Source of the DNA: Thermoproteota archaeon
Lineage (GTDB): Archaea > Thermoproteota > Nitrososphaeria > Nitrososphaerales > Nitrosopumilaceae
Length of the DNA stretch: 64,000 nt
Assembly (NCBI GenBank): GCA_003352285.1
Contig: QQVN01000003.1
Location: forward strand, 516,490-580,489
Reading direction: 5' to 3'
Positions 1 through 64,000 of this stretch are shown one piece after another. A program made the position numbers and the translations under genes. The notes below the pieces were generated by a model. It was not told the origin of the DNA. It saw nothing but the letters and a program-made list of their open reading frames with translations, and did no database searches. Within the stretch, counting starts at the first letter, position 1, and each line of letters opens with the position of its first letter.

Positions 1-367
1 GAATCTGTGCATTCTGTGATGATAAATTTTCTAAAAATTCTACATTATCTTCTGATTCATTAATCTCTGATAAAATTGGATATGTCACCAAGCCATTGAA
101 AAAATCAATCTTTGGTGCAATGACTCGGTTTTTGTGTCTTTGAATGGTCTTGATTAGCTGAGAGATTTTATCGATTGGTGGCTCTGCAGTTGAAACTTCG
201 GATGTTTTTTCTTCAGTCTTTGAATCAAGAGGCTCTGTTGCCTTTTGCCTATGCAAAAATGAGTTAATCATGGCCTGCTTTAGGGGTATTTTATCTGGTT
301 TTAGCTCAGAATTGGCCTCTTTTTGGGTATTTTCTTCATTTTTTAGCCGATTTTTATTAAACATCAT
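1..367 (-). CDS. Hypothetical protein, C-terminus cut by the window edge
   Basis: An open frame runs on the minus strand from tandem ATG codons at 367/364 off the left edge, so about 122 N-terminal residues are visible. They begin MMFNKNRLKNEENTQ, then a charged, low-complexity stretch rich in E, K, S and P up to about residue 65, then a more folded-looking segment (KISQLIKTIQRHKNRVIAPK, then FFNGLVTYPILSEINES). No transmembrane segment or catalytic motif is visible. It is divergent from the filament ATPase gene starting at 461 and shares that 93-bp intergenic promoter region. I do not recognise the family; a link with filament assembly is only inferred from position. Confidence 0.6.
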   Translation of the reverse strand, partial: MMFNKNRLKNEENTQKEANSELKPDKIPLKQAMINSFLHRQKATEPLDSKTEEKTSEVSTAEPPIDKISQLIKTIQRHKNRVIAPKIDFFNGLVTYPILSEINESEDNVEFLENLSSQNAQI

Positions 368-460
368 AATTTTCCCCTCTATCCCTACCTCTAACTAGTA
401 AATCCGAATTGGGCATAGGTATTATCGAATTTTATCGGATGTAAGACGAATGTTGTTCAT

Positions 461-2146
461 TTGTCCGAACAATTGTTTAAGAAAATTATTTTTGCACTAG
501 AATCATTGGAGTTTAAAATTATCAAGGATATCCTCCCCAAGGTAAAGTTAAGATCTATTCTAAATGGAAAAACAGAGTTTGATTATGTATCTAATGCAGA
601 TTCTACAAAGCTGAATCTTGCATCCCTGCCAAAAACAGTAGAAGAAGATGTAGACCCAAGCATTCCAAAGTTTTTCTCTGTATCAAAGCTGGATTTTGAT
701 GGTGTAGAAATACACGGTGGTGTTGTAAAAGATCCCACATCAAAGAGCGGTGTACGATACATGGTGATTCAGCCAAGATTAAGCATTCGTGATAAGAAAA
801 ATTTTGATATTATTAGAAAATTATTGATGAGTGAATTAACAGTATCACTGCATGAAATAAAGACAAAAAAGGATGCAGAAAAACGACTCAAAAAGAAGAT
901 TATACAATTAATTAAAAAATACAAACTAGAAATTCCGACCAAAAATCTATCAAAGATTTCATACTATGCAATTAGGGATTTTATCTATCTTGGAAAGATT
1001 GAGCCATTAATGCGAGACCACATGGTTGAAGAAGTCAGTTGTGATGGAACAGGCATTCCATTATACGTATGGCACAGAGAGTACGAGTCCATTCCAACAA
1101 ATGTTGTGTTTACTACGGATGCTGAGCTAAACAACTTTGCAAGAAAGGTATCCTACGTATGTGGAAAACATGTATCCATGGCAAATCCAATTATTGATGC
1201 ATCATTACCAGATGGTTCTAGAATTAATCTTACACTTGGACATGAAATTACAAAACGCGGTAGTACATTTACTATCAGAAGATTCAGAGCAGACCCAATT
1301 ACCATTATAGACTTGATAAAATTTGGTACAATGAATTCAGATATTGCAGCATATCTTTGGTATATTGCAGAAAAAAATTCTACAATGCTAGTAGCTGGTG
1401 GAACTGCCAGTGGAAAGACGACAGCACTAAACGCACTAGCATCATTTATCCGTCCTGGACAGAAAATAGTCAGTATAGAGGATACCCAGGAGCTAAACTT
1501 GCCTCATGAAAACTGGATTCCTGCTGTATCAAGACAGAACTTTACAGATGGACAAATCGGTGAGATTAACCAGTATGATTTGCTCAGAGCAGCACTCAGA
1601 CAAAGACCAGATATTATCATCGTAGGGGAAACAAGAGGACGAGAGGCATACACGCTATTTCAGGCAATGGCTACAGGTCACGGTGGCTTCTCATCAATAC
1701 ATGCAGATTCAGTTGAGGCAACACTGACAAGATTGGCATCATCTCCAATGGATATTCCTAAACCATTAATTGCAAACACATTAGACCTTATCACATTACA
1801 GCTAAAAATTCGCGTCAAGGACAAATCAGTTAGAAGAATTATTCAGATTTCTGAAATTGCAGGACTAGATGAGGAAACAAACGAAATCAAAACACATGAG
1901 ATATTCAAGTGGAATCCTAACCAAGACATTCACCAGTATGCAGGAAATAGTGTTGTCCTAGAAAAGATCAAGGATAGAACAGGTGAAAGTGATGAAGAGA
2001 TTGACTTTGAGCTAAAGAAGAGAAAGATTGCCCTAGAGTGGATGGTAAAAAATGATATCCGAAAACACAAAGAAGTAACAAAGAATGTACTGGAATTCTA
2101 TTCAGATCCTGAGCGATTCTATGAAAGAAAGAGAATGGTGGTATGA
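461..2146 (+). CDS. Type II/IV secretion (archaellum/pilus) assembly ATPase, GspE/TadA/FlaI family
   Basis: Hexameric secretion ATPase expected to power assembly of a type IV pilus-like filament at the cytoplasmic membrane. Walker A (GGTASGKTT) lies near residue 313, Asp-box/Walker B (IIIVGETRGREA) near 385, and the His box (TGHGGFSSIHADS) near 405. The ~200 residues before them form the usual FlaI/TadA N-terminal domain. At 561 aa it is slightly longer than typical FlaI, with a charged C-terminal tail. The only plausible start is TTG at 461; upstream in-frame codons contain no ATG. The stop overlaps the start of the next gene (ATGATG at 2143), so the membrane platform genes are co-transcribed. 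Family assignment is firm; whether it drives pili, an archaellum or another filament cannot be told from sequence. Confidence 0.93.
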   Translation: MSEQLFKKIIFALESLEFKIIKDILPKVKLRSILNGKTEFDYVSNADSTKLNLASLPKTVEEDVDPSIPKFFSVSKLDFDGVEIHGGVVKDPTSKSGVRYMVIQPRLSIRDKKNFDIIRKLLMSELTVSLHEIKTKKDAEKRLKKKIIQLIKKYKLEIPTKNLSKISYYAIRDFIYLGKIEPLMRDHMVEEVSCDGTGIPLYVWHREYESIPTNVVFTTDAELNNFARKVSYVCGKHVSMANPIIDASLPDGSRINLTLGHEITKRGSTFTIRRFRADPITIIDLIKFGTMNSDIAAYLWYIAEKNSTMLVAGGTASGKTTALNALASFIRPGQKIVSIEDTQELNLPHENWIPAVSRQNFTDGQIGEINQYDLLRAALRQRPDIIIVGETRGREAYTLFQAMATGHGGFSSIHADSVEATLTRLASSPMDIPKPLIANTLDLITLQLKIRVKDKSVRRIIQISEIAGLDEETNEIKTHEIFKWNPNQDIHQYAGNSVVLEKIKDRTGESDEEIDFELKKRKIALEWMVKNDIRKHKEVTKNVLEFYSDPERFYERKRMVV

Positions 2147-3069
2147 TGACATTTCTTTCCAGTCAGAACAAATCAAAGAAACATGATGAGGCAACATCAT
2201 CATTACAAGTTCTTAGCTATCGATTACTCAAAAATCACGTCCAACCATTATACCCAAGATTAGCATCCCTTGAAAAGAATCTAAAACAGGCAATGATGCC
2301 AATTCCATTTGATGTCTATGTGTGTAGTATGGTTTTTTTCAGTCTTATTGCAGGAATAGTAGGTGTTGCAGTTAGTATTGCAGCTGCATTTTTTGTTAAC
2401 ATCCAACCAGTTGCATTTGCATTCTTACTTCCCATATTAGCTGGATGTGGCATTGGTACTGCAACGTTTTTTGTTTTGCAGATGCTTCCCTCAATTAATG
2501 TTAAAAACAGAGCAAGCAAGCTAACAGAGGAATTACCTCATTTTATTGGATACATGGCAACACTAGCTACTAGTGGTCTTGCACTGGAGGGAATCTTCAA
2601 GGCAATTGCAAATGAGGATTCAGATGAGGAAATAGTAAAGGACTGTCGATTCATCACAAGAAATATTGAGATTTTAGGCATGGATTTAGTTAGTGCCATA
2701 GCTGATTTAATCAAAAGAGCACCCAAAGGCCCCTATGCAGAACTACTAGAAGGTGCCATCATCACAGTACAAACAGGTGGAAACCTCAAAGAGTATTTCA
2801 TTGCAACTGCAAAGGTTCAGCTAGAAGAAAAAAAGATGGCACTTCGAAAATCAACTGAATCACTAGGGGTAATGGCCGAGATGTATACCATTTTGCTAAT
2901 TGTTTTCCCACTGATGGCAGTAATCATGTTATCCATCATGGCAATTATGAGTCCAGATTTAGCTGGCTTTGATCTTATTCAGTTAATGAATCTTCTAACG
3001 TATGTATTGGTTCCATTCTTTGGTGTATTACTTTTGTTTATGATGGATTCAATGGTGCCAAAGAGGTAA
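2143..3069 (+). CDS. Type II secretion system F / TadB-like membrane platform protein (first of two)
   Basis: Polytopic membrane protein that would form the platform on which the ATPase at 461-2146 acts. A soluble N-terminal stretch is followed by hydrophobic segments at about residues 60-87 and 91-115, a cytoplasmic helical domain with GspF character (ELPHFIGYMATLATSGLALE, ~128-240), and a further hydrophobic pair at ~247-269 and ~284-304. The start overlaps the ATPase stop by 4 bp, indicating translational coupling. The following gene encodes a second protein of the same class, an arrangement like TadB/TadC or a FlaJ split in two. Function is inferred from family and context. Confidence 0.88.
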   Translation: MMTFLSSQNKSKKHDEATSSLQVLSYRLLKNHVQPLYPRLASLEKNLKQAMMPIPFDVYVCSMVFFSLIAGIVGVAVSIAAAFFVNIQPVAFAFLLPILAGCGIGTATFFVLQMLPSINVKNRASKLTEELPHFIGYMATLATSGLALEGIFKAIANEDSDEEIVKDCRFITRNIEILGMDLVSAIADLIKRAPKGPYAELLEGAIITVQTGGNLKEYFIATAKVQLEEKKMALRKSTESLGVMAEMYTILLIVFPLMAVIMLSIMAIMSPDLAGFDLIQLMNLLTYVLVPFFGVLLLFMMDSMVPKR

Positions 3070-3074
3070 GATGC

Positions 3075-4019
3075 ATGCAAGAGTTTCAAAAGAATCTAAA
3101 TGATGTTGAAGTTCCAAAGCTTTCATTCTTTCATTCAGAGAAATTCAAGATTGGAATTGCATCAGCTGTTGCAAGTGGAGTCATACTATTTCTTAGCTTT
3201 TATCTTTCAGAATTATCAATTACTACAGGAATCAAAGATATTGGAATTGTATTTGGGATTTTAACTGGAATTGTTCCAATCACTCTACTTCAAGTTAGGG
3301 AATCCCAAAGAAAAGATAGTATTGATAGAAATTTACCATTGTTTTTGTTATCACTAGTTAGTGCAGTACAGAGTGGTTCTAATTTAATCAAAGCAATTGA
3401 ACAAGCAGGAGATCGAAACATGGGTGCATTAACACCTGAGCTAAAAAACCTTCGAGCAAATATTAGCTGGGGAATTCCAATTGATGATGCATTTGAAAAC
3501 TTTGCAAACAGGATGGGTACCAAAATTTCACGCAGAGTAGTAGTACTATTACAAATGGCACTAAAGATTGGTGGTGATATCACAACAAACCTTGAGATGA
3601 TTCAAAAGCATGTCACTGAATTACAAAATTTAGAAAAAGAAAGAAAATCAAATCTTCAGCCATACACCTATACAATTTACATCTCTTATGCAGTGTTTAT
3701 CGGAATAGCAGTAATTCTATCATCTCAGTTCTTTGCTGAAATTGAGACAGTGCAAGAGATGCTAAAAAACACAATGAAGATGACTGGAAGTAACGGTGCA
3801 GGGTTTTTCACTGCATTAGCAGACATTGAGATTGATCAGTTAAATTCACTGCTATTCAATATGGCCCTAGTTGAGGCAATATTTGGTGGCCTGGCAGCAG
3901 GAAAGATTGGTTCAGGAACCTATGTTTCAGGAATCAAACATGTAGTAATTATGGTAGTAATAGCGGTCCTGGCATTTGCGCTAATCAATACTGATTCCAT
4001 TGGAACAATAGGCATCTAG
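3075..4019 (+). CDS. Type II secretion system F / TadC-like membrane platform protein (second of two)
   Basis: Second GspF/TadC-type platform protein of the filament operon. Hydrophobic segments lie near residues 31-50, 57-77, 197-216 and 288-309; the cytoplasmic domain between them contains the family-like run DRNLPLFLLSLVSAVQSGSN followed by ISWGIPIDDAFENFANRMG. It starts 5 bp after the previous stop. A gene for a prepilin, prepilin peptidase or FlaH/FlaG-type accessory protein is absent from the immediate neighbourhood; the nearest candidate filament subunit is the archaellin-like gene at 45050-45733. Confidence 0.87.
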   Translation: MQEFQKNLNDVEVPKLSFFHSEKFKIGIASAVASGVILFLSFYLSELSITTGIKDIGIVFGILTGIVPITLLQVRESQRKDSIDRNLPLFLLSLVSAVQSGSNLIKAIEQAGDRNMGALTPELKNLRANISWGIPIDDAFENFANRMGTKISRRVVVLLQMALKIGGDITTNLEMIQKHVTELQNLEKERKSNLQPYTYTIYISYAVFIGIAVILSSQFFAEIETVQEMLKNTMKMTGSNGAGFFTALADIEIDQLNSLLFNMALVEAIFGGLAAGKIGSGTYVSGIKHVVIMVVIAVLAFALINTDSIGTIGI

Positions 4020-4048
4020 GCGTAGATTTATGCCTAAATCCTGTTCAA

Positions 4049-4969
4049 TTGTCCGTTCAATTTAGACACCAAATTGAGTATTACTGGGAATTTCCAAGAA
4101 AAATTACATTGGCTCAGAAAGCATACTCTAGTCTAGGTATTGGAGAAGGCGATGAAAAGACTCCGCATCTTAGCCATATTGATGAATTAGGAAAGGAGTT
4201 AGCATCAGTGCTAGACCTAGAAGAACTAGAAGGTCATATCTATCTGAATCTGTTACGAACAGGTCCAATTACTGCTAGTGCATTAGCAAAAGAGCTTGAT
4301 ATCGACAGAGCAAAGACATACAGAACAATTGACAAGCTAGTAAGTGAAGGATTGGTATCAACCACATTTTCAAATCCTAAATTATGTATTCCAATTGATC
4401 CTGAAGAAGCACTAAAAATTGTTCTAAGAAAAAAACAAGATGAGCTAAACAAGATTAAAAAAGTTGGAGAAAAAGTAATTCAACGAGTACAAGGAGTTGT
4501 TACTGCAGGATACGGAACAAATGTTCCAACATTTAGAATTGCTCAAGGTTTAACAAACATTTATGCAAATATTGAAAAATTAATTGAAGAGTCATCTGAT
4601 GTTGTGTATGTAGTAACTACAATCAAGGATATCTCAAAAATGTATCATACAAATATTCCTGAAAAGATCAAAGTTTGTGAAAAGAAAGGCGGCTCAGTAA
4701 GATTGCTAGTAGATATTGAGGATGACAAGATGTTACCATTTGTAAAACGCTTTGCTGCAACTGAGACCAAAATTGGCAAGTTACCATCAAAAGGAAGAAT
4801 CATCGTATCAAAAGGAAATCAAATGATAATGTCAGATGCTACTGCAAAGGGTTCAATGAGCTCAAGCACTGAAACTGACTTTGCATTATGTACAAATTCA
4901 TATGAGATGGTAAGCAACATTCTCAGTCTTTGTAACTTTTTGTGGAAAGCAGGAAAGCCAGTTACTTAG
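4049..4969 (+). CDS. TrmB-family transcriptional regulator
   Basis: A winged helix-turn-helix of TrmB type spans about residues 55-115 (LEGHIYLNLLRTGPITASAL through DRAKTYRTIDKLVSEGLVST), followed by a coiled linker and a C-terminal sensor-like domain (~150-300, FRIAQGLTNIYANIEKLIEE...). TrmB proteins sense sugars or other small ligands, or act as general regulators in archaea. The start shown is TTG 29 bp after the filament operon, and a later start is possible because the first ~40 residues are not needed for the domain. A weak hairpin (TAGGC/GCCTA, 4017-4036) lies in the gap. Its place directly behind the pilus genes suggests, but does not prove, that it regulates them. Confidence 0.85.
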   Translation: MSVQFRHQIEYYWEFPRKITLAQKAYSSLGIGEGDEKTPHLSHIDELGKELASVLDLEELEGHIYLNLLRTGPITASALAKELDIDRAKTYRTIDKLVSEGLVSTTFSNPKLCIPIDPEEALKIVLRKKQDELNKIKKVGEKVIQRVQGVVTAGYGTNVPTFRIAQGLTNIYANIEKLIEESSDVVYVVTTIKDISKMYHTNIPEKIKVCEKKGGSVRLLVDIEDDKMLPFVKRFAATETKIGKLPSKGRIIVSKGNQMIMSDATAKGSMSSSTETDFALCTNSYEMVSNILSLCNFLWKAGKPVT

Positions 4970-4971
4970 CT

Positions 4972-7089
4972 TTAATCTAAATCAACTATAACTGCAGCTT
5001 TTTCAGAATCTTCTAGTGTATCTCTGACACCATTTAGAATGTGGCTAGTAGATGTAAGGCTAGAATAGTCAGTTAGTTTCAAATTATTTAGCAAAAATAC
5101 TCGTGGTGCAATCTCACTTGATTTTGATTCTAAGAATTCATCTAATTCTTCAAGGATTGAAATTTTTCCGCCCTGAAAGAGTCGACCGTTTTTAATTGAG
5201 AGTTTTTGTTTACCATATCTATCTAAAACTATAATGTGATGTCTATCCTTTTTGCTAAATAATTTCTTGACCGCAATGTGTCCTGTGAACACAAAATAAT
5301 GATCAGACTCAAAGCTAAGGTCAACTAGTTCTTCAGAAATATCGATGATTTCAGCTGCCCTTGTCGTGGCCTGTTCAAGTGTAAATACCGTTTTGTTTGT
5401 AAACTCACTATCAAGCTCCACATTTCCTATGGCAGTGAGTCGCAATACTGCCTTTTCAGGGATAAACTCGGTGTCTATAACTATCGATTCAGGTACTGCT
5501 CCCTTTTTCACCATGACATCATGAATCTGCTTCTCGGCCTCTGATATCAATTCAGGAGTGGGATGTACCATCGATTTTTCCAGTTCTTCTTGAATCATTG
5601 ATGAGGCTACACCAATTGATGAGATTACTTCTGCATGCTCTGCTTTGTAGTATTGGATTCCAAGCTGTTTTGCCACAAAGGGAACCAAAACTGATGCACC
5701 ACCGCCACCTCCGATTATCTTTGTGTTATTTGGGTTAAGCTTGAACTCTTTGAGAATCTTGCTGATGGTCTTTGTAATCTGAAATGATGAGGTCTGAATG
5801 ACAGACATTGCTACGGTAGAATACGAAACGCCTAATTTTTTACCAAGCAGTTCCAGCGCAATTTTTGCTGATTCCTGATTTCCATAGGAGTAATCATCTT
5901 TTTCAATCATTCCTAGTGCATTTGCAGCACACGTATTGGTAATCGCATATGTATTTTCTTTACATTTGATTACGACATACTCCTCATCATTTTCTTTTGG
6001 TTTTATGGTATCAATTTTTCCTGTTTTTAGCTCTTCAGGATCTGCAAAACAGGAATATTTCAGGCCCGCAATATGTGCACTTCGTGGTCCCACTTGGTTT
6101 ACCGAATTATTTTTCAGATTAATCATACTTCCGCCTGCAACACCTAAAATTCTCACATCCATGGAACGAATGCATGTTGGATGCTCATTAATTGTAACAT
6201 ACTTTATCTCAGGCTTGCCATTTTTAATAATACAGATGTTGGTACTTGTGCCACCTACTTCTACAAAAATTCCATTTGTTACTTTTAGATGCAGTAATGC
6301 CCCTGCAACACTGGCTGCCGGTCCAGACAAAATTGTTAGAATGGGTTTTGTCTTGAATGTATCCATACTTGTTATTCCACCATCTCCTTTCATGATCATT
6401 AATGGTGATGTTACACCAGTATTTCGTATTGCCTCTTCAACGTAGTTTGCAACCTGAAAAGTTTTTGGTAACACACTTGCATTTACTGCTGCAGTCAAAG
6501 TTCTAATTTCTAATCCATAAATTCCAGACACTTCATGTGATGAAGTAGACGGCATCTCAAGTTTGCTTGCATTCTCCATAATGAATAATTCATTTGATGG
6601 GTCATCTACACCAAATGCCTCTGTTGCAACTATTGCCTTTGCTCCTTTTTCTCGTAGTTTCTCCAAGGTATGCTGTACATCCTCAGGACCAACTATCTTT
6701 GATGTATCCAAAAACTCATGTTCAACTTTAAGATCATTTTTTGAATTAATTTTTGTATCTTGCAGTTTTGTTCTCTTAACAACATCACGTTTTTCTGGCC
6801 CAACACCCATTGCAACAATTCCAACCTTTGCCACATCTGCTTCTAGTAGTGCATTGATTGCTTGTGTTGTACTATGAGAGATTAGCTCAATGTCTGCAAT
6901 ATCAATCTGAGATTCTTTTAGAATATTTTGTAAAGCAATGACTATTCCCTCAGATACGCCTTTTTTTGCCTGATGAGTTGTAGGAACAGTAGATTTTGCT
7001 AAAATTGCACCAGTCTGTACATCAATTGCTACTGCTTTTGTAAAGGTTCCACCAACATCTATTCCGATTCTAACTCGTTTGTTTGACAT
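4972..7089 (-). CDS. Hydantoinase/oxoprolinase family protein (HyuA-like)
   Basis: The N-terminus has the hydantoinase/oxoprolinase N domain (IGIDVGGTFTKAVAIDVQTG, residues 7-26), an actin-like ATPase fold; a second phosphate-binding signature (VEVGGTSTNICIIKNGKPEI) lies near residue 280 and a glycine-rich loop (IGGGGGASVLVPFVAKQLGI) near 465. At 705 aa it matches HyuA-type subunits. No partner HyuB gene is present. It overlaps the 3' end of the FTR1 permease gene by 20 bp on the same strand, so the two are almost certainly co-transcribed. Family members use ATP to open lactam-like rings or carboxylate ketones; the real substrate is unknown. The membership is clear, the reaction is not. Confidence 0.88.
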   Translation of the reverse strand: MSNKRVRIGIDVGGTFTKAVAIDVQTGAILAKSTVPTTHQAKKGVSEGIVIALQNILKESQIDIADIELISHSTTQAINALLEADVAKVGIVAMGVGPEKRDVVKRTKLQDTKINSKNDLKVEHEFLDTSKIVGPEDVQHTLEKLREKGAKAIVATEAFGVDDPSNELFIMENASKLEMPSTSSHEVSGIYGLEIRTLTAAVNASVLPKTFQVANYVEEAIRNTGVTSPLMIMKGDGGITSMDTFKTKPILTILSGPAASVAGALLHLKVTNGIFVEVGGTSTNICIIKNGKPEIKYVTINEHPTCIRSMDVRILGVAGGSMINLKNNSVNQVGPRSAHIAGLKYSCFADPEELKTGKIDTIKPKENDEEYVVIKCKENTYAITNTCAANALGMIEKDDYSYGNQESAKIALELLGKKLGVSYSTVAMSVIQTSSFQITKTISKILKEFKLNPNNTKIIGGGGGASVLVPFVAKQLGIQYYKAEHAEVISSIGVASSMIQEELEKSMVHPTPELISEAEKQIHDVMVKKGAVPESIVIDTEFIPEKAVLRLTAIGNVELDSEFTNKTVFTLEQATTRAAEIIDISEELVDLSFESDHYFVFTGHIAVKKLFSKKDRHHIIVLDRYGKQKLSIKNGRLFQGGKISILEELDEFLESKSSEIAPRVFLLNNLKLTDYSSLTSTSHILNGVRDTLEDSEKAAVIVDLD

Positions 7090-9295
7090 TTTCCTTCTTC
7101 CAAGATTTTCGCATTTGAGCGATCTTCTTTTCTTTTCTTGGATTAATAACTAGTATGTATGATACTGCGGCCACATAGATACCAAGTAGGACTATTTGGC
7201 CAATTAGAGTCTCAAGTGTGGGGTAAATTCCAGTCATGTGTGCCAAAGTGATATCAAGCCTTGGAATAATGCCAATCATTCCGGTGTAGGGCACTATGTC
7301 TAGTATCTGCAATTCTCGAATGGCATTGCCCAAGAATGCAATTGAGAGGTATGCGCCAATGCCCATGGTTAAACCAAACAGTACTCGCAGTGGAAGTCGC
7401 TTTCCAATCTTTCTCATGAAAAAGTACAATCCTAGTAATGATGCCATTCCCAAGACAAATCCCAGTAAAACATATGCTTCCATGTATTTTGCAAATCCAA
7501 ACATTGCCTGATAGAACAATACAGACTCAAATCCCTCACGATATACAGTAAAGAATGACAGCATAACAAAGACCATCACACTTCCTGTAGTTGTTGCCTG
7601 CCAGACCTTTGCTTTTACAAACTCCATCCATTTTTTGTGTTCAATCTTATTTAGAATCCAGAAGCTGACATAAAACAGAACAGCCGTTGCAGACAACGCA
7701 GCTATTGCCTCAATTAGTTCTCTACTTGCACCCGAGATTGAGATGATATAATTTGCAACAACCCATGTTGCACCTGTTGCACCAATTGCAGCTATGATTC
7801 CATAATAGATGTATTTTTTAAATTTGATATTTCGTGATGCCTCCAAATAAGTAATAATTGCACCAAGAATTAACACAGACTCTAAACCTTCTCTGAATAT
7901 TAGTGCAAATGATGCAGAGAATGCAATCATTGGTGCAAGTGTACCTGTTCCTGTGACTAGTCTCTCTGACTCATCAAGGTTTCTTTTGATTTCAATTGCA
8001 GTCTTTTGTACTTCTTCATATGGAGCTTGCTCTTTTATTTGGTTTCTAAGCTCTGCAAAGAGATATTCCACCTCCAATGTAAAATCAGGATCAATTGGAC
8101 GCAATGGAATCTCAACATACTCGTAGCTATCAAGGTATGCAGTTCTTGCAGTGGCATATGCTGATTGATAATCTTCATTTTGATAGTGAATCATCATTTC
8201 CTGAAGACTGTCTCTAATGAAATCAATCTCGTTTTTCACGCTAGACTTTGCATCATCAGATGCATCACCCATTGCCTTGAGTACACGAGATTCTGCAAAT
8301 GCAGCATTTGGATTTGGATTATTCTGCAAATGTTCCATGACTTTTCCTTCTGCAGTGTTTAGATCAGGGATGATTGATTCAGTCAAGAAAATTTTGATTC
8401 GGTTAGCATCTTGCTTGTTTTTGATCATATCACGTAGTTCTTCTCTCATATCCCACTCCAAAGTATACAGTAACTCAGAGTCCACTCGCTCAATGTTTGG
8501 TTCTAGATACTCAAAGTTTTCAAGATATGCTTCAATTGCTAGCTCTTCTGCTGCGGCATAATCTCCTTCATCTAATTTCACTAGTAGTTGATCATACAAA
8601 GTGTAAATTTTATCATAAAGAGACTTTTCATCAAAGAAGACGTTTTCTGTTCCAACCAAATCCCTCTGTATTGCAGAAGTCATTGCCCCCACTGTAACAA
8701 AATTAGCTTTGTTTTCAACCATCTCTAGTAATTCTTTGTAAAAGGATACTAGCTCCTCATGCAGTCTAGTATCAAAACTAGTTTCTTGTAAAAATCTCTG
8801 CTCAGATTCTGAAAAAAGCGTCTTTGCTAATTTGTATGATGATTCTTTGTTCTTGTCGATAAATTTTTGATATTCTTCATCAGCTATAATCATCATATCT
8901 GATATCATAAATTCTGCCGCATAATCAGAAATAGAATATGTGTCAAGTAAATTCAAAATTTGGCCAATGATTGTAGATGCCTCCTGTGGGTTTGATGTAA
9001 TCGTAGATGGTAAATCAAGGAGAAGTAGGTGAATCTCATCAGTAGTATCAGGATTATTTTCCCTTAATGGAAGCAGGTTATTTGCAAATTGGGCGGATGC
9101 AATCTTGGAGTATTCCTCTGCATCTGCAGTGTTTCCTTGTGAAATCTGCTCATCAGTGTATGTGAGAATTACTTTGGTAATTTCAATCACGGAATATGCT
9201 TTGGAATCAGCAGATTGTGCATAACTTGTTTGGTTGACTCCTGTAAAGGCTAGCGATACGGCAAGAAACAACAAAACAAATCTGCCAAAAGCCAT
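7070..9295 (-). CDS. FTR1-family iron permease with large extracellular helical domain
   Basis: Predicted high-affinity iron permease. A signal peptide (residues 1-26, ending SYAQS) precedes a ~420-residue helical extracellular region, then seven or so hydrophobic helices from ~455 to 720. The two FTR1 iron motifs are intact: REGLE at 468-472 and REGFE at 586-590. The extracellular part contains two copies of a module, residues ~243-305 and ~374-436, each with an AYL-x2-(F/Y)EY-(L/V)E-P core and an acidic ELR helix; the same module ends the neighbouring PEFG-CTERM protein. ATG at 9295 lies ~27 bp after a TATA box (9317-9326), so the mRNA is probably leaderless. A palindrome shared with two neighbouring promoters sits just upstream of it. 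Confidence 0.92.
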   Translation of the reverse strand: MAFGRFVLLFLAVSLAFTGVNQTSYAQSADSKAYSVIEITKVILTYTDEQISQGNTADAEEYSKIASAQFANNLLPLRENNPDTTDEIHLLLLDLPSTITSNPQEASTIIGQILNLLDTYSISDYAAEFMISDMMIIADEEYQKFIDKNKESSYKLAKTLFSESEQRFLQETSFDTRLHEELVSFYKELLEMVENKANFVTVGAMTSAIQRDLVGTENVFFDEKSLYDKIYTLYDQLLVKLDEGDYAAAEELAIEAYLENFEYLEPNIERVDSELLYTLEWDMREELRDMIKNKQDANRIKIFLTESIIPDLNTAEGKVMEHLQNNPNPNAAFAESRVLKAMGDASDDAKSSVKNEIDFIRDSLQEMMIHYQNEDYQSAYATARTAYLDSYEYVEIPLRPIDPDFTLEVEYLFAELRNQIKEQAPYEEVQKTAIEIKRNLDESERLVTGTGTLAPMIAFSASFALIFREGLESVLILGAIITYLEASRNIKFKKYIYYGIIAAIGATGATWVVANYIISISGASRELIEAIAALSATAVLFYVSFWILNKIEHKKWMEFVKAKVWQATTTGSVMVFVMLSFFTVYREGFESVLFYQAMFGFAKYMEAYVLLGFVLGMASLLGLYFFMRKIGKRLPLRVLFGLTMGIGAYLSIAFLGNAIRELQILDIVPYTGMIGIIPRLDITLAHMTGIYPTLETLIGQIVLLGIYVAAVSYILVINPRKEKKIAQMRKSWKKENVKQTS

Positions 9296-9316
9296 ACGGC
9301 AAATTCTCTGTAACCT

Positions 9317-9353
9317 AAATTTAAATGAGATAGTTATTCTATGATTATAGAAT
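9317..9353 (-). promoter_or_regulatory. Promoter of the FTR1-hyuA operon: TATA box plus 18-bp palindromic operator
   Basis: Read on the minus strand, an AT-rich TATA element (ATTTAAATTT, 9317-9326) is centred about 26 bp before the ATG at 9295. Immediately upstream at 9336-9353 is ATTCTATGATTATAGAAT, with perfect ATTCTAT/ATAGAAT arms. The same 18-bp form, ATTCYA-N6-TAGAAY, occurs at matching positions before the genes starting at 10927 and 11685. Confidence 0.65.
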
Positions 9354-9361
9354 GAGAACCA

Positions 9362-10927
9362 CTAAATCTTGATTGCTAGAGTGTTTCTCTTCATCAATGC
9401 AACTACTGAAACTATAGAGATTACTAGTATCAACATTGCAATAGTGCCAAACTCTGGCACTACAGATCTTGCTACCTCCAAATCAGCCAAGAGCAAGTCA
9501 ACTTTTGCATCAATAACATCAGGTGAAGCATTTGATTGAATTAATGAGCGTAACTCTTCTCTCATGTTGACTTCGATTTTTTCCATCAATTCGTGATCAA
9601 CTTCACCTAGTGGATCCTCTACAAACTCATAGTTATCCAAGTATGCAGAACTGACTAAATCATATGCCTTTTGTGAATTACCATTTCTGTATTCAGCTTT
9701 TGCTTGAGTTAGTAGGCTCTGAATGTTATCAATATATCCAAACACATCGGTCTCTACTGCACCACCGGATAGCTCTTGTAGTGTAGAGATATTGTTTAGT
9801 GCCTTACCAACTGTAATGCTAACTTTAGAAGGAGATTCAAACTTTGTGATAATTTCATTTAGGGTTTTAAGATGATTTGCAAGATTTACAGAGTCTGTTT
9901 CAGATAATTCTGTAAATGCATCCTTGTTTTCTTCATACAATTCTGTTGCTTTTGCCAAAAATACAACGGTCTCATCATATTCTTCTTGGTCTACTATTTT
10001 TCCATCAGTAACAGCTGCTGCATATTCTTCTTCAACAAGATTTAGTCTATCATAAATTCCAGATAATGCCAATCCAACTTCAGATGTGTCTCCACCTTCA
10101 TACTCTCTAATAATTAATTCAACTTCATCTAAGATATGATTTAATTCATCTTTCATTTCATCGATACTCATATCAGATTCAACTACCTCAATTACTTCTT
10201 CCATCTCATGCAATAGTTCATTTGCAGATTCTGGACCTAGGGTAGCCTCGATTGATGGATGTAAAGTTCGATAATAGTATAATCCTTCATAAGCAAATTT
10301 TTTGGCATCCGCTACGTTATCATTCTCTAATGCACCAATTGCTTCCTCGATTTCCTCAATTGTCTTTAATTTGAAGATGCCAAGTAACTCACCAGTGATG
10401 GTTTCAGAGTGATTTTGTAATTCAGCAGAGTTTGCCTTTATTTTTTCAAATGCCAAATTAGATTGAAAGTCTGATTTTTCAGAAATCTTGAATTTTTTCT
10501 CCATTACATCATACCATTTGAAGAGACCGTCGGAATCATTATTCTCAAGTGCTTGTTCAATCTTTACAAATGCAATTTTGTAAATTGTCTTATCAACTAC
10601 TTGTCGCTCAAGTTTTGCTTGGTCGATATTTCCCTCTTTGAGTAAATTCTCAATGTCTGTAAATGCAGTAGAGATCAAGTCATGGCTCTCTGCATCTAGT
10701 TCTTGTGCTGCTGACTGGAAATGGTCAACATATGTCTTTTTTGCGTCATTTAGATGCTTTATTGAATCATCAATGTTTGCTGCCTTTTCTGCATTCTCTA
10801 ATGAAGTTTTGATTGAAGACCATGCATCCCCTAGTGTTGAATGGGTAGCTGCAAAAGAGCTTGGAATAATTCCCCCCACTAATACCAGGATTGAAAACAT
10901 TGCAAGAATGGATTTTATTTTCAACAA
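9362..10927 (-). CDS. Secreted PEFG-CTERM surface protein with FTR1-like helical modules
   Basis: A signal peptide (residues 1-26, LAMFSILVLVGGIIPSSFAA) opens a mostly helical, acidic exported protein. The C-terminus is a textbook thaumarchaeal PEFG-CTERM sorting signal: VPEFG at ~490-494, a hydrophobic helix, then MKRN and a basic tail. Residues ~415-488 (core AYLDNYEFVEDPLGEVD, then MREELRSLI) closely match the modules of the adjacent FTR1 permease. Proteins with PEFG-CTERM are thought to be processed and anchored at the cell surface. Start is TTG at 10927; the upstream ATG is out of frame. With its own copy of the FTR1 operator it is likely co-regulated, and I infer a role as surface iron-binding or donor partner. 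Confidence 0.85.
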   Translation of the reverse strand: MLKIKSILAMFSILVLVGGIIPSSFAATHSTLGDAWSSIKTSLENAEKAANIDDSIKHLNDAKKTYVDHFQSAAQELDAESHDLISTAFTDIENLLKEGNIDQAKLERQVVDKTIYKIAFVKIEQALENNDSDGLFKWYDVMEKKFKISEKSDFQSNLAFEKIKANSAELQNHSETITGELLGIFKLKTIEEIEEAIGALENDNVADAKKFAYEGLYYYRTLHPSIEATLGPESANELLHEMEEVIEVVESDMSIDEMKDELNHILDEVELIIREYEGGDTSEVGLALSGIYDRLNLVEEEYAAAVTDGKIVDQEEYDETVVFLAKATELYEENKDAFTELSETDSVNLANHLKTLNEIITKFESPSKVSITVGKALNNISTLQELSGGAVETDVFGYIDNIQSLLTQAKAEYRNGNSQKAYDLVSSAYLDNYEFVEDPLGEVDHELMEKIEVNMREELRSLIQSNASPDVIDAKVDLLLADLEVARSVVPEFGTIAMLILVISIVSVVALMKRNTLAIKI

Positions 10928-10964
10928 GATGCATCAATTAATCCAGTATTATTATCTTTATTCA

Positions 10965-10982
10965 ATTCCAATTTTTTAGAAC
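10965..10982 (-). promoter_or_regulatory. Imperfect copy of the 18-bp operator before the PEFG-CTERM gene
   Basis: ATTCCAATTTTTTAGAAC matches the perfect palindrome at 11730-11747 at 15 of 18 positions and keeps the ATTCYA-N6-TAGAAY form. It lies 38 bp upstream of the TTG start at 10927, and an A/T-rich TATA-like stretch (10945-10957) lies between. The position matches the copies before FTR1 (41 bp) and the wHTH pair (45 bp). Confidence 0.55.
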
Positions 10983-11011
10983 AAGAAATTAAAATGAAAG
11001 TTTTAGTTTTG

Positions 11012-11356
11012 TCAGCTAGATGTATTTGGATAAAGACTCAGCGTCGGCTCTGTTTCATTTATTGTGATTTCAACTTTGCCTATTCTGCTTCTGTACTGTT
11101 TAATTTTTTTTCCTTCATTGGAGATTACAAACTTTTCAACATCAATTAACGCAAGGTCTTCTAAGTGAGACACTGTTTTGTAAACTGTAGAAAGAGAAAT
11201 CTTTAGCTCATCGGCTATCTGCGTAGCATCTTTTGCTTGATTCTTTACTGAAAACAAAACTGCTCTCGTGCAAACATTGCTTAGAGATTCAATAATTTTT
11301 TGCGTAATGTCAAATTCGCTTAATTGAATTATGTTTGGTTTGGTCATGTTTCTCAC
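11012..11356 (-). CDS. Winged-helix transcriptional regulator, second of a tandem pair
   Basis: Small wHTH protein (114 aa). The HTH core is DATQIADELKISLSTVYKTV with wing residues following (LEDLALIDVEKFVISNEGKK, then YRSRIGKVEITIN). It is clearly paralogous to the gene just upstream at 11353-11685: both contain an I/VTQK-(I/V)-(I/L)ESL-(S/A) opening, an (S/T)VYK recognition helix and a YRSRI motif near the end. The ATG overlaps the upstream stop by 4 bp, so the pair is translationally coupled. ArsR/TrmB-like fold; no cysteine metal site is evident. Promoter and palindrome evidence ties the pair to the iron-permease genes. Confidence 0.85.
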   Translation of the reverse strand: MRNMTKPNIIQLSEFDITQKIIESLSNVCTRAVLFSVKNQAKDATQIADELKISLSTVYKTVSHLEDLALIDVEKFVISNEGKKIKQYRSRIGKVEITINETEPTLSLYPNTSS

Positions 11357-11685
11357 GGGTTTGGTATTAACACCAAGTTTGGTTCAGGTTTTTTAATACT
11401 GATATCGGCTTTACTAATTCTTGAACGATATACTTTGTATTTTCTTCCTTTATCTGAAATCATCCATTCTACAACTTCAACAAGTGTTAGCTCTTCTAAA
11501 TCGTTTAATTTTTTGTAGACTGAGCTTAATGGAATTTTTAGCTCGTACGACAAATCAGCAGCAGTCTTTCCTTTTTTGATCATGGAAAATAAAATTGCTC
11601 TTGACTCTGCGTCTGCTAATGATTCTAGAACTTTTTGTGTGACATCATATTTTTTTAATTGCGGTAATGTCAGTCTTTTTGCCAA
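11353..11685 (-). CDS. Winged-helix transcriptional regulator, first of a tandem pair
   Basis: 110-aa wHTH protein with recognition helix IPLSSVYKKLNDLEELTL, followed by a wing and a C-terminal strand pair (YKVYRSRISKADISI). It is the paralogue of the overlapping downstream gene. Start is TTG at 11685, placed exactly ~27 bp after a TATA box at 11709-11716, which indicates a leaderless mRNA. A perfect 18-bp palindrome at 11730-11747 flanks that TATA box, consistent with autoregulation. The pair may act as a heterodimer; this is inference from their tandem arrangement and similarity. Confidence 0.85.
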   Translation of the reverse strand: MAKRLTLPQLKKYDVTQKVLESLADAESRAILFSMIKKGKTAADLSYELKIPLSSVYKKLNDLEELTLVEVVEWMISDKGRKYKVYRSRISKADISIKKPEPNLVLIPNP

Positions 11686-11708
11686 GTGTAATTCGGTAAT
11701 TCTTGAGT

Positions 11709-11747
11709 TATTTAAACGAAAGCCTAGTTATTCTAAATTTTTAGAAT
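11709..11747 (-). promoter_or_regulatory. Promoter of the wHTH pair: TATA box plus perfect 18-bp operator
   Basis: Forward-strand TATTTAAA at 11709-11716 is a minus-strand TATA box centred 27 bp before the TTG at 11685. Upstream at 11730-11747 lies ATTCTAAATTTTTAGAAT, two perfect 8-bp arms around TT. It is the best copy of the operator also found before the FTR1 and PEFG-CTERM genes. Confidence 0.68.
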
Positions 11748-11759
11748 GATAACTGATAA

Positions 11760-12491
11760 TCAGTTAGAAGAGACGTACATCTCTTTGTCAGGCTGGAATT
11801 TATTCCACAGTACACCCAAAATTATTGGAATTGATATCCAAAATGAGGACACTGCAAGAACAGACATCATTCTAAATCCATTTACCAAATCCATTGGAGC
11901 ACCTATCTCATCGGGATTGGCAGGCATTACAACAAACAATGCGCCAATTAATACGCCATATCCTACAACTGAAACAAGTTTCTTTTTTCCTTGGAATCTT
12001 TTTGATAATTGATAAAATCCAACTGCTGCAAATCCAGAGATTGCAATAAATGCCAAAAACAAAACAGAGCGTAACACTACAGTTTCAGGATCACCAACGG
12101 TTGGAGGATTTGCAGGATACTTTAGGAATGGCAGCAAATAGATTGTCAACCACATGATTCCTGCAAGAATCAAGCCTTTTTTGATATTGTTATTTCCTGG
12201 AAGAACCTTCCTAGAATATGCAAATACTATACCAAATAATGCACCAACTGATGTTCCAAGAATCGCACCTGCTAATACTTGCCCGCCTTTTTGCCAGTAT
12301 CGATAAGAATTGTACTCTACCCAGAATTCAGGCGAATCTTTTTCCTCACCAGAAGCAAAGAGGTTCTGGTTTTCTATGTTAATTGCATCATCAAGGTAGG
12401 GTTCTACGATTACTAAATTCACTCCACCATGAATTAATCCCGCAAAGGCACCTGATACCAATACTAGAATAATAAAAAGTGCCGTTTTCAT
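11760..12491 (-). CDS. cbtA: CbtA family, predicted cobalt transporter subunit
   Basis: A membrane protein with about five to six hydrophobic helices, the first containing the CbtA-type AGLIHGGVNLVIVEPYL run (residues ~17-33) with a conserved His in a membrane segment. Later helices lie near residues 78-95, 110-125, 142-160, 175-190 and 215-235. CbtA/CbtB are predicted, from cobalamin-linked regulation in bacteria, to form a cobalt transporter; here it follows cbtB by 9 bp. Cobalt import fits the presence of the cobalamin-dependent methylmalonyl-CoA mutase at 58953-60551. The protein ends 75 bp before the wHTH pair on the same strand, so read-through into those regulators is possible. Confidence 0.8.
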   Translation of the reverse strand: MKTALFIILVLVSGAFAGLIHGGVNLVIVEPYLDDAINIENQNLFASGEEKDSPEFWVEYNSYRYWQKGGQVLAGAILGTSVGALFGIVFAYSRKVLPGNNNIKKGLILAGIMWLTIYLLPFLKYPANPPTVGDPETVVLRSVLFLAFIAISGFAAVGFYQLSKRFQGKKKLVSVVGYGVLIGALFVVMPANPDEIGAPMDLVNGFRMMSVLAVSSFWISIPIILGVLWNKFQPDKEMYVSSN

Positions 12492-12500
12492 GACGAATCA

Positions 12501-12716
12501 CTAATGGCAGGGAAATCCTGCAGCGTGCCTCATGTCATGAGTCAGCTCGTGGATGTAAAGTTGATCAAAAGCTTCTGCGCCTTGAATCATGCTAAACAAA
12601 TGTCCCTGATCATAACCTACAAGGAATAGACCAAAAGCAAAGATTGCAGCGAGTGCAATAACTGCTCCAATTGGAACACTAGATTTAGTTACTGTTATCT
12701 CTCTTGATTGAGACAT
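12501..12716 (-). CDS. cbtB: CbtB family, predicted cobalt transporter subunit
   Basis: A small protein with one transmembrane helix (~19-37, VIALAAIFAFGLFLVGYDQG) and the diagnostic His-rich C-terminus: HELTHDMRHAAGFPCH, expected to bind metal outside the membrane. About 71 aa from ATG at 12716. A TTG 12 bp further upstream is in frame, but a TATA box (forward TATTTAAA near 12738-12746) is ~26 bp before the ATG and favours 12716. A palindrome at 12721-12738 lies between TATA box and start, a classic repressor position. Pairing with cbtA makes the assignment good. Confidence 0.85.
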   Translation of the reverse strand: MSQSREITVTKSSVPIGAVIALAAIFAFGLFLVGYDQGHLFSMIQGAEAFDQLYIHELTHDMRHAAGFPCH

Positions 12717-12720
12717 ACAA

Positions 12721-12738
12721 CAAAACAATTTTGTTTTG
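12721..12738. promoter_or_regulatory. Palindrome at the cbtB transcription start
   Basis: CAAAACAATTTTGTTTTG has perfect 8-bp arms (CAAAACAA/TTGTTTTG) around TT. It begins 5 bp upstream of the cbtB ATG and lies inside the TATA-to-start interval, so a bound protein would block initiation. It differs in sequence from the ATTCYA-N6-TAGAAY operator. Confidence 0.6.
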
Positions 12739-12749
12739 TATTTAAATTC

Positions 12750-12766
12750 TTGGATAATTTATCCAA
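12750..12766. promoter_or_regulatory. Second palindrome in the cbtB/DUF4443 divergent promoter
   Basis: TTGGATAATTTATCCAA is a perfect palindrome with 8-bp arms around a central T. It abuts a TATA-like TATAAATA (12767-12774) facing the rightward gene and lies just upstream of the leftward TATA box, so it could control either direction. Confidence 0.6.
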
Positions 12767-12787
12767 TATAAATAATGGAAAAACCAA

Positions 12788-13435
12788 TTGAAAGATCTGC
12801 ACCAACAGATCAAAACACTACAGAATGTCGTTTCAAGAAAGGGTTCAAGTAAAGTTCTAACATTTAGTATCCCACATGTCTTTAAGGCCTTACAACTTTT
12901 AAAAAAAGATCAATACGTAAGCAGATCAAGTTTTTGTAAGTTTCTCCATTTGGGAGAAGGCGCTGTCAAGACACTAATTCTTCACCTAAAAGAAGCTGGA
13001 CTGGTAGATTCTACAAAGTCAGGCACATATCTTACACCAAAGGGAGACACATTTGTCTCAAAGATACTAGCAGAGATTCCAGCAGAATGTACCATAACAA
13101 AAAACAAGATTCTAAAATCAAACCACAATCATGTGATTCTGCTTAGAAACTATGCAGGTGCAATAAAAACAGGAATGGAGCAAAGAGACTATGCTATCCT
13201 TTATGGCGCATCGGGTGTCATCACCCTAATTTATTCAAATGAAAAATTTGTCTTTCCAAATGAAGCAAAAGAATTCTTTACTGAAGAATCTGAGCTAAAA
13301 CAAGAATTGGTAAAAAAACTCAAACCGCAAGAAAATGATGTCATAATAATTGCAACTGCAAGTGATGCATTTGTTGCCGAAGTCTCTGCTAAAAACTCTG
13401 CACTAAGCACTATAGCACTTCATGAACATCATTGA
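12788..13435 (+). CDS. DUF4443-like wHTH regulator, divergent from cbtBA
   Basis: The N-terminal half is a winged helix (residues ~30-80: IPHVFKALQLLKKDQYVSRS, then GEGAVKTLILHLKEAGLVDS, then a wing ending LTPKGD). The C-terminal half (~110-210) is a ligand-binding-like alpha/beta domain with a run NDVIIIATASDAFVAEVSA. This layout resembles archaeal DUF4443 proteins; assignment to that family is from memory. It ends in HEHH. Start TTG at 12788 is the first possible in frame, but a TATA box at 12767-12774 is rather close, so the true start may be slightly downstream. Divergence from cbtBA across two palindromes suggests it controls cobalt uptake. Confidence 0.7.
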   Translation: MKDLHQQIKTLQNVVSRKGSSKVLTFSIPHVFKALQLLKKDQYVSRSSFCKFLHLGEGAVKTLILHLKEAGLVDSTKSGTYLTPKGDTFVSKILAEIPAECTITKNKILKSNHNHVILLRNYAGAIKTGMEQRDYAILYGASGVITLIYSNEKFVFPNEAKEFFTEESELKQELVKKLKPQENDVIIIATASDAFVAEVSAKNSALSTIALHEHH

Positions 13436-13472
13436 AACAAAGCTATTTACCCAGAACATTACGCGATAGGTT

Positions 13473-14123
13473 ATGATAAAGTATCTTGCAATTCCAATTG
13501 TAATTGGAGTCATTACAGGAATTGTTTTGGCAGTAACCTTTGAAACAGATCAAAAAGAGGATGGCATTTTACTTTCTGCTCAAAAACTAATCAAAGATGG
13601 CTCCCCAATAATGGGTGAGAAAAATTCCGATATTACAATACTAGAATTTGGAGATTATCAATGCACGTTTTGTTTTAGGTTTCACCAGTCTACACTAAAG
13701 ATACTAGAAAAAGATTACATCGATTCAGGAAACATACGACTAGTCTTCAAAGACTTTCCACTAAACGGTCCAGACTCTGTTCTAGCTGCTGAAGCATCAT
13801 ATTGTGCCGAAGACCAAGGAAAGTACTGGGAGTATCACGATGAATTATACACAAACTGGGCTGGAGAAAAGACAGGATGGATTACTCGTAATTCCCTTAA
13901 TGCATTTGCAGAAACTGTAGGCCTTAATCTAGAAGAGTTTAACCAGTGTCTTGATTCTGGTAAGTATAACAAAAGAGTTTTAGATCATCAAGACTTTGCA
14001 AGACAGATTGGTGTTGATGCAACTCCATCATTTTTCATATTCAATGACGAAAAGATAATCAAAATAAGAGGAAATCAGCCTCTTGATGTATTCAAACGAG
14101 TCATTGATGATTTGAAATCTTAG
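13473..14123 (+). CDS. Membrane-anchored DsbA-family thiol-disulfide oxidoreductase
   Basis: An N-terminal hydrophobic segment (residues 4-22) anchors or exports the protein. The thioredoxin-fold domain follows with active site CTFC in FGDYQCTFCFRFHQ (~58-64) and the cis-proline loop ATPSFF near 180. Two further Cys lie at ~112 and ~154. It would oxidise or isomerise disulfides in exported proteins. Thaumarchaea often carry several such proteins. Its last 23 bp overlap the convergent zinc-ribbon gene at 14101-14313. Confidence 0.9.
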   Translation: MIKYLAIPIVIGVITGIVLAVTFETDQKEDGILLSAQKLIKDGSPIMGEKNSDITILEFGDYQCTFCFRFHQSTLKILEKDYIDSGNIRLVFKDFPLNGPDSVLAAEASYCAEDQGKYWEYHDELYTNWAGEKTGWITRNSLNAFAETVGLNLEEFNQCLDSGKYNKRVLDHQDFARQIGVDATPSFFIFNDEKIIKIRGNQPLDVFKRVIDDLKS

Positions 14124-14313
14124 TTTTGCGCTTTGTTCTTAGCTGAGTTCCACAGCATGGACAGTGAATTTCTTCACAAAACATGTACACATTGCAGTAA
14201 GTACAGCGTTTAGCTCCGCCCTGATATCGGCTCTTCTCCGATCTATATCGTTCGCATATTCCTCTGCATGCCAATGATGATTTTATGATATCAACCAAAC
14301 TTAATATTCGCAT
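14101..14313 (-). CDS. Small zinc-ribbon protein, paralogue of 17484-17678
   Basis: 70-aa protein with a CRGIC element, a basic linker and a C-terminal ribbon KRCTYCNVYMFCEEIHCPCC: two CxxC pairs suited to one zinc. The same layout (CxGIC...KRCxxCNxYF...CPCC..LR.K) recurs in the gene at 17484-17678, showing recent paralogy. ATG at 14313 (MRILSLVDIIKSS) is preferred over the ATG at 14331, which lies inside the aRF1 start. It is divergent from aRF1 by only 16 bp. The role is unknown; nucleic acid binding is a guess from the basic zinc ribbon. Confidence 0.75.
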   Translation of the reverse strand: MRILSLVDIIKSSLACRGICERYRSEKSRYQGGAKRCTYCNVYMFCEEIHCPCCGTQLRTKRKTKISNHQ

Positions 14314-14329
14314 CTGAAAAAATTTCAAC

Positions 14330-15610
14330 ATGGGAAAGATTCAGGTCGATAAACAGGACTCTGTAAAGCTATACAAGATTAGAAAAACCCTTGAGGAGCT
14401 ATCAAACAAATCAGGTCACGGCACTGAGTTAATCAGCGTATACATTCCTGCTGGAAAGCAATTACATGAAATTATCAGCGTACTAAAAGAGGAGCAGGGA
14501 ACTGCAGTCAACATAAAGTCAGATCTCACAAGAGGTCACGTAGTTGATTCACTTGGAAAAGTAATTCAAAGACTCAGATTGTACAATAAAACTCCTGATA
14601 GGGGCTTGGTAATGTTTTGTGGTGCACTTCCACCAGAAGGTGGCGGTCCAATTGGTAGTGAAGTTGTAAAGGTGTATGAAATTGACCCACCAAAAGAGCT
14701 CAAGACGTTTCTGTATCGATGTGATGATCATTTTCATGTTGATATCCTAAAGGACATGCTAAAAGATGACAATCTCATTGGCTTTCTTGCAATTGACTCC
14801 AAGGATGCAGGATGGGGGCTGTTGCATGGTGATAAGATAGAGGTGTTATCAGAAACTGGTTCTGGCGTTGCAGGAAAGCACAGACAGGGAGGACAGTCTG
14901 CAAAAAGATTTCAAAAATTACGAGAGATGGAGTTGACCTATTACTTTAATCGTGTAGCTGAAACCACACGGGAATACTTTGTTGATATTTACCCAGTAAA
15001 GGGATTAATTGTTTCAGGACCAGGTCCAACAAAAGAAGACTTTGTCAATGGAGGCTATCTTGAGTATAGATTACAAGAAAATATCATTGCAACACTTGAT
15101 ACGTCATATTCTGGTTCAGAAGGAATCAGAGAAGCATTTGCAAAAGCATCTGATGTATTATCAGATTTTAGAATGGTTGAAGAAAAACAAATTGTTGAGA
15201 AACTATTTCAAAAGATAAACTCTCACTCTGGACTAGGTACCTATGGCCTAAGTGAGGTAATTGATTTACTAAAAAATAACGTAGTAGATACTTTGCTCAT
15301 TACAGATGATACAAATCTAATCAAGCTAGATGTTGTGTGTAATAGATGCAAGCATCTTCAAGAACAAATTGTAGAAAGACCACAGGTCATTCCAAAGAGA
15401 ACAGAGCTACTAAGTGCACCATGTCCTGGATGTAAGGCAGCAGACTTGACAGCAAATGAGCAAGATATAGTAGACTATCTATCATTAATTGCTGCAAAGA
15501 CCGGTGCAAAGATTGAAGTCATTTCAGGTAGTGCAGAGCATGGTGCAATGTTAGCTAGTCTTGGCAAAGTTGGGGCCATTTTACGATATAATCCAGGACA
15601 CGCAAAATAG
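14330..15610 (+). CDS. prf1: Peptide chain release factor aRF1
   Basis: Archaeal/eukaryotic class I release factor that reads all three stop codons and triggers peptide release. Diagnostic motifs are present: NIKS near residues 61-64 for stop-codon recognition and GGQ near 187 (GKHRQGGQSAKRF) for peptidyl-tRNA hydrolysis. A C-terminal domain with four cysteines (CNRC...CPGC, ~340-368) is typical of archaeal aRF1. Length 426 aa is normal. ATG at 14330. Confidence 0.97.
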   Translation: MGKIQVDKQDSVKLYKIRKTLEELSNKSGHGTELISVYIPAGKQLHEIISVLKEEQGTAVNIKSDLTRGHVVDSLGKVIQRLRLYNKTPDRGLVMFCGALPPEGGGPIGSEVVKVYEIDPPKELKTFLYRCDDHFHVDILKDMLKDDNLIGFLAIDSKDAGWGLLHGDKIEVLSETGSGVAGKHRQGGQSAKRFQKLREMELTYYFNRVAETTREYFVDIYPVKGLIVSGPGPTKEDFVNGGYLEYRLQENIIATLDTSYSGSEGIREAFAKASDVLSDFRMVEEKQIVEKLFQKINSHSGLGTYGLSEVIDLLKNNVVDTLLITDDTNLIKLDVVCNRCKHLQEQIVERPQVIPKRTELLSAPCPGCKAADLTANEQDIVDYLSLIAAKTGAKIEVISGSAEHGAMLASLGKVGAILRYNPGHAK

Positions 15611-15612
15611 TA

Positions 15613-16083
15613 TTATCTAATTGCTGCAGCATCCTGTGTTATGGATAATGGAGTTCCTTGTTGTTCACCAACAATTCGTTGTCCAATTAGTTTGCCTTCA
15701 ATTTTCTTTACTAGGAATTCAAGTGAGAATGGCTTTTGAATAATTTGAACAGTATCATCTCTTAGCTCATTGACCTTACCTAGAATACCATGGCCATATG
15801 CTGAAAGAAATACTAATCTTTGGTTTGGTTTGTACTTTAGAATCTCCTGAGCAGCAGTGGCACCATTTTTTCTAGGCATGTCATGATCCATCAGAACAAT
15901 ATCAAATGGAGGTGAGTTGTCTTTTCTAAATAGTTCAGAATATTTTGCCTCATTCATGAATTCATCCACACATTCCACACCGTCTTTTGTCAGTGTGACC
16001 TTGTGACCACGTTTCTCTAAAACAGTCTTGTACTGTTTTGCAGTAAATTCATTGTCTTCTGCAATCAAAATATTCATTGTCAT
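15613..16083 (-). CDS. Stand-alone response regulator receiver protein
   Basis: A CheY-like receiver domain fills the protein: acidic pocket AEDNE near the N-terminus, phosphoacceptor Asp in VLMDHDMPRKNG, Ser/Thr switch LSAYG, and conserved Lys in QKPFS. About 20 extra residues follow with no output domain. It is a paralogue of 36709-37173. Start is ATG 16083 (MTMNILIAEDN), ~28 bp after a TATA-like TTTTAAAA (16109-16116). It ends 2 bp from the convergent aRF1 stop. Its kinase is unknown; the histidine kinase at 33040-34482 is one candidate. Confidence 0.9.
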   Translation of the reverse strand: MTMNILIAEDNEFTAKQYKTVLEKRGHKVTLTKDGVECVDEFMNEAKYSELFRKDNSPPFDIVLMDHDMPRKNGATAAQEILKYKPNQRLVFLSAYGHGILGKVNELRDDTVQIIQKPFSLEFLVKKIEGKLIGQRIVGEQQGTPLSITQDAAAIR

Positions 16084-16147
16084 GAATACCAAATGATTTT
16101 TTCATCATTTTAAAACGAGTTTGTTTGGCTTGGACGAACTAATTTGC

Positions 16148-16552
16148 TCAAATCCCGTTTCGTATCTTTTCAGCAAGTTCAGCCAAGTCCGAGTCCTTTG
16201 ATATCTCACGCTTTGTCCATATTGTTCCCTTATCATTGAATCTTGGAATGATGTGAATATGCACATGTGGAACTATCTGTTTTGCTGCTTTGCCATTGTT
16301 TTGAGCAAGACTAAACGCATCAGCTTTAGTTGAGTGTAAAATAGAGCGTGCAATCTTTGGAACAAGAGAGAAAAGTTTTCCGACATTTTCTGGCTCCATA
16401 TCTGTAATTCTCTCATGATGTCTCTTTGGTACAACAAGGCTATGTCCAACATCAATTGGATATTTGTCTAAAAATGCAACATGTTCATCATCTTCGTAAA
16501 TTAAATGACCTAAACGATCACCTTTGATGATATCACAAAAGATGCATCCCAT
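16148..16552 (-). CDS. HIT-family nucleotide hydrolase/transferase
   Basis: Histidine-triad protein of 134 aa. The triad is visible as HVHIHIIPRF at about residues 97-106, and the N-terminal CIFCDII (residues 3-9) carries the zinc Cys pair usual for Hint/Fhit-like members. Such enzymes hydrolyse nucleotide phosphoramidates or dinucleoside polyphosphates. ATG at 16552. Confidence 0.95.
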   Translation of the reverse strand: MGCIFCDIIKGDRLGHLIYEDDEHVAFLDKYPIDVGHSLVVPKRHHERITDMEPENVGKLFSLVPKIARSILHSTKADAFSLAQNNGKAAKQIVPHVHIHIIPRFNDKGTIWTKREISKDSDLAELAEKIRNGI

Positions 16553-16632
16553 GAATCTATGGGATTTTTGTATTTTATTTATTGTTTCATCGATTGAGTT
16601 AAGTAGGGTAATTTTTTCATCAGGAGTTAATC

Positions 16633-17229
16633 ATGGGTAAAAAAGCCAGAAAAGAGCGCGAAGAGAAACGTGAAAGTTTTGCAGCTCAGCGAAGCAAGCA
16701 AAAGAGAAAGACATACCTCATGGCAGGTGGTGTTTTAGCTGTAGTTGTTGCAATCGTTGCATTTTCAGCATACAACTTTGCAACAAACTTTTCAAATGCA
16801 CCAGGTGCACCACCAGGCGCAGGAATGCTTGGAGGAGAACATGTGCACTCTTCTATACTAGTGAAAATTTTTGGCGATAAATTTGATTTCAGTCTTCCAG
16901 CATATCAGATAAAGAGTAGCTGGATTCACTTTGAGGCCCAAGATGGTACAACAATTCACAGACATGCAGAGGGAGTAACCCTAGGATATCTCTTTGATAC
17001 ACTAAGTATCGAAGTATCAGATGAGTGCTTCATATTCCCTGATGGAAGACAGTTTTGTACAAATGAGGATTACACCCTGAAATACTATGTAAATCACGAA
17101 CAAGTATCTGGCATCTATGATTATGTCTTTAATGATGAAGATAGAATTCTGATATCATATGGCAGTGAAACCCCTGAAGAGATTGAAGAGCAATTACGAG
17201 AACTAGATTCCCAACAAATACTAGCATAA
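16633..17229 (+). CDS. Membrane-anchored His-rich extracellular protein of unknown function
   Basis: A strongly basic cytoplasmic stretch (residues 1-27) precedes one hydrophobic helix (~29-48, LMAGGVLAVVVAIVAFSAY), then a Gly/Ala/Pro linker and an extracellular domain. The domain holds paired histidines: EHVHSS near 74, a lone His near 98 (SWIHFE), then HRH near 108, plus two Cys around 128 and 135. The histidines look like a metal site and the two Cys could form a disulfide. I do not recognise the family beyond a likely thaumarchaeal-specific protein. A long hairpin (17260-17326) follows its stop. Confidence 0.8.
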   Translation: MGKKARKEREEKRESFAAQRSKQKRKTYLMAGGVLAVVVAIVAFSAYNFATNFSNAPGAPPGAGMLGGEHVHSSILVKIFGDKFDFSLPAYQIKSSWIHFEAQDGTTIHRHAEGVTLGYLFDTLSIEVSDECFIFPDGRQFCTNEDYTLKYYVNHEQVSGIYDYVFNDEDRILISYGSETPEEIEEQLRELDSQQILA

Positions 17230-17259
17230 TTTTCAAGATAAACCATACAAAGCAAGTTT

Positions 17260-17326
17260 GTTTACTGGTATGCCACATGGCATTGAATTCCGGACTAGGT
17301 GTGGATGATTCGACATACCAGTAAAC
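17260..17326. other. Long inverted-repeat hairpin 1 (structured RNA or terminator candidate)
   Basis: Perfect 13-bp arms GTTTACTGGTATG (17260-17272) and CATACCAGTAAAC (17314-17326). Directly inside, CCACA (17273-17277) pairs with TGTGG (17300-17304), leaving a 9-nt bulge on the right side, so an 18-bp interrupted helix forms. It lies 30 bp past the stop at 17229 in a 254-bp convergent gap. It has no T-run, so it does not look like a standard terminator. Confidence 0.55.
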
Positions 17327-17425
17327 ATTATGCTGTTGGCATCGATACAAAATCTGATTTAGATTATTTATGGAATGCTTAACAAAGTTCATTCAATTCT
17401 AAATATTATACAACATAGTAAATTC

Positions 17426-17485
17426 AGATGAGAACAATTCGTGATAGGGTTTAGTTTCATTTGCATATTGCACTTGTTCTCATCT
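17426..17485. other. Long inverted-repeat hairpin 2 at the 3' end of the zinc-ribbon gene
   Basis: Perfect 12-bp arms AGATGAGAACAA (17426-17437) and TTGTTCTCATCT (17474-17485). A further GTG (17441-17443)/CAC (17471-17473) pair extends the helix past a 3-nt bulge. The right arm overlaps the stop codon of the leftward gene ending at 17484, so it would form the 3' end of that mRNA. The remainder of the 17230-17483 gap shows no coding potential. Confidence 0.5.
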
Positions 17486-17678
17486 AATATCTATGACTTG
17501 GCTTGTAATGTCGAGATTTCATTCGTAGAATAGAATTACAACATGGACATCTGAGATCATCAGTGACAAAATAAGCATTACAGCAAGAGCATCGCTTTTG
17601 TCCTTGTTTGTATTTATCACATAGCTTTGTTGTTGTAGCACGAAGGCTAGTGCATATGCCTTTACAATGTAAGGACAT
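17484..17678 (-). CDS. Small zinc-ribbon protein, paralogue of 14101-14313
   Basis: 64-aa protein beginning MSLHCKGICTSLRA, with C-terminal ribbon QKRCSCCNAYFVTDDLRCPCC and a basic His-rich end. The order CKGIC, KRCxCCNxYF, CPCC, LRxKxR is shared with the protein at 14101-14313. Six nucleotides upstream ends a 37-codon frame (17685-17798) on the same strand, suggesting a two-gene unit. Function unknown. Confidence 0.72.
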   Translation of the reverse strand: MSLHCKGICTSLRATTTKLCDKYKQGQKRCSCCNAYFVTDDLRCPCCNSILRMKSRHYKPSHRY

Positions 17679-17684
17679 GGTTTT

Positions 17685-17798
17685 TTAAGAAAAGTTTCGC
17701 CTCCCAGGTCTACATTTCTCAAGGCGGTATCTTGGGTGCTCTTTTAAAATTGCCTCATAGTCTTCATCATCATCTATGATTTTCTTTTTTTCTCGCAC
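17685..17798 (-). CDS. Possible 37-residue microprotein upstream of the zinc-ribbon gene
   Basis: A GTG-initiated frame encodes MREKKKIIDDDEDYEAIL, then KEHPRYRLEKCRPGRRNFS. It has a charged N-terminal half and basic C-terminal half with a single Cys. A TATA-like A/T stretch (~17816-17827) lies ~25 bp upstream of the GTG and the stop is 6 bp before the next start, supporting a leaderless two-gene transcript. No family is recognised; it could still be chance. Confidence 0.45.
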   Translation of the reverse strand: MREKKKIIDDDEDYEAILKEHPRYRLEKCRPGRRNFS

Positions 17799-17833
17799 AA
17801 TAACAAAATGTTTTGATTTTTAATAAAACTCGA

Positions 17834-17846
17834 TTAACTATGTTAA
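17834..17846. promoter_or_regulatory. 13-bp palindrome upstream of the cupredoxin-like gene
   Basis: TTAACTATGTTAA, with 6-bp arms except for one central-proximal mismatch, lies 7 bp before a TATA box (CTATATATT, 17854-17862). An almost identical element, TTAACAATGTTAA, sits at 19136-19148 in the promoter of the wHTH gene at 18760-19095. This suggests that wHTH protein controls both. Confidence 0.55.
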
Positions 17847-17874
17847 GCATTGGCTATATATTCACAGGATAATC

Positions 17875-18372
17875 ATGTTCGTGAATAAGCAGAAAGGAAA
17901 AACCACAATCAGAGAAAAGACCAGTATGATCAAGTGGGTAGCAATCATAGGTGTGGTAATAGGCCTAGTAGGATACTATTTCCTGCTAACAATGGTTCCA
18001 GTAAACGTTGGGTATCCAGTTTTTGGTGCACCATCAAACATATTCATTAAAACGATTAAGAATCCAGATGGAAGCTTTGCGTTTGCAACTCAATCAACCA
18101 AAGGAAGTAAAACAACCAGCGGAGGACATCTTAATCCAACGTATCATGTTGGAGAAGGGAATTTAGTAACTATTCATCTGATAAATGAAATAAAGAATGA
18201 AAGAAATGTAGGCAACAAAATCAATCTAAATATTGACGAGTTTAATGTTCATACTGGAGATATGGGCTATTTCCAAACAACATCCATTACTTTCCTAGCA
18301 AACAAAAAGGGAAATTTTGAATATTATGATTCATACAATCCTGCAATGAGGGGAATCATTAATGTACAGTAA
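17875..18372 (+). CDS. Membrane-anchored cupredoxin-like protein with degenerate copper site
   Basis: A hydrophobic helix (residues ~20-41, KWVAIIGVVIGLVGYYFLLT) anchors an extracellular domain with beta-rich, cupredoxin-like character: YHVGEGNLVTIHLIN (~90-104), then NVHTGDMG (~124) and the terminal strand FEYYDSYNPAMRGIINV. The C-terminal strand aligns with the plastocyanin Y-C-x2-H-x2-M-x-G loop but has Asp for the Cys and Asn for the His; the upstream His and the Met remain. It is therefore unlikely to be a normal blue copper protein. GTG at 17881 is an alternative start better placed relative to the TATA box at 17854-17862. Confidence 0.7.
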   Translation: MFVNKQKGKTTIREKTSMIKWVAIIGVVIGLVGYYFLLTMVPVNVGYPVFGAPSNIFIKTIKNPDGSFAFATQSTKGSKTTSGGHLNPTYHVGEGNLVTIHLINEIKNERNVGNKINLNIDEFNVHTGDMGYFQTTSITFLANKKGNFEYYDSYNPAMRGIINVQ

Positions 18373-18378
18373 TTCCAA

Positions 18379-18777
18379 ATGGAGACACATACGATGAAAA
18401 ACGATGAAGATTCTGTACGAGTCGGAATAATCAACTCGATGGATTCTTTTATTGACAATATTCAAAATATTAGAAAAGTTCTACTCGGAGTATCATTATC
18501 AGGACTATTCTTGGCGCCATTTGCAGCGGGATTGTCAATTTACCTTCTATTTCATCCAAAGTTCTTTGTCATACTTGAAGAACATGATGATTTTGGAACC
18601 GCTTTAACAGTATTATTTGCAGGAATATTTGTTATCTCTGGAATATGGATGTATTTTGGTCTACGTGAATATCGACAATTAAAAAACTGGAATAATAGAT
18701 ACACCAATTATTTGAAAAAGAGAGAAGAGATCAATGACGAAATTGCATCACAATATAATTTAGAAGAAGAAAAGTAA
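18379..18777 (+). CDS. Two-helix membrane protein of unknown function
   Basis: Two hydrophobic segments (residues ~35-58, LLGVSLSGLFLAPFAAGLSI; and ~75-96, LTVLFAGIFVISGIWMYFG) separate charged N- and C-terminal cytoplasmic parts, the latter a probable short coiled coil ending in acidic residues. It starts 6 bp after the cupredoxin-like gene and is surely co-transcribed. ATG at 18394 is an alternative start. Family not recognised. Its 3' end overlaps the convergent wHTH gene by 18 bp. Confidence 0.72.
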   Translation: METHTMKNDEDSVRVGIINSMDSFIDNIQNIRKVLLGVSLSGLFLAPFAAGLSIYLLFHPKFFVILEEHDDFGTALTVLFAGIFVISGIWMYFGLREYRQLKNWNNRYTNYLKKREEINDEIASQYNLEEEK

Positions 18778-19095
18778 TCCAAGTTTTTTCTCAGAGTTAC
18801 TATCATTTGAAACTCTAGGGAATAATTCCTCAAAAGGATCCAAGATGTTTCTACAAAATTCCAATCCTTTGTGTGTTACTTTGAAATATGTAATATTTCG
18901 TTTTCCTTGTGGTTTTTGATATTTTTCCAGTAATTGTTTATCCTCTAATTCATCAAGTATGTGTTTATGCTTTGTGAGATTTAGCCCACAATAACTAAAA
19001 AGCGAAGTCTGATTTATCTCGCCGTGTTCTGTTAAAGTGAATATAATATCCTTAATGATGTAGACTTTATCCCGATATTTTTTGGATACTGACAT
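18760..19095 (-). CDS. Winged-helix transcriptional regulator
   Basis: 111-aa wHTH protein: helices IIKDIIFTLTEHGEINQTSL and GLNLTKHKHILDELEDKQLL, then the wing (RNITYFKVTHKGLEFCRNIL). This resembles the archaeal winged-helix family often called DUF4364/PadR-like or ArnR-like in crenarchaea and thaumarchaea. It is divergent from the DUF1059 gene at 19184; the intergenic DNA holds a 13-bp palindrome shared with the promoter at 17834, suggesting autoregulation and control of the neighbouring membrane genes. Confidence 0.78.
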   Translation of the reverse strand: MSVSKKYRDKVYIIKDIIFTLTEHGEINQTSLFSYCGLNLTKHKHILDELEDKQLLEKYQKPQGKRNITYFKVTHKGLEFCRNILDPFEELFPRVSNDSNSEKKLGLLFFF

Positions 19096-19110
19096 ACAGA
19101 AAAAACCTAG

Positions 19111-19165
19111 GAGTTATAATTAAGGGTAGGCTCCATTAACAATGTTAAGTAATTCATTATAACTC
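19111..19165. promoter_or_regulatory. Symmetric divergent promoter with embedded palindrome
   Basis: Perfect 10-bp inverted repeats GAGTTATAAT (19111-19120) and ATTATAACTC (19156-19165) each contain a TATA element facing outward, ~22-25 bp from the starts at 19095 (left) and 19184 (right). Between them lies the perfect palindrome TTAACAATGTTAA (19136-19148). One bound dimer could control both directions. Confidence 0.6.
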
Positions 19166-19183
19166 AGAAATCATTGTTTTTTG

Positions 19184-19351
19184 ATGGCAATTAAATTCGT
19201 GTGTAATGACTATGGATTTGACTGTAATTTTTCCTGTCAAGGAGACAATTCATCAGAATTGATAGATGAATTTGCAAGGCATACTGCTGAGGAACATGGT
19301 ATAGAGTATTCAAAAGAGGCACTCATGCAGTTTATCATCAGGAAAACGTGA
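19184..19351 (+). CDS. DUF1059-family small protein
   Basis: 55-aa protein starting MAIKFVCNDYGFDCNFSCQG and ending with the helical half SSELIDEFARHTAEEHG plus a short tail. The Cys arrangement C-x6-C-x3-C and the downstream HxxxxHG match the small DUF1059 family common in archaea; metal binding is likely but unproven. ATG at 19184 is ~25 bp after a TATA box. Its stop overlaps the GTG of the following HTH gene (GTGA). Confidence 0.8.
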   Translation: MAIKFVCNDYGFDCNFSCQGDNSSELIDEFARHTAEEHGIEYSKEALMQFIIRKT

Positions 19352-19596
19352 CTAGATTGAAGAAAATCACATCATCAGATATTCAAAATGAAAAAATAAC
19401 TATGAGAATTTTATCAAGTCTAACACATCCTAAAACGGTAAAAAACATTAGCGAAGAATGCCAAATTCCTATAGCATCTGCATATAGGAGAGTCAAATTA
19501 TTACATAAAATTGGGTTGCTAAGTAAATCAGGGAATATTTCTGATGGAATCAGAACAAGGTTATACAGTGGCCACAATGTTCAAGAAAAAGAGTAG
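19348..19596 (+). CDS. Small HTH transcriptional regulator
   Basis: 82-aa protein with an ArsR/TrmB-like HTH: TMRILSSLTHPKTVKNISEE, then the recognition helix IPIASAYRRVKLLHKIGLLS, and a short wing ending RTRLYSG. GTG start overlaps the DUF1059 stop by 4 bp, and the next microprotein gene starts inside its 3' end at 19577. The cluster is therefore a tightly coupled three-gene unit. Confidence 0.75.
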   Translation: MTRLKKITSSDIQNEKITMRILSSLTHPKTVKNISEECQIPIASAYRRVKLLHKIGLLSKSGNISDGIRTRLYSGHNVQEKE

Positions 19597-19717
19597 CATC
19601 ACAACATTTGTCGTATGTCCAAATTGCAAGATGGGCTATCAAGTAAATATCGATATGAAGACAGACCGTCCCCAAAAAGGATTAACTTGTAAAAGATGCA
19701 TGAAGAAAATCACATAA
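19577..19717 (+). CDS. Zinc-ribbon microprotein
   Basis: 46-aa protein MFKKKSSITTFVVCPNCKMG ... followed by LTCKRCMKKIT. The CPNC and CKRC pairs, 22 residues apart, form a simple zinc ribbon. ATG at 19577 overlaps the preceding HTH gene by 20 bp in another frame. Related short zinc ribbons are common in thaumarchaea; function unknown. Confidence 0.68.
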   Translation: MFKKKSSITTFVVCPNCKMGYQVNIDMKTDRPQKGLTCKRCMKKIT

Positions 19718-19783
19718 TTCGTTGTGTGAATCTCTAAAGAAACTCTAAATTATGCCAAAACAGAATAGTCGTGATAAGTAATA

Positions 19784-21457
19784 ATGGAAATTTCTAGTAG
19801 AAATGTAGTAGAAGGAACTTCACGAGCACCTCACAGAGCAATGTACAAGGCAATGGGGTTATCAGATGAAGATCTTGGCAAACCATTTGTTGGAGTTTGC
19901 CATACAGGAAATGAAGCTACACCATGTAACATTCATCTTCCACAGCTAGCATTTAGCGCAAAGGATGGAGTTGCAGCTGGCGGTGCAACACCAAGAATGT
20001 TCTCAACCATTGCAGTTAGCGATGGCATTGCAATGGGACATGAGGGAATGAAATCATCTTTGATATCAAGAGAAGTGATTGCAGATTCAATTGAGCTAAT
20101 GGTTAGAGCACATCAGTATGATGCGCTAGTTGGAATTGCAGGTTGTGATAAAAGTTTACCAGGAACAATGATGGCAATGGCTAGACTAAACATTCCATCT
20201 GTGTTTGTGTATGGTGGAACAATAATGCCAGGAATGCTAGATGGAAAGGAGCTTACAATAGTTGATGTATACGAAGCAGTAGGAGCTTATGACACAGGAC
20301 AGTTATCCCTTGAAGCACTAAAGAATATTGAAAACACTGCATGCCCAACTGCAGGCTCTTGCGGTGGAATGTTTACTGCAAATACCATGGCATCAATCTC
20401 AGAAGCAATTGGATTGGCTTTGCCAGGAAGTGCTAGTCCTCCTGCAGAAGATGATAGACGCAAAAAGATGGTGTATGATACAGGTCTTGCATGCGCAAAA
20501 CTATTAGAAAATAACATTCGACCAAAGGAAATTCTAACATTTGAGGCATTTGAGAATTCAATTACTATGCTAAATGCAGTAGGTGGCTCTACTAATGCCA
20601 TTTTACATCTCTTGGCATTAGCAAATGAGGCAGGAATCAAATTAACATATGATGACTTTGAGAGAATAAGAAAAAAGACACCGCACTTGGCAGACATGAA
20701 ACCAGGTGGAAATTACGTAATGAATTCACTAGATAAAATTGGTGGAATTCCATTTGTGTTAAAGAAATTACACGATAAAGGATTGATTCATGGTAACTGC
20801 ATGACAGCTACTGCAAAGACAATGGCAGAAAATCTATCTGCAATGAAATTCCCAGAGACAGAACAAAAGATTGTAAAATCAGTTGATGCACCATTGCATT
20901 CAGTTGGAACAGCTGTAATTCTAAAAGGCTCACTTGCACCAGAAGGAGCAGTGATAAAGACAGCTGGTGTCGAGATGACAAAGTTTACTGGAAAGGCCCG
21001 AGTCTTTGATAGAGAAGAGTATGCATTTGATGCAGTATCAAAGGGTGAGATTGATGAAGGTCATGTTGTTGTGATTCGATATGAAGGACCAAAGGGAGGT
21101 CCCGGAATGCGAGAGATGCTAGCTACTACTGCAGCACTAGTAGGTCAAGGACTAGGAAAAAAAGTTGCAATGGTTACTGATGGAAGATTTTCAGGTGGAA
21201 CAAGAGGATTCATGGTTGGCCATGTTGCACCAGAGGCATTTGTTGGCGGACCAATAGCATTGGTAAAAGACGATGATGAAATAACAATAGACACTGAAAC
21301 TAACATCATTGATCTTCATGTATCACAGGAAGAATTAGAATCAAGAAGAAAGGCATGGAAGCGACCCAATCCAAACTATACACATGGTGCTTTAGCAAAA
21401 TATGCATCACTTGTAGGCTCTGCAGCACAAGGAGCAATCACATCTCCAGCTAGCTAG
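19784..21457 (+). CDS. ilvD: Dihydroxy-acid dehydratase
   Basis: Fe-S enzyme that dehydrates 2,3-dihydroxy-isovalerate and -methylvalerate in valine/isoleucine synthesis. Three conserved Fe-S cysteines are seen: [16 protein letters not shown] (~36-51), [14 protein letters not shown] (~118-131) and [15 protein letters not shown] (~188-202). The C-terminal substrate loop [21 protein letters not shown] is intact. Length 557 aa is normal. It is a single gene with no other ilv genes nearby. Confidence 0.97.
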
Positions 21458-21459
21458 AA

Positions 21460-21666
21460 TTATTTTAGATGATAGTGAGAACCACAGAAGAATAATGAAC
21501 CCATTGGGGTATGCTTTGCAGTAAGGGACAATCCATCTTCTAGTCCTTTGCCACAGATGTAACAACTAAGACTAGTTGCAGATGATTTTACCAGGGGTTT
21601 TTGAAATGGCAGTAAATCCTGAATCAGAATGCGATTGTTTCTTGGTCTCTCTAGGATTTGGCTCAT
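21460..21666 (-). CDS. Small Cys/His protein, probable zinc binder
   Basis: 68-aa protein whose C-terminal half reads LSCYICGKGLEDGLSLTAKH and then FFCGSHYHLK, giving a plausible C-x2-C...C-x2-H zinc site. ATG at 21666 lies ~26 bp from a minus-strand TATA box (forward GATATAAAG, 21688-21696), supporting a leaderless transcript. It ends 2 bp after the convergent ilvD stop. An overlapping plus-strand frame (21576-21806) shows no such motif and was rejected. Confidence 0.68.
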   Translation of the reverse strand: MSQILERPRNNRILIQDLLPFQKPLVKSSATSLSCYICGKGLEDGLSLTAKHTPMGSLFFCGSHYHLK

Positions 21667-21716
21667 GGTTATACTACGAAGCGATCAGATATAAAGGTAC
21701 CGTACCATACCGTAAA

Positions 21717-21776
21717 AAGAGGGCCGAGGGTCCCAAAGAATGGAGGGGCATTTGGGCATTGGGAAACTCCTCGACT
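21717..21776. ncRNA. GC-rich structured element between a microprotein gene and trpE
   Basis: This stretch is conspicuously GC-rich in an AT-rich genome and folds neatly: CGAGG (21725-21729) pairs with CCTCG (21769-21773) and, inside, TCCCAA (21731-21736) with TTGGGA (21759-21764). A TATA-like GATATAAAG at 21688-21696 would place a rightward start near 21717-21722, at the edge of the GC-rich block. On the other strand the hairpin would be followed by a T-run (CTCTTTTTAC). No long coding frame fits. Either strand could be the RNA. Confidence 0.45.
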
Positions 21777-21812
21777 TTAATGAATATACGAAAAATTTTG
21801 CCTTAACTTTGT

Positions 21813-21857
21813 GTGTGTTATACCTGAACACACTATTGTGTTTCAAAATTTTAAATA
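21813..21857 (+). promoter_or_regulatory. trp operon promoter with palindromic operator
   Basis: Perfect 7-bp arms GTGTGTT (21813-21819) and AACACAC (21827-21833) around ATACCTG form a 21-bp operator-like element. A TATA box (TTTTAAATA, 21849-21857) follows 15 bp downstream, and the trpE GTG at 21884 lies ~30 bp beyond the TATA centre. A TrpY-like or other regulator binding here is a reasonable inference. Confidence 0.55.
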
Positions 21858-21883
21858 GGCTTCAAATCTGATTTTATTCATGG

Positions 21884-23233
21884 GTGAACACCTTTGGAAA
21901 AGCAAAACCAACAGTAATACCCCTAGAGTTATCTGAAAACCAATTCGAACTTTACAAAAAGATTTCAAAAAATTATTCACATACGTTTCTCTTTGAATCA
22001 CTTACAGGTCCTGAGGAGCTAGCAGAGACATCAATTATCGGATTTGAGCCAGAGTTTGTAATCAAGGGGTACAAAAACAAGATTGAAGTCTATCAGGATA
22101 ACAAGTTAACAAAGACTATTCAAACAGATGATCCTTTCAAAGAGATTAAAAAATTAATCAAGAAAACTGATGACAAATCATACAGATACTTTGGTGGGGC
22201 AGTAGGATTTGTAAACTATGATGCAATCAGACTGGTAGAAAACATTCCAATCAAAAACAAATCAGATGAGGTCCTAATGGAATTTGGAATATACCATGAT
22301 GGAATATTTTTTGATAACAAGAAAAACAAGCCATACTACTTTTATTATGATACCAACAGATATCCAGAATTAATTAAATCACAAGTGCAGGATTCCTTTG
22401 AGATATCAGAGTTTACACCAAACATCTCAAAGGACACATTTGAGTCAATGGTGGACAAGGCAAAAAGATACGTCCATGATGGAGATATATTCCAAGTTGT
22501 ACTATCACGAAGATTTGATTTTACTGCAAAGGGAAACTTTCTAAAGGTGTATGATGTGTTGCGAAAGATAAACCCATCACCATACATGTATCATATGAAG
22601 ATGAATGAAAAAATAATAATTGGTGCAAGCCCTGAGATGTTAATTCGTGTTACAGATGATATTGTAGAGACCTTTCCAATTGCAGGAACAAGAAAGATTA
22701 CAGATGATGAAGAAAAAAACAAGAGTCTCGAAGTAGAACTACTCAATGATGAAAAGGAGTTAGCAGAACACACAATGCTAGTAGATTTAGGAAGAAATGA
22801 TATCGGCAGAGTGTGTAAATTTGGCTCTGTAATAGTCAAGGAACTAATGAAGATCAAAAGATTTAGTCACGTTCAGCATATTGTATCACACGTGGTAGGA
22901 ACACTGAATCAAAAATTTGACATGTTTGATGCATTCAAGGCAGTATTTCCTGCTGGAACGGTTTCAGGGGCACCAAAGGTTAGGGCAATGGAAATCATCG
23001 AGGAATTAGAACCACAGTCAAGAGGCCCATATGCAGGAGCAGTCGGATACTTTTCATGCAATGGATGCTGTGATTTTGCAATAGCAATTAGAAGCATCTT
23101 CTTTGATGGAAAGAATGGATTTGTACAGTCAGGGGCTGGAATTGTATCTGATTCTATTCCTGAAAACGAATTCAAGGAGACAGAACACAAGGCAAATGCA
23201 ATGCTTACGGCACTAAAGGAGGCAACAAAATGA
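21884..23233 (+). CDS. trpE: Anthranilate synthase component I
   Basis: First enzyme of tryptophan synthesis, converting chorismate and ammonia/glutamine to anthranilate. The chorismate-binding domain fills the C-terminal half with MDKAKRYVHDGDIFQVVLSR-like and FPAGTVSGAPKVRAMEIIEE (~350) signatures and IRSIFFDGKNGFVQSGAGIV near 405. GTG at 21884 is used; an ATG 4 bp upstream is out of frame. Its stop overlaps trpG by 4 bp. Confidence 0.96.
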   Translation: MNTFGKAKPTVIPLELSENQFELYKKISKNYSHTFLFESLTGPEELAETSIIGFEPEFVIKGYKNKIEVYQDNKLTKTIQTDDPFKEIKKLIKKTDDKSYRYFGGAVGFVNYDAIRLVENIPIKNKSDEVLMEFGIYHDGIFFDNKKNKPYYFYYDTNRYPELIKSQVQDSFEISEFTPNISKDTFESMVDKAKRYVHDGDIFQVVLSRRFDFTAKGNFLKVYDVLRKINPSPYMYHMKMNEKIIIGASPEMLIRVTDDIVETFPIAGTRKITDDEEKNKSLEVELLNDEKELAEHTMLVDLGRNDIGRVCKFGSVIVKELMKIKRFSHVQHIVSHVVGTLNQKFDMFDAFKAVFPAGTVSGAPKVRAMEIIEELEPQSRGPYAGAVGYFSCNGCCDFAIAIRSIFFDGKNGFVQSGAGIVSDSIPENEFKETEHKANAMLTALKEATK

Positions 23234-23823
23234 AATTTCTGATTATCGATAACTATGACTCCTTTGTGTACAATTTGGCCCAGTATCTTGGGGAGCTAGG
23301 CGTTGATTGTGATGTTATTCGCAATGACAAGATTACAATTGATCAGATAAAACAAAACAACTATGATGCAATAATAATTTCTCCAGGACCAGGTACTCCT
23401 GATGATGAGAAATACTTTGGAATTTGCTCCAGTGTTATCAAAGAGCTTGGTCCAACAAAACCAATTCTAGGAGTCTGTCTTGGTCATCAAGGAATCATTT
23501 CAGCATTTGGCGGACAAGTAACTAATGCAGGATGTGTCAGACATGGAAAGACAAGCAAGGTGCAATACAAAAAAGATTCATTGTTTGAAGGAGTAAAGAA
23601 TCCATTTAGGGCTACAAGGTATCATTCATTGGTTGGAGACAAGACAATCATTCCAGATTCACTTGAAGTGATTGCAACTGCAACAGATGATGGTGAAATC
23701 ATGGCAATAAAGCACAAGGACTATTTGATACAGGGAGTACAGTTTCATCCTGAATCAATAATGACTGAGGATGGAAAGATAATTCTCAATAATTTTATCA
23801 AACAGGTGAAGGCACAAAAATGA
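23230..23823 (+). CDS. trpG: Anthranilate synthase component II (glutamine amidotransferase)
   Basis: Class I glutamine amidotransferase that supplies ammonia to TrpE. The catalytic triad is visible: nucleophile Cys in GVCLGHQG (~80), and His/Glu in VQFHPESIM (~173-178). The oxyanion strand is ISPGPGTPDD near 55. 197 aa is standard. Overlaps trpE and trpD by 4 bp at each end (ATGA type). Confidence 0.97.
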   Translation: MKFLIIDNYDSFVYNLAQYLGELGVDCDVIRNDKITIDQIKQNNYDAIIISPGPGTPDDEKYFGICSSVIKELGPTKPILGVCLGHQGIISAFGGQVTNAGCVRHGKTSKVQYKKDSLFEGVKNPFRATRYHSLVGDKTIIPDSLEVIATATDDGEIMAIKHKDYLIQGVQFHPESIMTEDGKIILNNFIKQVKAQK

Positions 23824-24866
23824 TTTCAGACTCGATAAAAAAATTAGAAGAAAAGACTAGCTTGTCACATGATGAAATTGCTAATATCATGACAGAGATT
23901 CTCTCTGGCAAGACATCAGAGCAAGAAAACTATGACTTTCTTTTGGGATTAACCGAAAAGGGAGAATCAGATGAGGAGTTGCTTGGGATGTTAGAGAAGA
24001 TGAAGGAGTTTTCCCTGAAAATTACGCCTGAAAATGAGGGCAGAATAATTGATGTGTGTGGTACTGGAGGAGACAAACTGCAGACCTTTAACATTTCTAC
24101 TACTGCATCCTTTGTTATTGCAGCATCAGGCGGAATAGTTGCAAAGCACGGAAACAGGTCAAATTCAGGAATCTTTGGCAGTGCAGACATCTTTGAGTAC
24201 TTTGGATATGACTTGATGCAGGAACCAAATTCTATCAAAAAGGTTTTGAAAAATTTTAACATCTGCTTTATGTTTGCACAAAAGTTTCATCCAGCAATGA
24301 AGCATGTTGCAAGTGCTAGAAAAAAACTACAAAAGAGAACTGCCTTTAACATTTTAGGACCACTAACAAATCCTGCAGGAGTAAAAAATCAGTTAATTGG
24401 AGTATCCTCTGATGATCTACTAGAAAGATTACCAAGGATTTTGCAAAAAAATGGTGCAGAATATATCATGACAGTAAAATCAGAAAATGGAATGGATGAA
24501 TTTTCAACCAGTGCAAACAACAAGGTTTCTTTTTTAAAAAATGGTAAAATCCTAACAAATATTGTAAACCCAGAAATGGTTGGATTACACATGTCATCAA
24601 TTACAGATATTCAAATAAACACAAAAGAAGATGCAATCAAATCATTTGTTGATGTACTAAACGGTACTGCAAATCAGGCTATGATAGAAACTACAGCGCT
24701 AAATGCAGCAGGCGGATTAATTGTAAATGGAATCACAAACAGCTTTGATGAAGGAGTAGAGATTGCATTATCATCAATAAATGGCGGTAAGGCATTCAAA
24801 TTGTTTACAGAATTTATAAAAAACACTGGAGACCAAACAAAGATCAAAGAGGTGCTTGAATCATAG
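23820..24866 (+). CDS. trpD: Anthranilate phosphoribosyltransferase
   Basis: Transfers phosphoribose from PRPP to anthranilate. The PRPP-binding GTGGDKLQTFNIST motif lies near residues 80-93, followed by KHGNRSNSGIFGSAD and the RTAFNILGPLTNP signature near 175. 348 aa is normal. The stop TAG (24864-24866) overlaps the in-frame ATA that may start trpC. Confidence 0.97.
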   Translation: MISDSIKKLEEKTSLSHDEIANIMTEILSGKTSEQENYDFLLGLTEKGESDEELLGMLEKMKEFSLKITPENEGRIIDVCGTGGDKLQTFNISTTASFVIAASGGIVAKHGNRSNSGIFGSADIFEYFGYDLMQEPNSIKKVLKNFNICFMFAQKFHPAMKHVASARKKLQKRTAFNILGPLTNPAGVKNQLIGVSSDDLLERLPRILQKNGAEYIMTVKSENGMDEFSTSANNKVSFLKNGKILTNIVNPEMVGLHMSSITDIQINTKEDAIKSFVDVLNGTANQAMIETTALNAAGGLIVNGITNSFDEGVEIALSSINGGKAFKLFTEFIKNTGDQTKIKEVLES

Positions 24867-24919
24867 ATAGTATACTAACAAAGCTTGTAAACAATTCACA
24901 AGCTGCAATTGATGATGGA

Positions 24920-25636
24920 GTGTATGAAGTTGATGCAAATCTTGAACAGTCAACCCAAGACTTGCTTCAAACTATTAGAGTTAATCAACATCCCACTCTA
25001 ATCACAGAGATAAAATTTGCATCACCATCTCTAGGTAAAATCAGAACAACATCAGATCCTGTTAGAATTGCAAATGCAATGATTGAGGGAGGCTCTAGTG
25101 CATTATCTGTATTGACGCAGCCATACCTGTTTAATGGTAGTCCAGACTTTTTCATGCAGGTTAGGCGCGAGGTAAAGGTGCCAATGCTCATGAAGGACAT
25201 CATGATTGACAAGGTCCAGATAGATACTGCAAGAAAGATTGGTGCGGATTACATGCTGCTAATCCAGTCATTATTTGAGCAGGGCCACCTAAAGGAGATT
25301 GATGAGTTTATCGATTACGGTCACAAAAATGGGCTAAAGATTCTACTTGAAGTCCATACAAAATCAGAGCTAGAAAGTGCACTAAAGACAGATGCAGATT
25401 TGGTTGGAATAAACAATAGAAATCTAGACACGCTTGATATTGATCTTAAAACAACAGAGAATCTGCTCAAAGACTACAAGCAAGACAGACCGATAATTTC
25501 AGAGAGCGGTATAGAGACACCAGATGATATCAAGTATCTAAGAAAGTGTGGTGCAAATGGATTCCTAATTGGTTCTAGCATAATGAAAAGCGATAATATC
25601 AGAGAGAATGTGAGAAAATTGGTGAGTGCATATTGA
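24920..25636 (+). CDS. trpC: Indole-3-glycerol phosphate synthase
   Basis: TIM-barrel enzyme that ring-closes CdRP to indole-glycerol phosphate. Landmarks are [15 protein letters not shown] (beta1), [35 protein letters not shown] and ISESGI. From the first standard start (GTG, 24920) the protein is 238 aa and lacks the N-terminal helix. The frame is open back to 24860 and the upstream codons encode DSILTKLVNNSQAAIDDG, which resembles that helix, so the true start may be the non-canonical ATA at 24863 overlapping the trpD stop. No separate trpF follows. Confidence 0.95.
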
Positions 25637-26823
25637 AGTATCCAAAAAATGGCAGATTTGGGGAGTTTGGTGGAAAGTACATCCCTGAAACACTGGTGCC
25701 AGCAATTGAAGAGTTAGAGGAAAATTATCTAAAGATTAAGGATGATAAAAAATTCAAGGCAGAACTTGATTATTACCTAAAAGAGTATGCCGGAAGACCC
25801 ACACCGCTATACTATGCAAAGAATTTAACAGAAAAGATCGGCGGTGCTAAAATTTATCTAAAAAGAGAAGACTTGCTGCACGGTGGCGCTCATAAAATAA
25901 ACAACACACTGGGACAGGCACTCCTTGCAAAGAGGATGAACAAAAAGAGAATCATTGCAGAAACTGGTGCAGGCCAACATGGTGTTGCAACTGCAATGGC
26001 ATGTGCTTGTCTAAAAATGAAATCCGAAGTTTACATGGGATACAAGGACACCATACGACAAAAGCTAAATGTTTTTAGAATGAATTTGCTTGGCTCTAAA
26101 GTTCATCCAGTAAAGTCAGGCTCTCAAACACTAAAGGATGCAATCAATGAAGCAATACGAGATTGGATTACAAATGTCAATGACACATACTATCTATTGG
26201 GTTCTGCAGTAGGACCACATCCATATCCTGTAATGGTACGAGACTTTCAATCAGTAATAGGTCAAGAGATTAAACAACAGATGAAAAAACTAGAGAATAA
26301 AACACCTGATACGGTAATTGCATGTGTTGGTGGGGGTTCAAACGCAATTGGAACATTTTACCCACTAGTGGATTCCAATGCAAAGATAATTGGCGTTGAA
26401 GCAGCAGGAAAGGGCCTAAAATCAGACTATCACTCAGCTACTCTGTCTGCAGGAAGCAAAGGAATCCTTCATGGCATGATGACGTATCTTTTACAGGATG
26501 CAGAAGGGCAGATCAAAGAGACACACAGCATCTCTGCAGGATTAGATTATCCGGGTGTTGGACCAGAGCATGCGTATCTAAAGGATCAAAACAGAGTAAA
26601 GTATCACAGTGCAAAGGATTCAGAAACAATTGATGCATTCTTGCTCCTAACTAGAACTGAAGGAATAATTCCAGCACTTGAATCATCACATGCAATTGCA
26701 GAGGCAATCAAAGTTGCAAGGAACAGTCCAAAATCTGAATCAATTGTAGTTACATTATCAGGTAGAGGAGACAAAGACGTCGAAGTAGTAGAAGAGTACA
26801 TGAAGAAAAATGTCAAGAATTGA
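25633..26823 (+). CDS. trpB: Tryptophan synthase beta chain
   Basis: PLP enzyme condensing indole with serine. PLP lysine sits in the conserved [16 protein letters not shown] run (~85-100); the phosphate loop is GGGSNAIG (~233-240); catalytic Glu lies in [13 protein letters not shown]. At 396 aa with a [15 protein letters not shown] opening it is the standard TrpB1 type. TTG start at 25633 overlaps the trpC stop. It overlaps trpA by 14 bp. Confidence 0.97.
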
Positions 26824-27616
26824 ATTAAAGTTCAAAGAGCTAGACTCTAAGAACGAAAAAGCACTAATTGCTTATGTCATGGTGGGTTTTCTGCCAGACA
26901 AAGACACCATCTCAACTATTCGAGGACTGATCAAGGGCGGTGCAGACATTATCGAACTAGGATTTCCATTCTCTGACCCATTAGCTGATGGTCCTGTTAT
27001 ACAGAATGCAAGTACTGTTTCACTATCAAAGGGAACAAAGATGAAAAAGTTTCTTGATATCGTAAAGACGATTAGAAAAGAGACAGACATTCCACTAGTC
27101 CTTATGACATATGCAAACATTCTGTATCACAAAGGATATCAAAAGTTCATCAATGAAGTAAAAAAGGCAGGAATTGATGGCTTGATTCTACCAGACATGT
27201 CAGTTGAAGAATCCTCAGAGTATTTGGCGGCTGCAAAAAAAGCCAAAGTCGATACAATCTTTTTGGTTTCACCAAATACTAGTAAAAATAGAATTGAAAA
27301 AATACTAAAGGCAAGCTCTGGCTTTTTGTATCTTGTAGCAGTGTATGGAACTACTGGAATCAAGACAAGCATTCAAAATTATTCCATAACAGCTGTAAAA
27401 ACGGTAAAAAAGATAACAAAAAATAAAATTCCAATAGGAATTGGATTTGGAGTATCCACCCCATCAGATGTTAAAAGATACGTCGCAGCTGGAGCAAATG
27501 GAGTAATTGTTGGCAGTGCATTTCTCAGAATAATGGAGAGCACGCCCTCATCAAAACTACAAGATAAAATTTTCAAATTTACTAAAAGTTTGAAAGTACA
27601 GACAAAATCAAGATAA
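26810..27616 (+). CDS. trpA: Tryptophan synthase alpha chain
   Basis: Cleaves indole-3-glycerol phosphate to indole for TrpB. Catalytic Glu is in [20 protein letters not shown] (~45-64) and catalytic Asp in [15 protein letters not shown]; the phosphate-binding [15 protein letters not shown] loop lies near 210. 268 aa is normal. It ends the trpEGDCBA operon; pyrG follows after 17 bp. Confidence 0.97.
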
Positions 27617-27633
27617 ACGATTAAAAACCCGAT

Positions 27634-29250
27634 ATGTCATTCACATATGTGCAGACAAAGTTCATTTTTGTAACAGGGGGTGTAATGTCTGGCCTTGGCA
27701 AAGGAGTCGTGACGTCATCCATTGCAAAATTATTACAGTTATCAAATCAAAAGGTATCTTGTATCAAGATCGACCCATACCTAAACTATGATGCAGGAAC
27801 AATGAATCCTGTTGCACATGGGGAGGTTTTCGTCACAGAAGATGGCGGGGAATGTGATATGGATATTGGAAATTATGAGCGATTCTTGAATCAAAATATT
27901 CTAAAAAGCCACAACATTACTACAGCGCAGGTATACTCTAAGGTAATAGAGGCAGAAAGAAAAGGAGAGTATCTTGGTGCATGTGTTCAGATTATTCCCC
28001 ATGTAACAGACGAGATAAAAAATAGAATTTTCCAAGTAGCAGAATCAGAGGAATTAGATGTTTTAATTGTTGAATGTGGTGGAACGGTTGGAGACATTGA
28101 GAGCCTGCCATTCTTAGAAGCATTAAGGCAGATTAGGGTTGAGCAGGGACCAAAGAATGTAATCTTTGTTCATGTAACACTAGCACCATCACTTGATGTT
28201 GTAGGGGAGCAAAAGACAAAACCAACGCAACATAGCGCACAAGAATTAAGAAGAATTGGTATTCAGCCAGACTTTTTGGCAGTAAGATGTACGGAACCAC
28301 TACAGGAAAAGACCAAAAAGAAGATTGCACTGTTTACAAACGTCACACAAGATGATGTGTTATCATGTCATGATGTAAAGTCAATCTTCCAAGTACCACA
28401 GATACTATATGATCAGGGAATAGTTGATTCAATATTTACAAAGTTTGGAAAAGTTGGACTGGTCAATGCATCAGCTAACTGGGACAAGTGGAATGGAATA
28501 GTAGAATCAATGCTGAATCATGAGGACCAATCAGTAAAGATTGCAATGGTTGGAAAGTATGTCACACTAGCTGATAGCTATGTTAGTGTCAATCATGCGT
28601 TACATCATGCAAGTGCAAAGATTGGAAAATCAGTTAAGATTGATTGGATTGATTCAGAATCCATAGACGATTACAAGATACTATCAAACTATGATGGCAT
28701 ATTAGTTCCTGGAGGATTTGGAACAAGAGGTTCTGAGGGAATTATCAAAACAGCAGAATATGCACGTGAAAATAACATCCCATATTTAGGAATCTGCTTT
28801 GGATTCCAGCTAGCAGCAGTTGCTTTTGCTAGAAGTGTTTTGAAGTTAGAAGATGCAAACTCTACTGAAATTAAAGAGAATGCAAAAAATCCAATCATTG
28901 ATCTATTGCCTGAGCAAAAAGATGTTGAAGATATGGGCGGTTCACTGAGATTGGGTGCAAATGAAATCTTTGTAAAGGAAGATTCCATTGCAAATAAAAT
29001 TTACAAATCCAAAGTAATATCAAAAAGACACAGACACAGATACGAGGTAAACAAGGATTACATCAAGCAATTCAATGAAAAGGGATTATTCTTTACAGGC
29101 GAGAGTGATAGTGGAAAAAGAATGGAAATTCTTGAAATTCCATCTCATAAGTTCTTCATAGGAGTACAGTATCACCCAGAGTTTAACAGCAGGCCAGGAT
29201 TTCCTGAAAATGTCTTTGAAGCCTTTGTAAGTGCTGCTGCCCAAAAATAA
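27634..29250 (+). CDS. pyrG: CTP synthase
   Basis: Makes CTP from UTP, ATP and glutamine. N-terminal synthetase domain begins KFIFVTGGVMSGLGKGVVTS (P-loop, ~9-27); the amidotransferase domain has Cys in YLGICFGFQLA (~382) and HPE in VQYHPEFNSR (~518). 538 aa is normal. ATG at 27634; GTG at 27649 (MQTKFIF) is an alternative matching the usual N-terminus. The 17-bp gap after trpA suggests possible co-transcription. Confidence 0.97.
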   Translation: MSFTYVQTKFIFVTGGVMSGLGKGVVTSSIAKLLQLSNQKVSCIKIDPYLNYDAGTMNPVAHGEVFVTEDGGECDMDIGNYERFLNQNILKSHNITTAQVYSKVIEAERKGEYLGACVQIIPHVTDEIKNRIFQVAESEELDVLIVECGGTVGDIESLPFLEALRQIRVEQGPKNVIFVHVTLAPSLDVVGEQKTKPTQHSAQELRRIGIQPDFLAVRCTEPLQEKTKKKIALFTNVTQDDVLSCHDVKSIFQVPQILYDQGIVDSIFTKFGKVGLVNASANWDKWNGIVESMLNHEDQSVKIAMVGKYVTLADSYVSVNHALHHASAKIGKSVKIDWIDSESIDDYKILSNYDGILVPGGFGTRGSEGIIKTAEYARENNIPYLGICFGFQLAAVAFARSVLKLEDANSTEIKENAKNPIIDLLPEQKDVEDMGGSLRLGANEIFVKEDSIANKIYKSKVISKRHRHRYEVNKDYIKQFNEKGLFFTGESDSGKRMEILEIPSHKFFIGVQYHPEFNSRPGFPENVFEAFVSAAAQK

Positions 29251-29317
29251 TCGAGATAGGTTCTCAAAACAGGTAAAACCCTATAGAATTTTTATAATTA
29301 GAAACGCTACTAGAAAC

Positions 29318-29422
29318 ATGAACACTGCCCCATATTGGCGTAGTAAGGTTTGTTCTGATTGCAAGCGCATCAGATGCCAAAAAGGATGCAACTGCGATTG
29401 TCACTGGGACAGAAGTCGGTAA
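29318..29422 (+). CDS. Cys-rich microprotein
   Basis: 34-aa protein starting MNTAPYWRSKVCSDCKRIRC and ending in CNCDCHWDRSR. Six cysteines and one His in 20 residues suggest a zinc knuckle. The frame is open upstream to 29231, but a TATA box (TTTATAATT, 29290-29298) lies ~25 bp before ATG 29318 and favours the short form. Nothing else is seen in the gap 29423-29565. Confidence 0.65.
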   Translation: MNTAPYWRSKVCSDCKRIRCQKGCNCDCHWDRSR

Positions 29423-29565
29423 AAATTTCTAGTGCAAAATATTATAGAATTAATTACAGGAAGAAACAAAATAATTTGCTAATGATTATTCCAACGGGTT
29501 CTCTCTGATTCCTCTTAATTATGATGATAACAAATTCCGAATATGAAGCAAAATCTATTTTTGAT

Positions 29566-30564
29566 TTATTCTATCTTTGAGATTTCGTAAATTTTTTGTC
29601 TTGCATCACGAATTGACACCTTACGTTTTACGTATCCCTTATCCAATAAATGACTAATTGCCAATCTGACTGTTCTATCAGGGAGTAATGTTTTGTTTGC
29701 AAGTTCTTTTTGAGTCAAGGGTCCCTCATATTCTAGAATCTTTAGCAATAACTTTGAGCTAGGAGGCATACTGAGTAGTTCTTCTGCAAGATGAACCTTC
29801 TTTGCCAATGCAGAGATTGCAGTAGAGTCCTTTTTCATTCGAATAATTCTTGCAGGTGGCAAAAACTTTGTGCACTCTACTAGTTTTTTGACATTATACC
29901 TATCAATTCCATCCAAGACCACCTCACAGTGCAATCTAGATGAGATATCATCAATCTCAATAGAGCTGTCATTTGAAACTATCAAAGGCCTTCTTGTAAC
30001 ATTTAGAGAGTTTACTGAAATGATTCCAAATACAGATGAATCCTGAAATATTACAGGACCTCCTGCAGACATTGAATATGCTGATGAACCAATTGGAGTA
30101 GACACTATAATTCCATCACTGCTATCATGCCAAACTTCTTCACCGTTGACACGCAGCGTATGCTCCATTAGCATTGCACTCTTTGATGCAAAGACAGAGA
30201 CATCATTTAACACAGGATAGACATTCTTTCCATCGATTTTGACTCCAAGGCGCTGTACTTCTTCTATGGTATACTTTTGATTCTTTAAGCGCTCAACATA
30301 AGAGGAAATCTCCTTCAGATCAATTTGCGCCAAGAACCCACTGATTTCAGCCTCACTAATTCCAAGAATTGGTGTTGTTGAATCAAATGTTCTGTGAAAG
30401 TAATTTCGAACTCCCTTGTCCCCTCCTAAAACGATAATAAAATCAAATGGTTTTGATTTTGTTTTAGAAACAAGTGATGTTGAGATTCCCTTGTCTTCAA
30501 AAATTTTCTTGATTAGTTTTGATGAAGAAACAGTTAATCCTTTACCATAGATTCCAACGTGCAC
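29566..30564 (-). CDS. NAD kinase-like protein fused to a C-terminal winged helix
   Basis: Residues ~1-240 are an ATP-NAD kinase fold: FDFIIVLGGDKGVRNYF (~40-56) corresponds to the GGDG loop but reads GGDKG, and DGIIVSTPIGSSAYSMSAGG (~149-168) to the second signature. Residues ~265-330 form an added winged helix (EGPLTQKELANKTLLPDRTV, then AISHLLDKGYVKRKVSIRDA). The kinase makes NADP; the fused DNA-binding domain suggests an NAD(P)-linked regulator or autoregulation. GTG start at 30564, 46 bp after the MFS gene. Fold assignment is good; activity uncertain because of the altered loop. Confidence 0.85.
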   Translation of the reverse strand: MHVGIYGKGLTVSSSKLIKKIFEDKGISTSLVSKTKSKPFDFIIVLGGDKGVRNYFHRTFDSTTPILGISEAEISGFLAQIDLKEISSYVERLKNQKYTIEEVQRLGVKIDGKNVYPVLNDVSVFASKSAMLMEHTLRVNGEEVWHDSSDGIIVSTPIGSSAYSMSAGGPVIFQDSSVFGIISVNSLNVTRRPLIVSNDSSIEIDDISSRLHCEVVLDGIDRYNVKKLVECTKFLPPARIIRMKKDSTAISALAKKVHLAEELLSMPPSSKLLLKILEYEGPLTQKELANKTLLPDRTVRLAISHLLDKGYVKRKVSIRDARQKIYEISKIE

Positions 30565-30610
30565 AATTGAATCATAAATCGGCTCAATAAAAGGATAAAT
30601 CCAGAAATTC

Positions 30611-31852
30611 TCAGTCAGATATTGCTTCGTCAGGTGGCTTTATCTTCCTAAAATTTAGATACACCCCGACATCATAAGCAATTTTCAGTACTCCGCCAAT
30701 CACAAAAGGCGCGGACAACCACAATGAATGAATAATTAATCCCGTAATGGATGGGCTTACTGCCTGAGCAATATTTCGAGAGGTGTTTGTAATTCCAGCT
30801 GCTGCAGTTCTTTCATTTTCATTCACCACTGAAACAATGTATGATTGTCTGGTTGGTACATCCATCTGCGATAATGTCATTCTAGCAAGATGCAATCCTA
30901 GCGCTATAGGAAATGTTGGTGCAAACGCAAGTAAAACAAGTAAAACATTTGAAGGAATGTGTGAAAAAACCATAGTGTTAATCAATCCTATTTTGTCTGC
31001 GATTCTTGTAGCCAAAACATATGAAAATGCAGTCAATGTGCCAGCTATTGCAAAGATCAATGATAAAGTAGTCAAATCCACCCCAAATCTAGTAAAGAAC
31101 CAAAATGAGATTATACTTTGTATGACAAATCCTCCTGCAAAGGAATCAAGGGAAAACAATACTGACAATCTCCCAATTATTCCTCTTGATTTTGGAGATA
31201 ATTGATTCAATGGATTGAGCTGTGTCTTTGTTGTGGGTTTATTTCCAACCTCGATATTTTTGCTCAAAAGTAGATACAAAATTGCAACTATTAATCCAGC
31301 TATAACATATACAGCAAAAAGCGGTTTGAATGATTCAATATTTGACCATCCAGTATTTTGTAATATTTGCGGAATTCCTGATAGTAATATTCCAGCAGAC
31401 ATTGCAAATGTTCCACCCATGTTATAAAATCCAAAAAGTGTGTTCCTTTTTTTGATCTTTTTTACCGTTTGTGGCAGAATAGCTTGCTCTAATGAAAGAA
31501 ACGCACCCGTTTCAGAACCAGTGACGTTAATCGTTCCAATTAATGCAGCAACAATCAAAGCCACATAATTATCAGTAAGCAAAAAGATAGTTCCAGACAC
31601 AGACATTAAAACAGCATAAATTATCAGAATTCTTCTTCGTCCAAATCTGTCTGCGTAAAAGCTTGCAAATAACGTGAAAAACACACTGTTTAGTAGAGTA
31701 ACTGAGAGAATTACTCCGATTAGAATATCATCAAACCCAATTTGTTTCAGATAAATAGCAAGTATAATACTCAAAAATCCATACGAGAATGTTCTTACCA
31801 TTCTTGTAGTTAGAAGTAATTTTCCGTCTTTAGTTAGCCAATCTAGTATCAA
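30611..31852 (-). CDS. MFS transporter
   Basis: About 12 hydrophobic helices in 413 aa. The MFS loop 2-3 signature is visible near residues 65-73 (YADRFGRRRI). A duplicated half begins near residue 225 after a cytoplasmic loop. TTG start at 31852. Substrate cannot be told; the region resembles archaeal drug/sugar efflux-type MFS proteins. Confidence 0.88.
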   Translation of the reverse strand: MILDWLTKDGKLLLTTRMVRTFSYGFLSIILAIYLKQIGFDDILIGVILSVTLLNSVFFTLFASFYADRFGRRRILIIYAVLMSVSGTIFLLTDNYVALIVAALIGTINVTGSETGAFLSLEQAILPQTVKKIKKRNTLFGFYNMGGTFAMSAGILLSGIPQILQNTGWSNIESFKPLFAVYVIAGLIVAILYLLLSKNIEVGNKPTTKTQLNPLNQLSPKSRGIIGRLSVLFSLDSFAGGFVIQSIISFWFFTRFGVDLTTLSLIFAIAGTLTAFSYVLATRIADKIGLINTMVFSHIPSNVLLVLLAFAPTFPIALGLHLARMTLSQMDVPTRQSYIVSVVNENERTAAAGITNTSRNIAQAVSPSITGLIIHSLWLSAPFVIGGVLKIAYDVGVYLNFRKIKPPDEAISD

Positions 31853-31857
31853 TTAAT

Positions 31858-31947
31858 TCAAAACCTTTGTTTGATTTGGATCTTTTTTAAGGTCTCAGTC
31901 TTTCTCGTAATATCATTTTTTGATTTATTATTAAGAGATTTAGACAT
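31858..31947 (-). CDS. Possible 29-residue basic microprotein before the MFS gene
   Basis: An ATG frame encodes MSKSLNNKSKNDITRKT, then ETLKKIQIKQRF, rich in Lys, Asn and Arg. It ends 5 bp before the MFS TTG start on the same strand, as a leader or coupled gene would. A weak TATA-like element (ATTTAACTTC, ~31974-31983) lies ~30 bp upstream. No family recognised; it may be chance. Confidence 0.3.
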   Translation of the reverse strand: MSKSLNNKSKNDITRKTETLKKIQIKQRF

Positions 31948-31977
31948 TAGTTTAATGACTCATCAATCGACTAGAAG

Positions 31978-32847
31978 TTAAATCTGTCTGAATTTTATTG
32001 TGTTATAAAAATAAGAAGCATTTGTTTCAGTAGCCCCACGCTCAGGAACTTTGAGCAGTCCAATCTCTTTTGTATCAAGAGCTGCCTGAGCAGAACCTCC
32101 AGCAAAACAAAATGCCCAAAGAAAATCCTTCTCCTTTAGTAGAGTGCATGCAAATGTAGCTGAAAAGATATCGCCAATTCCTGTTGTATCATACACTTCT
32201 TTGTTTGGTAAAGACAACGAGTATAGTTTGTCTTCATACAATAGAGATATCTCAGTTTTGTTAGTATAGAGAACATATTTTGGACCTTGTTTTTGAATTG
32301 CCTTTAGTGTAATTTCAAAATCGCCAGGCTCTATTGCAGCTAACTCCTCAGGATTTAGCTTTATTGCATCAACTCCCTGAAGATTTAGAGATGTCTTTTC
32401 AAGAAAGACTTTTTTCTGTGCATCAGTTCTTCGTAAAAATCCCTGAGGATCTAGAAATAAAAAATTTGCATCATTTTTTATCTTTTCAAACAAATCACTA
32501 GATATTTCACCACATAGGGGGCTGGCAAGAAAACCATCAGCATCTGATGATGTATACTCTATGTCATCACATTTGTTTTCAAGAAACATTTGACGCTCAG
32601 CGCCTGTAATCTCTAGTCGAAATCTGGTAGTTGGTTTTTCAGATAATGCGTTTTCAAACTTTATTTGATTCTCAGATAGGTAACGATAAGGAAAGTCCTT
32701 GCCAAATTTTGTAAACAATTCCACATCAAACTTGAATTTTCGCGCAGTTAATCCACCGTAACAAGCAGCACCACCAATTTGCTCGTTGGTATTGCCATCA
32801 AGAACAATGCTGTCTATTGTACAGTGAGAAAAGAGCGCCAGTTTCAT
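31978..32847 (-). CDS. PfkB-family carbohydrate/nucleoside kinase
   Basis: Ribokinase-fold kinase of 289 aa. The N-terminal Gly-rich region is NEQIGGAACYGGLTARKF (~21-38), and the C-terminal PfkB signature with catalytic Asp is YDTTGIGDIFSATFACTLL (~218-236). Substrate could be a sugar or nucleoside; the sequence does not decide it. ATG at 32847, 27 bp after a zinc microprotein gene on the same strand. Confidence 0.9.
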   Translation of the reverse strand: MKLALFSHCTIDSIVLDGNTNEQIGGAACYGGLTARKFKFDVELFTKFGKDFPYRYLSENQIKFENALSEKPTTRFRLEITGAERQMFLENKCDDIEYTSSDADGFLASPLCGEISSDLFEKIKNDANFLFLDPQGFLRRTDAQKKVFLEKTSLNLQGVDAIKLNPEELAAIEPGDFEITLKAIQKQGPKYVLYTNKTEISLLYEDKLYSLSLPNKEVYDTTGIGDIFSATFACTLLKEKDFLWAFCFAGGSAQAALDTKEIGLLKVPERGATETNASYFYNTIKFRQI

Positions 32848-32874
32848 TTAATGAAAATGCCATAATGTCTGGAT

Positions 32875-32982
32875 TTAGTTTTTTGCATTAATTCCATCAT
32901 AGCAGGATTTACACATAATTTTGCCCTTGTGTATTATCAACTCCTGATTAGATGTCAGGCAGGTATGACAGAGTCCTCGCAC
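32875..32982 (-). CDS. Zinc-finger microprotein upstream of the PfkB kinase
   Basis: 35-aa protein: MRGLCHTCLTSNQELIIHKG, then KIMCKSCYDGINAKN. CHTC and CKSC pairs, 15 residues apart, form a zinc knuckle. GTG at 32982 lies ~25 bp after a minus-strand TATA element (TTTTAATT, ~33003-33010), supporting leaderless expression, and the gene is followed by PfkB after 27 bp. Function unknown. Confidence 0.62.
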   Translation of the reverse strand: MRGLCHTCLTSNQELIIHKGKIMCKSCYDGINAKN

Positions 32983-33039
32983 TAAACATAATAGATCATG
33001 CTAGAATTAAAACTTGTAAAAAGTGATAAAATTTTTCAG

Positions 33040-34482
33040 CTATTTTGGTAGCTTTATTGTAAAAGTTGTAGGATTATTTTTTACAGTAATCTTTCCGCCG
33101 TGTAGTTTTACTATACTAAGACAGCTTGCAAGCCCTAATCCTGTTCCAGTCTGTTTTGTTGTAACTAATGGCTCGAAAACTTTTGGCAGAATGTCTTCAG
33201 GAATTCCAGGTCCCGAATCAGTAATGCCAATGTATGCATATTTCTCATCTTCTGAAAACTTTATTGTGATTTCACCAGAATCATCAATTGCCTGTTTTGC
33301 GTTTGTTAGTAGATTATCAAAGACAACATCCATCTTGTCTGCATCAAATGTCAGCTCCATATCATTTTCAGGCAAGTTTAGTTTAACGTTACTAGATAGC
33401 TTAGTCTTCTCCAAAGCATAATGGATTGTCTTTTTGATAGAGTTTTTACTTGTCTTTAGTGGAATTGGTTTTACAAAATCAAGAACATCTTCAATTTGAT
33501 GTGACATTCGAGAGATTGCTCGCTCAATTAGATTCATCTGTCGTACAATGAATTCACTTGCGTTTGAGCTGTTCTTTACTTTGATTAATTCAACAGATCC
33601 TTTGATGACAGATAGTGGGTTTCTCAAATCATGGGCAACACGTGCTGCCAGCTCTCCAATTGCAGACAATCTTTCTGCTTGGAGTAATTTTTTAGTTTTA
33701 ATTTGAACTTCGATTTCTAATTTGTCACGCTGTTCACTTAATTCTCTTTCATATTTTATTATGGTAGCCATGTTTTCCTGAATTTTTGCATTTAATTCCT
33801 CAGATAGTTTCCGCTCAGAATCAAGTTGCATTTGCATTATCTTTAATTTTCTTGCAGTAGAGTCATCGATAATATTGCTGATTTCACTGCTTAATTCTGT
33901 GCGCAGTACAGTTTCTAAATTATTGATGCTTTGCATCTTTTCTTGAATTCTACTGTTGAGTTTTGCAGACTGTTTCTTTTCAGATTCTATCTGCAACTCC
34001 ATAACCTTTAGTCGTTGTTTGTTGTTACTAGAGATTAATTCAGAAACATCGCGTCCAATTTTATGAACCTCAGAGTTTGGATTAGAAGAGTTTGGATCAG
34101 AGTCTAGCTCAGAAATTACTTCATCTTCTTGTAGAATCTTTAGTTCACGATCAAAGTTTTCGTGTAATTTTTTAATGTGATTAATTCGCTCGATTCTCTT
34201 TTTAAAATCCTCATTACTTACTTTCATAAACTCTGTTGTCTCTTTGAGCTCCTCTTGTGTCTCAGCTGACTCTTCCTTTAGATCATCAGTTCCAGAAGAC
34301 ATTGATTCATTGTCTTGGAGCTTAAACTTGCGTTTATTTTCACCAAATGGATCCTCTTCAATTGAATCCATAGTCTCTTTATCATCTATAGAGTCCTCTG
34401 TCTGACGGCCAAGATATCGCCTTGCCATGATAGTAAAATCACAGATACCCGTAATGTCAAATTCGGTGTTCAGATTGGACAT
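33040..34482 (-). CDS. Soluble sensor histidine kinase with long coiled coil
   Basis: No transmembrane helix is present. A charged N-terminal region and a coiled coil (~100-275) with two tandem related segments precede the kinase core. The phospho-His H box is AARVAHDLRNPLSVIKGSVE; the ATPase has N box DNLLTNAKQAIDD, G1 ITDSGPGIPE and G2 TGTGLGLAS at the C-terminus. The coiled coil probably dimerises the protein or receives a cytosolic signal. The start is uncertain: ATG 34482 is used here, ATG 34429 (MARRYLG) is the alternative. It is divergent from rps26e; the two share an A/T-rich promoter. Confidence 0.88.
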   Translation of the reverse strand: MSNLNTEFDITGICDFTIMARRYLGRQTEDSIDDKETMDSIEEDPFGENKRKFKLQDNESMSSGTDDLKEESAETQEELKETTEFMKVSNEDFKKRIERINHIKKLHENFDRELKILQEDEVISELDSDPNSSNPNSEVHKIGRDVSELISSNNKQRLKVMELQIESEKKQSAKLNSRIQEKMQSINNLETVLRTELSSEISNIIDDSTARKLKIMQMQLDSERKLSEELNAKIQENMATIIKYERELSEQRDKLEIEVQIKTKKLLQAERLSAIGELAARVAHDLRNPLSVIKGSVELIKVKNSSNASEFIVRQMNLIERAISRMSHQIEDVLDFVKPIPLKTSKNSIKKTIHYALEKTKLSSNVKLNLPENDMELTFDADKMDVVFDNLLTNAKQAIDDSGEITIKFSEDEKYAYIGITDSGPGIPEDILPKVFEPLVTTKQTGTGLGLASCLSIVKLHGGKITVKNNPTTFTIKLPK

Positions 34483-34542
34483 ACATAGTACGACCCCAAA
34501 TTTTAAAAGCAAGATTATATGGAGGAGAGACCTGAGAAGATT

Positions 34543-34830
34543 ATGCCACTAAAACGAGCCAGTAGAGGACGAAAGAAGGGAGGAAAAGGCTCTTCTGGAG
34601 TTGTTCAATGTACAAACTGCGGCTCTACTGTTCCAAAAGACAAGGCAAAGAAGGTTACATCAAGATTAAACTTGGTAGAACATGCTTTGGCAAAGGAGTT
34701 GCGTGCACAAGGAGCATACATTGCATCACCCAAAGTTCTAAAGTGGTACTGTATTTCATGTGCAATTCACTTTGGAATACTAAAGATTAGATCAGAGGCT
34801 TCAAGACGCCAACGTGGCAGACTGCGCTAG
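34543..34830 (+). CDS. rps26e: 30S ribosomal protein S26e
   Basis: Begins MPLKRASRGRKKGGKGSSGV, the standard S26e opening, followed by the zinc pairs CTNC (~25) and CISC (~73) and a basic C-terminus. An in-frame ATG at 34519 would add MEERPEKI, which is not typical of S26e. A TATA-like TTTTAAAA at 34499-34506 fits a short leader before 34543. S26e is present in TACK archaea and eukaryotes but absent from Euryarchaeota. Confidence 0.95.
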   Translation: MPLKRASRGRKKGGKGSSGVVQCTNCGSTVPKDKAKKVTSRLNLVEHALAKELRAQGAYIASPKVLKWYCISCAIHFGILKIRSEASRRQRGRLR

Positions 34831-35399
34831 TCTGAGATGTTTTTAGCAGTAAAGATTATTCTTTGAATCAAAGTTATTCCTGCAATAATTATCACAATGA
34901 TTACAGCATACTCCATGAATCCAATCATACCAATAATTGCAATGACTAGTAATCTTTCTGCACGTTCACCGATTCCAATTCCCTGTAATTTGACACCCAA
35001 TGATTCTGCTCTAGAGCGGGCATAGCTAACAAGTAGTGAAAGTGTTATAGCTAACAAAACAAGATAGGGTTCGGCGTATCCTCCAATCAAAATTCCTAGA
35101 AAGATTGCTACTTCGGCAATCTTATCAAAGACTGAATCAAGAAAGCCCCCTTTCTTTGATGTCTGCTTTGATACTCGCGCAACTTGGCCATCAACAACAT
35201 CAAAGAATCCTGATACTAGTATCAATACACCTCCAAGAATAAACGCATACTCAAAATTCCAACCATATACAAATGCAGAAAGAAACGCAAATCCCAAACC
35301 GACGCTGGTCCAAAAGTTTGGTGACAAACCAGTAGAAGCAAAAACCTTTCCGATCCTTTCTAGATGAGGCTTGAGGGATTCTCTGAAATTATTTAGCAT
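34827..35399 (-). CDS. CDP-alcohol phosphatidyltransferase
   Basis: Membrane enzyme that joins a CDP-archaeol-type lipid to an alcohol. The full signature D-G-x2-A-R-x8-G-x3-D-x3-D is present around residue 70 (DGQVARVSKQTSKKGG, then FLDSVFDK). Hydrophobic helices cover the rest of the 190 aa. It likely makes archaetidylinositol-phosphate or a similar polar lipid head group; substrate not decided. Overlaps the convergent rps26e stop by 4 bp. Confidence 0.93.
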   Translation of the reverse strand: MLNNFRESLKPHLERIGKVFASTGLSPNFWTSVGLGFAFLSAFVYGWNFEYAFILGGVLILVSGFFDVVDGQVARVSKQTSKKGGFLDSVFDKIAEVAIFLGILIGGYAEPYLVLLAITLSLLVSYARSRAESLGVKLQGIGIGERAERLLVIAIIGMIGFMEYAVIIVIIIAGITLIQRIIFTAKNISD

Positions 35400-35519
35400 T
35401 TGATTCTCCCATAAATGAGTAATATAAAAAATTCAAGGACTCAACAGGCATAATAGCTGTTACACAATCAAAGTCAATTGTTATGTTAATATACGTCCCT
35501 CAGAAGGAAATAGCAGTAT

Positions 35520-35711
35520 ATGGAACAAGGCACTGTAAAATGGTTCAACCGTACTAAGGGCTTTGGCTTTATCGAAAGAGAATCCGGCGACGATTTGTTT
35601 GTACACAAATCAAGAGTTGAAGGTTTCCTAAAAGATGGAGATAAAGTCGAGTTTGAAGTTGGAGAAGGACCAAAAGGACCAAACGCTATCAACGTAAAGA
35701 AAGTCGAATAA
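35520..35711 (+). CDS. csp: Cold-shock domain protein
   Basis: 63-aa single CSD protein with RNP1 (KGFGFIER, ~13-20) and RNP2 (LFVHKS, ~26-31). It binds single-stranded nucleic acid as an RNA chaperone. CSD proteins are bacterial in origin and are found in thaumarchaea. A TATA box (TTAATATAC, 35485-35493) is ~30 bp upstream with a short leader. T-runs after the stop form its terminator. Confidence 0.95.
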
Positions 35712-35747
35712 TTAAAAAATTAGTTTAAGATGCCTTTGTGTTTCTGA

Positions 35748-35781
35748 AAACAATAATTTTTTAAGAAATTTTTTATTTTTA
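35748..35781 (+). terminator. Poly-T terminator after the cold-shock gene
   Basis: Three T-runs (TAATTTTTTAAG, AAATTTTTTA, TTTTTATTAG) occur within ~35 bp downstream of the csp stop and before the convergent ureohydrolase gene end. Tandem T-runs are the known archaeal intrinsic termination signal. Confidence 0.6.
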
Positions 35782-35786
35782 TTAGT

Positions 35787-36659
35787 CTATTTAGCTTGTG
35801 CTATGTTCAATGCAAGCATTGTAGATACAATCTTTGCAGCAAGTGATGCAGTAGAGCCATTATCATAGTTTGGATTTAGCTCAACGATATCAACTCCAGA
35901 AACTTTTTTGTTTTCAAATGAGTATATCAAATCAAACAATTCCCTAGATGTGATTCCTGCAGCTTCGGGGTTACCAACACCTGGTGCAAATCCAGGATCG
36001 ACTACATCCAAATCAAAGCTAGTGTAAATGGAATCAAATGTTGATATTGCATCTTTGAGTAATTTTGGACCCTTGCCATCTCGAATGTCTCTATCAGCGA
36101 TTGTTTTGATGTTATTCTCTTTTAGAAATTGTAATTCTTCTTTGACAAAGGAGCGCGCCCCAACGTGGATGATGTTGTCTGCCCCTCTCTTCTCAACGAT
36201 TCTTCTAAGATATGCTGCATGACTCAACTTTATGTCTGCATATTCATCACGTAAATCATAATGTGCATCAAAGACCACATAGCCTGTTTCTTTTGGAAAG
36301 CTCATGTATGTTCCTAAAGTGATTAAATGCTCACCCCCAAGTATGAAGAGTTGTTTTTTTCTTTCTAGTAACTCGGTTGTAATCTTTCCAACCATATCAA
36401 GCATCTCAGTTGCAACGACAGTATGTTTTGTGTTGCCAAGGTCTTCTACCTCTACTTCCTCTAAATCGACTTGTAACTCTGGATGAAAAATTTCAATGTT
36501 GTTAAATGAATCTCTTATCGCATCTGGTCCAAATCTGGTGCCAGGCTTGTAAGAATGAGTTGAATCAAATGGAATTCCATACAGAATTGCTTTAGGATCA
36601 TCTCCTCCAGCACTAGTAATCAGTGGATTTCTATTCATGTATAATTCAAGGTAGCTCAT
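35787..36659 (-). CDS. speB: Agmatinase/arginase-family ureohydrolase
   Basis: Binuclear-Mn ureohydrolase with metal motifs FILGGEHLITLG, VVFDAHYDLRDEY and TSFDLDVVDPGFAPG. It probably converts agmatine (or a related guanidino compound) to putrescine and urea. Start is ATG 36659 (MSYLELYMNRN); the longer frame back to 36740 would overlap the receiver gene. A TATA-like element (forward GTATAATAAAT, 36691-36701) precedes it. Deoxyhypusine synthase ~3.5 kb away also belongs to polyamine-linked metabolism, though agmatine- versus arginine-type specificity is unproven. Confidence 0.85.
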   Translation of the reverse strand: MSYLELYMNRNPLITSAGGDDPKAILYGIPFDSTHSYKPGTRFGPDAIRDSFNNIEIFHPELQVDLEEVEVEDLGNTKHTVVATEMLDMVGKITTELLERKKQLFILGGEHLITLGTYMSFPKETGYVVFDAHYDLRDEYADIKLSHAAYLRRIVEKRGADNIIHVGARSFVKEELQFLKENNIKTIADRDIRDGKGPKLLKDAISTFDSIYTSFDLDVVDPGFAPGVGNPEAAGITSRELFDLIYSFENKKVSGVDIVELNPNYDNGSTASLAAKIVSTMLALNIAQAK

Positions 36660-36708
36660 CTCAAATCTTAGCTTGATTAGAAAAATTACTGTATAATAAA
36701 TCGATTCA

Positions 36709-37173
36709 TTAGTAAAAATCAGACAGTCCTGTTTCGCCATCCCAGTCTTTTAGACCAGTTGACATCTTTTGTCGCCATCTGTACGTGGCTAGTCCTTCCA
36801 CTTGGCGAACCATGGCAAGTGATGGAAAGGGTTTTCCAAGTAATTCTATCTTGGATCCTAGTTCACGAACGCCTTTCATTATTGCCTTGACATATTCAGT
36901 AACAACAAGAATTCTTTGGGATGGATTAAGATCCAAAATTTGTTTTGCAACTTCTAGCCCTTTCATCCTTGGCATCTGATGATCTAGTATAACCAAATCG
37001 TATGGAGATTTTCCAGTTTTTCCTTCATTGTGTTTGAAATCATCAGAATATTTGTAAAAACATTCCAATCCGTTTTTTGTAACAGTCACTTTGTGGCCTC
37101 TTGCCTCTAGTGATTTTTTATACAATAATGCAAAGGAATCGCTGTCTTCTGCAACTAGAATATTCATACTCAT
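36709..37173 (-). CDS. Stand-alone response regulator receiver protein
   Basis: CheY-like receiver: acidic pair in LVAEDSDSF, phosphoacceptor Asp in LVILDHQMPRMKG (~64), switch residue in LVVTEYV, conserved Lys in LGKPFPS. A ~25-residue C-terminal tail follows with no output domain. Paralogue of 15613-16083, with an SMNILVAED/TMNILIAED N-terminus. Both genes share a CAAACAAACT element 30-45 bp upstream. Its ATG at 37173 is clear. Confidence 0.9.
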   Translation of the reverse strand: MSMNILVAEDSDSFALLYKKSLEARGHKVTVTKNGLECFYKYSDDFKHNEGKTGKSPYDLVILDHQMPRMKGLEVAKQILDLNPSQRILVVTEYVKAIMKGVRELGSKIELLGKPFPSLAMVRQVEGLATYRWRQKMSTGLKDWDGETGLSDFY

Positions 37174-37232
37174 GATTTTACAGAGTAAAAATGGATTTTC
37201 TGCCTTAGTTTGTTTGATATGAACGCACTAGC

Positions 37233-39086
37233 TTAGACCATGATTTGTGGTCGTTTTGACAAGTATAATGGAACGTTTAGCTTTGAAAATGGTTTTCCTT
37301 TGGTGGCCTCTTTGATTTTATTTACAAAGTCATCAAAGGATACATCAGTGGTTTGGCCAGTCATCCTATCTCGGATACTCAAATTAGATGATGCAACCTC
37401 CTTTTCTCCAATCACTATGATGTATCGAATCCATTCTTTTTCAGCCTCGCGAATTCTTTTGCCAATGCTTTCATTTCTATCATCAATGTCAACACGAATC
37501 TCTTTATCGGATATTTTTTGGCAGAGTTTTTGACTAAAATCTAGAAATTCTTCTTTGAGTGGAATGATTCGCACCTGTGTTGGGGCAAGCCATAGTGGCA
37601 GCTCTGGCTTTTTGCCTTTCTTAGAGTCCATTGCAGCTTTTTCTAATATTGCATAGATTACACGCTCAATTGCCCCGCTAGGGGAGTTGTGTAAAATTAT
37701 TGGATGCTGGGAAACATTATGCTCATCAATGAATTTGATTCCATAACGATCTCCATTCTCTACATCAATTTGGTCAGTTGATAACGCAGATGCCTTTCCT
37801 AAATTATCAATGTAGTTAAATTCCCATTTTAAAACAAAATAAAAGAATTTTTCTTTCCACATTTCTACTAAAACTGGCTTGCCGTGTTTTTGAACCATTT
37901 GCTGGATTAGAGATTTGTTTTCATTGTAAAAGTCCTCAGTAAATCTAATTGCCATCTCGTAATCGCTTTCATCGATTCCCAACTCCTTGATGACACTCTT
38001 TGAAAGATCAAATCGTACCTTTAGCTCCTCAATTGCCTGTGGTATGTCTTTGCAAAATGCATGGCAATCAGGCATTGTAAATGCGCGCAATCTTCTAAGA
38101 CCAACTAGCTCACCAGACTGCTCACGTCGAAAACTATACCGAGTCAATTCGTATAGTCGATATGGTAAGTTTTTGTAGGATAACTGGAAATCATTTGCCA
38201 TTAAAAATTGCCCAAAGCATGCTGCAAATCGTAAAAAGAGTTTCTTTCCTTCTGAATTGATATTGTACTGCCTTGCAGGAAATCGATTAAAGTAACTCTC
38301 CATGCTTGGATGATGTGAATCATACATGATTGGTGTTTCAACCTCATAGCCACCATAATCACGAACCCTATCAGTTACGTATCTTTCAATTAATGATTTT
38401 ATCAATCGTCCATTTGGGAAAAATCTCATGTTTCCAGAATCAGATGCAGGCTCATAGTCTGCAATTGCAAGTTTTTTCATCAGCAAAACATGTGGAGGTG
38501 GCTCATCAACACTTCTCTTTTTTGCTGCTTCATATTTTGATAGTACTTCTAAATTAGGATACTTTGAGAAATTAAAATCAGACATTTCAGTCATGGTTCC
38601 ATCTGGAGTTAAGATATACCAGTAAGATTTGATCTTTGATTCAGACTTTAGTGCATCAGAAGTTTTTTCCTCAGAAGAACCTTTTGTGATAATTTTGGAG
38701 TTTTCAGCCAACGGATGTCCCTTGACTTGAACTTTGTAAGATTTTGTCCAACCAAATGGTGCACGAGACACTTCAATATCAGATGCAGAGGACTCCATTT
38801 CTTTGAGGATGGATAATGCAGTGCTTGGTGCAGCAAGAGTTGAGCTCAAGTGCGCATATGGATACAAGAGCAAGCGTTTGCATCCAACCTTATTCATTGA
38901 TTCTTTGATTTCCGAAATTGCCTTTTGACCAACAGATGAGTCATCTCCTTCCTCAACTGCAACAAATGCTACAACCACCTCATCAATCTTTTCTGGTTTT
39001 GGGTCTATCTCCTCTGCAGATTTGATTTCTTTTTTTGTAGGGGCATACTCGATGCTGTCACAGTGTAATTGTAAAATCCTCAACAA
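37233..39086 (-). CDS. thrS: Threonyl-tRNA synthetase, archaeal type
   Basis: Class II synthetase with archaeal N-terminal D-aminoacyl-tRNA deacylase-like editing domain (opening MLRILQLHCDSIEYAPT, ~1-140) followed by the catalytic core: PIMYDSHHPSMESYFNRFPA, LFLRFAACFGQFLM and LRAFTMPDCHAFC, and a C-terminal anticodon-binding domain with LWLAPTQVRIIPL. Zinc-ligand positions are consistent. Length 617 aa is normal for archaea. The start at 39086 may be TTG-type; no better ATG is seen upstream. Confidence 0.96.
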   Translation of the reverse strand: MLRILQLHCDSIEYAPTKKEIKSAEEIDPKPEKIDEVVVAFVAVEEGDDSSVGQKAISEIKESMNKVGCKRLLLYPYAHLSSTLAAPSTALSILKEMESSASDIEVSRAPFGWTKSYKVQVKGHPLAENSKIITKGSSEEKTSDALKSESKIKSYWYILTPDGTMTEMSDFNFSKYPNLEVLSKYEAAKKRSVDEPPPHVLLMKKLAIADYEPASDSGNMRFFPNGRLIKSLIERYVTDRVRDYGGYEVETPIMYDSHHPSMESYFNRFPARQYNINSEGKKLFLRFAACFGQFLMANDFQLSYKNLPYRLYELTRYSFRREQSGELVGLRRLRAFTMPDCHAFCKDIPQAIEELKVRFDLSKSVIKELGIDESDYEMAIRFTEDFYNENKSLIQQMVQKHGKPVLVEMWKEKFFYFVLKWEFNYIDNLGKASALSTDQIDVENGDRYGIKFIDEHNVSQHPIILHNSPSGAIERVIYAILEKAAMDSKKGKKPELPLWLAPTQVRIIPLKEEFLDFSQKLCQKISDKEIRVDIDDRNESIGKRIREAEKEWIRYIIVIGEKEVASSNLSIRDRMTGQTTDVSFDDFVNKIKEATKGKPFSKLNVPLYLSKRPQIMV

Positions 39087-39153
39087 AGTGAAAAGTTAGA
39101 ATTATTGAATTAAACCTTTGGCTTTGAATGTAAGATTTTCTTGTAAAAACTGC

Positions 39154-39504
39154 TTAACTTTCGATATTTGTTTTGGTCTCATCCCTCAATGCTATGATAG
39201 ATCTTAGAATCAAACCAGATAATCCCAAATTTTGTTTTAAAAAATTTTCAGCATCACTCAAAGCATTATCTCCTCTGTACCCTTCATCATACAATAGCTC
39301 AACTGAGCCAATATCTGTCTCCACCAAAGATGTCAGCAAAGAGTATGGGCCTAGCTTTTCATCATTTTTTTCAATATACTGCAATAGGGAAATTGATTTG
39401 ATTGTTATTTCATCCTGGACTAGTGAGCCATTTGAGAAAATTATCGTAGAGTTTTTTGGGCCACTTGATACACGGTTAGTTATAGTTGAATCAACTATTT
39501 TCAT
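39154..39504 (-). CDS. Conserved-looking small protein of unknown function
   Basis: 116-aa soluble protein without signal peptide, membrane helix or recognised motif. It has an alternating alpha/beta pattern ending in a helix-rich part (LSDAENFLKQNLGLSGLILR). ATG at 39504 is clear and reading-frame composition is like the neighbours. It lies between the membrane-anchored protein at 39537 and thrS on the same strand. Function not recognised. Confidence 0.7.
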   Translation of the reverse strand: MKIVDSTITNRVSSGPKNSTIIFSNGSLVQDEITIKSISLLQYIEKNDEKLGPYSLLTSLVETDIGSVELLYDEGYRGDNALSDAENFLKQNLGLSGLILRSIIALRDETKTNIES

Positions 39505-39536
39505 TGGATTAATCGTAGTATGGTTAGTTATTGTGT

Positions 39537-40091
39537 TTATGGTTCTAGAATGTTTTGTCTTTCATTATAGTATGCTTCACATTCATAGTCCTCATAAAGC
39601 TCCATTAATCGCTCTCCAGTTGAAGGGTCAGGCAAAAATGCCAAGAGTGCTGTTGGCTTTAATTCCGGATTAATTGAATATTCTATCATTACTACATCAG
39701 TAAAGGAGCTTAAGAATTCTGGTGAAAGTCCAGCTTCTAAGAATGCTTGTGTAGTATTTTCATTTTGGAACTCATTGCTCCATTTAGCAAAGTTTTCAGG
39801 ATATTTGTCAACTAATTCTAAAAGACTTAGTGGTTGCAGTGGTTCATCATTAGGATAAACACTTGCAGTCATTGCATACAAGATTTCACATTGCTCGTTT
39901 ATTCGATACTCTGAATTTGTTTTGAGTAAATCATCAGATTCATAGTTTGAAATGATTTGTGGTAAATCCTCTACTGGAGTTTCAGCTGGCTGGGTGGCAT
40001 CAAAGGAATAAAGTCCAAAGACTATGCCAATTATTACAGCTGCTCCAACTCCGCCACCAATTATCAAATATTTGTTAATTTTGTCAGCCAT
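39537..40091 (-). CDS. Membrane-anchored extracellular protein of unknown function
   Basis: One N-terminal helix (residues ~8-28, YLIIGGGVGAAVIIGIVFGL) anchors an extracellular acidic domain of ~155 aa containing two Cys (~68 and ~171) that could form a disulfide. No catalytic motif is visible. ATG at 40091; the gap to 40269 (178 bp) holds only A/T-rich promoter sequence. Family not recognised. Confidence 0.75.
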   Translation of the reverse strand: MADKINKYLIIGGGVGAAVIIGIVFGLYSFDATQPAETPVEDLPQIISNYESDDLLKTNSEYRINEQCEILYAMTASVYPNDEPLQPLSLLELVDKYPENFAKWSNEFQNENTTQAFLEAGLSPEFLSSFTDVVMIEYSINPELKPTALLAFLPDPSTGERLMELYEDYECEAYYNERQNILEP

Positions 40092-40269
40092 CTAAATTCA
40101 AAATTTCCTATCCTTGAATAATGACACCAGTATATGAGGCATGCAAAAGATCTTGTGCGTACTTTTAAGAGTGTTGTCATTGAATTCGAAATTTTAAAAT
40201 AAATTCAGAATTAAAAACAGCAAAAGAAATGGAAACCAATATTACCAAAAAGAATTTCCAATATTTGAA

Positions 40270-41382
40270 ATGAATCACCACCATTTCAAAGGAAAAGACA
40301 TACCTCATGTCAAACTCGATCCTAAAATGACAATAGAGGATCTAGTAGATGTCTTTGCCAGCACAGGATACAATGGCAGACAGCTTGGTGAGGCTGCAAA
40401 ACTATATGCAAAAATGATTAAAGAAAATGCAACAATTTGTCTTACAGTTGCAGGCGCAATGACACCTGTAGGCTTTGGAGGAATATTCAAAACCCTAATT
40501 GAGAGAGGATTTGTTGATTGGATTATCACTACTGGTGCAAATGTATATCATGAAGATCATTTTGCCTGGGGTTTTCCAGTAAAGCAAGGTCATTTTGAAG
40601 TTGACGATATGGTACTATACGAAAAAGAAATCGTCAGAATTCGTGATGTGTACATCAAATTCTATGAAACACTAGAAGCTGAGGACCAAGTTGTTCAAAA
40701 GATGTTCAAAGATAAACTAACAGACAAGCCGTTTACAACAGCAGAATTTTGTAATCTCATGGGTAAAATTAGCAAAGAAAAGGCAAAATTTCCGGAAAAA
40801 AGTTTTGTCACTGCAGCATATGATTATGATGTACCAGTTTACATCTCTACACTAAAGGACTCTTCATTGGCCATGAATCTTGCAGTTCACAGATTACGTG
40901 ACAAACCATACAACTTGGACTTTGTAAGGGAGATTATTGAGCAAGGCGCAATATTATACAATTCAAAAAAATCAGGAATTGTAGAGCTTGGAGGAGGAGT
41001 GCCAAAGAACACTGCACAACAAACAGGGCCATTACTTGATCAAATTTTAAGAAGAGATGATGGAGGTCAAGACTATATCATTCAAATTACTGATGCAAGA
41101 CCAGATACAGGAGGACTATCAGGTGCAACTCTTCAGGAAGGAAAGAGTTGGGGAAAAGTTCAAGATGCACACAATGATGTTGTTACAGTATATGCAGATT
41201 CTACAATTGCATTTCCAATTTTAGCACTTTACGTTCTTAGCAACCAAAAACCAAGAAAACCAAAGAGACTGTATAAGAAACTAAACACTTACTATCAAAA
41301 ACTAAAAGAAGATTATTTCATAAAACCAGACAGATACTATGATGCGTTAACTAGTGATTTAAAGAAACCAAAATTAAAGTAG
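40270..41382 (+). CDS. dys: Deoxyhypusine synthase
   Basis: Transfers an aminobutyl group from spermidine to a lysine of aIF5A. The NAD-binding and substrate regions are present (LTVAGAMTPVGFGGIFKTLI; TTGANVYHEDH), and the catalytic lysine lies in the typical EGKSWGKV segment near residue 295, followed by VTVYADSTIAFPILALYVL. 370 aa is slightly longer than usual, with a basic C-terminus. Homospermidine-synthase-like activity is possible, as the two families are closely related. Confidence 0.9.
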   Translation: MNHHHFKGKDIPHVKLDPKMTIEDLVDVFASTGYNGRQLGEAAKLYAKMIKENATICLTVAGAMTPVGFGGIFKTLIERGFVDWIITTGANVYHEDHFAWGFPVKQGHFEVDDMVLYEKEIVRIRDVYIKFYETLEAEDQVVQKMFKDKLTDKPFTTAEFCNLMGKISKEKAKFPEKSFVTAAYDYDVPVYISTLKDSSLAMNLAVHRLRDKPYNLDFVREIIEQGAILYNSKKSGIVELGGGVPKNTAQQTGPLLDQILRRDDGGQDYIIQITDARPDTGGLSGATLQEGKSWGKVQDAHNDVVTVYADSTIAFPILALYVLSNQKPRKPKRLYKKLNTYYQKLKEDYFIKPDRYYDALTSDLKKPKLK

Positions 41383-41383
41383 A

Positions 41384-41596
41384 TTAGAACTTATCATAGC
41401 GCGCTCTTTCCAGTTCCCTGTCATCCTTTGTTTCTTTCTTCCATTCTTTGTAGTGGTCTTTGCATAGAACTGATTTTTTTCCAGTTGAATTAACTCGTAA
41501 TCCGGCATTCTCAACTTTGCCGGTGTTAAGAGATCGTGCGCCATCATTAGAGCATCCTTCAACATTACATTTTGCGCCTTTAGAGACTACTCCCAT
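41384..41596 (-). CDS. Small zinc-finger protein
   Basis: 70-aa protein with CNVEGC (residues ~10-15) and later CKDHYKEW (~45-52), giving a C-x4-C...C-x2-H zinc site, and a highly charged tail. ATG at 41596. It is convergent with dys (stop 2 bp away) and divergent from rps25e. Likely a thaumarchaeal-specific nucleic-acid-related protein; function unknown. Confidence 0.75.
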   Translation of the reverse strand: MGVVSKGAKCNVEGCSNDGARSLNTGKVENAGLRVNSTGKKSVLCKDHYKEWKKETKDDRELERARYDKF

Positions 41597-41682
41597 GATT
41601 TCTATTTGACATAGATGATATTTATACTTGCAATGAAAATTTCTCTAGTTCGTTTATAAGAGGAATATTACAAAAAATTTCC

Positions 41683-42006
41683 ATGGGTGGAACTAAGAAC
41701 AAATCTCCTGCACAAAAAGATAAAGCTCAATCTTCTGATTCAAAGAAACCAGGAAAGAAAGGAAAGAAAGGAGACAAAGTAGAAGGAGGATCACCAAAAG
41801 CAGAGATTGTTGTTACACTGACTGACCAACAAGCAAGTAAATTTCTCAAGGGTGCCAAAGTAATCACCGTTCAAGAACTTGCAAGACAAACAGGTGTCAA
41901 AGTATCTGCAGCCAATGCATATCTTAGACAATCACTAAAGAACGGAACTGTGAAAAAAGTTGGCGGACATAGCGGTCACGTCGTTTATCAGCCAGTTTCA
42001 GCATAA
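41683..42006 (+). CDS. rps25e: 30S ribosomal protein S25e
   Basis: Lys-rich N-terminus (residues 1-40), then the S25e winged-helix domain: AEIVVTLTDQQASKFLKGAK, VITVQELARQTGVKVSAANA, YLRQSLKNGTVKKVG. 107 aa. A TATA box (GTTTATAAG, ~41653-41661) is ~27 bp before ATG. Present in TACK archaea and eukaryotes. Its 3' end overlaps the convergent cyclophilin-like gene by 19 bp. Confidence 0.96.
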   Translation: MGGTKNKSPAQKDKAQSSDSKKPGKKGKKGDKVEGGSPKAEIVVTLTDQQASKFLKGAKVITVQELARQTGVKVSAANAYLRQSLKNGTVKKVGGHSGHVVYQPVSA

Positions 42007-42374
42007 ATAGAAAACATATCACCAGGTTTTACATCATTTAAAATTTCAATGTTAGATAGAATTTTTCCAACAGGCGTCATTGTTTTTCCTGGCTCGGCAT
42101 CCTTTGTAAAAAAGCAAATACTTCCTGCAGTTGGGAAGAATGCAACATCTCCTTTTTTGAATTCTTTTCTAGCTCGCTCGATTCCAGAATCAATCGGAGT
42201 CTCCAGATACAAAATGCTAGTTCCAAGTTGATGTGCGTTTCCAGATAACGGAAGACTCCTCAGAATAGAGCCAACGGTTCTAGGGGACAGATGTCGTTTT
42301 AATTCAAATGTCAGTTTAGATTTTCCCTTGATTTCTAGGATCAGTATGGTTTTTGAGACAGATCCTGAAGACAT
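41988..42374 (-). CDS. Cyclophilin-like fold protein (TM1367/DUF3830-like)
   Basis: 128-aa beta-rich protein containing KKGDVAFFPTAGSICFFTKD and PVGKILSNIEILNDVKPGD, a pattern of the small prokaryotic cyclophilin-like proteins. Prolyl isomerase activity is not established for that group. ATG at 42374 would overlap a longer version of the rpoK frame, but rpoK most likely starts at 42428. Divergent from rpoK. Confidence 0.72.
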   Translation of the reverse strand: MSSGSVSKTILILEIKGKSKLTFELKRHLSPRTVGSILRSLPLSGNAHQLGTSILYLETPIDSGIERARKEFKKGDVAFFPTAGSICFFTKDAEPGKTMTPVGKILSNIEILNDVKPGDMFSIYAETG

Positions 42375-42427
42375 TTCGTAGTTTTGAATGCTTGGAATAT
42401 ATAACCGCTTTTAGGAAACTGCATTAC

Positions 42428-42934
42428 TTGTCAGATAATGATCAAGAGGTTGTAGTAGAAGAAATCGAGATGGAAGAGCCTCAAGTCGAGGAGACAGAAG
42501 AGTCTGTAGAGATTTCAGAAGGCGAAATCGATACAGGACTGACAAAGGCCTTAGACACTTATAGAAAATTAATCGAATCAAATGAATTAACAGAAGTTGA
42601 ACAATCAGCATTAGAAAAAAGAATCAAAGAGATTGAGAGCAGAGAAATTATTGAACGTGATCAAGCTCATGAAGCTCAAGAAATACCAGTTGAGAAAAAT
42701 AAAATTTCAATTGGCCCACCAACACTAACAAGATTTGAGAAAGCACGAATCATGGGAGCAAGAGCTTTACAATTATCATTAGGAGCTCCACCATTTATTG
42801 CAATTCCAGAGACTGCAAGAACCTCTTTAGATATAGCAATGGAAGAATTAGATAAAAAAGTCATTCCAATTATTATACGACGTGTATTACCCAATGGAGA
42901 TTTTCAAAATATTCCCATTGATTACTTTCAATAA
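42428..42934 (+). CDS. rpoK: RNA polymerase subunit K (Rpb6) with acidic N-terminal extension
   Basis: The C-terminal ~75 residues are the Rpb6/RpoK domain: LTRFEKARIMGARALQLSLG, APPFIAIPETARTSLDIAME, and VLPNG. About 90 very acidic residues precede it (EEIEMEEPQVEETEESVEIS...). TTG at 42428 (MSDNDQEV) lies ~28 bp after a TATA box (ATATATAA, ~42396-42404), indicating a leaderless transcript; the open frame extends upstream to 42353 but would overlap the divergent gene. The extension is longer than in most RpoK. Confidence 0.92.
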   Translation: MSDNDQEVVVEEIEMEEPQVEETEESVEISEGEIDTGLTKALDTYRKLIESNELTEVEQSALEKRIKEIESREIIERDQAHEAQEIPVEKNKISIGPPTLTRFEKARIMGARALQLSLGAPPFIAIPETARTSLDIAMEELDKKVIPIIIRRVLPNGDFQNIPIDYFQ

Positions 42935-42989
42935 TGGATGAATCATCCCGAAAATTTAAAAGAATTAACAAATCTCACAGATTGTCTAA

Positions 42990-43307
42990 ATGTTAATGGA
43001 TAAACTAAACAGTATGGAAACCAGTAGCGATCAGCAAGGAGTTAATCAGTATGTGTATAATGTACATGATGACCCAGTAATGAGAAATGCTATTGATGTA
43101 CTAGAAAGACTTGGCAAACACGGCAAAGTCATTTTGAGAGCAAAGGGAAATTCAATACCTAATGCAGTTGCCATTGCAAATATCATAACAGAGAAACTAT
43201 TGAAAGGAAATTCAAAGGTAGAAAAAATTATTGTAGATAGTGCCAATCCAGCAGGAATTGGTAGAATGCTATCAACTATAGAAATTATTGTTGTAAAGAA
43301 ATCCTAG
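42990..43307 (+). CDS. albA: Alba-family chromatin/RNA-binding protein
   Basis: 105-aa Alba protein: core VMRNAIDVLERLGKHGKVIL, RAKGNSIPNAVAIANIITEK and a C-terminal strand pair ending IEIIVVKKS. The RAKGxxIxxAV run is the nucleic-acid-binding signature. It compacts or coats DNA and RNA. Its extra ~20-residue N-terminal stretch is Q/N/S rich. Convergent with and overlapping the next gene by 4 bp. Confidence 0.93.
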   Translation: MLMDKLNSMETSSDQQGVNQYVYNVHDDPVMRNAIDVLERLGKHGKVILRAKGNSIPNAVAIANIITEKLLKGNSKVEKIIVDSANPAGIGRMLSTIEIIVVKKS

Positions 43308-43720
43308 TAAACAGAGCCAGGGCCCTTTAGTAACATGTTTTCGCATTCTTTACAGACTTTTTCATCGATGTTGGTTTCTAATTTATGATGAATATCACAA
43401 ATCAACAAACTAGATTTGATGTAATTACATAATCCTATGAATTGTGAAAGACTAGATGGAGTGTATGCCATATCGGATGCAAGGTTCTCACTAAGCTCCC
43501 CAATCATCTTTGAGACTTGCTCTTCAGAAAGTAATTTTTCAATTAGTTTTGGATCTCCACGGGTTCCACGAATGTAATTGCTGATTGCTGCTTGTGTAAC
43601 ACCCAACATCTTTGAAATTTCATCTTCCCTAATGTTGTGATCCTCTGCAAGTTTTTTTGCCAAAATTGCTCGAAGTGCGGGGATTAATGTTTTGGATTCA
43701 ATCTCTGCAGGTAACAGCAT
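43304..43720 (-). CDS. HTH transcriptional regulator (COG2522-like)
   Basis: A Cro/XRE-type HTH occupies residues ~20-60 (REDEISKMLGVTQAAISNYI, then RGTRGDPKLIEKLL). The C-terminal part carries two Cys pairs (CNYI..LLICDIHH and VCKECENMLL), possibly a zinc site. ATG at 43720 is preferred over an in-frame TTG at 43735, as a TATA element (forward GAATTTAAAG, 43751-43760) lies ~30 bp upstream. Overlaps the Alba stop by 4 bp. Confidence 0.82.
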   Translation of the reverse strand: MLLPAEIESKTLIPALRAILAKKLAEDHNIREDEISKMLGVTQAAISNYIRGTRGDPKLIEKLLSEEQVSKMIGELSENLASDMAYTPSSLSQFIGLCNYIKSSLLICDIHHKLETNIDEKVCKECENMLLKGPGSVY

Positions 43721-43840
43721 ATTTGCAAATGGCAACTTTGTGAATTTAAAGTTATCAATAGAAGTTACAACAAATGAGAAAAATTCAAGGCAGTAAGGAT
43801 TAGGCCAACCTATTATAATTCGTGATAAAATAATAGTGCA

Positions 43841-44782
43841 ATGAAAGAGATCTCAACTCTTCAAAATCTACTCAAAGAGTCAGTGAATAACTGTAAATCA
43901 AATTTTCTAGCACTCTCAGGAGGAATAGACAGCACCATACTTGCATCACTACTAGAGAAGAGAAAAGTCAAAGGAATTACAATTATTGCCAAGGACTTTA
44001 TCGCATCAGATCTTACATATTGTCAACTAGCAGCAAAGACTTTTGGTGTAGATCTTAAAATCAAAACTGCAGAGACAAATGAACTGCTAGAAGCAATTGA
44101 AGAGACGATTAAAATTTTAAAAATGTTCAATGACATTGAGATTAGAAATTCAGTTGTAATCTATCTTGTTTTGCAGGAGCTCAAAAAGTTAAACCAAAAC
44201 CAGATAATCACAGGAGATGGAGCAGATGAGCTTTTTGCAGGGTATAATTTTCTAAAAAACAAATCAGAAGAAGACATTGCAAAAGATTTGGAGAGGATTT
44301 TGAATATTATGCATTTTCCAAGTATCGATATCGGAAAGGCATTAGGAATAACTATTGAGACTCCGTTTCTTGATAAAAAAATTATCGAATTTGCCAAGTC
44401 ACTTCCTGTATCATCAAAAATTGGTAAAAATGAAGACAAAAAATATGGAAAATTTATTTTAAGAAAGGCATTTGAGGATAAAATCCCAAGACAGATAATT
44501 TGGAGAGACAAGGCAGCCATGCAAGATGGCTCTGGAACGTCGGGGCTGACTAATCTTTTTGAATCAATTATCACAGATGACAAGTTTGAAGAGGAGAAAA
44601 AATCGATTCAAGAAACAGATGATGTGATAATTAGGAGCAAAGAATCACTGCATTACTATAAAATTTATAGAAAATACTACAAAATGGATAGGAATTCAGA
44701 TCAGAGTACCAAGTGCCCCTATTGTAAATTTACCATACACGATTCAAAATTCTGCAGAATGTGCGGTGCCTTTCCAGTCTAG
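43841..44782 (+). CDS. Asparagine synthetase-like PP-loop protein with C-terminal zinc ribbon
   Basis: The ATP-pyrophosphatase domain of AsnB stands alone: PP-loop FLALSGGIDSTILASLLEKR (~22-41) and GDGADELFAGYNFLKNKSEE (~126-145). There is no N-terminal glutaminase domain, so free ammonia or another amine would be the nitrogen donor. A C-terminal zinc ribbon (CPYC..., CRMCGAFPV) ends the 313-aa protein. Possible roles are asparagine or amide formation or a modification reaction. The stop codon overlaps that of the convergent YHS microprotein. Confidence 0.85.
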   Translation: MKEISTLQNLLKESVNNCKSNFLALSGGIDSTILASLLEKRKVKGITIIAKDFIASDLTYCQLAAKTFGVDLKIKTAETNELLEAIEETIKILKMFNDIEIRNSVVIYLVLQELKKLNQNQIITGDGADELFAGYNFLKNKSEEDIAKDLERILNIMHFPSIDIGKALGITIETPFLDKKIIEFAKSLPVSSKIGKNEDKKYGKFILRKAFEDKIPRQIIWRDKAAMQDGSGTSGLTNLFESIITDDKFEEEKKSIQETDDVIIRSKESLHYYKIYRKYYKMDRNSDQSTKCPYCKFTIHDSKFCRMCGAFPV

Positions 44783-44925
44783 TTTTTCTTTTTCCACTTT
44801 TTTGGTTTCTTTATGAAAATTTTTCTGCAGCCATTGCAGCAAAAATAGTATTTCTTTCCATCATGCTCATGAATTAGGGCAAGCTCCTCATCCAATTCAA
44901 TTCCGCAGACAGGATCTACTGGCAC
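44779..44925 (-). CDS. YHS-domain microprotein
   Basis: 48-aa protein: MPVDPVCGIELDEELALIHE, then HDGKKYYFCCNGCRKIFIKK and a Lys-rich tail. The DPVCG opening and FCC-x2-C-x3-F end define the YHS/TRASH metal-binding fold, associated with heavy-metal sensing or copper handling. GTG at 44925 is 27 bp after a minus-strand TATA element (forward ATTTATAT, 44949-44956). Stop overlaps the convergent gene (CTAG). Confidence 0.72.
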   Translation of the reverse strand: MPVDPVCGIELDEELALIHEHDGKKYYFCCNGCRKIFIKKPKKWKKKN

Positions 44926-45029
44926 AATCTAAAACTTTGATAATTGGTATTTATATCATGGCATAATCAGTTTACAATTTCAAAAATTAATCTGATCATA
45001 ATAGACACACTAGTGAAAATAGTAATCAG

Positions 45030-45046
45030 ATGAGAAATTTTCTCAT
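45030..45046 (+). promoter_or_regulatory. Palindrome just before the archaellin-like gene
   Basis: ATGAGAAATTTTCTCAT is a perfect 17-bp palindrome (8-bp arms around T), 3 bp upstream of the ATG at 45050. It could be an operator over the start site or a hairpin in the mRNA leader that hides the start codon. Its CAGATGAGAA half also occurs in the hairpin at 17426. Confidence 0.5.
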
Positions 45047-45049
45047 ACT

Positions 45050-45733
45050 ATGACTTCTCATAGAGCTGTAGGATTTTGGTATAATATTGCACTAGTTAGC
45101 TTTATGGCAATTGCAGTAACTTTGGCAGCAACAATCATGGCATCAGGGTTTTCTTCCAGTGATGCAACTAAGGAAGTTTTGGAAGAAGCACTTGATGAAT
45201 CAAGACACGGTCTACAAATTGTAGGAAAGATTTCGGCAAGAGCAGATGTAACAAATGATAAAATTCTAGTCACTGGAACTCCATTGACAGCTGCTAGTGG
45301 CGGCTCAGTTGATGTCAAGCAAGATTACTTTAAGATAAATTACAAACTCATCAAAATTGACAGTCATACTATAACCTATGATGATATCAATGCAGGCTCT
45401 CTAAATGAGGGCAGCTACAATTCAATGCAGACTGCAGTGGCAGATGCAAAAGCAAACGGCCTAATTGATGTTAATCCATATGTTGATGCAGAGAAACCGG
45501 AAAGAACTTCGGCATTCATTTACTGGCTAGTAAATTTTGATAACGATGGAAGGATAGATGTTGGCGAGCTAGCAATACTTGCCATTGTATATGCAGAGCA
45601 AGACAAACCATCTACTGGAGAATATCTTCTAGTTGAAGGATTAGTTCCAGAAGGAAGTATTCTCTTTATGGAAAGAACTGTTCCAAACATATCAGATGTC
45701 GTAGTAGATTTGGGTGGAAAGATAAAGGAATAA
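45050..45733 (+). CDS. Archaellin/type IV pilin-like secreted protein
   Basis: N-terminus MTSHRAVGFWYNIALVSFMA resembles an archaeal class III signal peptide: basic/small HRA before a VGFW start and a ~20-residue hydrophobic helix. The C-terminal half carries archaellin-like features (LVEGLVPEGSILFMERTVPN, ending VVVDLGGKIKE). 227 aa. Such proteins polymerise into archaella or pili. It stands alone here; assembly may use the ATPase and platform at 461-4019. Length and weak N-terminal match leave some doubt. Confidence 0.7.
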   Translation: MTSHRAVGFWYNIALVSFMAIAVTLAATIMASGFSSSDATKEVLEEALDESRHGLQIVGKISARADVTNDKILVTGTPLTAASGGSVDVKQDYFKINYKLIKIDSHTITYDDINAGSLNEGSYNSMQTAVADAKANGLIDVNPYVDAEKPERTSAFIYWLVNFDNDGRIDVGELAILAIVYAEQDKPSTGEYLLVEGLVPEGSILFMERTVPNISDVVVDLGGKIKE

Positions 45734-46834
45734 TCAAGAGGTTAACTTTTTGACAAGACTACCAAAGTCAGTCTCTTGTATTGGTGGAATTTTCAAGATT
45801 TCCAAGTTTTCTTTTACATGAGCATCTGATTTTTGACCAACCAGTGGAGCGATTACACCAGGAGTTGAGCGAATAAACTGCAATGCGCGCAATGGTGCAG
45901 ATAAATCATCAAAGCTTGGCATGACGCCATCTGCTAAGAGTCGTCCCTGCATAAATGGAACACTTGTAAAGACTCCTATCCCACACTTGATTGAAGCATC
46001 CAGAATTGACATGTTTACAGAATTTACTTGCTGATTTTTTTGCATGAATGCTTGGTCATAATACATGTTATACGGCAATTGAATGAATCTAAATCCGTGG
46101 TTTTCTCCTCCAACTTGTTTTGCCATTGCAACTGTATCTTCAAGTGATAGATACTGTGGGTTATCATGAGTGACTCTAAAGCACTCCCAAGTTGCCAGAC
46201 CATAAAATTTAATCAAACCTTCTTTGCGTTTTTTCTCATACAACTCAAAAACAGATTTGAGATTTTTTTGAAATTGCTCTTTTGATAAATCCTGTTGGCC
46301 TTCAACTGCATTATGAAGATACAACAAATCAATACATTCAAGATTCAAATTCTTTAGGCTGCGATTTAGCTGATCCTCAAGATATGGAACAGTCATGCAA
46401 TGATATCCTGATGATATTTCCCCTGATGAGACTATACCTTTTTGCGTAAATTCTGTCTTGACATATTCCCAAAAGTCTTGTTTAACATCAGCATCATTTG
46501 TGACATACCCATTTTTTGTACTAACAAAGATTTCATCACGAGAAATTTGCCCAGACTCTAATAATTCAGCGATTGCTCTACCAACTGAGCGCTCAGCCTT
46601 TTGGGCCCTATAGTTAATTGCAGTATCAATTACATTTACGCCAGCTAAGATAGATGACTTTACAGCATTTTTCACTAGATTGTCTGTTGCATCATTTGCT
46701 TCACCCAAGTAGGTTCCAATTCCGACATTAGATAGTGTCAAATCATTGAATTTTTTGAAATTTTGGGGATTTACTTGTGGATGATTCTTTGAAAAGTTAT
46801 CAGTCCCATTAGCAGTAGCAAAACCTGAGATCAT
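45734..46834 (-). CDS. Aldo/keto reductase
   Basis: NAD(P)H-dependent TIM-barrel oxidoreductase. Catalytic Asp-Tyr segment NVIDTAINYRAQKAERSVGR (~75-94) is the AKR signature. Further family runs are VSTKNGYVT, CIDLLYLHNAVEGQ and STPGVIAPLVGQKS. 366 aa is at the long end. Substrate unknown. Ends directly against the archaellin-like gene (convergent). Confidence 0.92.
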   Translation of the reverse strand: MISGFATANGTDNFSKNHPQVNPQNFKKFNDLTLSNVGIGTYLGEANDATDNLVKNAVKSSILAGVNVIDTAINYRAQKAERSVGRAIAELLESGQISRDEIFVSTKNGYVTNDADVKQDFWEYVKTEFTQKGIVSSGEISSGYHCMTVPYLEDQLNRSLKNLNLECIDLLYLHNAVEGQQDLSKEQFQKNLKSVFELYEKKRKEGLIKFYGLATWECFRVTHDNPQYLSLEDTVAMAKQVGGENHGFRFIQLPYNMYYDQAFMQKNQQVNSVNMSILDASIKCGIGVFTSVPFMQGRLLADGVMPSFDDLSAPLRALQFIRSTPGVIAPLVGQKSDAHVKENLEILKIPPIQETDFGSLVKKLTS

Positions 46835-46869
46835 AATACTCGAAACAATTTGATGAATTTATTTGTAAG

Positions 46870-47763
46870 CTAATACATCAAACCCAAGAAAAAACTCACT
46901 GCAAATAACGCCCCAGTAACTCTGCTAAATACCAAGGCCTTACTCATTGCAGGAACAAGCTCATCAATTTTATCAAAATTTTCTTTGAGGGATATTCCAG
47001 ATTTTATTGCAATCGGAATTGTTCCCAAAGAAATCAGTGAAATCATTGGAAAGAAATTCAAAAAAACACCAAGTGTAATTGCAGCATAAGCCACGATTGG
47101 AAATATCCAAAATATGTTCACTGCCTTTTTTTTGCCTAATAGAATCACCAGTGTTTTTCTGCCTTTAGACTTGTCTGCATCATGATCTGGAAATGATGTG
47201 ATAAACAAAACAAGAGACGACAACGCCCCGACTACTATGCCTGCAAGTACAATTGAAAGGGATATCTCATTTGATTGAATAAAGTATGTTCCCAAAACAA
47301 TCATTGCCCCCTTTATTGCTACAAAAATTTCCCCCAATCCCGAATCAACAATTTTTCCAGAGTAAAAATAGATGGAAAGTATCGCAAAACCTAGTAAGAC
47401 TGCTATTGTAATTCCGCTAGTTAACACAAAATATGCGCCAATCAAAGAGCCAGATACAAGAAAGATTATTCCTGCACCATACACATGAGATGGTTTTAAC
47501 AATCCCTCTGGGAGTACGCCAGTTCCACCACTCATCTTTGTTCGTTTTGTTGATGAATCAATGCCTCGCTTAAAATCCCAATAGTCATTTAACAGATCAA
47601 CACTTGCATGAAGTGCCAACACCCCTGCAAATGTTAATCCGGCATGAAAAACATTGATGTCCTGATATAACCACCACTGGACAGATAATCCAACAAATAC
47701 AGAAATAACTGATGCAAAAAGAAATTTTATTCTAATGACACGTAGCCAAGTGGATATTGTCAT
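46870..47763 (-). CDS. UbiA-family prenyltransferase (MenA-like)
   Basis: Polytopic protein of 297 aa with the two Asp-rich sites of UbiA enzymes: DLLNDYWDFKRGIDSST (~56-72) and SFPDHDADKSKGRKTLVI (~190-207). The first is MenA-type. It would prenylate a naphthoate or related aromatic acceptor, plausible for menaquinone synthesis, which thaumarchaea have. Overlaps the DUF2203 gene by 4 bp. Confidence 0.9.
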   Translation of the reverse strand: MTISTWLRVIRIKFLFASVISVFVGLSVQWWLYQDINVFHAGLTFAGVLALHASVDLLNDYWDFKRGIDSSTKRTKMSGGTGVLPEGLLKPSHVYGAGIIFLVSGSLIGAYFVLTSGITIAVLLGFAILSIYFYSGKIVDSGLGEIFVAIKGAMIVLGTYFIQSNEISLSIVLAGIVVGALSSLVLFITSFPDHDADKSKGRKTLVILLGKKKAVNIFWIFPIVAYAAITLGVFLNFFPMISLISLGTIPIAIKSGISLKENFDKIDELVPAMSKALVFSRVTGALFAVSFFLGLMY

Positions 47764-48161
47764 ACTAGAGATTCATCGCTTACTTCAAGTGGCTTTCTAC
47801 CCATAAAGCCAACATCTTTTTCATGCCAAAACTTTATCTCAGTTTCACCATCTTTCCAGCATAACCAAATCTCTTCATCAAATCTTTTTGCGGGAAAATC
47901 CAAAAGCCCTTCCTCAATGCTTTTGATGACAACGCCTGTTTTTTCCAGGTCATCAATACTTTGATAAAATTTTGTAATCTTTTCATTTAGATTTTGTTTT
48001 AGAGTGACATATTCCTCAAAGGAGTTTGTAGTTGAGACACTCATCTGGAGTTGCTGCTCTACTTTCATTACTTCGGCTTTGCATGAAAGAACAAATTTGT
48101 ATTTTTTAATGACTTCAGGCAAAATTTGATTTGCCGTGGTAACTGTAAAGTAGGAAAACAT
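47760..48161 (-). CDS. DUF2203-family protein
   Basis: 133-aa protein with an N-terminal helical half (FTVTTANQILPEVIKKYKFV...) and C-terminal DUF2203-like end: GLLDFPAKRFDEEIWLCWKD, then EIKFWHEKDVGFMGRKPL. Function of the family is unknown. Coupled by a 4-bp overlap to the downstream UbiA prenyltransferase gene. Confidence 0.85.
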   Translation of the reverse strand: MFSYFTVTTANQILPEVIKKYKFVLSCKAEVMKVEQQLQMSVSTTNSFEEYVTLKQNLNEKITKFYQSIDDLEKTGVVIKSIEEGLLDFPAKRFDEEIWLCWKDGETEIKFWHEKDVGFMGRKPLEVSDESLV

Positions 48162-48233
48162 ATTCTCAAATCGGAATATTCTTAATTAAAAATCTAGCTC
48201 CAAGTTTATTAAAAGTGTGAATTTCTTAGATGC

Positions 48234-48515
48234 ATGAGTCAAGACGAACAATTAGAGATGCTGATTGAGCAAACTATCAACGGAGCAATATCTACAATAC
48301 CACAACATATTGAGGAAATCAAACAGAATCAGGATGTACTAAAATCACAAAATCCAAACGAGTTTGTGTATGGAATGATTATGGGCATGGCCTTTGGCAT
48401 GGCAGGTGCACTATTGGCATCACAGAAAGGAATGCCAACTCCCGAGGATCAAATGAAGATAAGAGACATTATTTACAAAAAAATTCCAGACATTCGTGGT
48501 CAGATATTTACATGA
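48234..48515 (+). CDS. Small protein of unknown function with one hydrophobic segment
   Basis: 93-aa protein; a Met/Gly/Ala-rich stretch (VYGMIMGMAFGMAGALLASQ, ~45-64) may be a membrane helix or amphipathic segment. An acidic/Gln-rich helix precedes it. Stop overlaps the start of the FMN-barrel gene by 4 bp. Family not recognised. Confidence 0.75.
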   Translation: MSQDEQLEMLIEQTINGAISTIPQHIEEIKQNQDVLKSQNPNEFVYGMIMGMAFGMAGALLASQKGMPTPEDQMKIRDIIYKKIPDIRGQIFT

Positions 48516-48910
48516 TAAAATTCACACCTAGTGAAAAAAAATATCTAGAATCAATGGAGGAAGCAAGGCTAGCTACTGTAAAGGATGACATGCCTCATGT
48601 AAAGCCTGTTTCATACATTTTTTATGATAACGCTTTCTTTATGGCAACAGACTATGAGACTGTAACGTATAGAAATATTTCAAAAAATCCAAAAGCAGGA
48701 ATAGTGACGGATACTTATTCTCCAGGAAAACACAAGGCAGTATGCTGTCAGGGCAATGTCAAAATTTTAGAGAGTGGAAAAGAATTTTTAGAAATGTATC
48801 AGTTGTTTTTTAAAAAATTTGCATGGGTACGAAATGATCCGTGGAAAGAAAACGAGGCCCCCATACTAAAGATCGTCCCCCTCACAAAGACTTCATGGGG
48901 CCTGAGATAA
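48512..48910 (+). CDS. Pyridoxamine 5'-phosphate oxidase-like FMN/F420-binding protein
   Basis: 132-aa split-barrel protein: MEEARLATVKDDMPHVKPVS near the start, YRNISKNPKAGIVTDTY near 55-70 and the terminal KIVPLTKTSWG segment match the PNPOx-like fold that binds FMN or F420. Coupled to the preceding gene by a 4-bp overlap. Specific reaction unknown. Confidence 0.88.
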   Translation: MIKFTPSEKKYLESMEEARLATVKDDMPHVKPVSYIFYDNAFFMATDYETVTYRNISKNPKAGIVTDTYSPGKHKAVCCQGNVKILESGKEFLEMYQLFFKKFAWVRNDPWKENEAPILKIVPLTKTSWGLR

Positions 48911-48958
48911 TTAGTAAGATTCAAAAGTATAATTATTTCAGTTTTAAGAAGAAGATAC

Positions 48959-49198
48959 ATGCATACAGGCTTTATTATCGGGGGAGTGTTTTTGGCACTG
49001 TGTATAGTATTATCAATTTACATTGTTGTCTACAAAGAATCAGTTTTGACTCCAATTGCTGAAAAAGAGATGATAGAAATGAAGGCAATGAACTGTGAAC
49101 AAATTGCAGAGCACTCTTCTAGTGGATTGTTCTGGTCTGTAGAAAACTACGAATGGGCAAAAGAAAGAACCAAAGCATGTGAAGATGCAGGATTATAA
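48959..49198 (+). CDS. Small membrane-anchored protein
   Basis: 79 aa with an N-terminal helix (GFIIGGVFLALCIVLSIYIV, ~4-23) and a short outer domain with two Cys (MNCEQIAEHSSSG, TKACEDAGL) that could form a disulfide. ATG at 48959, 48 bp after the FMN-barrel gene. Family not recognised. Confidence 0.72.
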   Translation: MHTGFIIGGVFLALCIVLSIYIVVYKESVLTPIAEKEMIEMKAMNCEQIAEHSSSGLFWSVENYEWAKERTKACEDAGL

Positions 49199-49239
49199 TT
49201 CCATAAACTGTAAATAGAATTTAGAAAGGATGCAATTAC

Positions 49240-49515
49240 ATGAACAAGATAAAATGCTCCCATATTTTGGTTAGTAAACAAAGCGAAGCACTGGCAATCC
49301 TTGAGAGAATAAAAAAAGGCGAAAAGTTTGGAAAACTTGCAAAGGAGTTATCAACAGATACAGGCAGTGCCAAAAGAGATGGAAATCTAGGATACTTTAC
49401 CAAAGGAATGATGGTAAAACCATTTGAAGAGGCTGCATTCAAACTCGAGATTGGTCAGGTATCAGAACCAGTAAAAAGTGAATTTGGATATCACATCATA
49501 AAGCGAATGGGTTAG
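49240..49515 (+). CDS. Parvulin-type peptidyl-prolyl isomerase
   Basis: 91-aa single-domain parvulin (PpiC/Rotamase): [20 protein letters not shown] opening, GGxLGYF-like [20 protein letters not shown] and the FGYHIIKR terminal strand. No signal peptide, so cytosolic. Single-domain parvulins are known from thaumarchaea. Overlaps the convergent helicase stop by 4 bp. Confidence 0.95.
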
Positions 49516-51029
49516 AGAAAATCATCTAAATTATTTTTGAGTCCGCTTTTTTCCTTTTCTAGTGCTTTGGTCATCTTATCACCCATGTTCTTTGCAGCAT
49601 TGATCTTTCTCTTGCCAATCCAGTAGTAGGTCTCATCAATGGTGTCCTTTGCAATCAGTACAATTAGCTTTCCTGTATCACGTCTGCCAGTTCTTCCTCT
49701 TCTCTGAACATAACGAATTGAGCTAGGAACATTATCATAAAATACAACAAGATTTACTTCAGATATATCCAATCCTTCTTCTCCCACACGAGTAGCAATC
49801 AAAACTTTGTAGAGACCGTCTCGGAATTTTTGCACTGTCTCAATCTGCTTTTTTTGTTTTAGACCAGTTTCACCTGCCTTTCCTATAAGAAAACCACACT
49901 CAATTCCCATCTCAGTTAATTTTTTGTGAATCACATCAACAGAGTCCCTGTAACTTGTAAAGACTAGTACTTTGCCTGGGGAGTTTTGAATTATCTCTTT
50001 TAGTTTTATCATTTTGCTGTGCTCTATTCCATCTTTTTGTGCTGCTTTTGCTAGATGTATGGCGCGTGTAAAGTTTGGATCAACCTCAAAGAGTTCCTTG
50101 ACACCAACTCCTTTCTTTTTTTGTGTTCTTTCACAGAATCGTAAAAACGAAGTCACTCCATGTGCTTCAAAAATATTTAGAGCATATGTGATTCGGATTG
50201 CAGTAAAGAGTGGCTTTGCTGATCTTCTGTTTTGATTCAACACAAATTGACGAATTCGAAGTAATGCAGAGAGTGATTTTTGATCAGAGATGTTTATTCC
50301 ATTTTTCTTTAGTTCTTGATATCTTTGATCAAGGGCCAGATTCAAGAGAGTTTGGATTGCTTTCATTTGAGGCGGCAAATCAACATTAATCCATTCGGTG
50401 TTAGTCTGCTGTACATAAGGGGCAACATCAGGACTGTCCTCACTTCGTTGCGCGACACTTTGAATTCTTAGTGTCTTCATTATCTGAGTTGCTTTTTCTT
50501 TTTCACTAGGTAAAGTGGCAGTCATTCCTACAATTCTAGCACTAGTGTGAATGATTCTCTCTGCAATGCCAGAATATGCATAATCACCTATTGTGCGATG
50601 TGCCTCATCAAAGATAACGAGGCTAAATTGTGAGGGAGAGACAATATCCCTATCCAAATCGTTTTTTGCAATCTCCGGTGTAGCGCAAACCACGCTATTA
50701 TTCCAGTTTTTTTGACGCTTAGAAATTGGATCCTCACCAGTAACTATAGAGACATCATCAATTGTGAGATTTTGTTTTAGAAATTCATAATGTTGGTTCA
50801 CTAGAACTCTGGTTGGCGCCAAAAATAAAACGCCGCCAGTTCCTTTTGCTAAAAATTCAGCTATAATTTGCAGTGCAACTGCGGTTTTTCCCAAACCAGT
50901 TGGCAAAACAATAATGCAATTTTCATTTATTGCCTGAGCAGCTAGATTTACCTGATAATCTCTTTTTTCAATAGAGTTTTTTGTAATGTATTTTTTGTCA
51001 ATGTACTCTAAGGTAGCCATACTCATCAA
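49512..51029 (-). CDS. Hef/Mph1-like superfamily 2 helicase (no nuclease domain)
   Basis: Motif [16 protein letters not shown] (~41-55), Ia APTRVLV, motif [11 protein letters not shown] (~136), motif III MTATLPS, and motif [13 protein letters not shown] near 440. The insert between the helicase lobes (~205-330) is of Hef/FANCM type. At 505 aa it ends soon after motif VI and lacks the C-terminal ERCC4 nuclease of euryarchaeal Hef. Expected to remodel stalled forks. Start may be the second Met. Confidence 0.9.
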
Positions 51030-51124
51030 AATTACTGAATTTACTTATCGTTTTTAGGTTTCGTGTAGTTCTTTGATATGTGTTAGTCAAATATCCATAT
51101 ATGGTAGCAAAATAGAATTTTACT

Positions 51125-51661
51125 GTGAGTGAAAAGTTCGAAAGGCCAAACTGGGATGAATATTTTATGCTCCAGGCAGAACTTGCAAAATTAAGATCAA
51201 ATTGCATGACCAGACATGTCGGTGCTGTAATTGTTAGAAACAATCGCCAGCTAGCTACAGGATACAACGGAACGCCACCAGGAATCAAAAATTGCTTTGA
51301 GGGAGGATGCAAGCGTTGTGAGCTAAGAATGCAGGGAAAATTAGAATCTGGTGCTTCATTGGATAGATGTCTGTGCAATCATGCAGAAGCAAATGCAATA
51401 ATGCATTGTGCCATTTTAGGAATAGAAGCAGGAATTGAGGGCGCTATACTATACACTACATTTGTTCCGTGCTTAGAATGCACAAAGATGGCAATCACTA
51501 TTGGAATTAAAAAATTTGTTTGCCTTGATTCGTATCCTGAAACAGATTATGACCTTCTCAAGGAGGCAGGTGTTGAGATAGTTGAGATTAACAAAGAAAA
51601 GATCCAATATTGGGCACAAAAGTTGTTTGAAGGCTATGATGTCAAAGTGGTCCCAAAATGA
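51125..51661 (+). CDS. Deoxycytidylate deaminase (ComEB/dCMP deaminase family)
   Basis: Zinc-dependent deaminase: HAEANAI (~103-109) and PCLECTK (~131-137) form the catalytic zinc site, with an extra Cys-rich insert (CFEGGCKRCELRMQ) common in dCMP deaminases. It makes dUMP for dTMP synthesis. GTG start at 51125 follows a CCATATATGG palindrome/TATA element (~51091-51100) by ~28 bp. PolB follows after 9 bp, so nucleotide supply and replication genes sit together. Confidence 0.93.
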   Translation: MSEKFERPNWDEYFMLQAELAKLRSNCMTRHVGAVIVRNNRQLATGYNGTPPGIKNCFEGGCKRCELRMQGKLESGASLDRCLCNHAEANAIMHCAILGIEAGIEGAILYTTFVPCLECTKMAITIGIKKFVCLDSYPETDYDLLKEAGVEIVEINKEKIQYWAQKLFEGYDVKVVPK

Positions 51662-51670
51662 GGTGAGTGA

Positions 51671-54226
51671 TTGCAAAGTCAAACCACCGAAGTCCAAAAT
51701 GAGATTAGAAACCTTCCGCCTTCATTGTTGATTTCAGCATCATATGATAATCAAAAAAAATCAGCAGTGCTAAAATTTTACGAGCCTACATCACAAAAAA
51801 TTATCCTATGGTCTGACGAGATAGGACACAAGCCATACTGCTTCTCAAAACTAAATCCAGAAGAGCTTGATTTTTTACAAGAAAGAGATGATGTACTAAA
51901 AATTGAACCAGTAAAGAGATTAGATCTACTACGGGATGAAGAGGTCACATTATCAAAAATCATAACAGCAGACCCTTTGGCAATTGGAGGAACTCAAAGT
52001 GACAAAAGCATTAGAAATCTGATTGAGACTTGGGAGTCAGACATCAAGTACTATGAGAATTACCTGTATGATAGAAGATTAATCATTGGAAAGTTTTACG
52101 AGATAGTTGAGGGCAAGATTCAACCACATGATGTTGAGATTCCAGATGATGTCAAGCTTGCACTAAAGAGCCTGCTCTGGGACAAGTTACAAAATGACAG
52201 CATGGTAGATACAAAACAATTTGAAGAGTACATTACCGAATGGGCAAACTTGCTAAACCAACCAATACCAATAATGAAGAGACTAAGCTTTGATATCGAA
52301 GTAGAAGTTGAGATTGGACGCATTCCTGATCCAAAGATTGCAGAAAAAAAAGTCACAGCAATTGGATTCAATGGAACAGATGAGTTCAAACAAATTTTTG
52401 TTTTAAGAGATCCAAACACCGAAGAAGGAAAAAATGATCTAGATGAAGATGTCAAAATAATATTTTTTGATGATGAAAAAGAGATGATAGAGGCAGCATT
52501 CAAACTGATTCAAGAGTTTCCTTTTGTTGTAACGTATAACGGAGATGACTTTGATATGCCATATCTTTACAACAGGGCAGAAAGACTGGGAATCAAAAAT
52601 TCTGATAATCCACTATACATGATGCGAGATTCTGCAACTCTAAAGCACGGAGTGCACATTGACCTATACAGGACTCTCTCAAATCGTTCATTTCAGATTT
52701 ATGCATTTAGCAACAAGTATACTGATTTTTCACTAAATAGCGTCTCAAAGGCGTTACTTGGTGAAGAAAAGATCGATTATGGGGTGGATTTAGACAAGCT
52801 CACCATGTATCAGCTGGCAAACTATTGCTTTAATGATGCAAGACTCACCTACAAGCTGACCAGTTTTAACAATGATATTCTAATGAAGTTACTAGTCGTA
52901 ATTTCACGAATAGGTAGAATGCCAATTGATGATATTGCAAGAATGGGCGTATCACAATGGATTCGCAGTCTCCTATACTATGAGCACAGGCAAAGAGGCG
53001 CATTAATTCCAAAACGAGAAGAATTAGAGAGAAGGTCTTCTGGAGTGGTAAATGATGCAGTAATCAAGGATAAAAAATATCGGGGAGGCCTAGTTGTTGA
53101 ACCAATTGAAGGAATTCACTTTGATGTAACTGTGATGGACTTTGCTAGTCTGTATCCAAGCATCATCAAAGTTCGTAACATATCTTATGAAACGGTAAGA
53201 TGCCCACACGAGGAGTGCAAAAAAAATACAATACCAGATACAAATCACTGGGCTTGTACAAAAAAGAACGGGATGACTGCCCTAGTCATTGGCTCCCTGA
53301 GAGACCTTAGAGTAAATTACTACAAGAGTTTATCAAAACAGGAAAACCTAACAGAAGATCAAAGACAACAGTACACAGTTGTCAGTCAAGCACTCAAAGT
53401 TATCTTAAATGCAAGCTATGGTGTAATGGGTGCAGAGATATTTCCATTGTATTTTCTGCCAGCAGCAGAGGCAACTACTGCAATTGGAAGATACATCATT
53501 TTACAAACAATCAAGCGATGTGAAGAGACAGGAATCAAAGTTCTCTATGGTGATACCGATTCATTGTTTATAAAAAATCCAACTCGAGAGCAAATTCAAA
53601 AAGTTATTGAAAGAGCAAAAAAAGAACACGGGGTAGAGCTCGAAGTCGACAAGGAATACAGATATGTCGTTCTAAGCAGTAGAAAGAAAAATTATCTTGG
53701 AGTAACAAAATCAGGAAAAGTAGACGTCAAGGGATTAACTGGAAAAAAATCCCACACGCCGCCATTTATCAGGACTTTATTCTATGAGCTACTAGAGATA
53801 CTATCCAAAGTAAAAAGTATCGAAGAGTTTAACAAAGCAAAATCACAAATCAGTAACAAAATTGCGGAATATGGAAAAAAGGTAGAAGCAAAAGAGATTC
53901 CACTAAACGAACTGGCATTTAATGTAATGATTAGCAAAGCACCATCAGAATATGTAAAGACAGTGCCTCAGCACATTCGTGCAGCAAAATTACTAGAATC
54001 AATCAGGGAGATAAAGAAAGGAGACATCATATCCTATGTTAAAATACTCAACAAGCCAGGAGTAAAACCGGTAGAATTGGCAAGACAAGATGAAGTGGAT
54101 TCAAAAAAATACATGGAGTTTTTGGAGAGCACTCTGGACCAAATTACTTCATCAATGGGACTAGACTTTGATACAATCCTAGGCAAGCCAAAGCAGACTG
54201 GCCTTGATCAATTTTTCTGGAATTAG
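51671..54226 (+). CDS. polB: Family B DNA polymerase
   Basis: 851-aa replicative polymerase. Exonuclease motifs: ExoI SFDIEVEVE (~205), ExoII YNGDDFDMPYL (~290), ExoIII YCFNDARLTY (~385). Polymerase motifs: A DFASLYPSII (~492), B VILNASYGVMG (~580), C YGDTDSLF (~627), and KKNYLGV (~675). A C-terminal DQFFWN may be a PIP box-like tail (QTGLDQFFW) for PCNA. TTG start at 51671 is the first in-frame. All catalytic Asp residues are intact. Confidence 0.96.
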   Translation: MQSQTTEVQNEIRNLPPSLLISASYDNQKKSAVLKFYEPTSQKIILWSDEIGHKPYCFSKLNPEELDFLQERDDVLKIEPVKRLDLLRDEEVTLSKIITADPLAIGGTQSDKSIRNLIETWESDIKYYENYLYDRRLIIGKFYEIVEGKIQPHDVEIPDDVKLALKSLLWDKLQNDSMVDTKQFEEYITEWANLLNQPIPIMKRLSFDIEVEVEIGRIPDPKIAEKKVTAIGFNGTDEFKQIFVLRDPNTEEGKNDLDEDVKIIFFDDEKEMIEAAFKLIQEFPFVVTYNGDDFDMPYLYNRAERLGIKNSDNPLYMMRDSATLKHGVHIDLYRTLSNRSFQIYAFSNKYTDFSLNSVSKALLGEEKIDYGVDLDKLTMYQLANYCFNDARLTYKLTSFNNDILMKLLVVISRIGRMPIDDIARMGVSQWIRSLLYYEHRQRGALIPKREELERRSSGVVNDAVIKDKKYRGGLVVEPIEGIHFDVTVMDFASLYPSIIKVRNISYETVRCPHEECKKNTIPDTNHWACTKKNGMTALVIGSLRDLRVNYYKSLSKQENLTEDQRQQYTVVSQALKVILNASYGVMGAEIFPLYFLPAAEATTAIGRYIILQTIKRCEETGIKVLYGDTDSLFIKNPTREQIQKVIERAKKEHGVELEVDKEYRYVVLSSRKKNYLGVTKSGKVDVKGLTGKKSHTPPFIRTLFYELLEILSKVKSIEEFNKAKSQISNKIAEYGKKVEAKEIPLNELAFNVMISKAPSEYVKTVPQHIRAAKLLESIREIKKGDIISYVKILNKPGVKPVELARQDEVDSKKYMEFLESTLDQITSSMGLDFDTILGKPKQTGLDQFFWN

Positions 54227-54235
54227 TGACAAAAT

Positions 54236-54517
54236 GTGTTCCTAGATGATTTTTCACTAACAATTATTGTGATTGCCGCAGGAGTACTGATTTTATCTGG
54301 ATGGGTAGAGCAGATAATTCGAGGTTACAGAACTAAAAGCCTCAAAGATGTATCGCCATATCTAATGATACTAATTGCAATAGGAGCACTATTGTGGTTA
54401 ATTTATGGAATTGAGATTTTAGATCCCTATATTGTTGGCACAAATATTGCAGCTATAATTCTAATGATAATCATATTTGGATTAAAGAGAAGATACGATA
54501 GAAAAAAAGCATTGTGA
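54236..54517 (+). CDS. SemiSWEET/PQ-loop-like membrane protein
   Basis: Three helices in 93 aa (~9-25, ~42-60, ~66-86), matching the 3-TM SemiSWEET unit. GWVEQIIRGYRTKSLKDVSP fits the loop after helix 1 (QxxR-x-KS-x-DVS), and WLIYGIEI fits helix 2/3. Dimeric sugar transporter in bacteria; substrate here unknown. GTG at 54236, 9 bp after polB. Confidence 0.82.
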   Translation: MFLDDFSLTIIVIAAGVLILSGWVEQIIRGYRTKSLKDVSPYLMILIAIGALLWLIYGIEILDPYIVGTNIAAIILMIIIFGLKRRYDRKKAL

Positions 54518-54559
54518 AATATTAAATACAAGAATTCGATTGAGGTTTCAGGATAAAGA

Positions 54560-55216
54560 TTGTTTGTAATAAATTGCAAAAATTATGAAGAGATAGCTGG
54601 AGAAAATATTGTAAAGTTTGTCAAGATTTGTGAAAATATAGCCAAAAAACATAAAATAAAAATTGCAATTGCTCCACCTCAACATCTATTAGGAAAAATT
54701 GCCAGCAGTAAGGTTACAATTCTTGCACAGCATGTTGATAATACAAAGGTTGGAAGCACTACGGGTTTTGTAATTCCAGAGCTGATAAAAAAATCCAAAG
54801 TCAATGGTTCAATTATTAATCACAGTGAGCATAGAATCCCTAGCAAAGATATAGCAGAGCTTGTCAAACGATTAAGAGAATTAAAATTAATTTCCATAGT
54901 TTGCGTAAAGGATGTTGCTGAAGTAAAAAAATATGCAAAGCTAAATCCAGATTACATTGCAATAGAGCCGCCTGAATTAATCGGTTCAGGAAAGGCAGTA
55001 TCAACAGAAAAGCCAGAGCTTATCACCCAGGCAGCAAAAGCAGTGCATTCTGCAAAAAACAATACGAAACTTTTGTGCGGTGCCGGAATTGTTTCTGGCA
55101 AAGATGTCTCCAAAGCAATTGAGCTTGGATCTAAGGGAATTTTGGTGGCAAGTGGAATCATCAAGGCAAAAAACTGGAATAATATAATAGATGACTTTGC
55201 AAGGGCAATGCTTTAA
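54560..55216 (+). CDS. tpiA: Triosephosphate isomerase, archaeal type
   Basis: Short archaeal TIM (218 aa). Substrate Asn/Lys in VINCKNYEE (residues 3-11), catalytic His in IINHSEHRI (~90-98), catalytic Glu in IAIEPPELIGSG (~133-144) and phosphate loops CGAGI and VASGII. TTG start at 54560. It interconverts GAP and DHAP and precedes ppdK, grouping gluconeogenic genes. Confidence 0.96.
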   Translation: MFVINCKNYEEIAGENIVKFVKICENIAKKHKIKIAIAPPQHLLGKIASSKVTILAQHVDNTKVGSTTGFVIPELIKKSKVNGSIINHSEHRIPSKDIAELVKRLRELKLISIVCVKDVAEVKKYAKLNPDYIAIEPPELIGSGKAVSTEKPELITQAAKAVHSAKNNTKLLCGAGIVSGKDVSKAIELGSKGILVASGIIKAKNWNNIIDDFARAML

Positions 55217-55232
55217 AACCCCCTAAAATTCA

Positions 55233-57959
55233 GTGGATTACCAAGGAAAAATGAAAGCAGTATACTCTTTTGATGAAGGAAACGGCAAAGACCGCAAACT
55301 TTTGGGAGGAAAAGGAGCAGGACTTTGCGAAATGACGCGACTAAAACTTCCAGTTCCTCCAGGCTTTGTAATTACAACCGAAGTCTGCAAAAAATACTAT
55401 CAAAATGACAAAAAATTACCAAATGAGGTCATCTCACAAGTAAAAAAGAACATTGCAAAGATGGAAAAAAAGACTGGAAAAAAGTGGAATTCAAAGGACA
55501 ATCCGCTGCTAGTATCTGTTCGTTCTGGTGCTGCAATATCCATGCCAGGAATGATGGATACAATTTTGAATTTAGGAATTAATGATATTACAGTTAATGG
55601 ATTAGCACAAAAAAGCAACAATCCAAGATTTGCCTGGGATTCATATCGTAGATTTGTTCAATTATTTGGCAAAGTAGTATTTGGAGTCAATGACAAATTG
55701 TTTGACCAAGTGCTAGAGGATGCAAAAAAGAATCAAGCAGTTCAATCAGATAGTGCATTAAATGAAAAATCACTAAAGGCAGTTGTTGCAGAGTATAAAA
55801 AAATCTGTGAGAAACAAACTGGAAAACCATTCCCGACTGATCCTTATGAGCAATTAACCCTAGCAATCAAAGCAGTCTTTAACAGTTGGATGGGAGAACG
55901 TGCAATAGTTTATCGTGAAAAATATAACATTACAAAAGATATTGCAGATGGAACTGCAGTAAATGTTGTATCAATGGCATTTGGCAACATGGGCAATGAT
56001 AGTGCTACAGGAGTTGTGTTTACTAGAAACCCCGGTGATGGTTCAAGACAAATCTTTGGAGAGTACCTAGTCAATGCACAAGGTGAAGACGTAGTTGCCG
56101 GAATTAGAACTCCAAAACCAGTTGATGCAATGCAGCAAGAGATGCCAAAATCATACAAACAATTGTATGACACATGCCAGAAATTAGAAAAACACTACAA
56201 AGAGCCTCAAGATATTGAATTCACAATTGAGCAAGGAAAATTCTTTTTACTACAAACCCGTTCTGCAAAGATGAATGCAGCTGGAATGGTAAAAACTTCA
56301 GTTGCAATGGTAAAAGAAAAACTAATCAACAAAGAGCGAGCATTATTACGATTACAAGCAGAACAGCTAGAACAGCTATTACACAGAACAATTGATCAAA
56401 ACAGCGTTAAAGGTCATACTCAAATTACAAAAGGAATTGCAGCGTCCCCTGGCGCAGCAAGTGGGGTAGCAGTATTTGATGTAAAAAGAGCAGTTGCGAT
56501 GGGCGATAATGGAGCCAAAGTAATCCTAATCAGAGAGGAGACAAAGCCAGAGGACGTACCTGCGTTTTTCTCATCGGTTGGAATTCTAACCAGTAGAGGA
56601 GGAAAGACATCACACGCAGCAGTTGTTGCTAGAGGCATGGGAAAACCCTGCATAGTTGGCTGTGCGGAATTAAAGATAGATTATGATGGAAAAAGATGCA
56701 TGGCAGGCGATAAGACCATCATTGAAGGGGATGCAATTACAATTGATGGCAGTACAGGAAATGTATATTCTGGAAATGTACCTACAATAGAGCCAAAAAT
56801 TACTGATGACTTTAGAACAATTCTAAGCTGGGCTCAAAGCATAAAGAAGCTTGGCATCAGAGCAAATGCTGACACACCAGAAGCTGCAAAATTAGCTAGA
56901 GAGTATGGCGCTCAAGGAATTGGACTATGCAGAACAGAGAGAATGTTCAATGGACGTGACAGAATAGGCCTATTTGTAGACATGATTATGGCAGACACTA
57001 TAGAAAAACGAAAACAAGTTTTAGAAAAATTAGGTCAATTACAAAAAAGTGATTTCATTGAAATCCTAAAAGCAATGGAAGGTTATCCAGTAACAATTCG
57101 ATTGCTTGACCCGCCATTACACGAGTTTTTGCCAAATCCAGAAGAGCTTGCAAACAAAGTAAGAAAACTAGAAGAACAAAATGCATCTGATGAGCTTAGA
57201 AGAACAAAGACAATTCTTGAAAGAGCACGTGAGCTTGCAGAGATAAACCCAATGATGGGCCACAGAGGAGTAAGAGTAGGAATTACTTATCCAGAAATTT
57301 ATGAAATGCAGATACGCGCAGTGTTTGAGGCATCAGCAGAGTTGACAAAACAAAAAGTTGATGCAAGACCGCAGATAATGATTCCTCAAGTAAGCAGTAT
57401 TGCTGAATTAAATCAGATTAAGAGAATCTATAATAAAATAAAATTAGAGATGCAAGAAAAACACAAGATAAAATTCAAAATTAATTTTGGAACTATGCTA
57501 GAAGTAGTAAGAGCATGTTTAACTGCTAGCGAATTAGCCGAGACTGCAGAATTCTTTAGTTTTGGAACAAATGATCTTACTCAGGCAACATTTAGCTTTA
57601 GCAGAGAAGATGCAGAAGGAAAGTTCTTGCCAGAATATCTCAATAAGGAATTACTAGAAACAAGTCCATTTCAGTCAATTGATGTCAACGGGGTTGGAAG
57701 CCTAATGAAGATTGGATTAACACAAGGACGAGAAGTCAAGTCGAACATGGAGGTTGGAATTTGTGGAGAACATGGAGGAGATCCGCGCTCAATCAAATTC
57801 TGCCACAAATCAAATCTCAGCTATGTTAGTGCATCACCACATAGAATACCGATTGCCATTGTAGCAGCTGCTCAAGCAGTACTAGAAAACAAAAGCTCAA
57901 AGAAAAAACCTGCTAAAAAGCAAGCCAAAAAGGCAAAGAAGAAAGCCAAAAGACGATAA
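55233..57959 (+). CDS. ppdK: Pyruvate phosphate dikinase with Lys-rich tail
   Basis: Interconverts pyruvate and PEP with ATP. The ATP-binding domain starts KLLGGKGAGLCEMTRLKLPV; the swivelling His is in LTSRGGKTSHAAVVARGMGK (~455); the PEP-binding domain has AQGIGLCRTERMF and the catalytic Cys in NMEVGICGEHGGDPRS near 835. 908 aa is normal, but the last ~25 residues (SSKKKPAKKQAKKAKKK then AKRR) are an unusual basic tail. GTG start at 55233, 16 bp after tpiA. Key for gluconeogenesis from the carbon-fixation cycle. Confidence 0.96.
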   Translation: MDYQGKMKAVYSFDEGNGKDRKLLGGKGAGLCEMTRLKLPVPPGFVITTEVCKKYYQNDKKLPNEVISQVKKNIAKMEKKTGKKWNSKDNPLLVSVRSGAAISMPGMMDTILNLGINDITVNGLAQKSNNPRFAWDSYRRFVQLFGKVVFGVNDKLFDQVLEDAKKNQAVQSDSALNEKSLKAVVAEYKKICEKQTGKPFPTDPYEQLTLAIKAVFNSWMGERAIVYREKYNITKDIADGTAVNVVSMAFGNMGNDSATGVVFTRNPGDGSRQIFGEYLVNAQGEDVVAGIRTPKPVDAMQQEMPKSYKQLYDTCQKLEKHYKEPQDIEFTIEQGKFFLLQTRSAKMNAAGMVKTSVAMVKEKLINKERALLRLQAEQLEQLLHRTIDQNSVKGHTQITKGIAASPGAASGVAVFDVKRAVAMGDNGAKVILIREETKPEDVPAFFSSVGILTSRGGKTSHAAVVARGMGKPCIVGCAELKIDYDGKRCMAGDKTIIEGDAITIDGSTGNVYSGNVPTIEPKITDDFRTILSWAQSIKKLGIRANADTPEAAKLAREYGAQGIGLCRTERMFNGRDRIGLFVDMIMADTIEKRKQVLEKLGQLQKSDFIEILKAMEGYPVTIRLLDPPLHEFLPNPEELANKVRKLEEQNASDELRRTKTILERARELAEINPMMGHRGVRVGITYPEIYEMQIRAVFEASAELTKQKVDARPQIMIPQVSSIAELNQIKRIYNKIKLEMQEKHKIKFKINFGTMLEVVRACLTASELAETAEFFSFGTNDLTQATFSFSREDAEGKFLPEYLNKELLETSPFQSIDVNGVGSLMKIGLTQGREVKSNMEVGICGEHGGDPRSIKFCHKSNLSYVSASPHRIPIAIVAAAQAVLENKSSKKKPAKKQAKKAKKKAKRR

Positions 57960-57998
57960 TCCAATACAATTTAAAACAGATTAAGCAGTTTTCATACC

Positions 57999-58556
57999 AT
58001 GCTGCCAAGAATTGATTCCATTAAACAGATGAGAACAAAATTAGGCATTACACAAAAAAAACTTGCTAGCATGACAGGGGTAAGCACCTCTATGATTAAT
58101 CAGATAGAATCTGGGAGAAGCCAACCAAGTTATGAGACAGCAAAGAAAATCTTTGATAATCTAGCAACACTGGAAGGAAAATCATCATCTCACATTGCAG
58201 GAGATTTTTGTAGTAAGGATATTGTAAAAATCAAACCAAACAATACTTTACATGATGCAATAAAAAAGATGCACAAGTTTTCAATCAGTCAGATTCCTGT
58301 CTTTGAAGGAAACGATCCCGTAGGAGTTGTATCAGAAGATGGAATTATGAAACATTTAGCTGATGTTGGAGAATCAGAACTAAAGCACGCAAAGATTCTA
58401 AACACAATGGATACAGTTCCTCCAATTGTGGATTACAATACACCTGCAAATGTTTTGGTACCTTTGATTCGATACTCAAAATGCATACTGGTATCAAAGA
58501 AATCAAAGATTGTTGGAATAATTACTGCATCTGACACTCTTAAAATGATGGAATAG
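57999..58556 (+). CDS. XRE-type HTH regulator with CBS domain pair
   Basis: Residues ~1-55 form a Cro/XRE HTH (KLGITQKKLASMTGVSTSMI, NQIESGRSQPSYETAKKIF); residues ~68-185 are two CBS motifs (DFCSKDIVKIKPNNTLHDAI; KHAKILNTMDTVPPI; KIVGIITASDTL). CBS pairs sense adenine nucleotides, so this probably links energy state to transcription. It follows ppdK by 39 bp and is convergent with mce. Confidence 0.92.
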   Translation: MLPRIDSIKQMRTKLGITQKKLASMTGVSTSMINQIESGRSQPSYETAKKIFDNLATLEGKSSSHIAGDFCSKDIVKIKPNNTLHDAIKKMHKFSISQIPVFEGNDPVGVVSEDGIMKHLADVGESELKHAKILNTMDTVPPIVDYNTPANVLVPLIRYSKCILVSKKSKIVGIITASDTLKMME

Positions 58557-58952
58557 TTATTTTGGATGAGAGCAGAGCTCTGCTAATACTCCGCTGAGTG
58601 ACTTTGGGTGAATAAAAGTGACTTTTGTTCCAGCAGAACCAGGTCTAATTTTACCTAAGAACTGTATTCCGCATCCTTCCATTCTTGTTACCTCACCTTC
58701 AATATTATCAGTCTCAAGTGCCATGTGATGCAAGCCTTGACCCTTCTTTTCTAGAAATTTCTTAATCGGACTAGTTTCATTTGTCGGCTCCATAAGCTCT
58801 ATTCTTCCATTCTCAAGGTGTATGATTGCAACCTTTACTCCCTCAGTCTCTACTGTCTCAAACTCAACTTCGTTTACTCCTAGTGCTTCCTGATACTGTT
58901 TTGCAGCAGATTCAACATCATTTACTGCAATGGCGATATGATCAATTTTCAT
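58557..58952 (-). CDS. mce: Methylmalonyl-CoA epimerase
   Basis: VOC-fold epimerase of 131 aa. Metal ligands are seen in KIDHIAIAV (His ~4), GLHHMALETDN (His ~74) and SGVLAELCS (Glu ~127). It interconverts (S)- and (R)-methylmalonyl-CoA. It directly abuts the mutase gene (stop 58953/start 58952), the last gene of the meaB-mcmA-mce unit. Confidence 0.95.
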   Translation of the reverse strand: MKIDHIAIAVNDVESAAKQYQEALGVNEVEFETVETEGVKVAIIHLENGRIELMEPTNETSPIKKFLEKKGQGLHHMALETDNIEGEVTRMEGCGIQFLGKIRPGSAGTKVTFIHPKSLSGVLAELCSHPK

Positions 58953-60551
58953 CTAGAATACCTCCTTTGGCCTATACTCGCCAAATACTTCACGGAATGT
59001 GTTGCTAATCTCACCAGTAGTACCATAAGCTTTTGCAGCATCAAGAATGTAAGGCATTAGATTCTCATCAGTATCTGCAACAGATTTTAGCTTTGATAGT
59101 GCATCCTCAACTTTTTTGGCATTTCTAGATGAGCGAAGTTTTTTGAGATCTTTATTTTGTTGTATCTCTACTTTATCATCAATACGCAATAGTTCGGGTG
59201 GTTTTTCATTGGCTTCAATGAATTTGTTGACGCCTACAAGGATTCTTTGTTCCTCATCAGCTTCTTTTTTGAGTCGGTATGCATTTTGTCTAATTTCAGA
59301 TTGGAAGAATCCCTTTTCAATTGCTTTGATAGAGCCGCCCATCTTCTCAATTTTTTTAAGATAAGTCCAGACTCCATCTTCTATCTCATCACAAAGATAC
59401 TCAAGATAATGGGAACCAGCCATTGGATCAACTGTTTTTGTAATTCCACTCTCATATGCTACAATTTGTTGGGTTCTAAGTGCAATTTTTGCAGACTCTT
59501 GTGTTGGTAATGCAAGTGCTTCGTCTCTGGAGTTTGTATGCAATGATTGTGTTCCGCCAAGTACTGCAGCCATTGATTGAATTGCCACACGAACAATGTT
59601 GTTATCTGGTTGCTGAGCAGTAAGTGACTCCCCACTTGTTTGAGTATGGAATTTTAATTGTAATGATTTTGGATCCTTTGCGTGGAATTTTTCTTTTAGA
59701 ATTTTTGCATAAACTTTTCTTGCAACACGAAACTTGGCAATCTCTTCAAAGAATTCTATTGTACAGCAGAAGAAGAATGACAAACGAGGTGCAAAGTCAT
59801 CAATCTTTAATCCTTGATCCAGACATGTCTGAATATATGCAATTGCGTTTGCCAGGGTAAATGCAACTTCTTGTGTTGCAGTAGAGCCTGCTTCTCTCAT
59901 ATGGTATCCAGATATAGACACAGGATACCACTGTGGTACTTTTTTAGCACAATAACCAATCATGTCACCAATAATTCTCATAGAGGGTTGTGGTGGATAG
60001 ATGTAGGTATTTCTTGCAATGTACTCTTTGAGGATATCATTTTGGGTTGTACCACGTAGTTGTTCGCTTGATGAACCCTGGGATTCCCCTACTGCGATAT
60101 AATATGCAAGTAATGTAGATGCAGTTGAATTAATTGTCATAGAAGAGCTAACCTTACCTAAGGGAATTCCATCAAAAGCAGTCATCATGTCTTTTAGAGA
60201 AGCAATAGAAACTCCAACTTTTCCAACTTCACCTTCTGCTTGAGGAGAATCTGGGTCGTGCCCAATTTGAGTTGGTAAATCAAATGCCATGCTAAGGCCC
60301 GTCTGTCCTTTTTCTAACATGAACTTGAAGCGTTCATTTGTTAGCTTTGCATCACCAAATCCAGAGTACTGACGCATAGTCCAGAATCTATCTCGATACA
60401 TTCCTGCATGTATGCCACGAGTAAATGGATAGACTCCAGGTTCTTCCTTCTTTGTCTTCTTTGAAGACTTGTGAAAGACACGTTTTACTGGGATGTTAGA
60501 ATCAGTTACAAATTGCTTTTCAGGAGTTTTTGATTTTGCCATTTGAATCAC
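58953..60551 (-). CDS. mcmA: Methylmalonyl-CoA mutase, large (catalytic) subunit
   Basis: TIM-barrel catalytic subunit: signature GVYPFTRGIHAGMYRDRFWT near residue 38, RQYSGFG, and GTQSLHTNSRDEALALPT near 345. 532 aa without the C-terminal cobalamin-binding domain, so a separate B12 subunit must be encoded elsewhere. It isomerises methylmalonyl-CoA to succinyl-CoA in the 3HP/4HB cycle. Overlaps meaB by 4 bp. Confidence 0.95.
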   Translation of the reverse strand: MIQMAKSKTPEKQFVTDSNIPVKRVFHKSSKKTKKEEPGVYPFTRGIHAGMYRDRFWTMRQYSGFGDAKLTNERFKFMLEKGQTGLSMAFDLPTQIGHDPDSPQAEGEVGKVGVSIASLKDMMTAFDGIPLGKVSSSMTINSTASTLLAYYIAVGESQGSSSEQLRGTTQNDILKEYIARNTYIYPPQPSMRIIGDMIGYCAKKVPQWYPVSISGYHMREAGSTATQEVAFTLANAIAYIQTCLDQGLKIDDFAPRLSFFFCCTIEFFEEIAKFRVARKVYAKILKEKFHAKDPKSLQLKFHTQTSGESLTAQQPDNNIVRVAIQSMAAVLGGTQSLHTNSRDEALALPTQESAKIALRTQQIVAYESGITKTVDPMAGSHYLEYLCDEIEDGVWTYLKKIEKMGGSIKAIEKGFFQSEIRQNAYRLKKEADEEQRILVGVNKFIEANEKPPELLRIDDKVEIQQNKDLKKLRSSRNAKKVEDALSKLKSVADTDENLMPYILDAAKAYGTTGEISNTFREVFGEYRPKEVF

Positions 60552-61465
60552 TTTAACAATGCTTTTGTAATTTTATCTCCAGCTTCAAAGGGATTAATCT
60601 CACGTGCTTGTAATTTTTTAAGATATTTTGCATAGGTTTTATCAGAATTCAACAACGTAGTAATTTTTTCGTTAATGTTATTTAAAACAATATCTTTTAG
60701 CTCCGATTCTAATTGGCTCAGTTCTTGCTTCTTTTTTGTTTTCTTCTTTAAAGCCATTAATTCTTTGAGCTTCTTTGCAAATTCAGATATTCCCTTGTTC
60801 TTTTTTGTTGACGTCTTTAAGATGATAGGATTTTTTTCTGATGCTCCAATATAATCTCGTACTGCATCATATAGCTGAGATGCCCCATCCAAATCGCTTT
60901 TGTTTACAAGATAGACATCTCCAATCTCAGTTAATCCCGCCTTTATGGTTTGAATGCTATCTCCAGTGTGAGGATTAAAGACTACAACTGTAATATCGGC
61001 AATATTGGAAATTTCAATCTCAGTTTGGCCAGCACCCACACTTTCTATAATTATTGGGTTAAAGCCAGCATATTCTAAGACACGAATGCTATTTCTGACT
61101 GAATGAGATACTGCTCCAGTTGCGCCCCTAGATGCAATGCTTCGGATATAGGTGCCAGAATCAGTGGATTCAGTCATTCTAACTCTATCGCCTAAAATTG
61201 CACCACCGGTCACATGACTAGTAGGATCCACAGCGAGAACGGCAGGCTTGGTTCCCAATTTTCGAAGCTCTACTGAAGTCACATTGATTAAAGAACTCTT
61301 TCCTGCTCCAGCTGGTCCGGTAATTCCAATTATTGATGAGTTTCCAGTTTTTGAAAATATTTGCTTGATGAGTTTTCTTGCTTCTTTTTGATCATTTTCT
61401 ATTATTGATATCGCCTTTGCTATTGCGCCACGTTTACCTTTTTTGAGGTCAGTTAGCAGTGTCAA
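60548..61465 (-). CDS. meaB: Methylmalonyl-CoA mutase-associated GTPase (MeaB/ArgK)
   Basis: G3E-type GTPase that loads and protects the mutase cofactor. P-loop GITGPAGAGKSSLINV (~44-59), Asp-rich AVLAVDPTSHVTGGAILGDR, IESVGAGQTEIEI and the base motif NKSD are present. 305 aa. First gene of the meaB-mcmA-mce unit. Confidence 0.95.
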   Translation of the reverse strand: MTLLTDLKKGKRGAIAKAISIIENDQKEARKLIKQIFSKTGNSSIIGITGPAGAGKSSLINVTSVELRKLGTKPAVLAVDPTSHVTGGAILGDRVRMTESTDSGTYIRSIASRGATGAVSHSVRNSIRVLEYAGFNPIIIESVGAGQTEIEISNIADITVVVFNPHTGDSIQTIKAGLTEIGDVYLVNKSDLDGASQLYDAVRDYIGASEKNPIILKTSTKKNKGISEFAKKLKELMALKKKTKKKQELSQLESELKDIVLNNINEKITTLLNSDKTYAKYLKKLQAREINPFEAGDKITKALLK

Positions 61466-61507
61466 TGTCTGAAGTTAATTTTCCCACAATAAATTCTTGT
61501 ATGTTCT

Positions 61508-61915
61508 TTAAGTACTAAATATGACTGAAGGTACATCATCACCTACAGAGTGAATCTCGGTCTTTAGTTCAATTGTCCCAAAATCAGGATGATTAATTTT
61601 TAAAACAATTGGATGAATAGACCAACCATATTTTGGAGGTTCAGAAAATAAGACACGCTCGACAAACTGATAATCATCAAAAGTTTTTTGGTATGAATCT
61701 TCCATTCCCAATATCTCCATTATAACAGATGAGGTTCTTTGTGTTTTATCTGCAAAGATTATTTCGGCGTACTGTTCCTCAGGATAATACGTGGCATCAA
61801 TAGAAAATGATTCTCTAAGTCTTTGGTGATCAGGGGATTCTGCAGTGATTAAAAATAAAATTGCAAGAGAAGATAAAGCTAAAACAGACAATAAAGGAAA
61901 AATTTTTTTTGGCAT
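61508..61915 (-). CDS. Small exported protein of unknown function
   Basis: 135 aa with an N-terminal signal or anchor helix (residues 5-24, IFPLLSVLALSSLAILFLIT) and a beta-rich extracellular domain ending DDVPSVIFST. No Cys or catalytic motif. Starts 6 bp after the aminopeptidase gene ends, on the same strand. Family not recognised. Confidence 0.72.
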   Translation of the reverse strand: MPKKIFPLLSVLALSSLAILFLITAESPDHQRLRESFSIDATYYPEEQYAEIIFADKTQRTSSVIMEILGMEDSYQKTFDDYQFVERVLFSEPPKYGWSIHPIVLKINHPDFGTIELKTEIHSVGDDVPSVIFST

Positions 61916-61920
61916 AAACT

Positions 61921-64000
61921 CTAGTTGAATTCAGTTCTTAGCTGTTTTAAGAATTTAGAATGAATTTGGATTATTTCAAGTGTTTGCTCTAAAGTTCTCT
62001 CAGTACCAGGAGTAGGATTTTGTTTGAAAAACCTGCGAATTTCTTTTTCCATTGATTCATCTGCAACAAGTGAAATACTTGCAACAATTCTATTAAACAA
62101 AGGATTGCCATGTCCAACTTTTTTGCTCAATGATCTCCAATTCTTTTTTAGCCAAGGCCAAAGAATTTTTTTGCCTGCCTGATTGTTTGCTACGCGAATT
62201 ATAGGAAGCTGCATGTTTTGTGAACGAACTGCGGGGGTTTGAGAGAATGCCAGTGATTTTAAGAGTAATTTTTCATCATTAAAGCTACACATTGCCCCAA
62301 GGAATCGAAGTTTCTCTTCCTGGGTACTGGTCTTATTGTAAAGATGGGTTAGTTTTTGATGCATCTTTGAGTCACCTGCCAAAGCAACTAAAGAGTACAC
62401 AGTATCCCTTAAATCTGGACGTAACGAGGAGGGATTTTTGAGGAATTTCTGGAATCTGATTTTGGATTCTTCGATTACTTCTTCATTGCCTAATTTACCT
62501 AGTGCGTGTATTGCAAAGCTTCGCAACAATGCATCTGTATGATTTTCTTTTGGTTTAGGATCCCATCCTAATCGATTAAATATTTTCTCAAAGTAATTTC
62601 TTGCATACTCCTTGATAATTGGATTAAAAGATTCGCCAATTGTTCTATCGTATAATGAATATAGGTTATTTGCAACATTTACGGAGGAAAGATAATTCTC
62701 CTCATCATGATATGCATCAGTAAAGTCAAGATAGTTCTGGAGAGATTCATCACCTGAAACACATAATGCAAATAGATCATTTTGGATAGCCCATCTATCA
62801 ATATGAGAAATTGATTTGTTATCAACAAGCATTTTTAGATCAATTAGCATTCCTTCATCATATTTTACTCGGTAGAATCCATGTCGTCCTGAATTAATCA
62901 CAACACCATTTTGTGAATTGATTTTAATCTTATCACTTTTCTTTGTAAGTAATTTCTTTACATCTTTTTTATCAGAGTGAAGAGTGATTGGAACATGCCA
63001 AAGTCCTTTGTTGGTACCTTTTGCATTTAGAAGAAATCTTTTTTGTGATAAAATCAATAATGAATCTTTTTGGTTAACTTCAACTACGGGGAATCCGATT
63101 TGTTTTATCCATGAATCCATCATTGCACGTACAGGAAGTTTTGAAACTTTACCGATTGCATCCCACAGGTCATATCCAGCAGCGTTTTTGTATTTGTGCT
63201 TTGTCAAATAATGTTTCAAACCATTTCTGAAATTTTTCTCACCGACATAGTTTTCTAGCATACGCAAGACACATCCTCCTTTATCATAGGATATTGCATC
63301 AAATATCTCCCGAATCTCAGATGGAGAGTTTACCTTTACATCAATTGGGTGAGATGATTTTAGGGAATCAAGTCCCATTGCAACATTCATTGCATCTTCG
63401 ACAAACTGGTCCCAAAGTTCCCATTCAGGATAGAATTTATCCACGAATTTTGTGGCCATATACGTAGCAAAGCTCTCATTTAGCCACAAATCATTCCACC
63501 ATTTCATGGTGACAAGGTTGCCAAACCATTGATGGGCAATCTCATGAGATATTACTTCTGCAATGAACTGCTTTGTTTTTGTCGAAGATACCTTTGGATC
63601 ATAAAGTAAAATTGTCTCCCTAAATGTAATAGCGCCCCAATTTTCCATAGCACCTGCTGCAAAGTCAGGAATTGCGATGAGATCAAGTTTAGGTAATGGA
63701 TATTTTATGCCAAAATAATTTTCGTATGATTTTAATAATTTTTTTCCAAGTTCTAAGGAAAACTTTCCTTGGGAACGTTTTCCTTTTGTGGTGATAACAC
63801 GAACTTCAGTTTTTCCAATTTTTCCTCTGAGGTACTCAAATTCACCAACTCCAAGATAAACCAAATATGTTGACATTGTTGGAGTTTGTGAAAATACATA
63901 ACGAATTTTGTCTCTAATTTTTTGTTTTGATTTGACTGGCATGTTTGAGATTGCCGTGAAGTTTTTTGCTACAACAAGGGAGATTTCAAAGGTTGCTTTT
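61921..64000 (-). CDS. M1-family aminopeptidase (N-terminus cut by window edge)
   Basis: Zinc aminopeptidase N family. GAMENWGAITFRE substrate loop is followed by the zinc site HEIAHQWFGNLVTMKWWNDL and downstream ESFATYMA Glu. The long helical ERAP-like C-terminal domain runs to 61921. The frame stays open past the internal Met at 63942 to the window edge (codons for KATFEISLVVAKNFTAISN, the usual M1 beta-domain), so the gene starts outside the window. At least 692 residues are visible. Confidence 0.96.
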   Translation of the reverse strand, partial: KATFEISLVVAKNFTAISNMPVKSKQKIRDKIRYVFSQTPTMSTYLVYLGVGEFEYLRGKIGKTEVRVITTKGKRSQGKFSLELGKKLLKSYENYFGIKYPLPKLDLIAIPDFAAGAMENWGAITFRETILLYDPKVSSTKTKQFIAEVISHEIAHQWFGNLVTMKWWNDLWLNESFATYMATKFVDKFYPEWELWDQFVEDAMNVAMGLDSLKSSHPIDVKVNSPSEIREIFDAISYDKGGCVLRMLENYVGEKNFRNGLKHYLTKHKYKNAAGYDLWDAIGKVSKLPVRAMMDSWIKQIGFPVVEVNQKDSLLILSQKRFLLNAKGTNKGLWHVPITLHSDKKDVKKLLTKKSDKIKINSQNGVVINSGRHGFYRVKYDEGMLIDLKMLVDNKSISHIDRWAIQNDLFALCVSGDESLQNYLDFTDAYHDEENYLSSVNVANNLYSLYDRTIGESFNPIIKEYARNYFEKIFNRLGWDPKPKENHTDALLRSFAIHALGKLGNEEVIEESKIRFQKFLKNPSSLRPDLRDTVYSLVALAGDSKMHQKLTHLYNKTSTQEEKLRFLGAMCSFNDEKLLLKSLAFSQTPAVRSQNMQLPIIRVANNQAGKKILWPWLKKNWRSLSKKVGHGNPLFNRIVASISLVADESMEKEIRRFFKQNPTPGTERTLEQTLEIIQIHSKFLKQLRTEFN

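Follow-up and report, generated by a model that had tools for sequence, protein, structure and literature searches.

A conserved palindromic promoter element and candidate winged-helix regulator of a probable iron-homeostasis regulon in Nitrosopumilaceae

Introduction

A large share of marine nitrification is due to ammonia-oxidising archaea, for which iron can be limiting. Their iron uptake is poorly understood, and we found no described iron regulator for these organisms in the open-access literature.

Several known systems resemble the locus analysed here in part. In the TrmBL1/Tgr regulon of Thermococcales, an archaeal winged-helix regulator likewise recognises a palindrome just upstream of BRE/TATA, the TGM dyad TATCAC-N5-GTGATA, at activated genes, and wHTH1, the candidate regulator described below, passes the Pfam TrmB DNA-binding cut-off. 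Nevertheless, TrmBL1 has a sugar-binding domain and acts on sugar genes, whereas wHTH1 has no effector domain and is associated with another dyad and iron-related targets. OxsR of Haloferax volcanii, a TrmB-like protein of about 120 aa, is also a single winged-helix domain, with a site upstream of TATA for activation (PMC9426492), but it needs Cys24 and responds to oxidants via a CG-rich motif, whereas wHTH1 lacks a conserved Cys and the near-invariant Cys of its tandem paralogue, wHTH2, appears to sit at a different place from Cys24 of OxsR.

The DtxR/IdeR regulons include iron-uptake and Fe-S targets, as here, and a second box found at many of our promoters, TTAG-N6-CTAA, fits their 14-bp core TTAGGNNNNCCTAA (PMC8464063). 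However, the 18-bp dyad differs from a DtxR box, wHTH1 does not belong to the DtxR proteins, and here one promoter can carry both operators. In Nitrososphaera viennensis, likewise an ammonia-oxidising archaeon, a common promoter motif accompanies the response to copper limitation, but its consensus, TTCSGSMTTTGWACYANT, differs, it belongs to copper genes, and the organism is of another family (PMC7785015). In structure, the wHTH1 model appears closest to the ArsR-fold proteins NolR (4omz), Phr (2p4w) and CzrA (1r1u), with 13-27% sequence identity and TM-scores that mostly range from about 0.55 to 0.70, although wHTH1 has no conserved metal ligands.

Results

Three operators in the window

The window, i.e. 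the whole 64-kb stretch of DNA that was analysed, contains only three exact matches to the 18-bp form ATTCYA-N6-TAGAAY, all of them at the coordinates of the preliminary description: ATTCTATGATTATAGAAT (9336..9353), upstream of an FTR1 gene, whose outer 6+6 bases form a perfect dyad, ATTCCAATTTTTTAGAAC (10965..10982), upstream of a PEFG-CTERM gene, and ATTCTAAATTTTTAGAAT (11730..11747), upstream of a pair of winged-helix genes; no strand is assigned to these sites. Counted as intervening base pairs, they lie 40, 37 and 44 bp from the FTR1 (9295), PEFG (10927) and wHTH1 (11685) starts, the 41, 38 and 45 bp given before differing by convention only. The sites had also been placed just beyond each TATA box. 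This holds for FTR1 and wHTH1, where a clear TTTAAA lies 10 bp (9320..9325, minus strand) and 13 bp (11711..11716, minus strand) from the operator, respectively, but not for the PEFG promoter, which shows a poor AT-rich element and no clear TATA box. With up to two mismatches, operator matches are not in excess in the window (47 versus 37.5 expected from shuffles), which makes the window alone weak evidence.

The FTR1-family iron permease (7070..9295, minus strand) is identified both by its Pfam FTR1 score (48.8 bits, cut-off 25.3) and by REXXE motifs, its translation containing two REGxE motifs (REGLE and REGFE) and a long N-terminal extracytoplasmic domain. Past its TATA box lies a TTAGG half-site (9314..9318, minus strand); several relatives have a full TTAG-N6-CTAA at this place, of which TTAGG is probably a remnant or half. 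The PEFG-CTERM surface protein (9362..10927, minus strand; TIGR04296 37.9 bits, cut-off 25) distantly resembles the N-terminal domain of FTR1 (tblastn, 29% identity, E 1.2e-8). The two winged-helix genes, wHTH1 (11353..11685, minus strand; Pfam TrmB 26.4 bits, cut-off 25.6) and its tandem paralogue wHTH2 (11012..11356, minus strand), have reading frames sharing 4 bp, and their conserved upstream neighbours are cbtA and cbtB (11760..12728, minus strand; Pfam CbtA 188 bits, CbtB 39.8 bits).

In the whole genome, ATTCYA-N6-TRGAAY is found at 10 places, versus 0 (plus strand) and 2 (minus strand) for the reversed control. Five of the 10 matches listed are promoter sites, namely the three in the window, one at C5:424376 upstream of a surface protein similar in kind to the PEFG-CTERM protein, and one at C3:612143 upstream of a TFB gene. 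The remaining five fall within coding sequence, roughly the number predicted from base composition.

Conservation in Nitrosopumilaceae

The operator, for which we found no earlier description in the open-access literature, is confirmed as conserved throughout Nitrosopumilaceae. At newly fetched, named held-out loci it is in place in all 80 wHTH1 promoters, 44 of them exact. With at most one mismatch, it is present in held-out promoters of wHTH1 (73/75), the PhnD-like transport operon (46/46), FTR1 (14/15) and the surface protein (5/5), whereas neighbouring control promoters show it in 0/69 (cbtB), 0/67 (cbtA), 1/60 (DsbA) and 0/30 (DUF4443) cases. These rates were counted without a TATA-coupled pattern, since such a pattern misses the class with a 23-bp gap. 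The operator is also found upstream of PEFG orthologues at four loci (L152, L154, L186 and L192), and the FTR1 operator keeps its position in relatives. Permuted half-sites or other spacers give approximately zero matches at the held-out wHTH1 loci, and both spacing and dyad are retained across genera. Over 37 Nitrosopumilaceae genomes, 180 palindromes were counted versus 32 control matches, whereas sister families show no enrichment (29 versus 32); the enrichment tracks the presence of close wHTH1 orthologues. Five orthologues within the family have nonetheless lost the site before wHTH1, with an unchanged recognition helix.

The preliminary description had argued against chance, and had stated that absence of the motif before orthologous genes, or a chance frequency elsewhere in the genome, would speak against it. 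Neither is observed, the site being retained before both FTR1 and wHTH1 orthologues and exceeding its control in genome and family, so that it is the comparative data, rather than the window, which bear that argument out.

Targets, spacing and the second box

Further operators precede genes for a ZIP transporter, a TFB paralogue, surface proteins and, infrequently, sufC (5/30) and a 4Fe-4S ferredoxin (6/30), true sufC targets being identified with NCBIfam. The gap between operator and TATA box is 10 bp at ZIP and FTR1, including every held-out FTR1 promoter examined, 23 bp at the PhnD-like operon, and 18 bp in most wHTH1 orthologues, with a minority at 12-13 bp. As in an archaeal regulon under winged-helix control, several unlinked co-functional units and the promoter of wHTH1 itself carry the site, conserved in relatives.

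The second box, TTAG-N6-CTAA, lies after the TATA box, the operator lying upstream of it, and is found at sufC (30/30) and held-out PhnD-like promoters (31/32). DtxR-family genes (PF02742 over its cut-off) are present in all 15 genomes tested, and the combination of a TTAGGNNNNCCTAA-type dyad at iron genes with a DtxR protein in the genome is that of a DtxR/IdeR regulon.

The candidate regulator

The recognition helix of wHTH1, IPLSSVYKK, is invariant among 29 orthologues. The protein (AlphaFold pLDDT 85.5) is about 110 aa long and ends after the wing, the C-terminal effector-binding domain of TrmB sugar regulators not being found, while wHTH2 scores below the Pfam TrmB (PF01978) gathering threshold (21.9 versus 25.6 bits). 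No Cys or His occupies an invariant or nearly invariant column of the 29-orthologue alignment, which also lacks the Cys/His/Asp metal site of ArsR/SmtB proteins, and wHTH1 falls short of the ArsR/SmtB profile NF033788 (16 bits, cut-off 55). Direct metal sensing by wHTH1 is therefore unlikely, and only its targets connect it with iron. OxsR-like thiol regulators have a conserved Cys at the dimer interface, which wHTH1 lacks; in wHTH2, Cys29 is near-invariant (Cys in 18/20 orthologues). The label "metal regulon" used earlier thus suits the targets but, so far, not the sensor, neither protein having the conserved ligands of a classical metalloregulator.

The tandem proteins had been proposed as the binders, a reading which the sequence comparison supports with one refinement: wHTH1 alone seems to be enough, since the operator is retained in several genomes that yielded no wHTH2, which rules out wHTH2 as an obligatory partner. 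Related winged-helix paralogues occur several times per genome, and one of them, in genome G015, carries its own site.

Discussion

We consider it probable that RTTCYA-N6-TRGAAY serves as operator for an iron-homeostasis regulon of Nitrosopumilaceae in which wHTH1 binds, most likely as an activator, and a DtxR-type repressor opposes it. A wHTH1 dimer (with wHTH2 where present) would bind the palindrome just upstream of BRE/TATA, one subunit per half-site, autoregulating its own operon and controlling iron import, whether by a ZIP transporter, by a PhnD-like ABC importer or by FTR1 together with its partner surface proteins; in some genomes this control would extend to Fe-S assembly (sufC), the 4Fe-4S ferredoxin and TFB. 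Given the fixed spacing between operator and TATA box, the bound protein would most likely activate, by aiding TBP/TFB loading. When iron suffices, a DtxR/IdeR-type repressor would occupy TTAG-N6-CTAA at many of these promoters, such that uptake would be on with the winged-helix activator and without iron-loaded DtxR. An activator dyad upstream and an iron-repressor dyad downstream in one promoter would be an unusual archaeal layout, and conserved operator, candidate regulator, fixed geometry and DtxR-type box together make a concrete, testable circuit.

The same regulon and binder could also work by repression, with wHTH1 blocking TFB/TBP beside the BRE until iron shortage releases it, in simple negative autoregulation. 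Single-domain winged-helix proteins of the ArsR fold, to which the nearest structures belong, are mostly repressors; autoregulatory operators, such as that preceding wHTH1, are often repressive; and a site so near the BRE could equally block TFB, the gap permitting TFB contact either way. We regard repression as rather unlikely, because a site rigidly phased to the TATA box at 10 bp (or 10+13 bp) suits an activator better, the separate box after TATA is already positioned to repress, and archaeal regulators with a site upstream of BRE/TATA typically activate (PMC4158304; PMC9426492). That another protein, for instance a further TrmB-like paralogue, reads the dyad, with wHTH1-wHTH2 as a mere target, seems improbable: such paralogues are available, and the five orthologues with an intact helix and no site fit this view, but the site nearly always precedes wHTH1 itself, the G015 paralogue has one too, and enrichment follows close wHTH1 orthologues.

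Equally improbable, in our opinion, is a signal other than iron, be it phosphonate/phosphate, copper, cobalt or redox state. The profile score of the alternative transporter cassette, the adjoining cbtBA (proposed cobalt transport) and the Cys of wHTH2, which recalls the thiol-sensing OxsR, point that way; against them stand an operator common to FTR1, ZIP, sufC and ferredoxin, DtxR-type boxes on these promoters, and the different copper-limitation motif of N. viennensis (PMC7785015). The earlier proposal of autoregulation and control of iron uptake is well supported by those same targets and boxes. That the motif reflects chance or is an AT-rich element of promoters in general, a view for which only the missing excess in the window would speak, has a negligible probability in view of the permuted motifs and the retained dyad, and the control promoters rule out a general element. 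As for cbtBA, it adjoins the winged-helix pair yet usually does not appear to be a target: sites in G015 and G032 had hinted at a core target, which the held-out promoters (0/67 and 0/69) rule out.

The operator also points to candidate importers, picking uptake genes by regulation instead of annotation, among them a transporter now called a phosphonate importer. Its cassette has the order SBP-ATPase-permease, indicating an import system; this order also rules out sufC, the best BLAST hit within a small query set, as the identity of the ATPase. The PhnD-like proteins remain below the PhnD equivalog TIGR03431 (115 and 143 bits, cut-off 261) but pass the broader TIGR01098 for phosphate/phosphite/phosphonate SBPs (139 and 159, cut-off 112). 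We tentatively suggest, as a possibility falling somewhat short of probable, that this transporter is the high-affinity importer of iron or an iron complex in marine Nitrosopumilaceae without FTR1, replacing FTR1 behind cbtBA-wHTH1-wHTH2 under the common operator and DtxR-type box. It would then be the kind of iron-specific uptake system that published work finds missing from Nitrosopumilus maritimus (PMC6776035). In 25 of 32 PhnD-like promoters, a further TRGAAT half-site stops exactly 10 bp short of the TATA box.

Conservation of the operator

All three copies of the 18-bp dyad ATTCYA-N6-TAGAAY that the preliminary description had placed before the genes for the iron permease FTR1 (9336-9353), a PEFG-CTERM protein (10965-10982), and the tandem winged-helix proteins wHTH1 and wHTH2 (11730-11747) are found there, and they are the only exact matches within the 64 kb. 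With up to two mismatches, the window holds 47 matches vs 37.5 ± 8.2 in dinucleotide shuffles, which is no excess, so the window by itself is not decisive. The form ATTCYA-N6-TRGAAY occurs at 10 places in the whole 1.69-Mb genome (reversed pattern, 0 and 2). Five of these lie in promoters: besides the three reported ones, there is a site upstream of another surface-protein gene of this kind and a site upstream of a TFB gene. The remaining five fall within coding sequence, about the number expected from base composition.

At the FTR1 homologues of 14 other genomes of the same family, the dyad is mostly found at a similar position. It is present with at most one mismatch in 11 of 15 FTR1 loci (8 exact; permuted half-sites average 0.3), a set that includes the window genome as well as a more distant genome. 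It also precedes 25 of 30 wHTH1 orthologues; the five that lack it come from two g2 genomes, two 0.8-Mb genomes, and one further genome. A held-out set of 80 named contigs from Nitrosopumilus, Nitrosarchaeum, Nitrosotenuis, and relatives, a few of which share genomes with the first set, was fetched via wHTH1 alignment. The operator lies 40-53 bp before wHTH1 in all 80 loci, 44 times exactly and always with at most two mismatches. Among 180 permuted half-sites, two alone matched more than 2 of the 80 loci, both overlapping the true pattern, and of spacers 0-12 only 6 gave a comparable count. Target promoters in the held-out loci carry the operator almost throughout (wHTH1 73/75, FTR1 14/15, surface protein 5/5, and 46/46 for the PhnD-like substrate-binding protein, SBP, of an ABC import operon annotated as a phosphonate importer), vs 0/69 for the upstream neighbour cbtB, 0/67 for cbtA, 1/60 for DsbA, and 0/30 for DUF4443 as control promoters. 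Exact dyads are enriched in 37 same-family genomes (180 forward matches vs 32 control) and not in 24 genomes of other families (29 vs 32), where only distant wHTH1 homologues occur.

The candidate regulator and promoter geometry

wHTH1 is modelled as a single winged helix (pLDDT 85.5), is barely over the Pfam TrmB cut-off, and has NolR, Phr, and CzrA as nearest folds. All 29 aligned orthologues have the same recognition helix, IPLSSVYKK, and share no conserved Cys or His, so wHTH1 is no metal sensor of the classical type. In wHTH2, one Cys is near-invariant (18/20), but several genomes that retain the operator yielded no wHTH2, leaving wHTH1 as the minimal candidate binder. The two reading frames share 4 bp (11353-11356), which suggests that the pair may be translationally coupled.

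The gap between operator and TATA box is rigid and class-specific: 10 bp in every held-out FTR1 promoter examined and in the two ZIP transporter promoters, 23 bp in 29 and 24 bp in 3 of the 32 PhnD-like promoters, 23-24 bp in most surface-protein promoters, and 18 bp in 62 of the 80 wHTH1 promoters, with a minority at 12-13 bp. An extra TRGAAT half-site ends exactly 10 bp before TATA in 25/32 PhnD-like promoters, and an extra AGAAY lies about 11 bp before it in the 18-bp class of wHTH1 promoters. In every class, the half-site nearest to TATA thus lies roughly one turn of the helix upstream of it. In archaea, regulator sites that lie upstream of BRE/TATA typically go with activation, and those downstream with repression (TrmBL1/Tgr, VNG1451C, PMC4158304; OxsR, PMC9426492). 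Since the operator lies upstream, as at archaeal activated promoters, we favour activation by the bound regulator.

Members of the proposed regulon

The dyad also precedes a second surface-protein family (in G000, which is the window genome, in G015, G032, G034, and G004, and in held-out loci), in some genomes the sufC gene (TIGR01978 scores of 317-319 bits, against a cut-off of 213), a 4Fe-4S ferredoxin gene, a ZIP transporter gene divergent from wHTH1, the PhnD-like SBP gene heading its SBP-ATPase-permease operon, and, with at most one mismatch, 16/30 promoters of TFB paralogues. The TFB paralogue with the operator and a TTAGCT..ACCTA box (G000:C3:612143-612160, locus L006; L345-L367) is one of several TFBs per genome, hinting that the iron response involves a specific TFB.

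The long N-terminal domain of FTR1 (7070-9295), described by no Pfam family, is distantly similar to the neighbouring PEFG-CTERM protein (9362-10927), and a further surface protein, encoded at another place in the genome (L010:559-1446), has the same operator. These surface proteins may be iron-handling partners. Locus L144 (G015:C4:190386-191949) is a duplicated copy of the module: a second wHTH paralogue and a PhnD-type SBP gene lie divergently there, each with an operator of its own, and a surface-protein gene nearby has a third.

Usually, cbtB-cbtA-wHTH1-wHTH2 is followed either by FTR1, alone or together with surface proteins, or by the PhnD-like import operon in its place (L178:4834-7539; equivalents in L176-L252), each with its own operator. 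An oxoprolinase-like (hydantoinase/oxoprolinase) gene follows FTR1 here (4972-7089) and in most FTR1 loci. By genome, FTR1 is found in 15 of 37 and the PhnD-like SBP in 16, both only in G030 (hypergeometric P = 2e-4, which ignores relatedness). Seven genomes have neither; in four of them (G006, G009, G027, G028), the wHTH1 operator lies within a divergent promoter, with a ZIP transporter as partner in G006 and G009. The cassette swap and the near-exclusion by genome suggest, rather than prove, that the role of FTR1 is taken by the PhnD-like transporter.

A second box, TTAG-N6-CTAA

All 30 sufC promoters examined (L285-L314) contain TTAG-N6-CTAA (permuted controls at most 1), as do 31/32 held-out PhnD-like promoters (L176-L252), where it starts 9-11 bp past the TATA start. 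It also occurs in several FTR1 promoters (e.g. L247, L197, L242) and several wHTH1/ZIP promoters, and in variant form in TFB promoters; the FTR1 promoter of the window genome has a single TTAGG half-site left. The box fits TTAGGNNNNCCTAA, the 14-bp core site of iron-dependent repressors of the DtxR/IdeR type (PMC8464063), and DtxR-family genes are present in 15/15 genomes tested. It lies after TATA at uptake genes and before TATA at sufC, as expected if iron-loaded DtxR were to repress uptake and permit or aid Fe-S assembly.

Comparison with known systems

The proposed autoregulated metal regulon is supported, with wHTH1 as candidate binder and probable activator. It would work like both TrmBL1 and OxsR, but with another dyad and other targets, and its motif differs from that for copper in Nitrososphaera viennensis (PMC7785015). 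We found no earlier description of the operator in the open-access literature. The operators define a new regulon of familiar type whose two-operator promoter layout is unusual, and they give a concrete, testable prediction on iron import; for Nitrosopumilus maritimus, no iron-specific importer has been reported (PMC6776035). Two contigs titled 'Nitrososphaeraceae archaeon' (L233, L241) have a locus of the kind typical for Nitrosopumilaceae, so these MAGs may be misnamed or wrongly binned.
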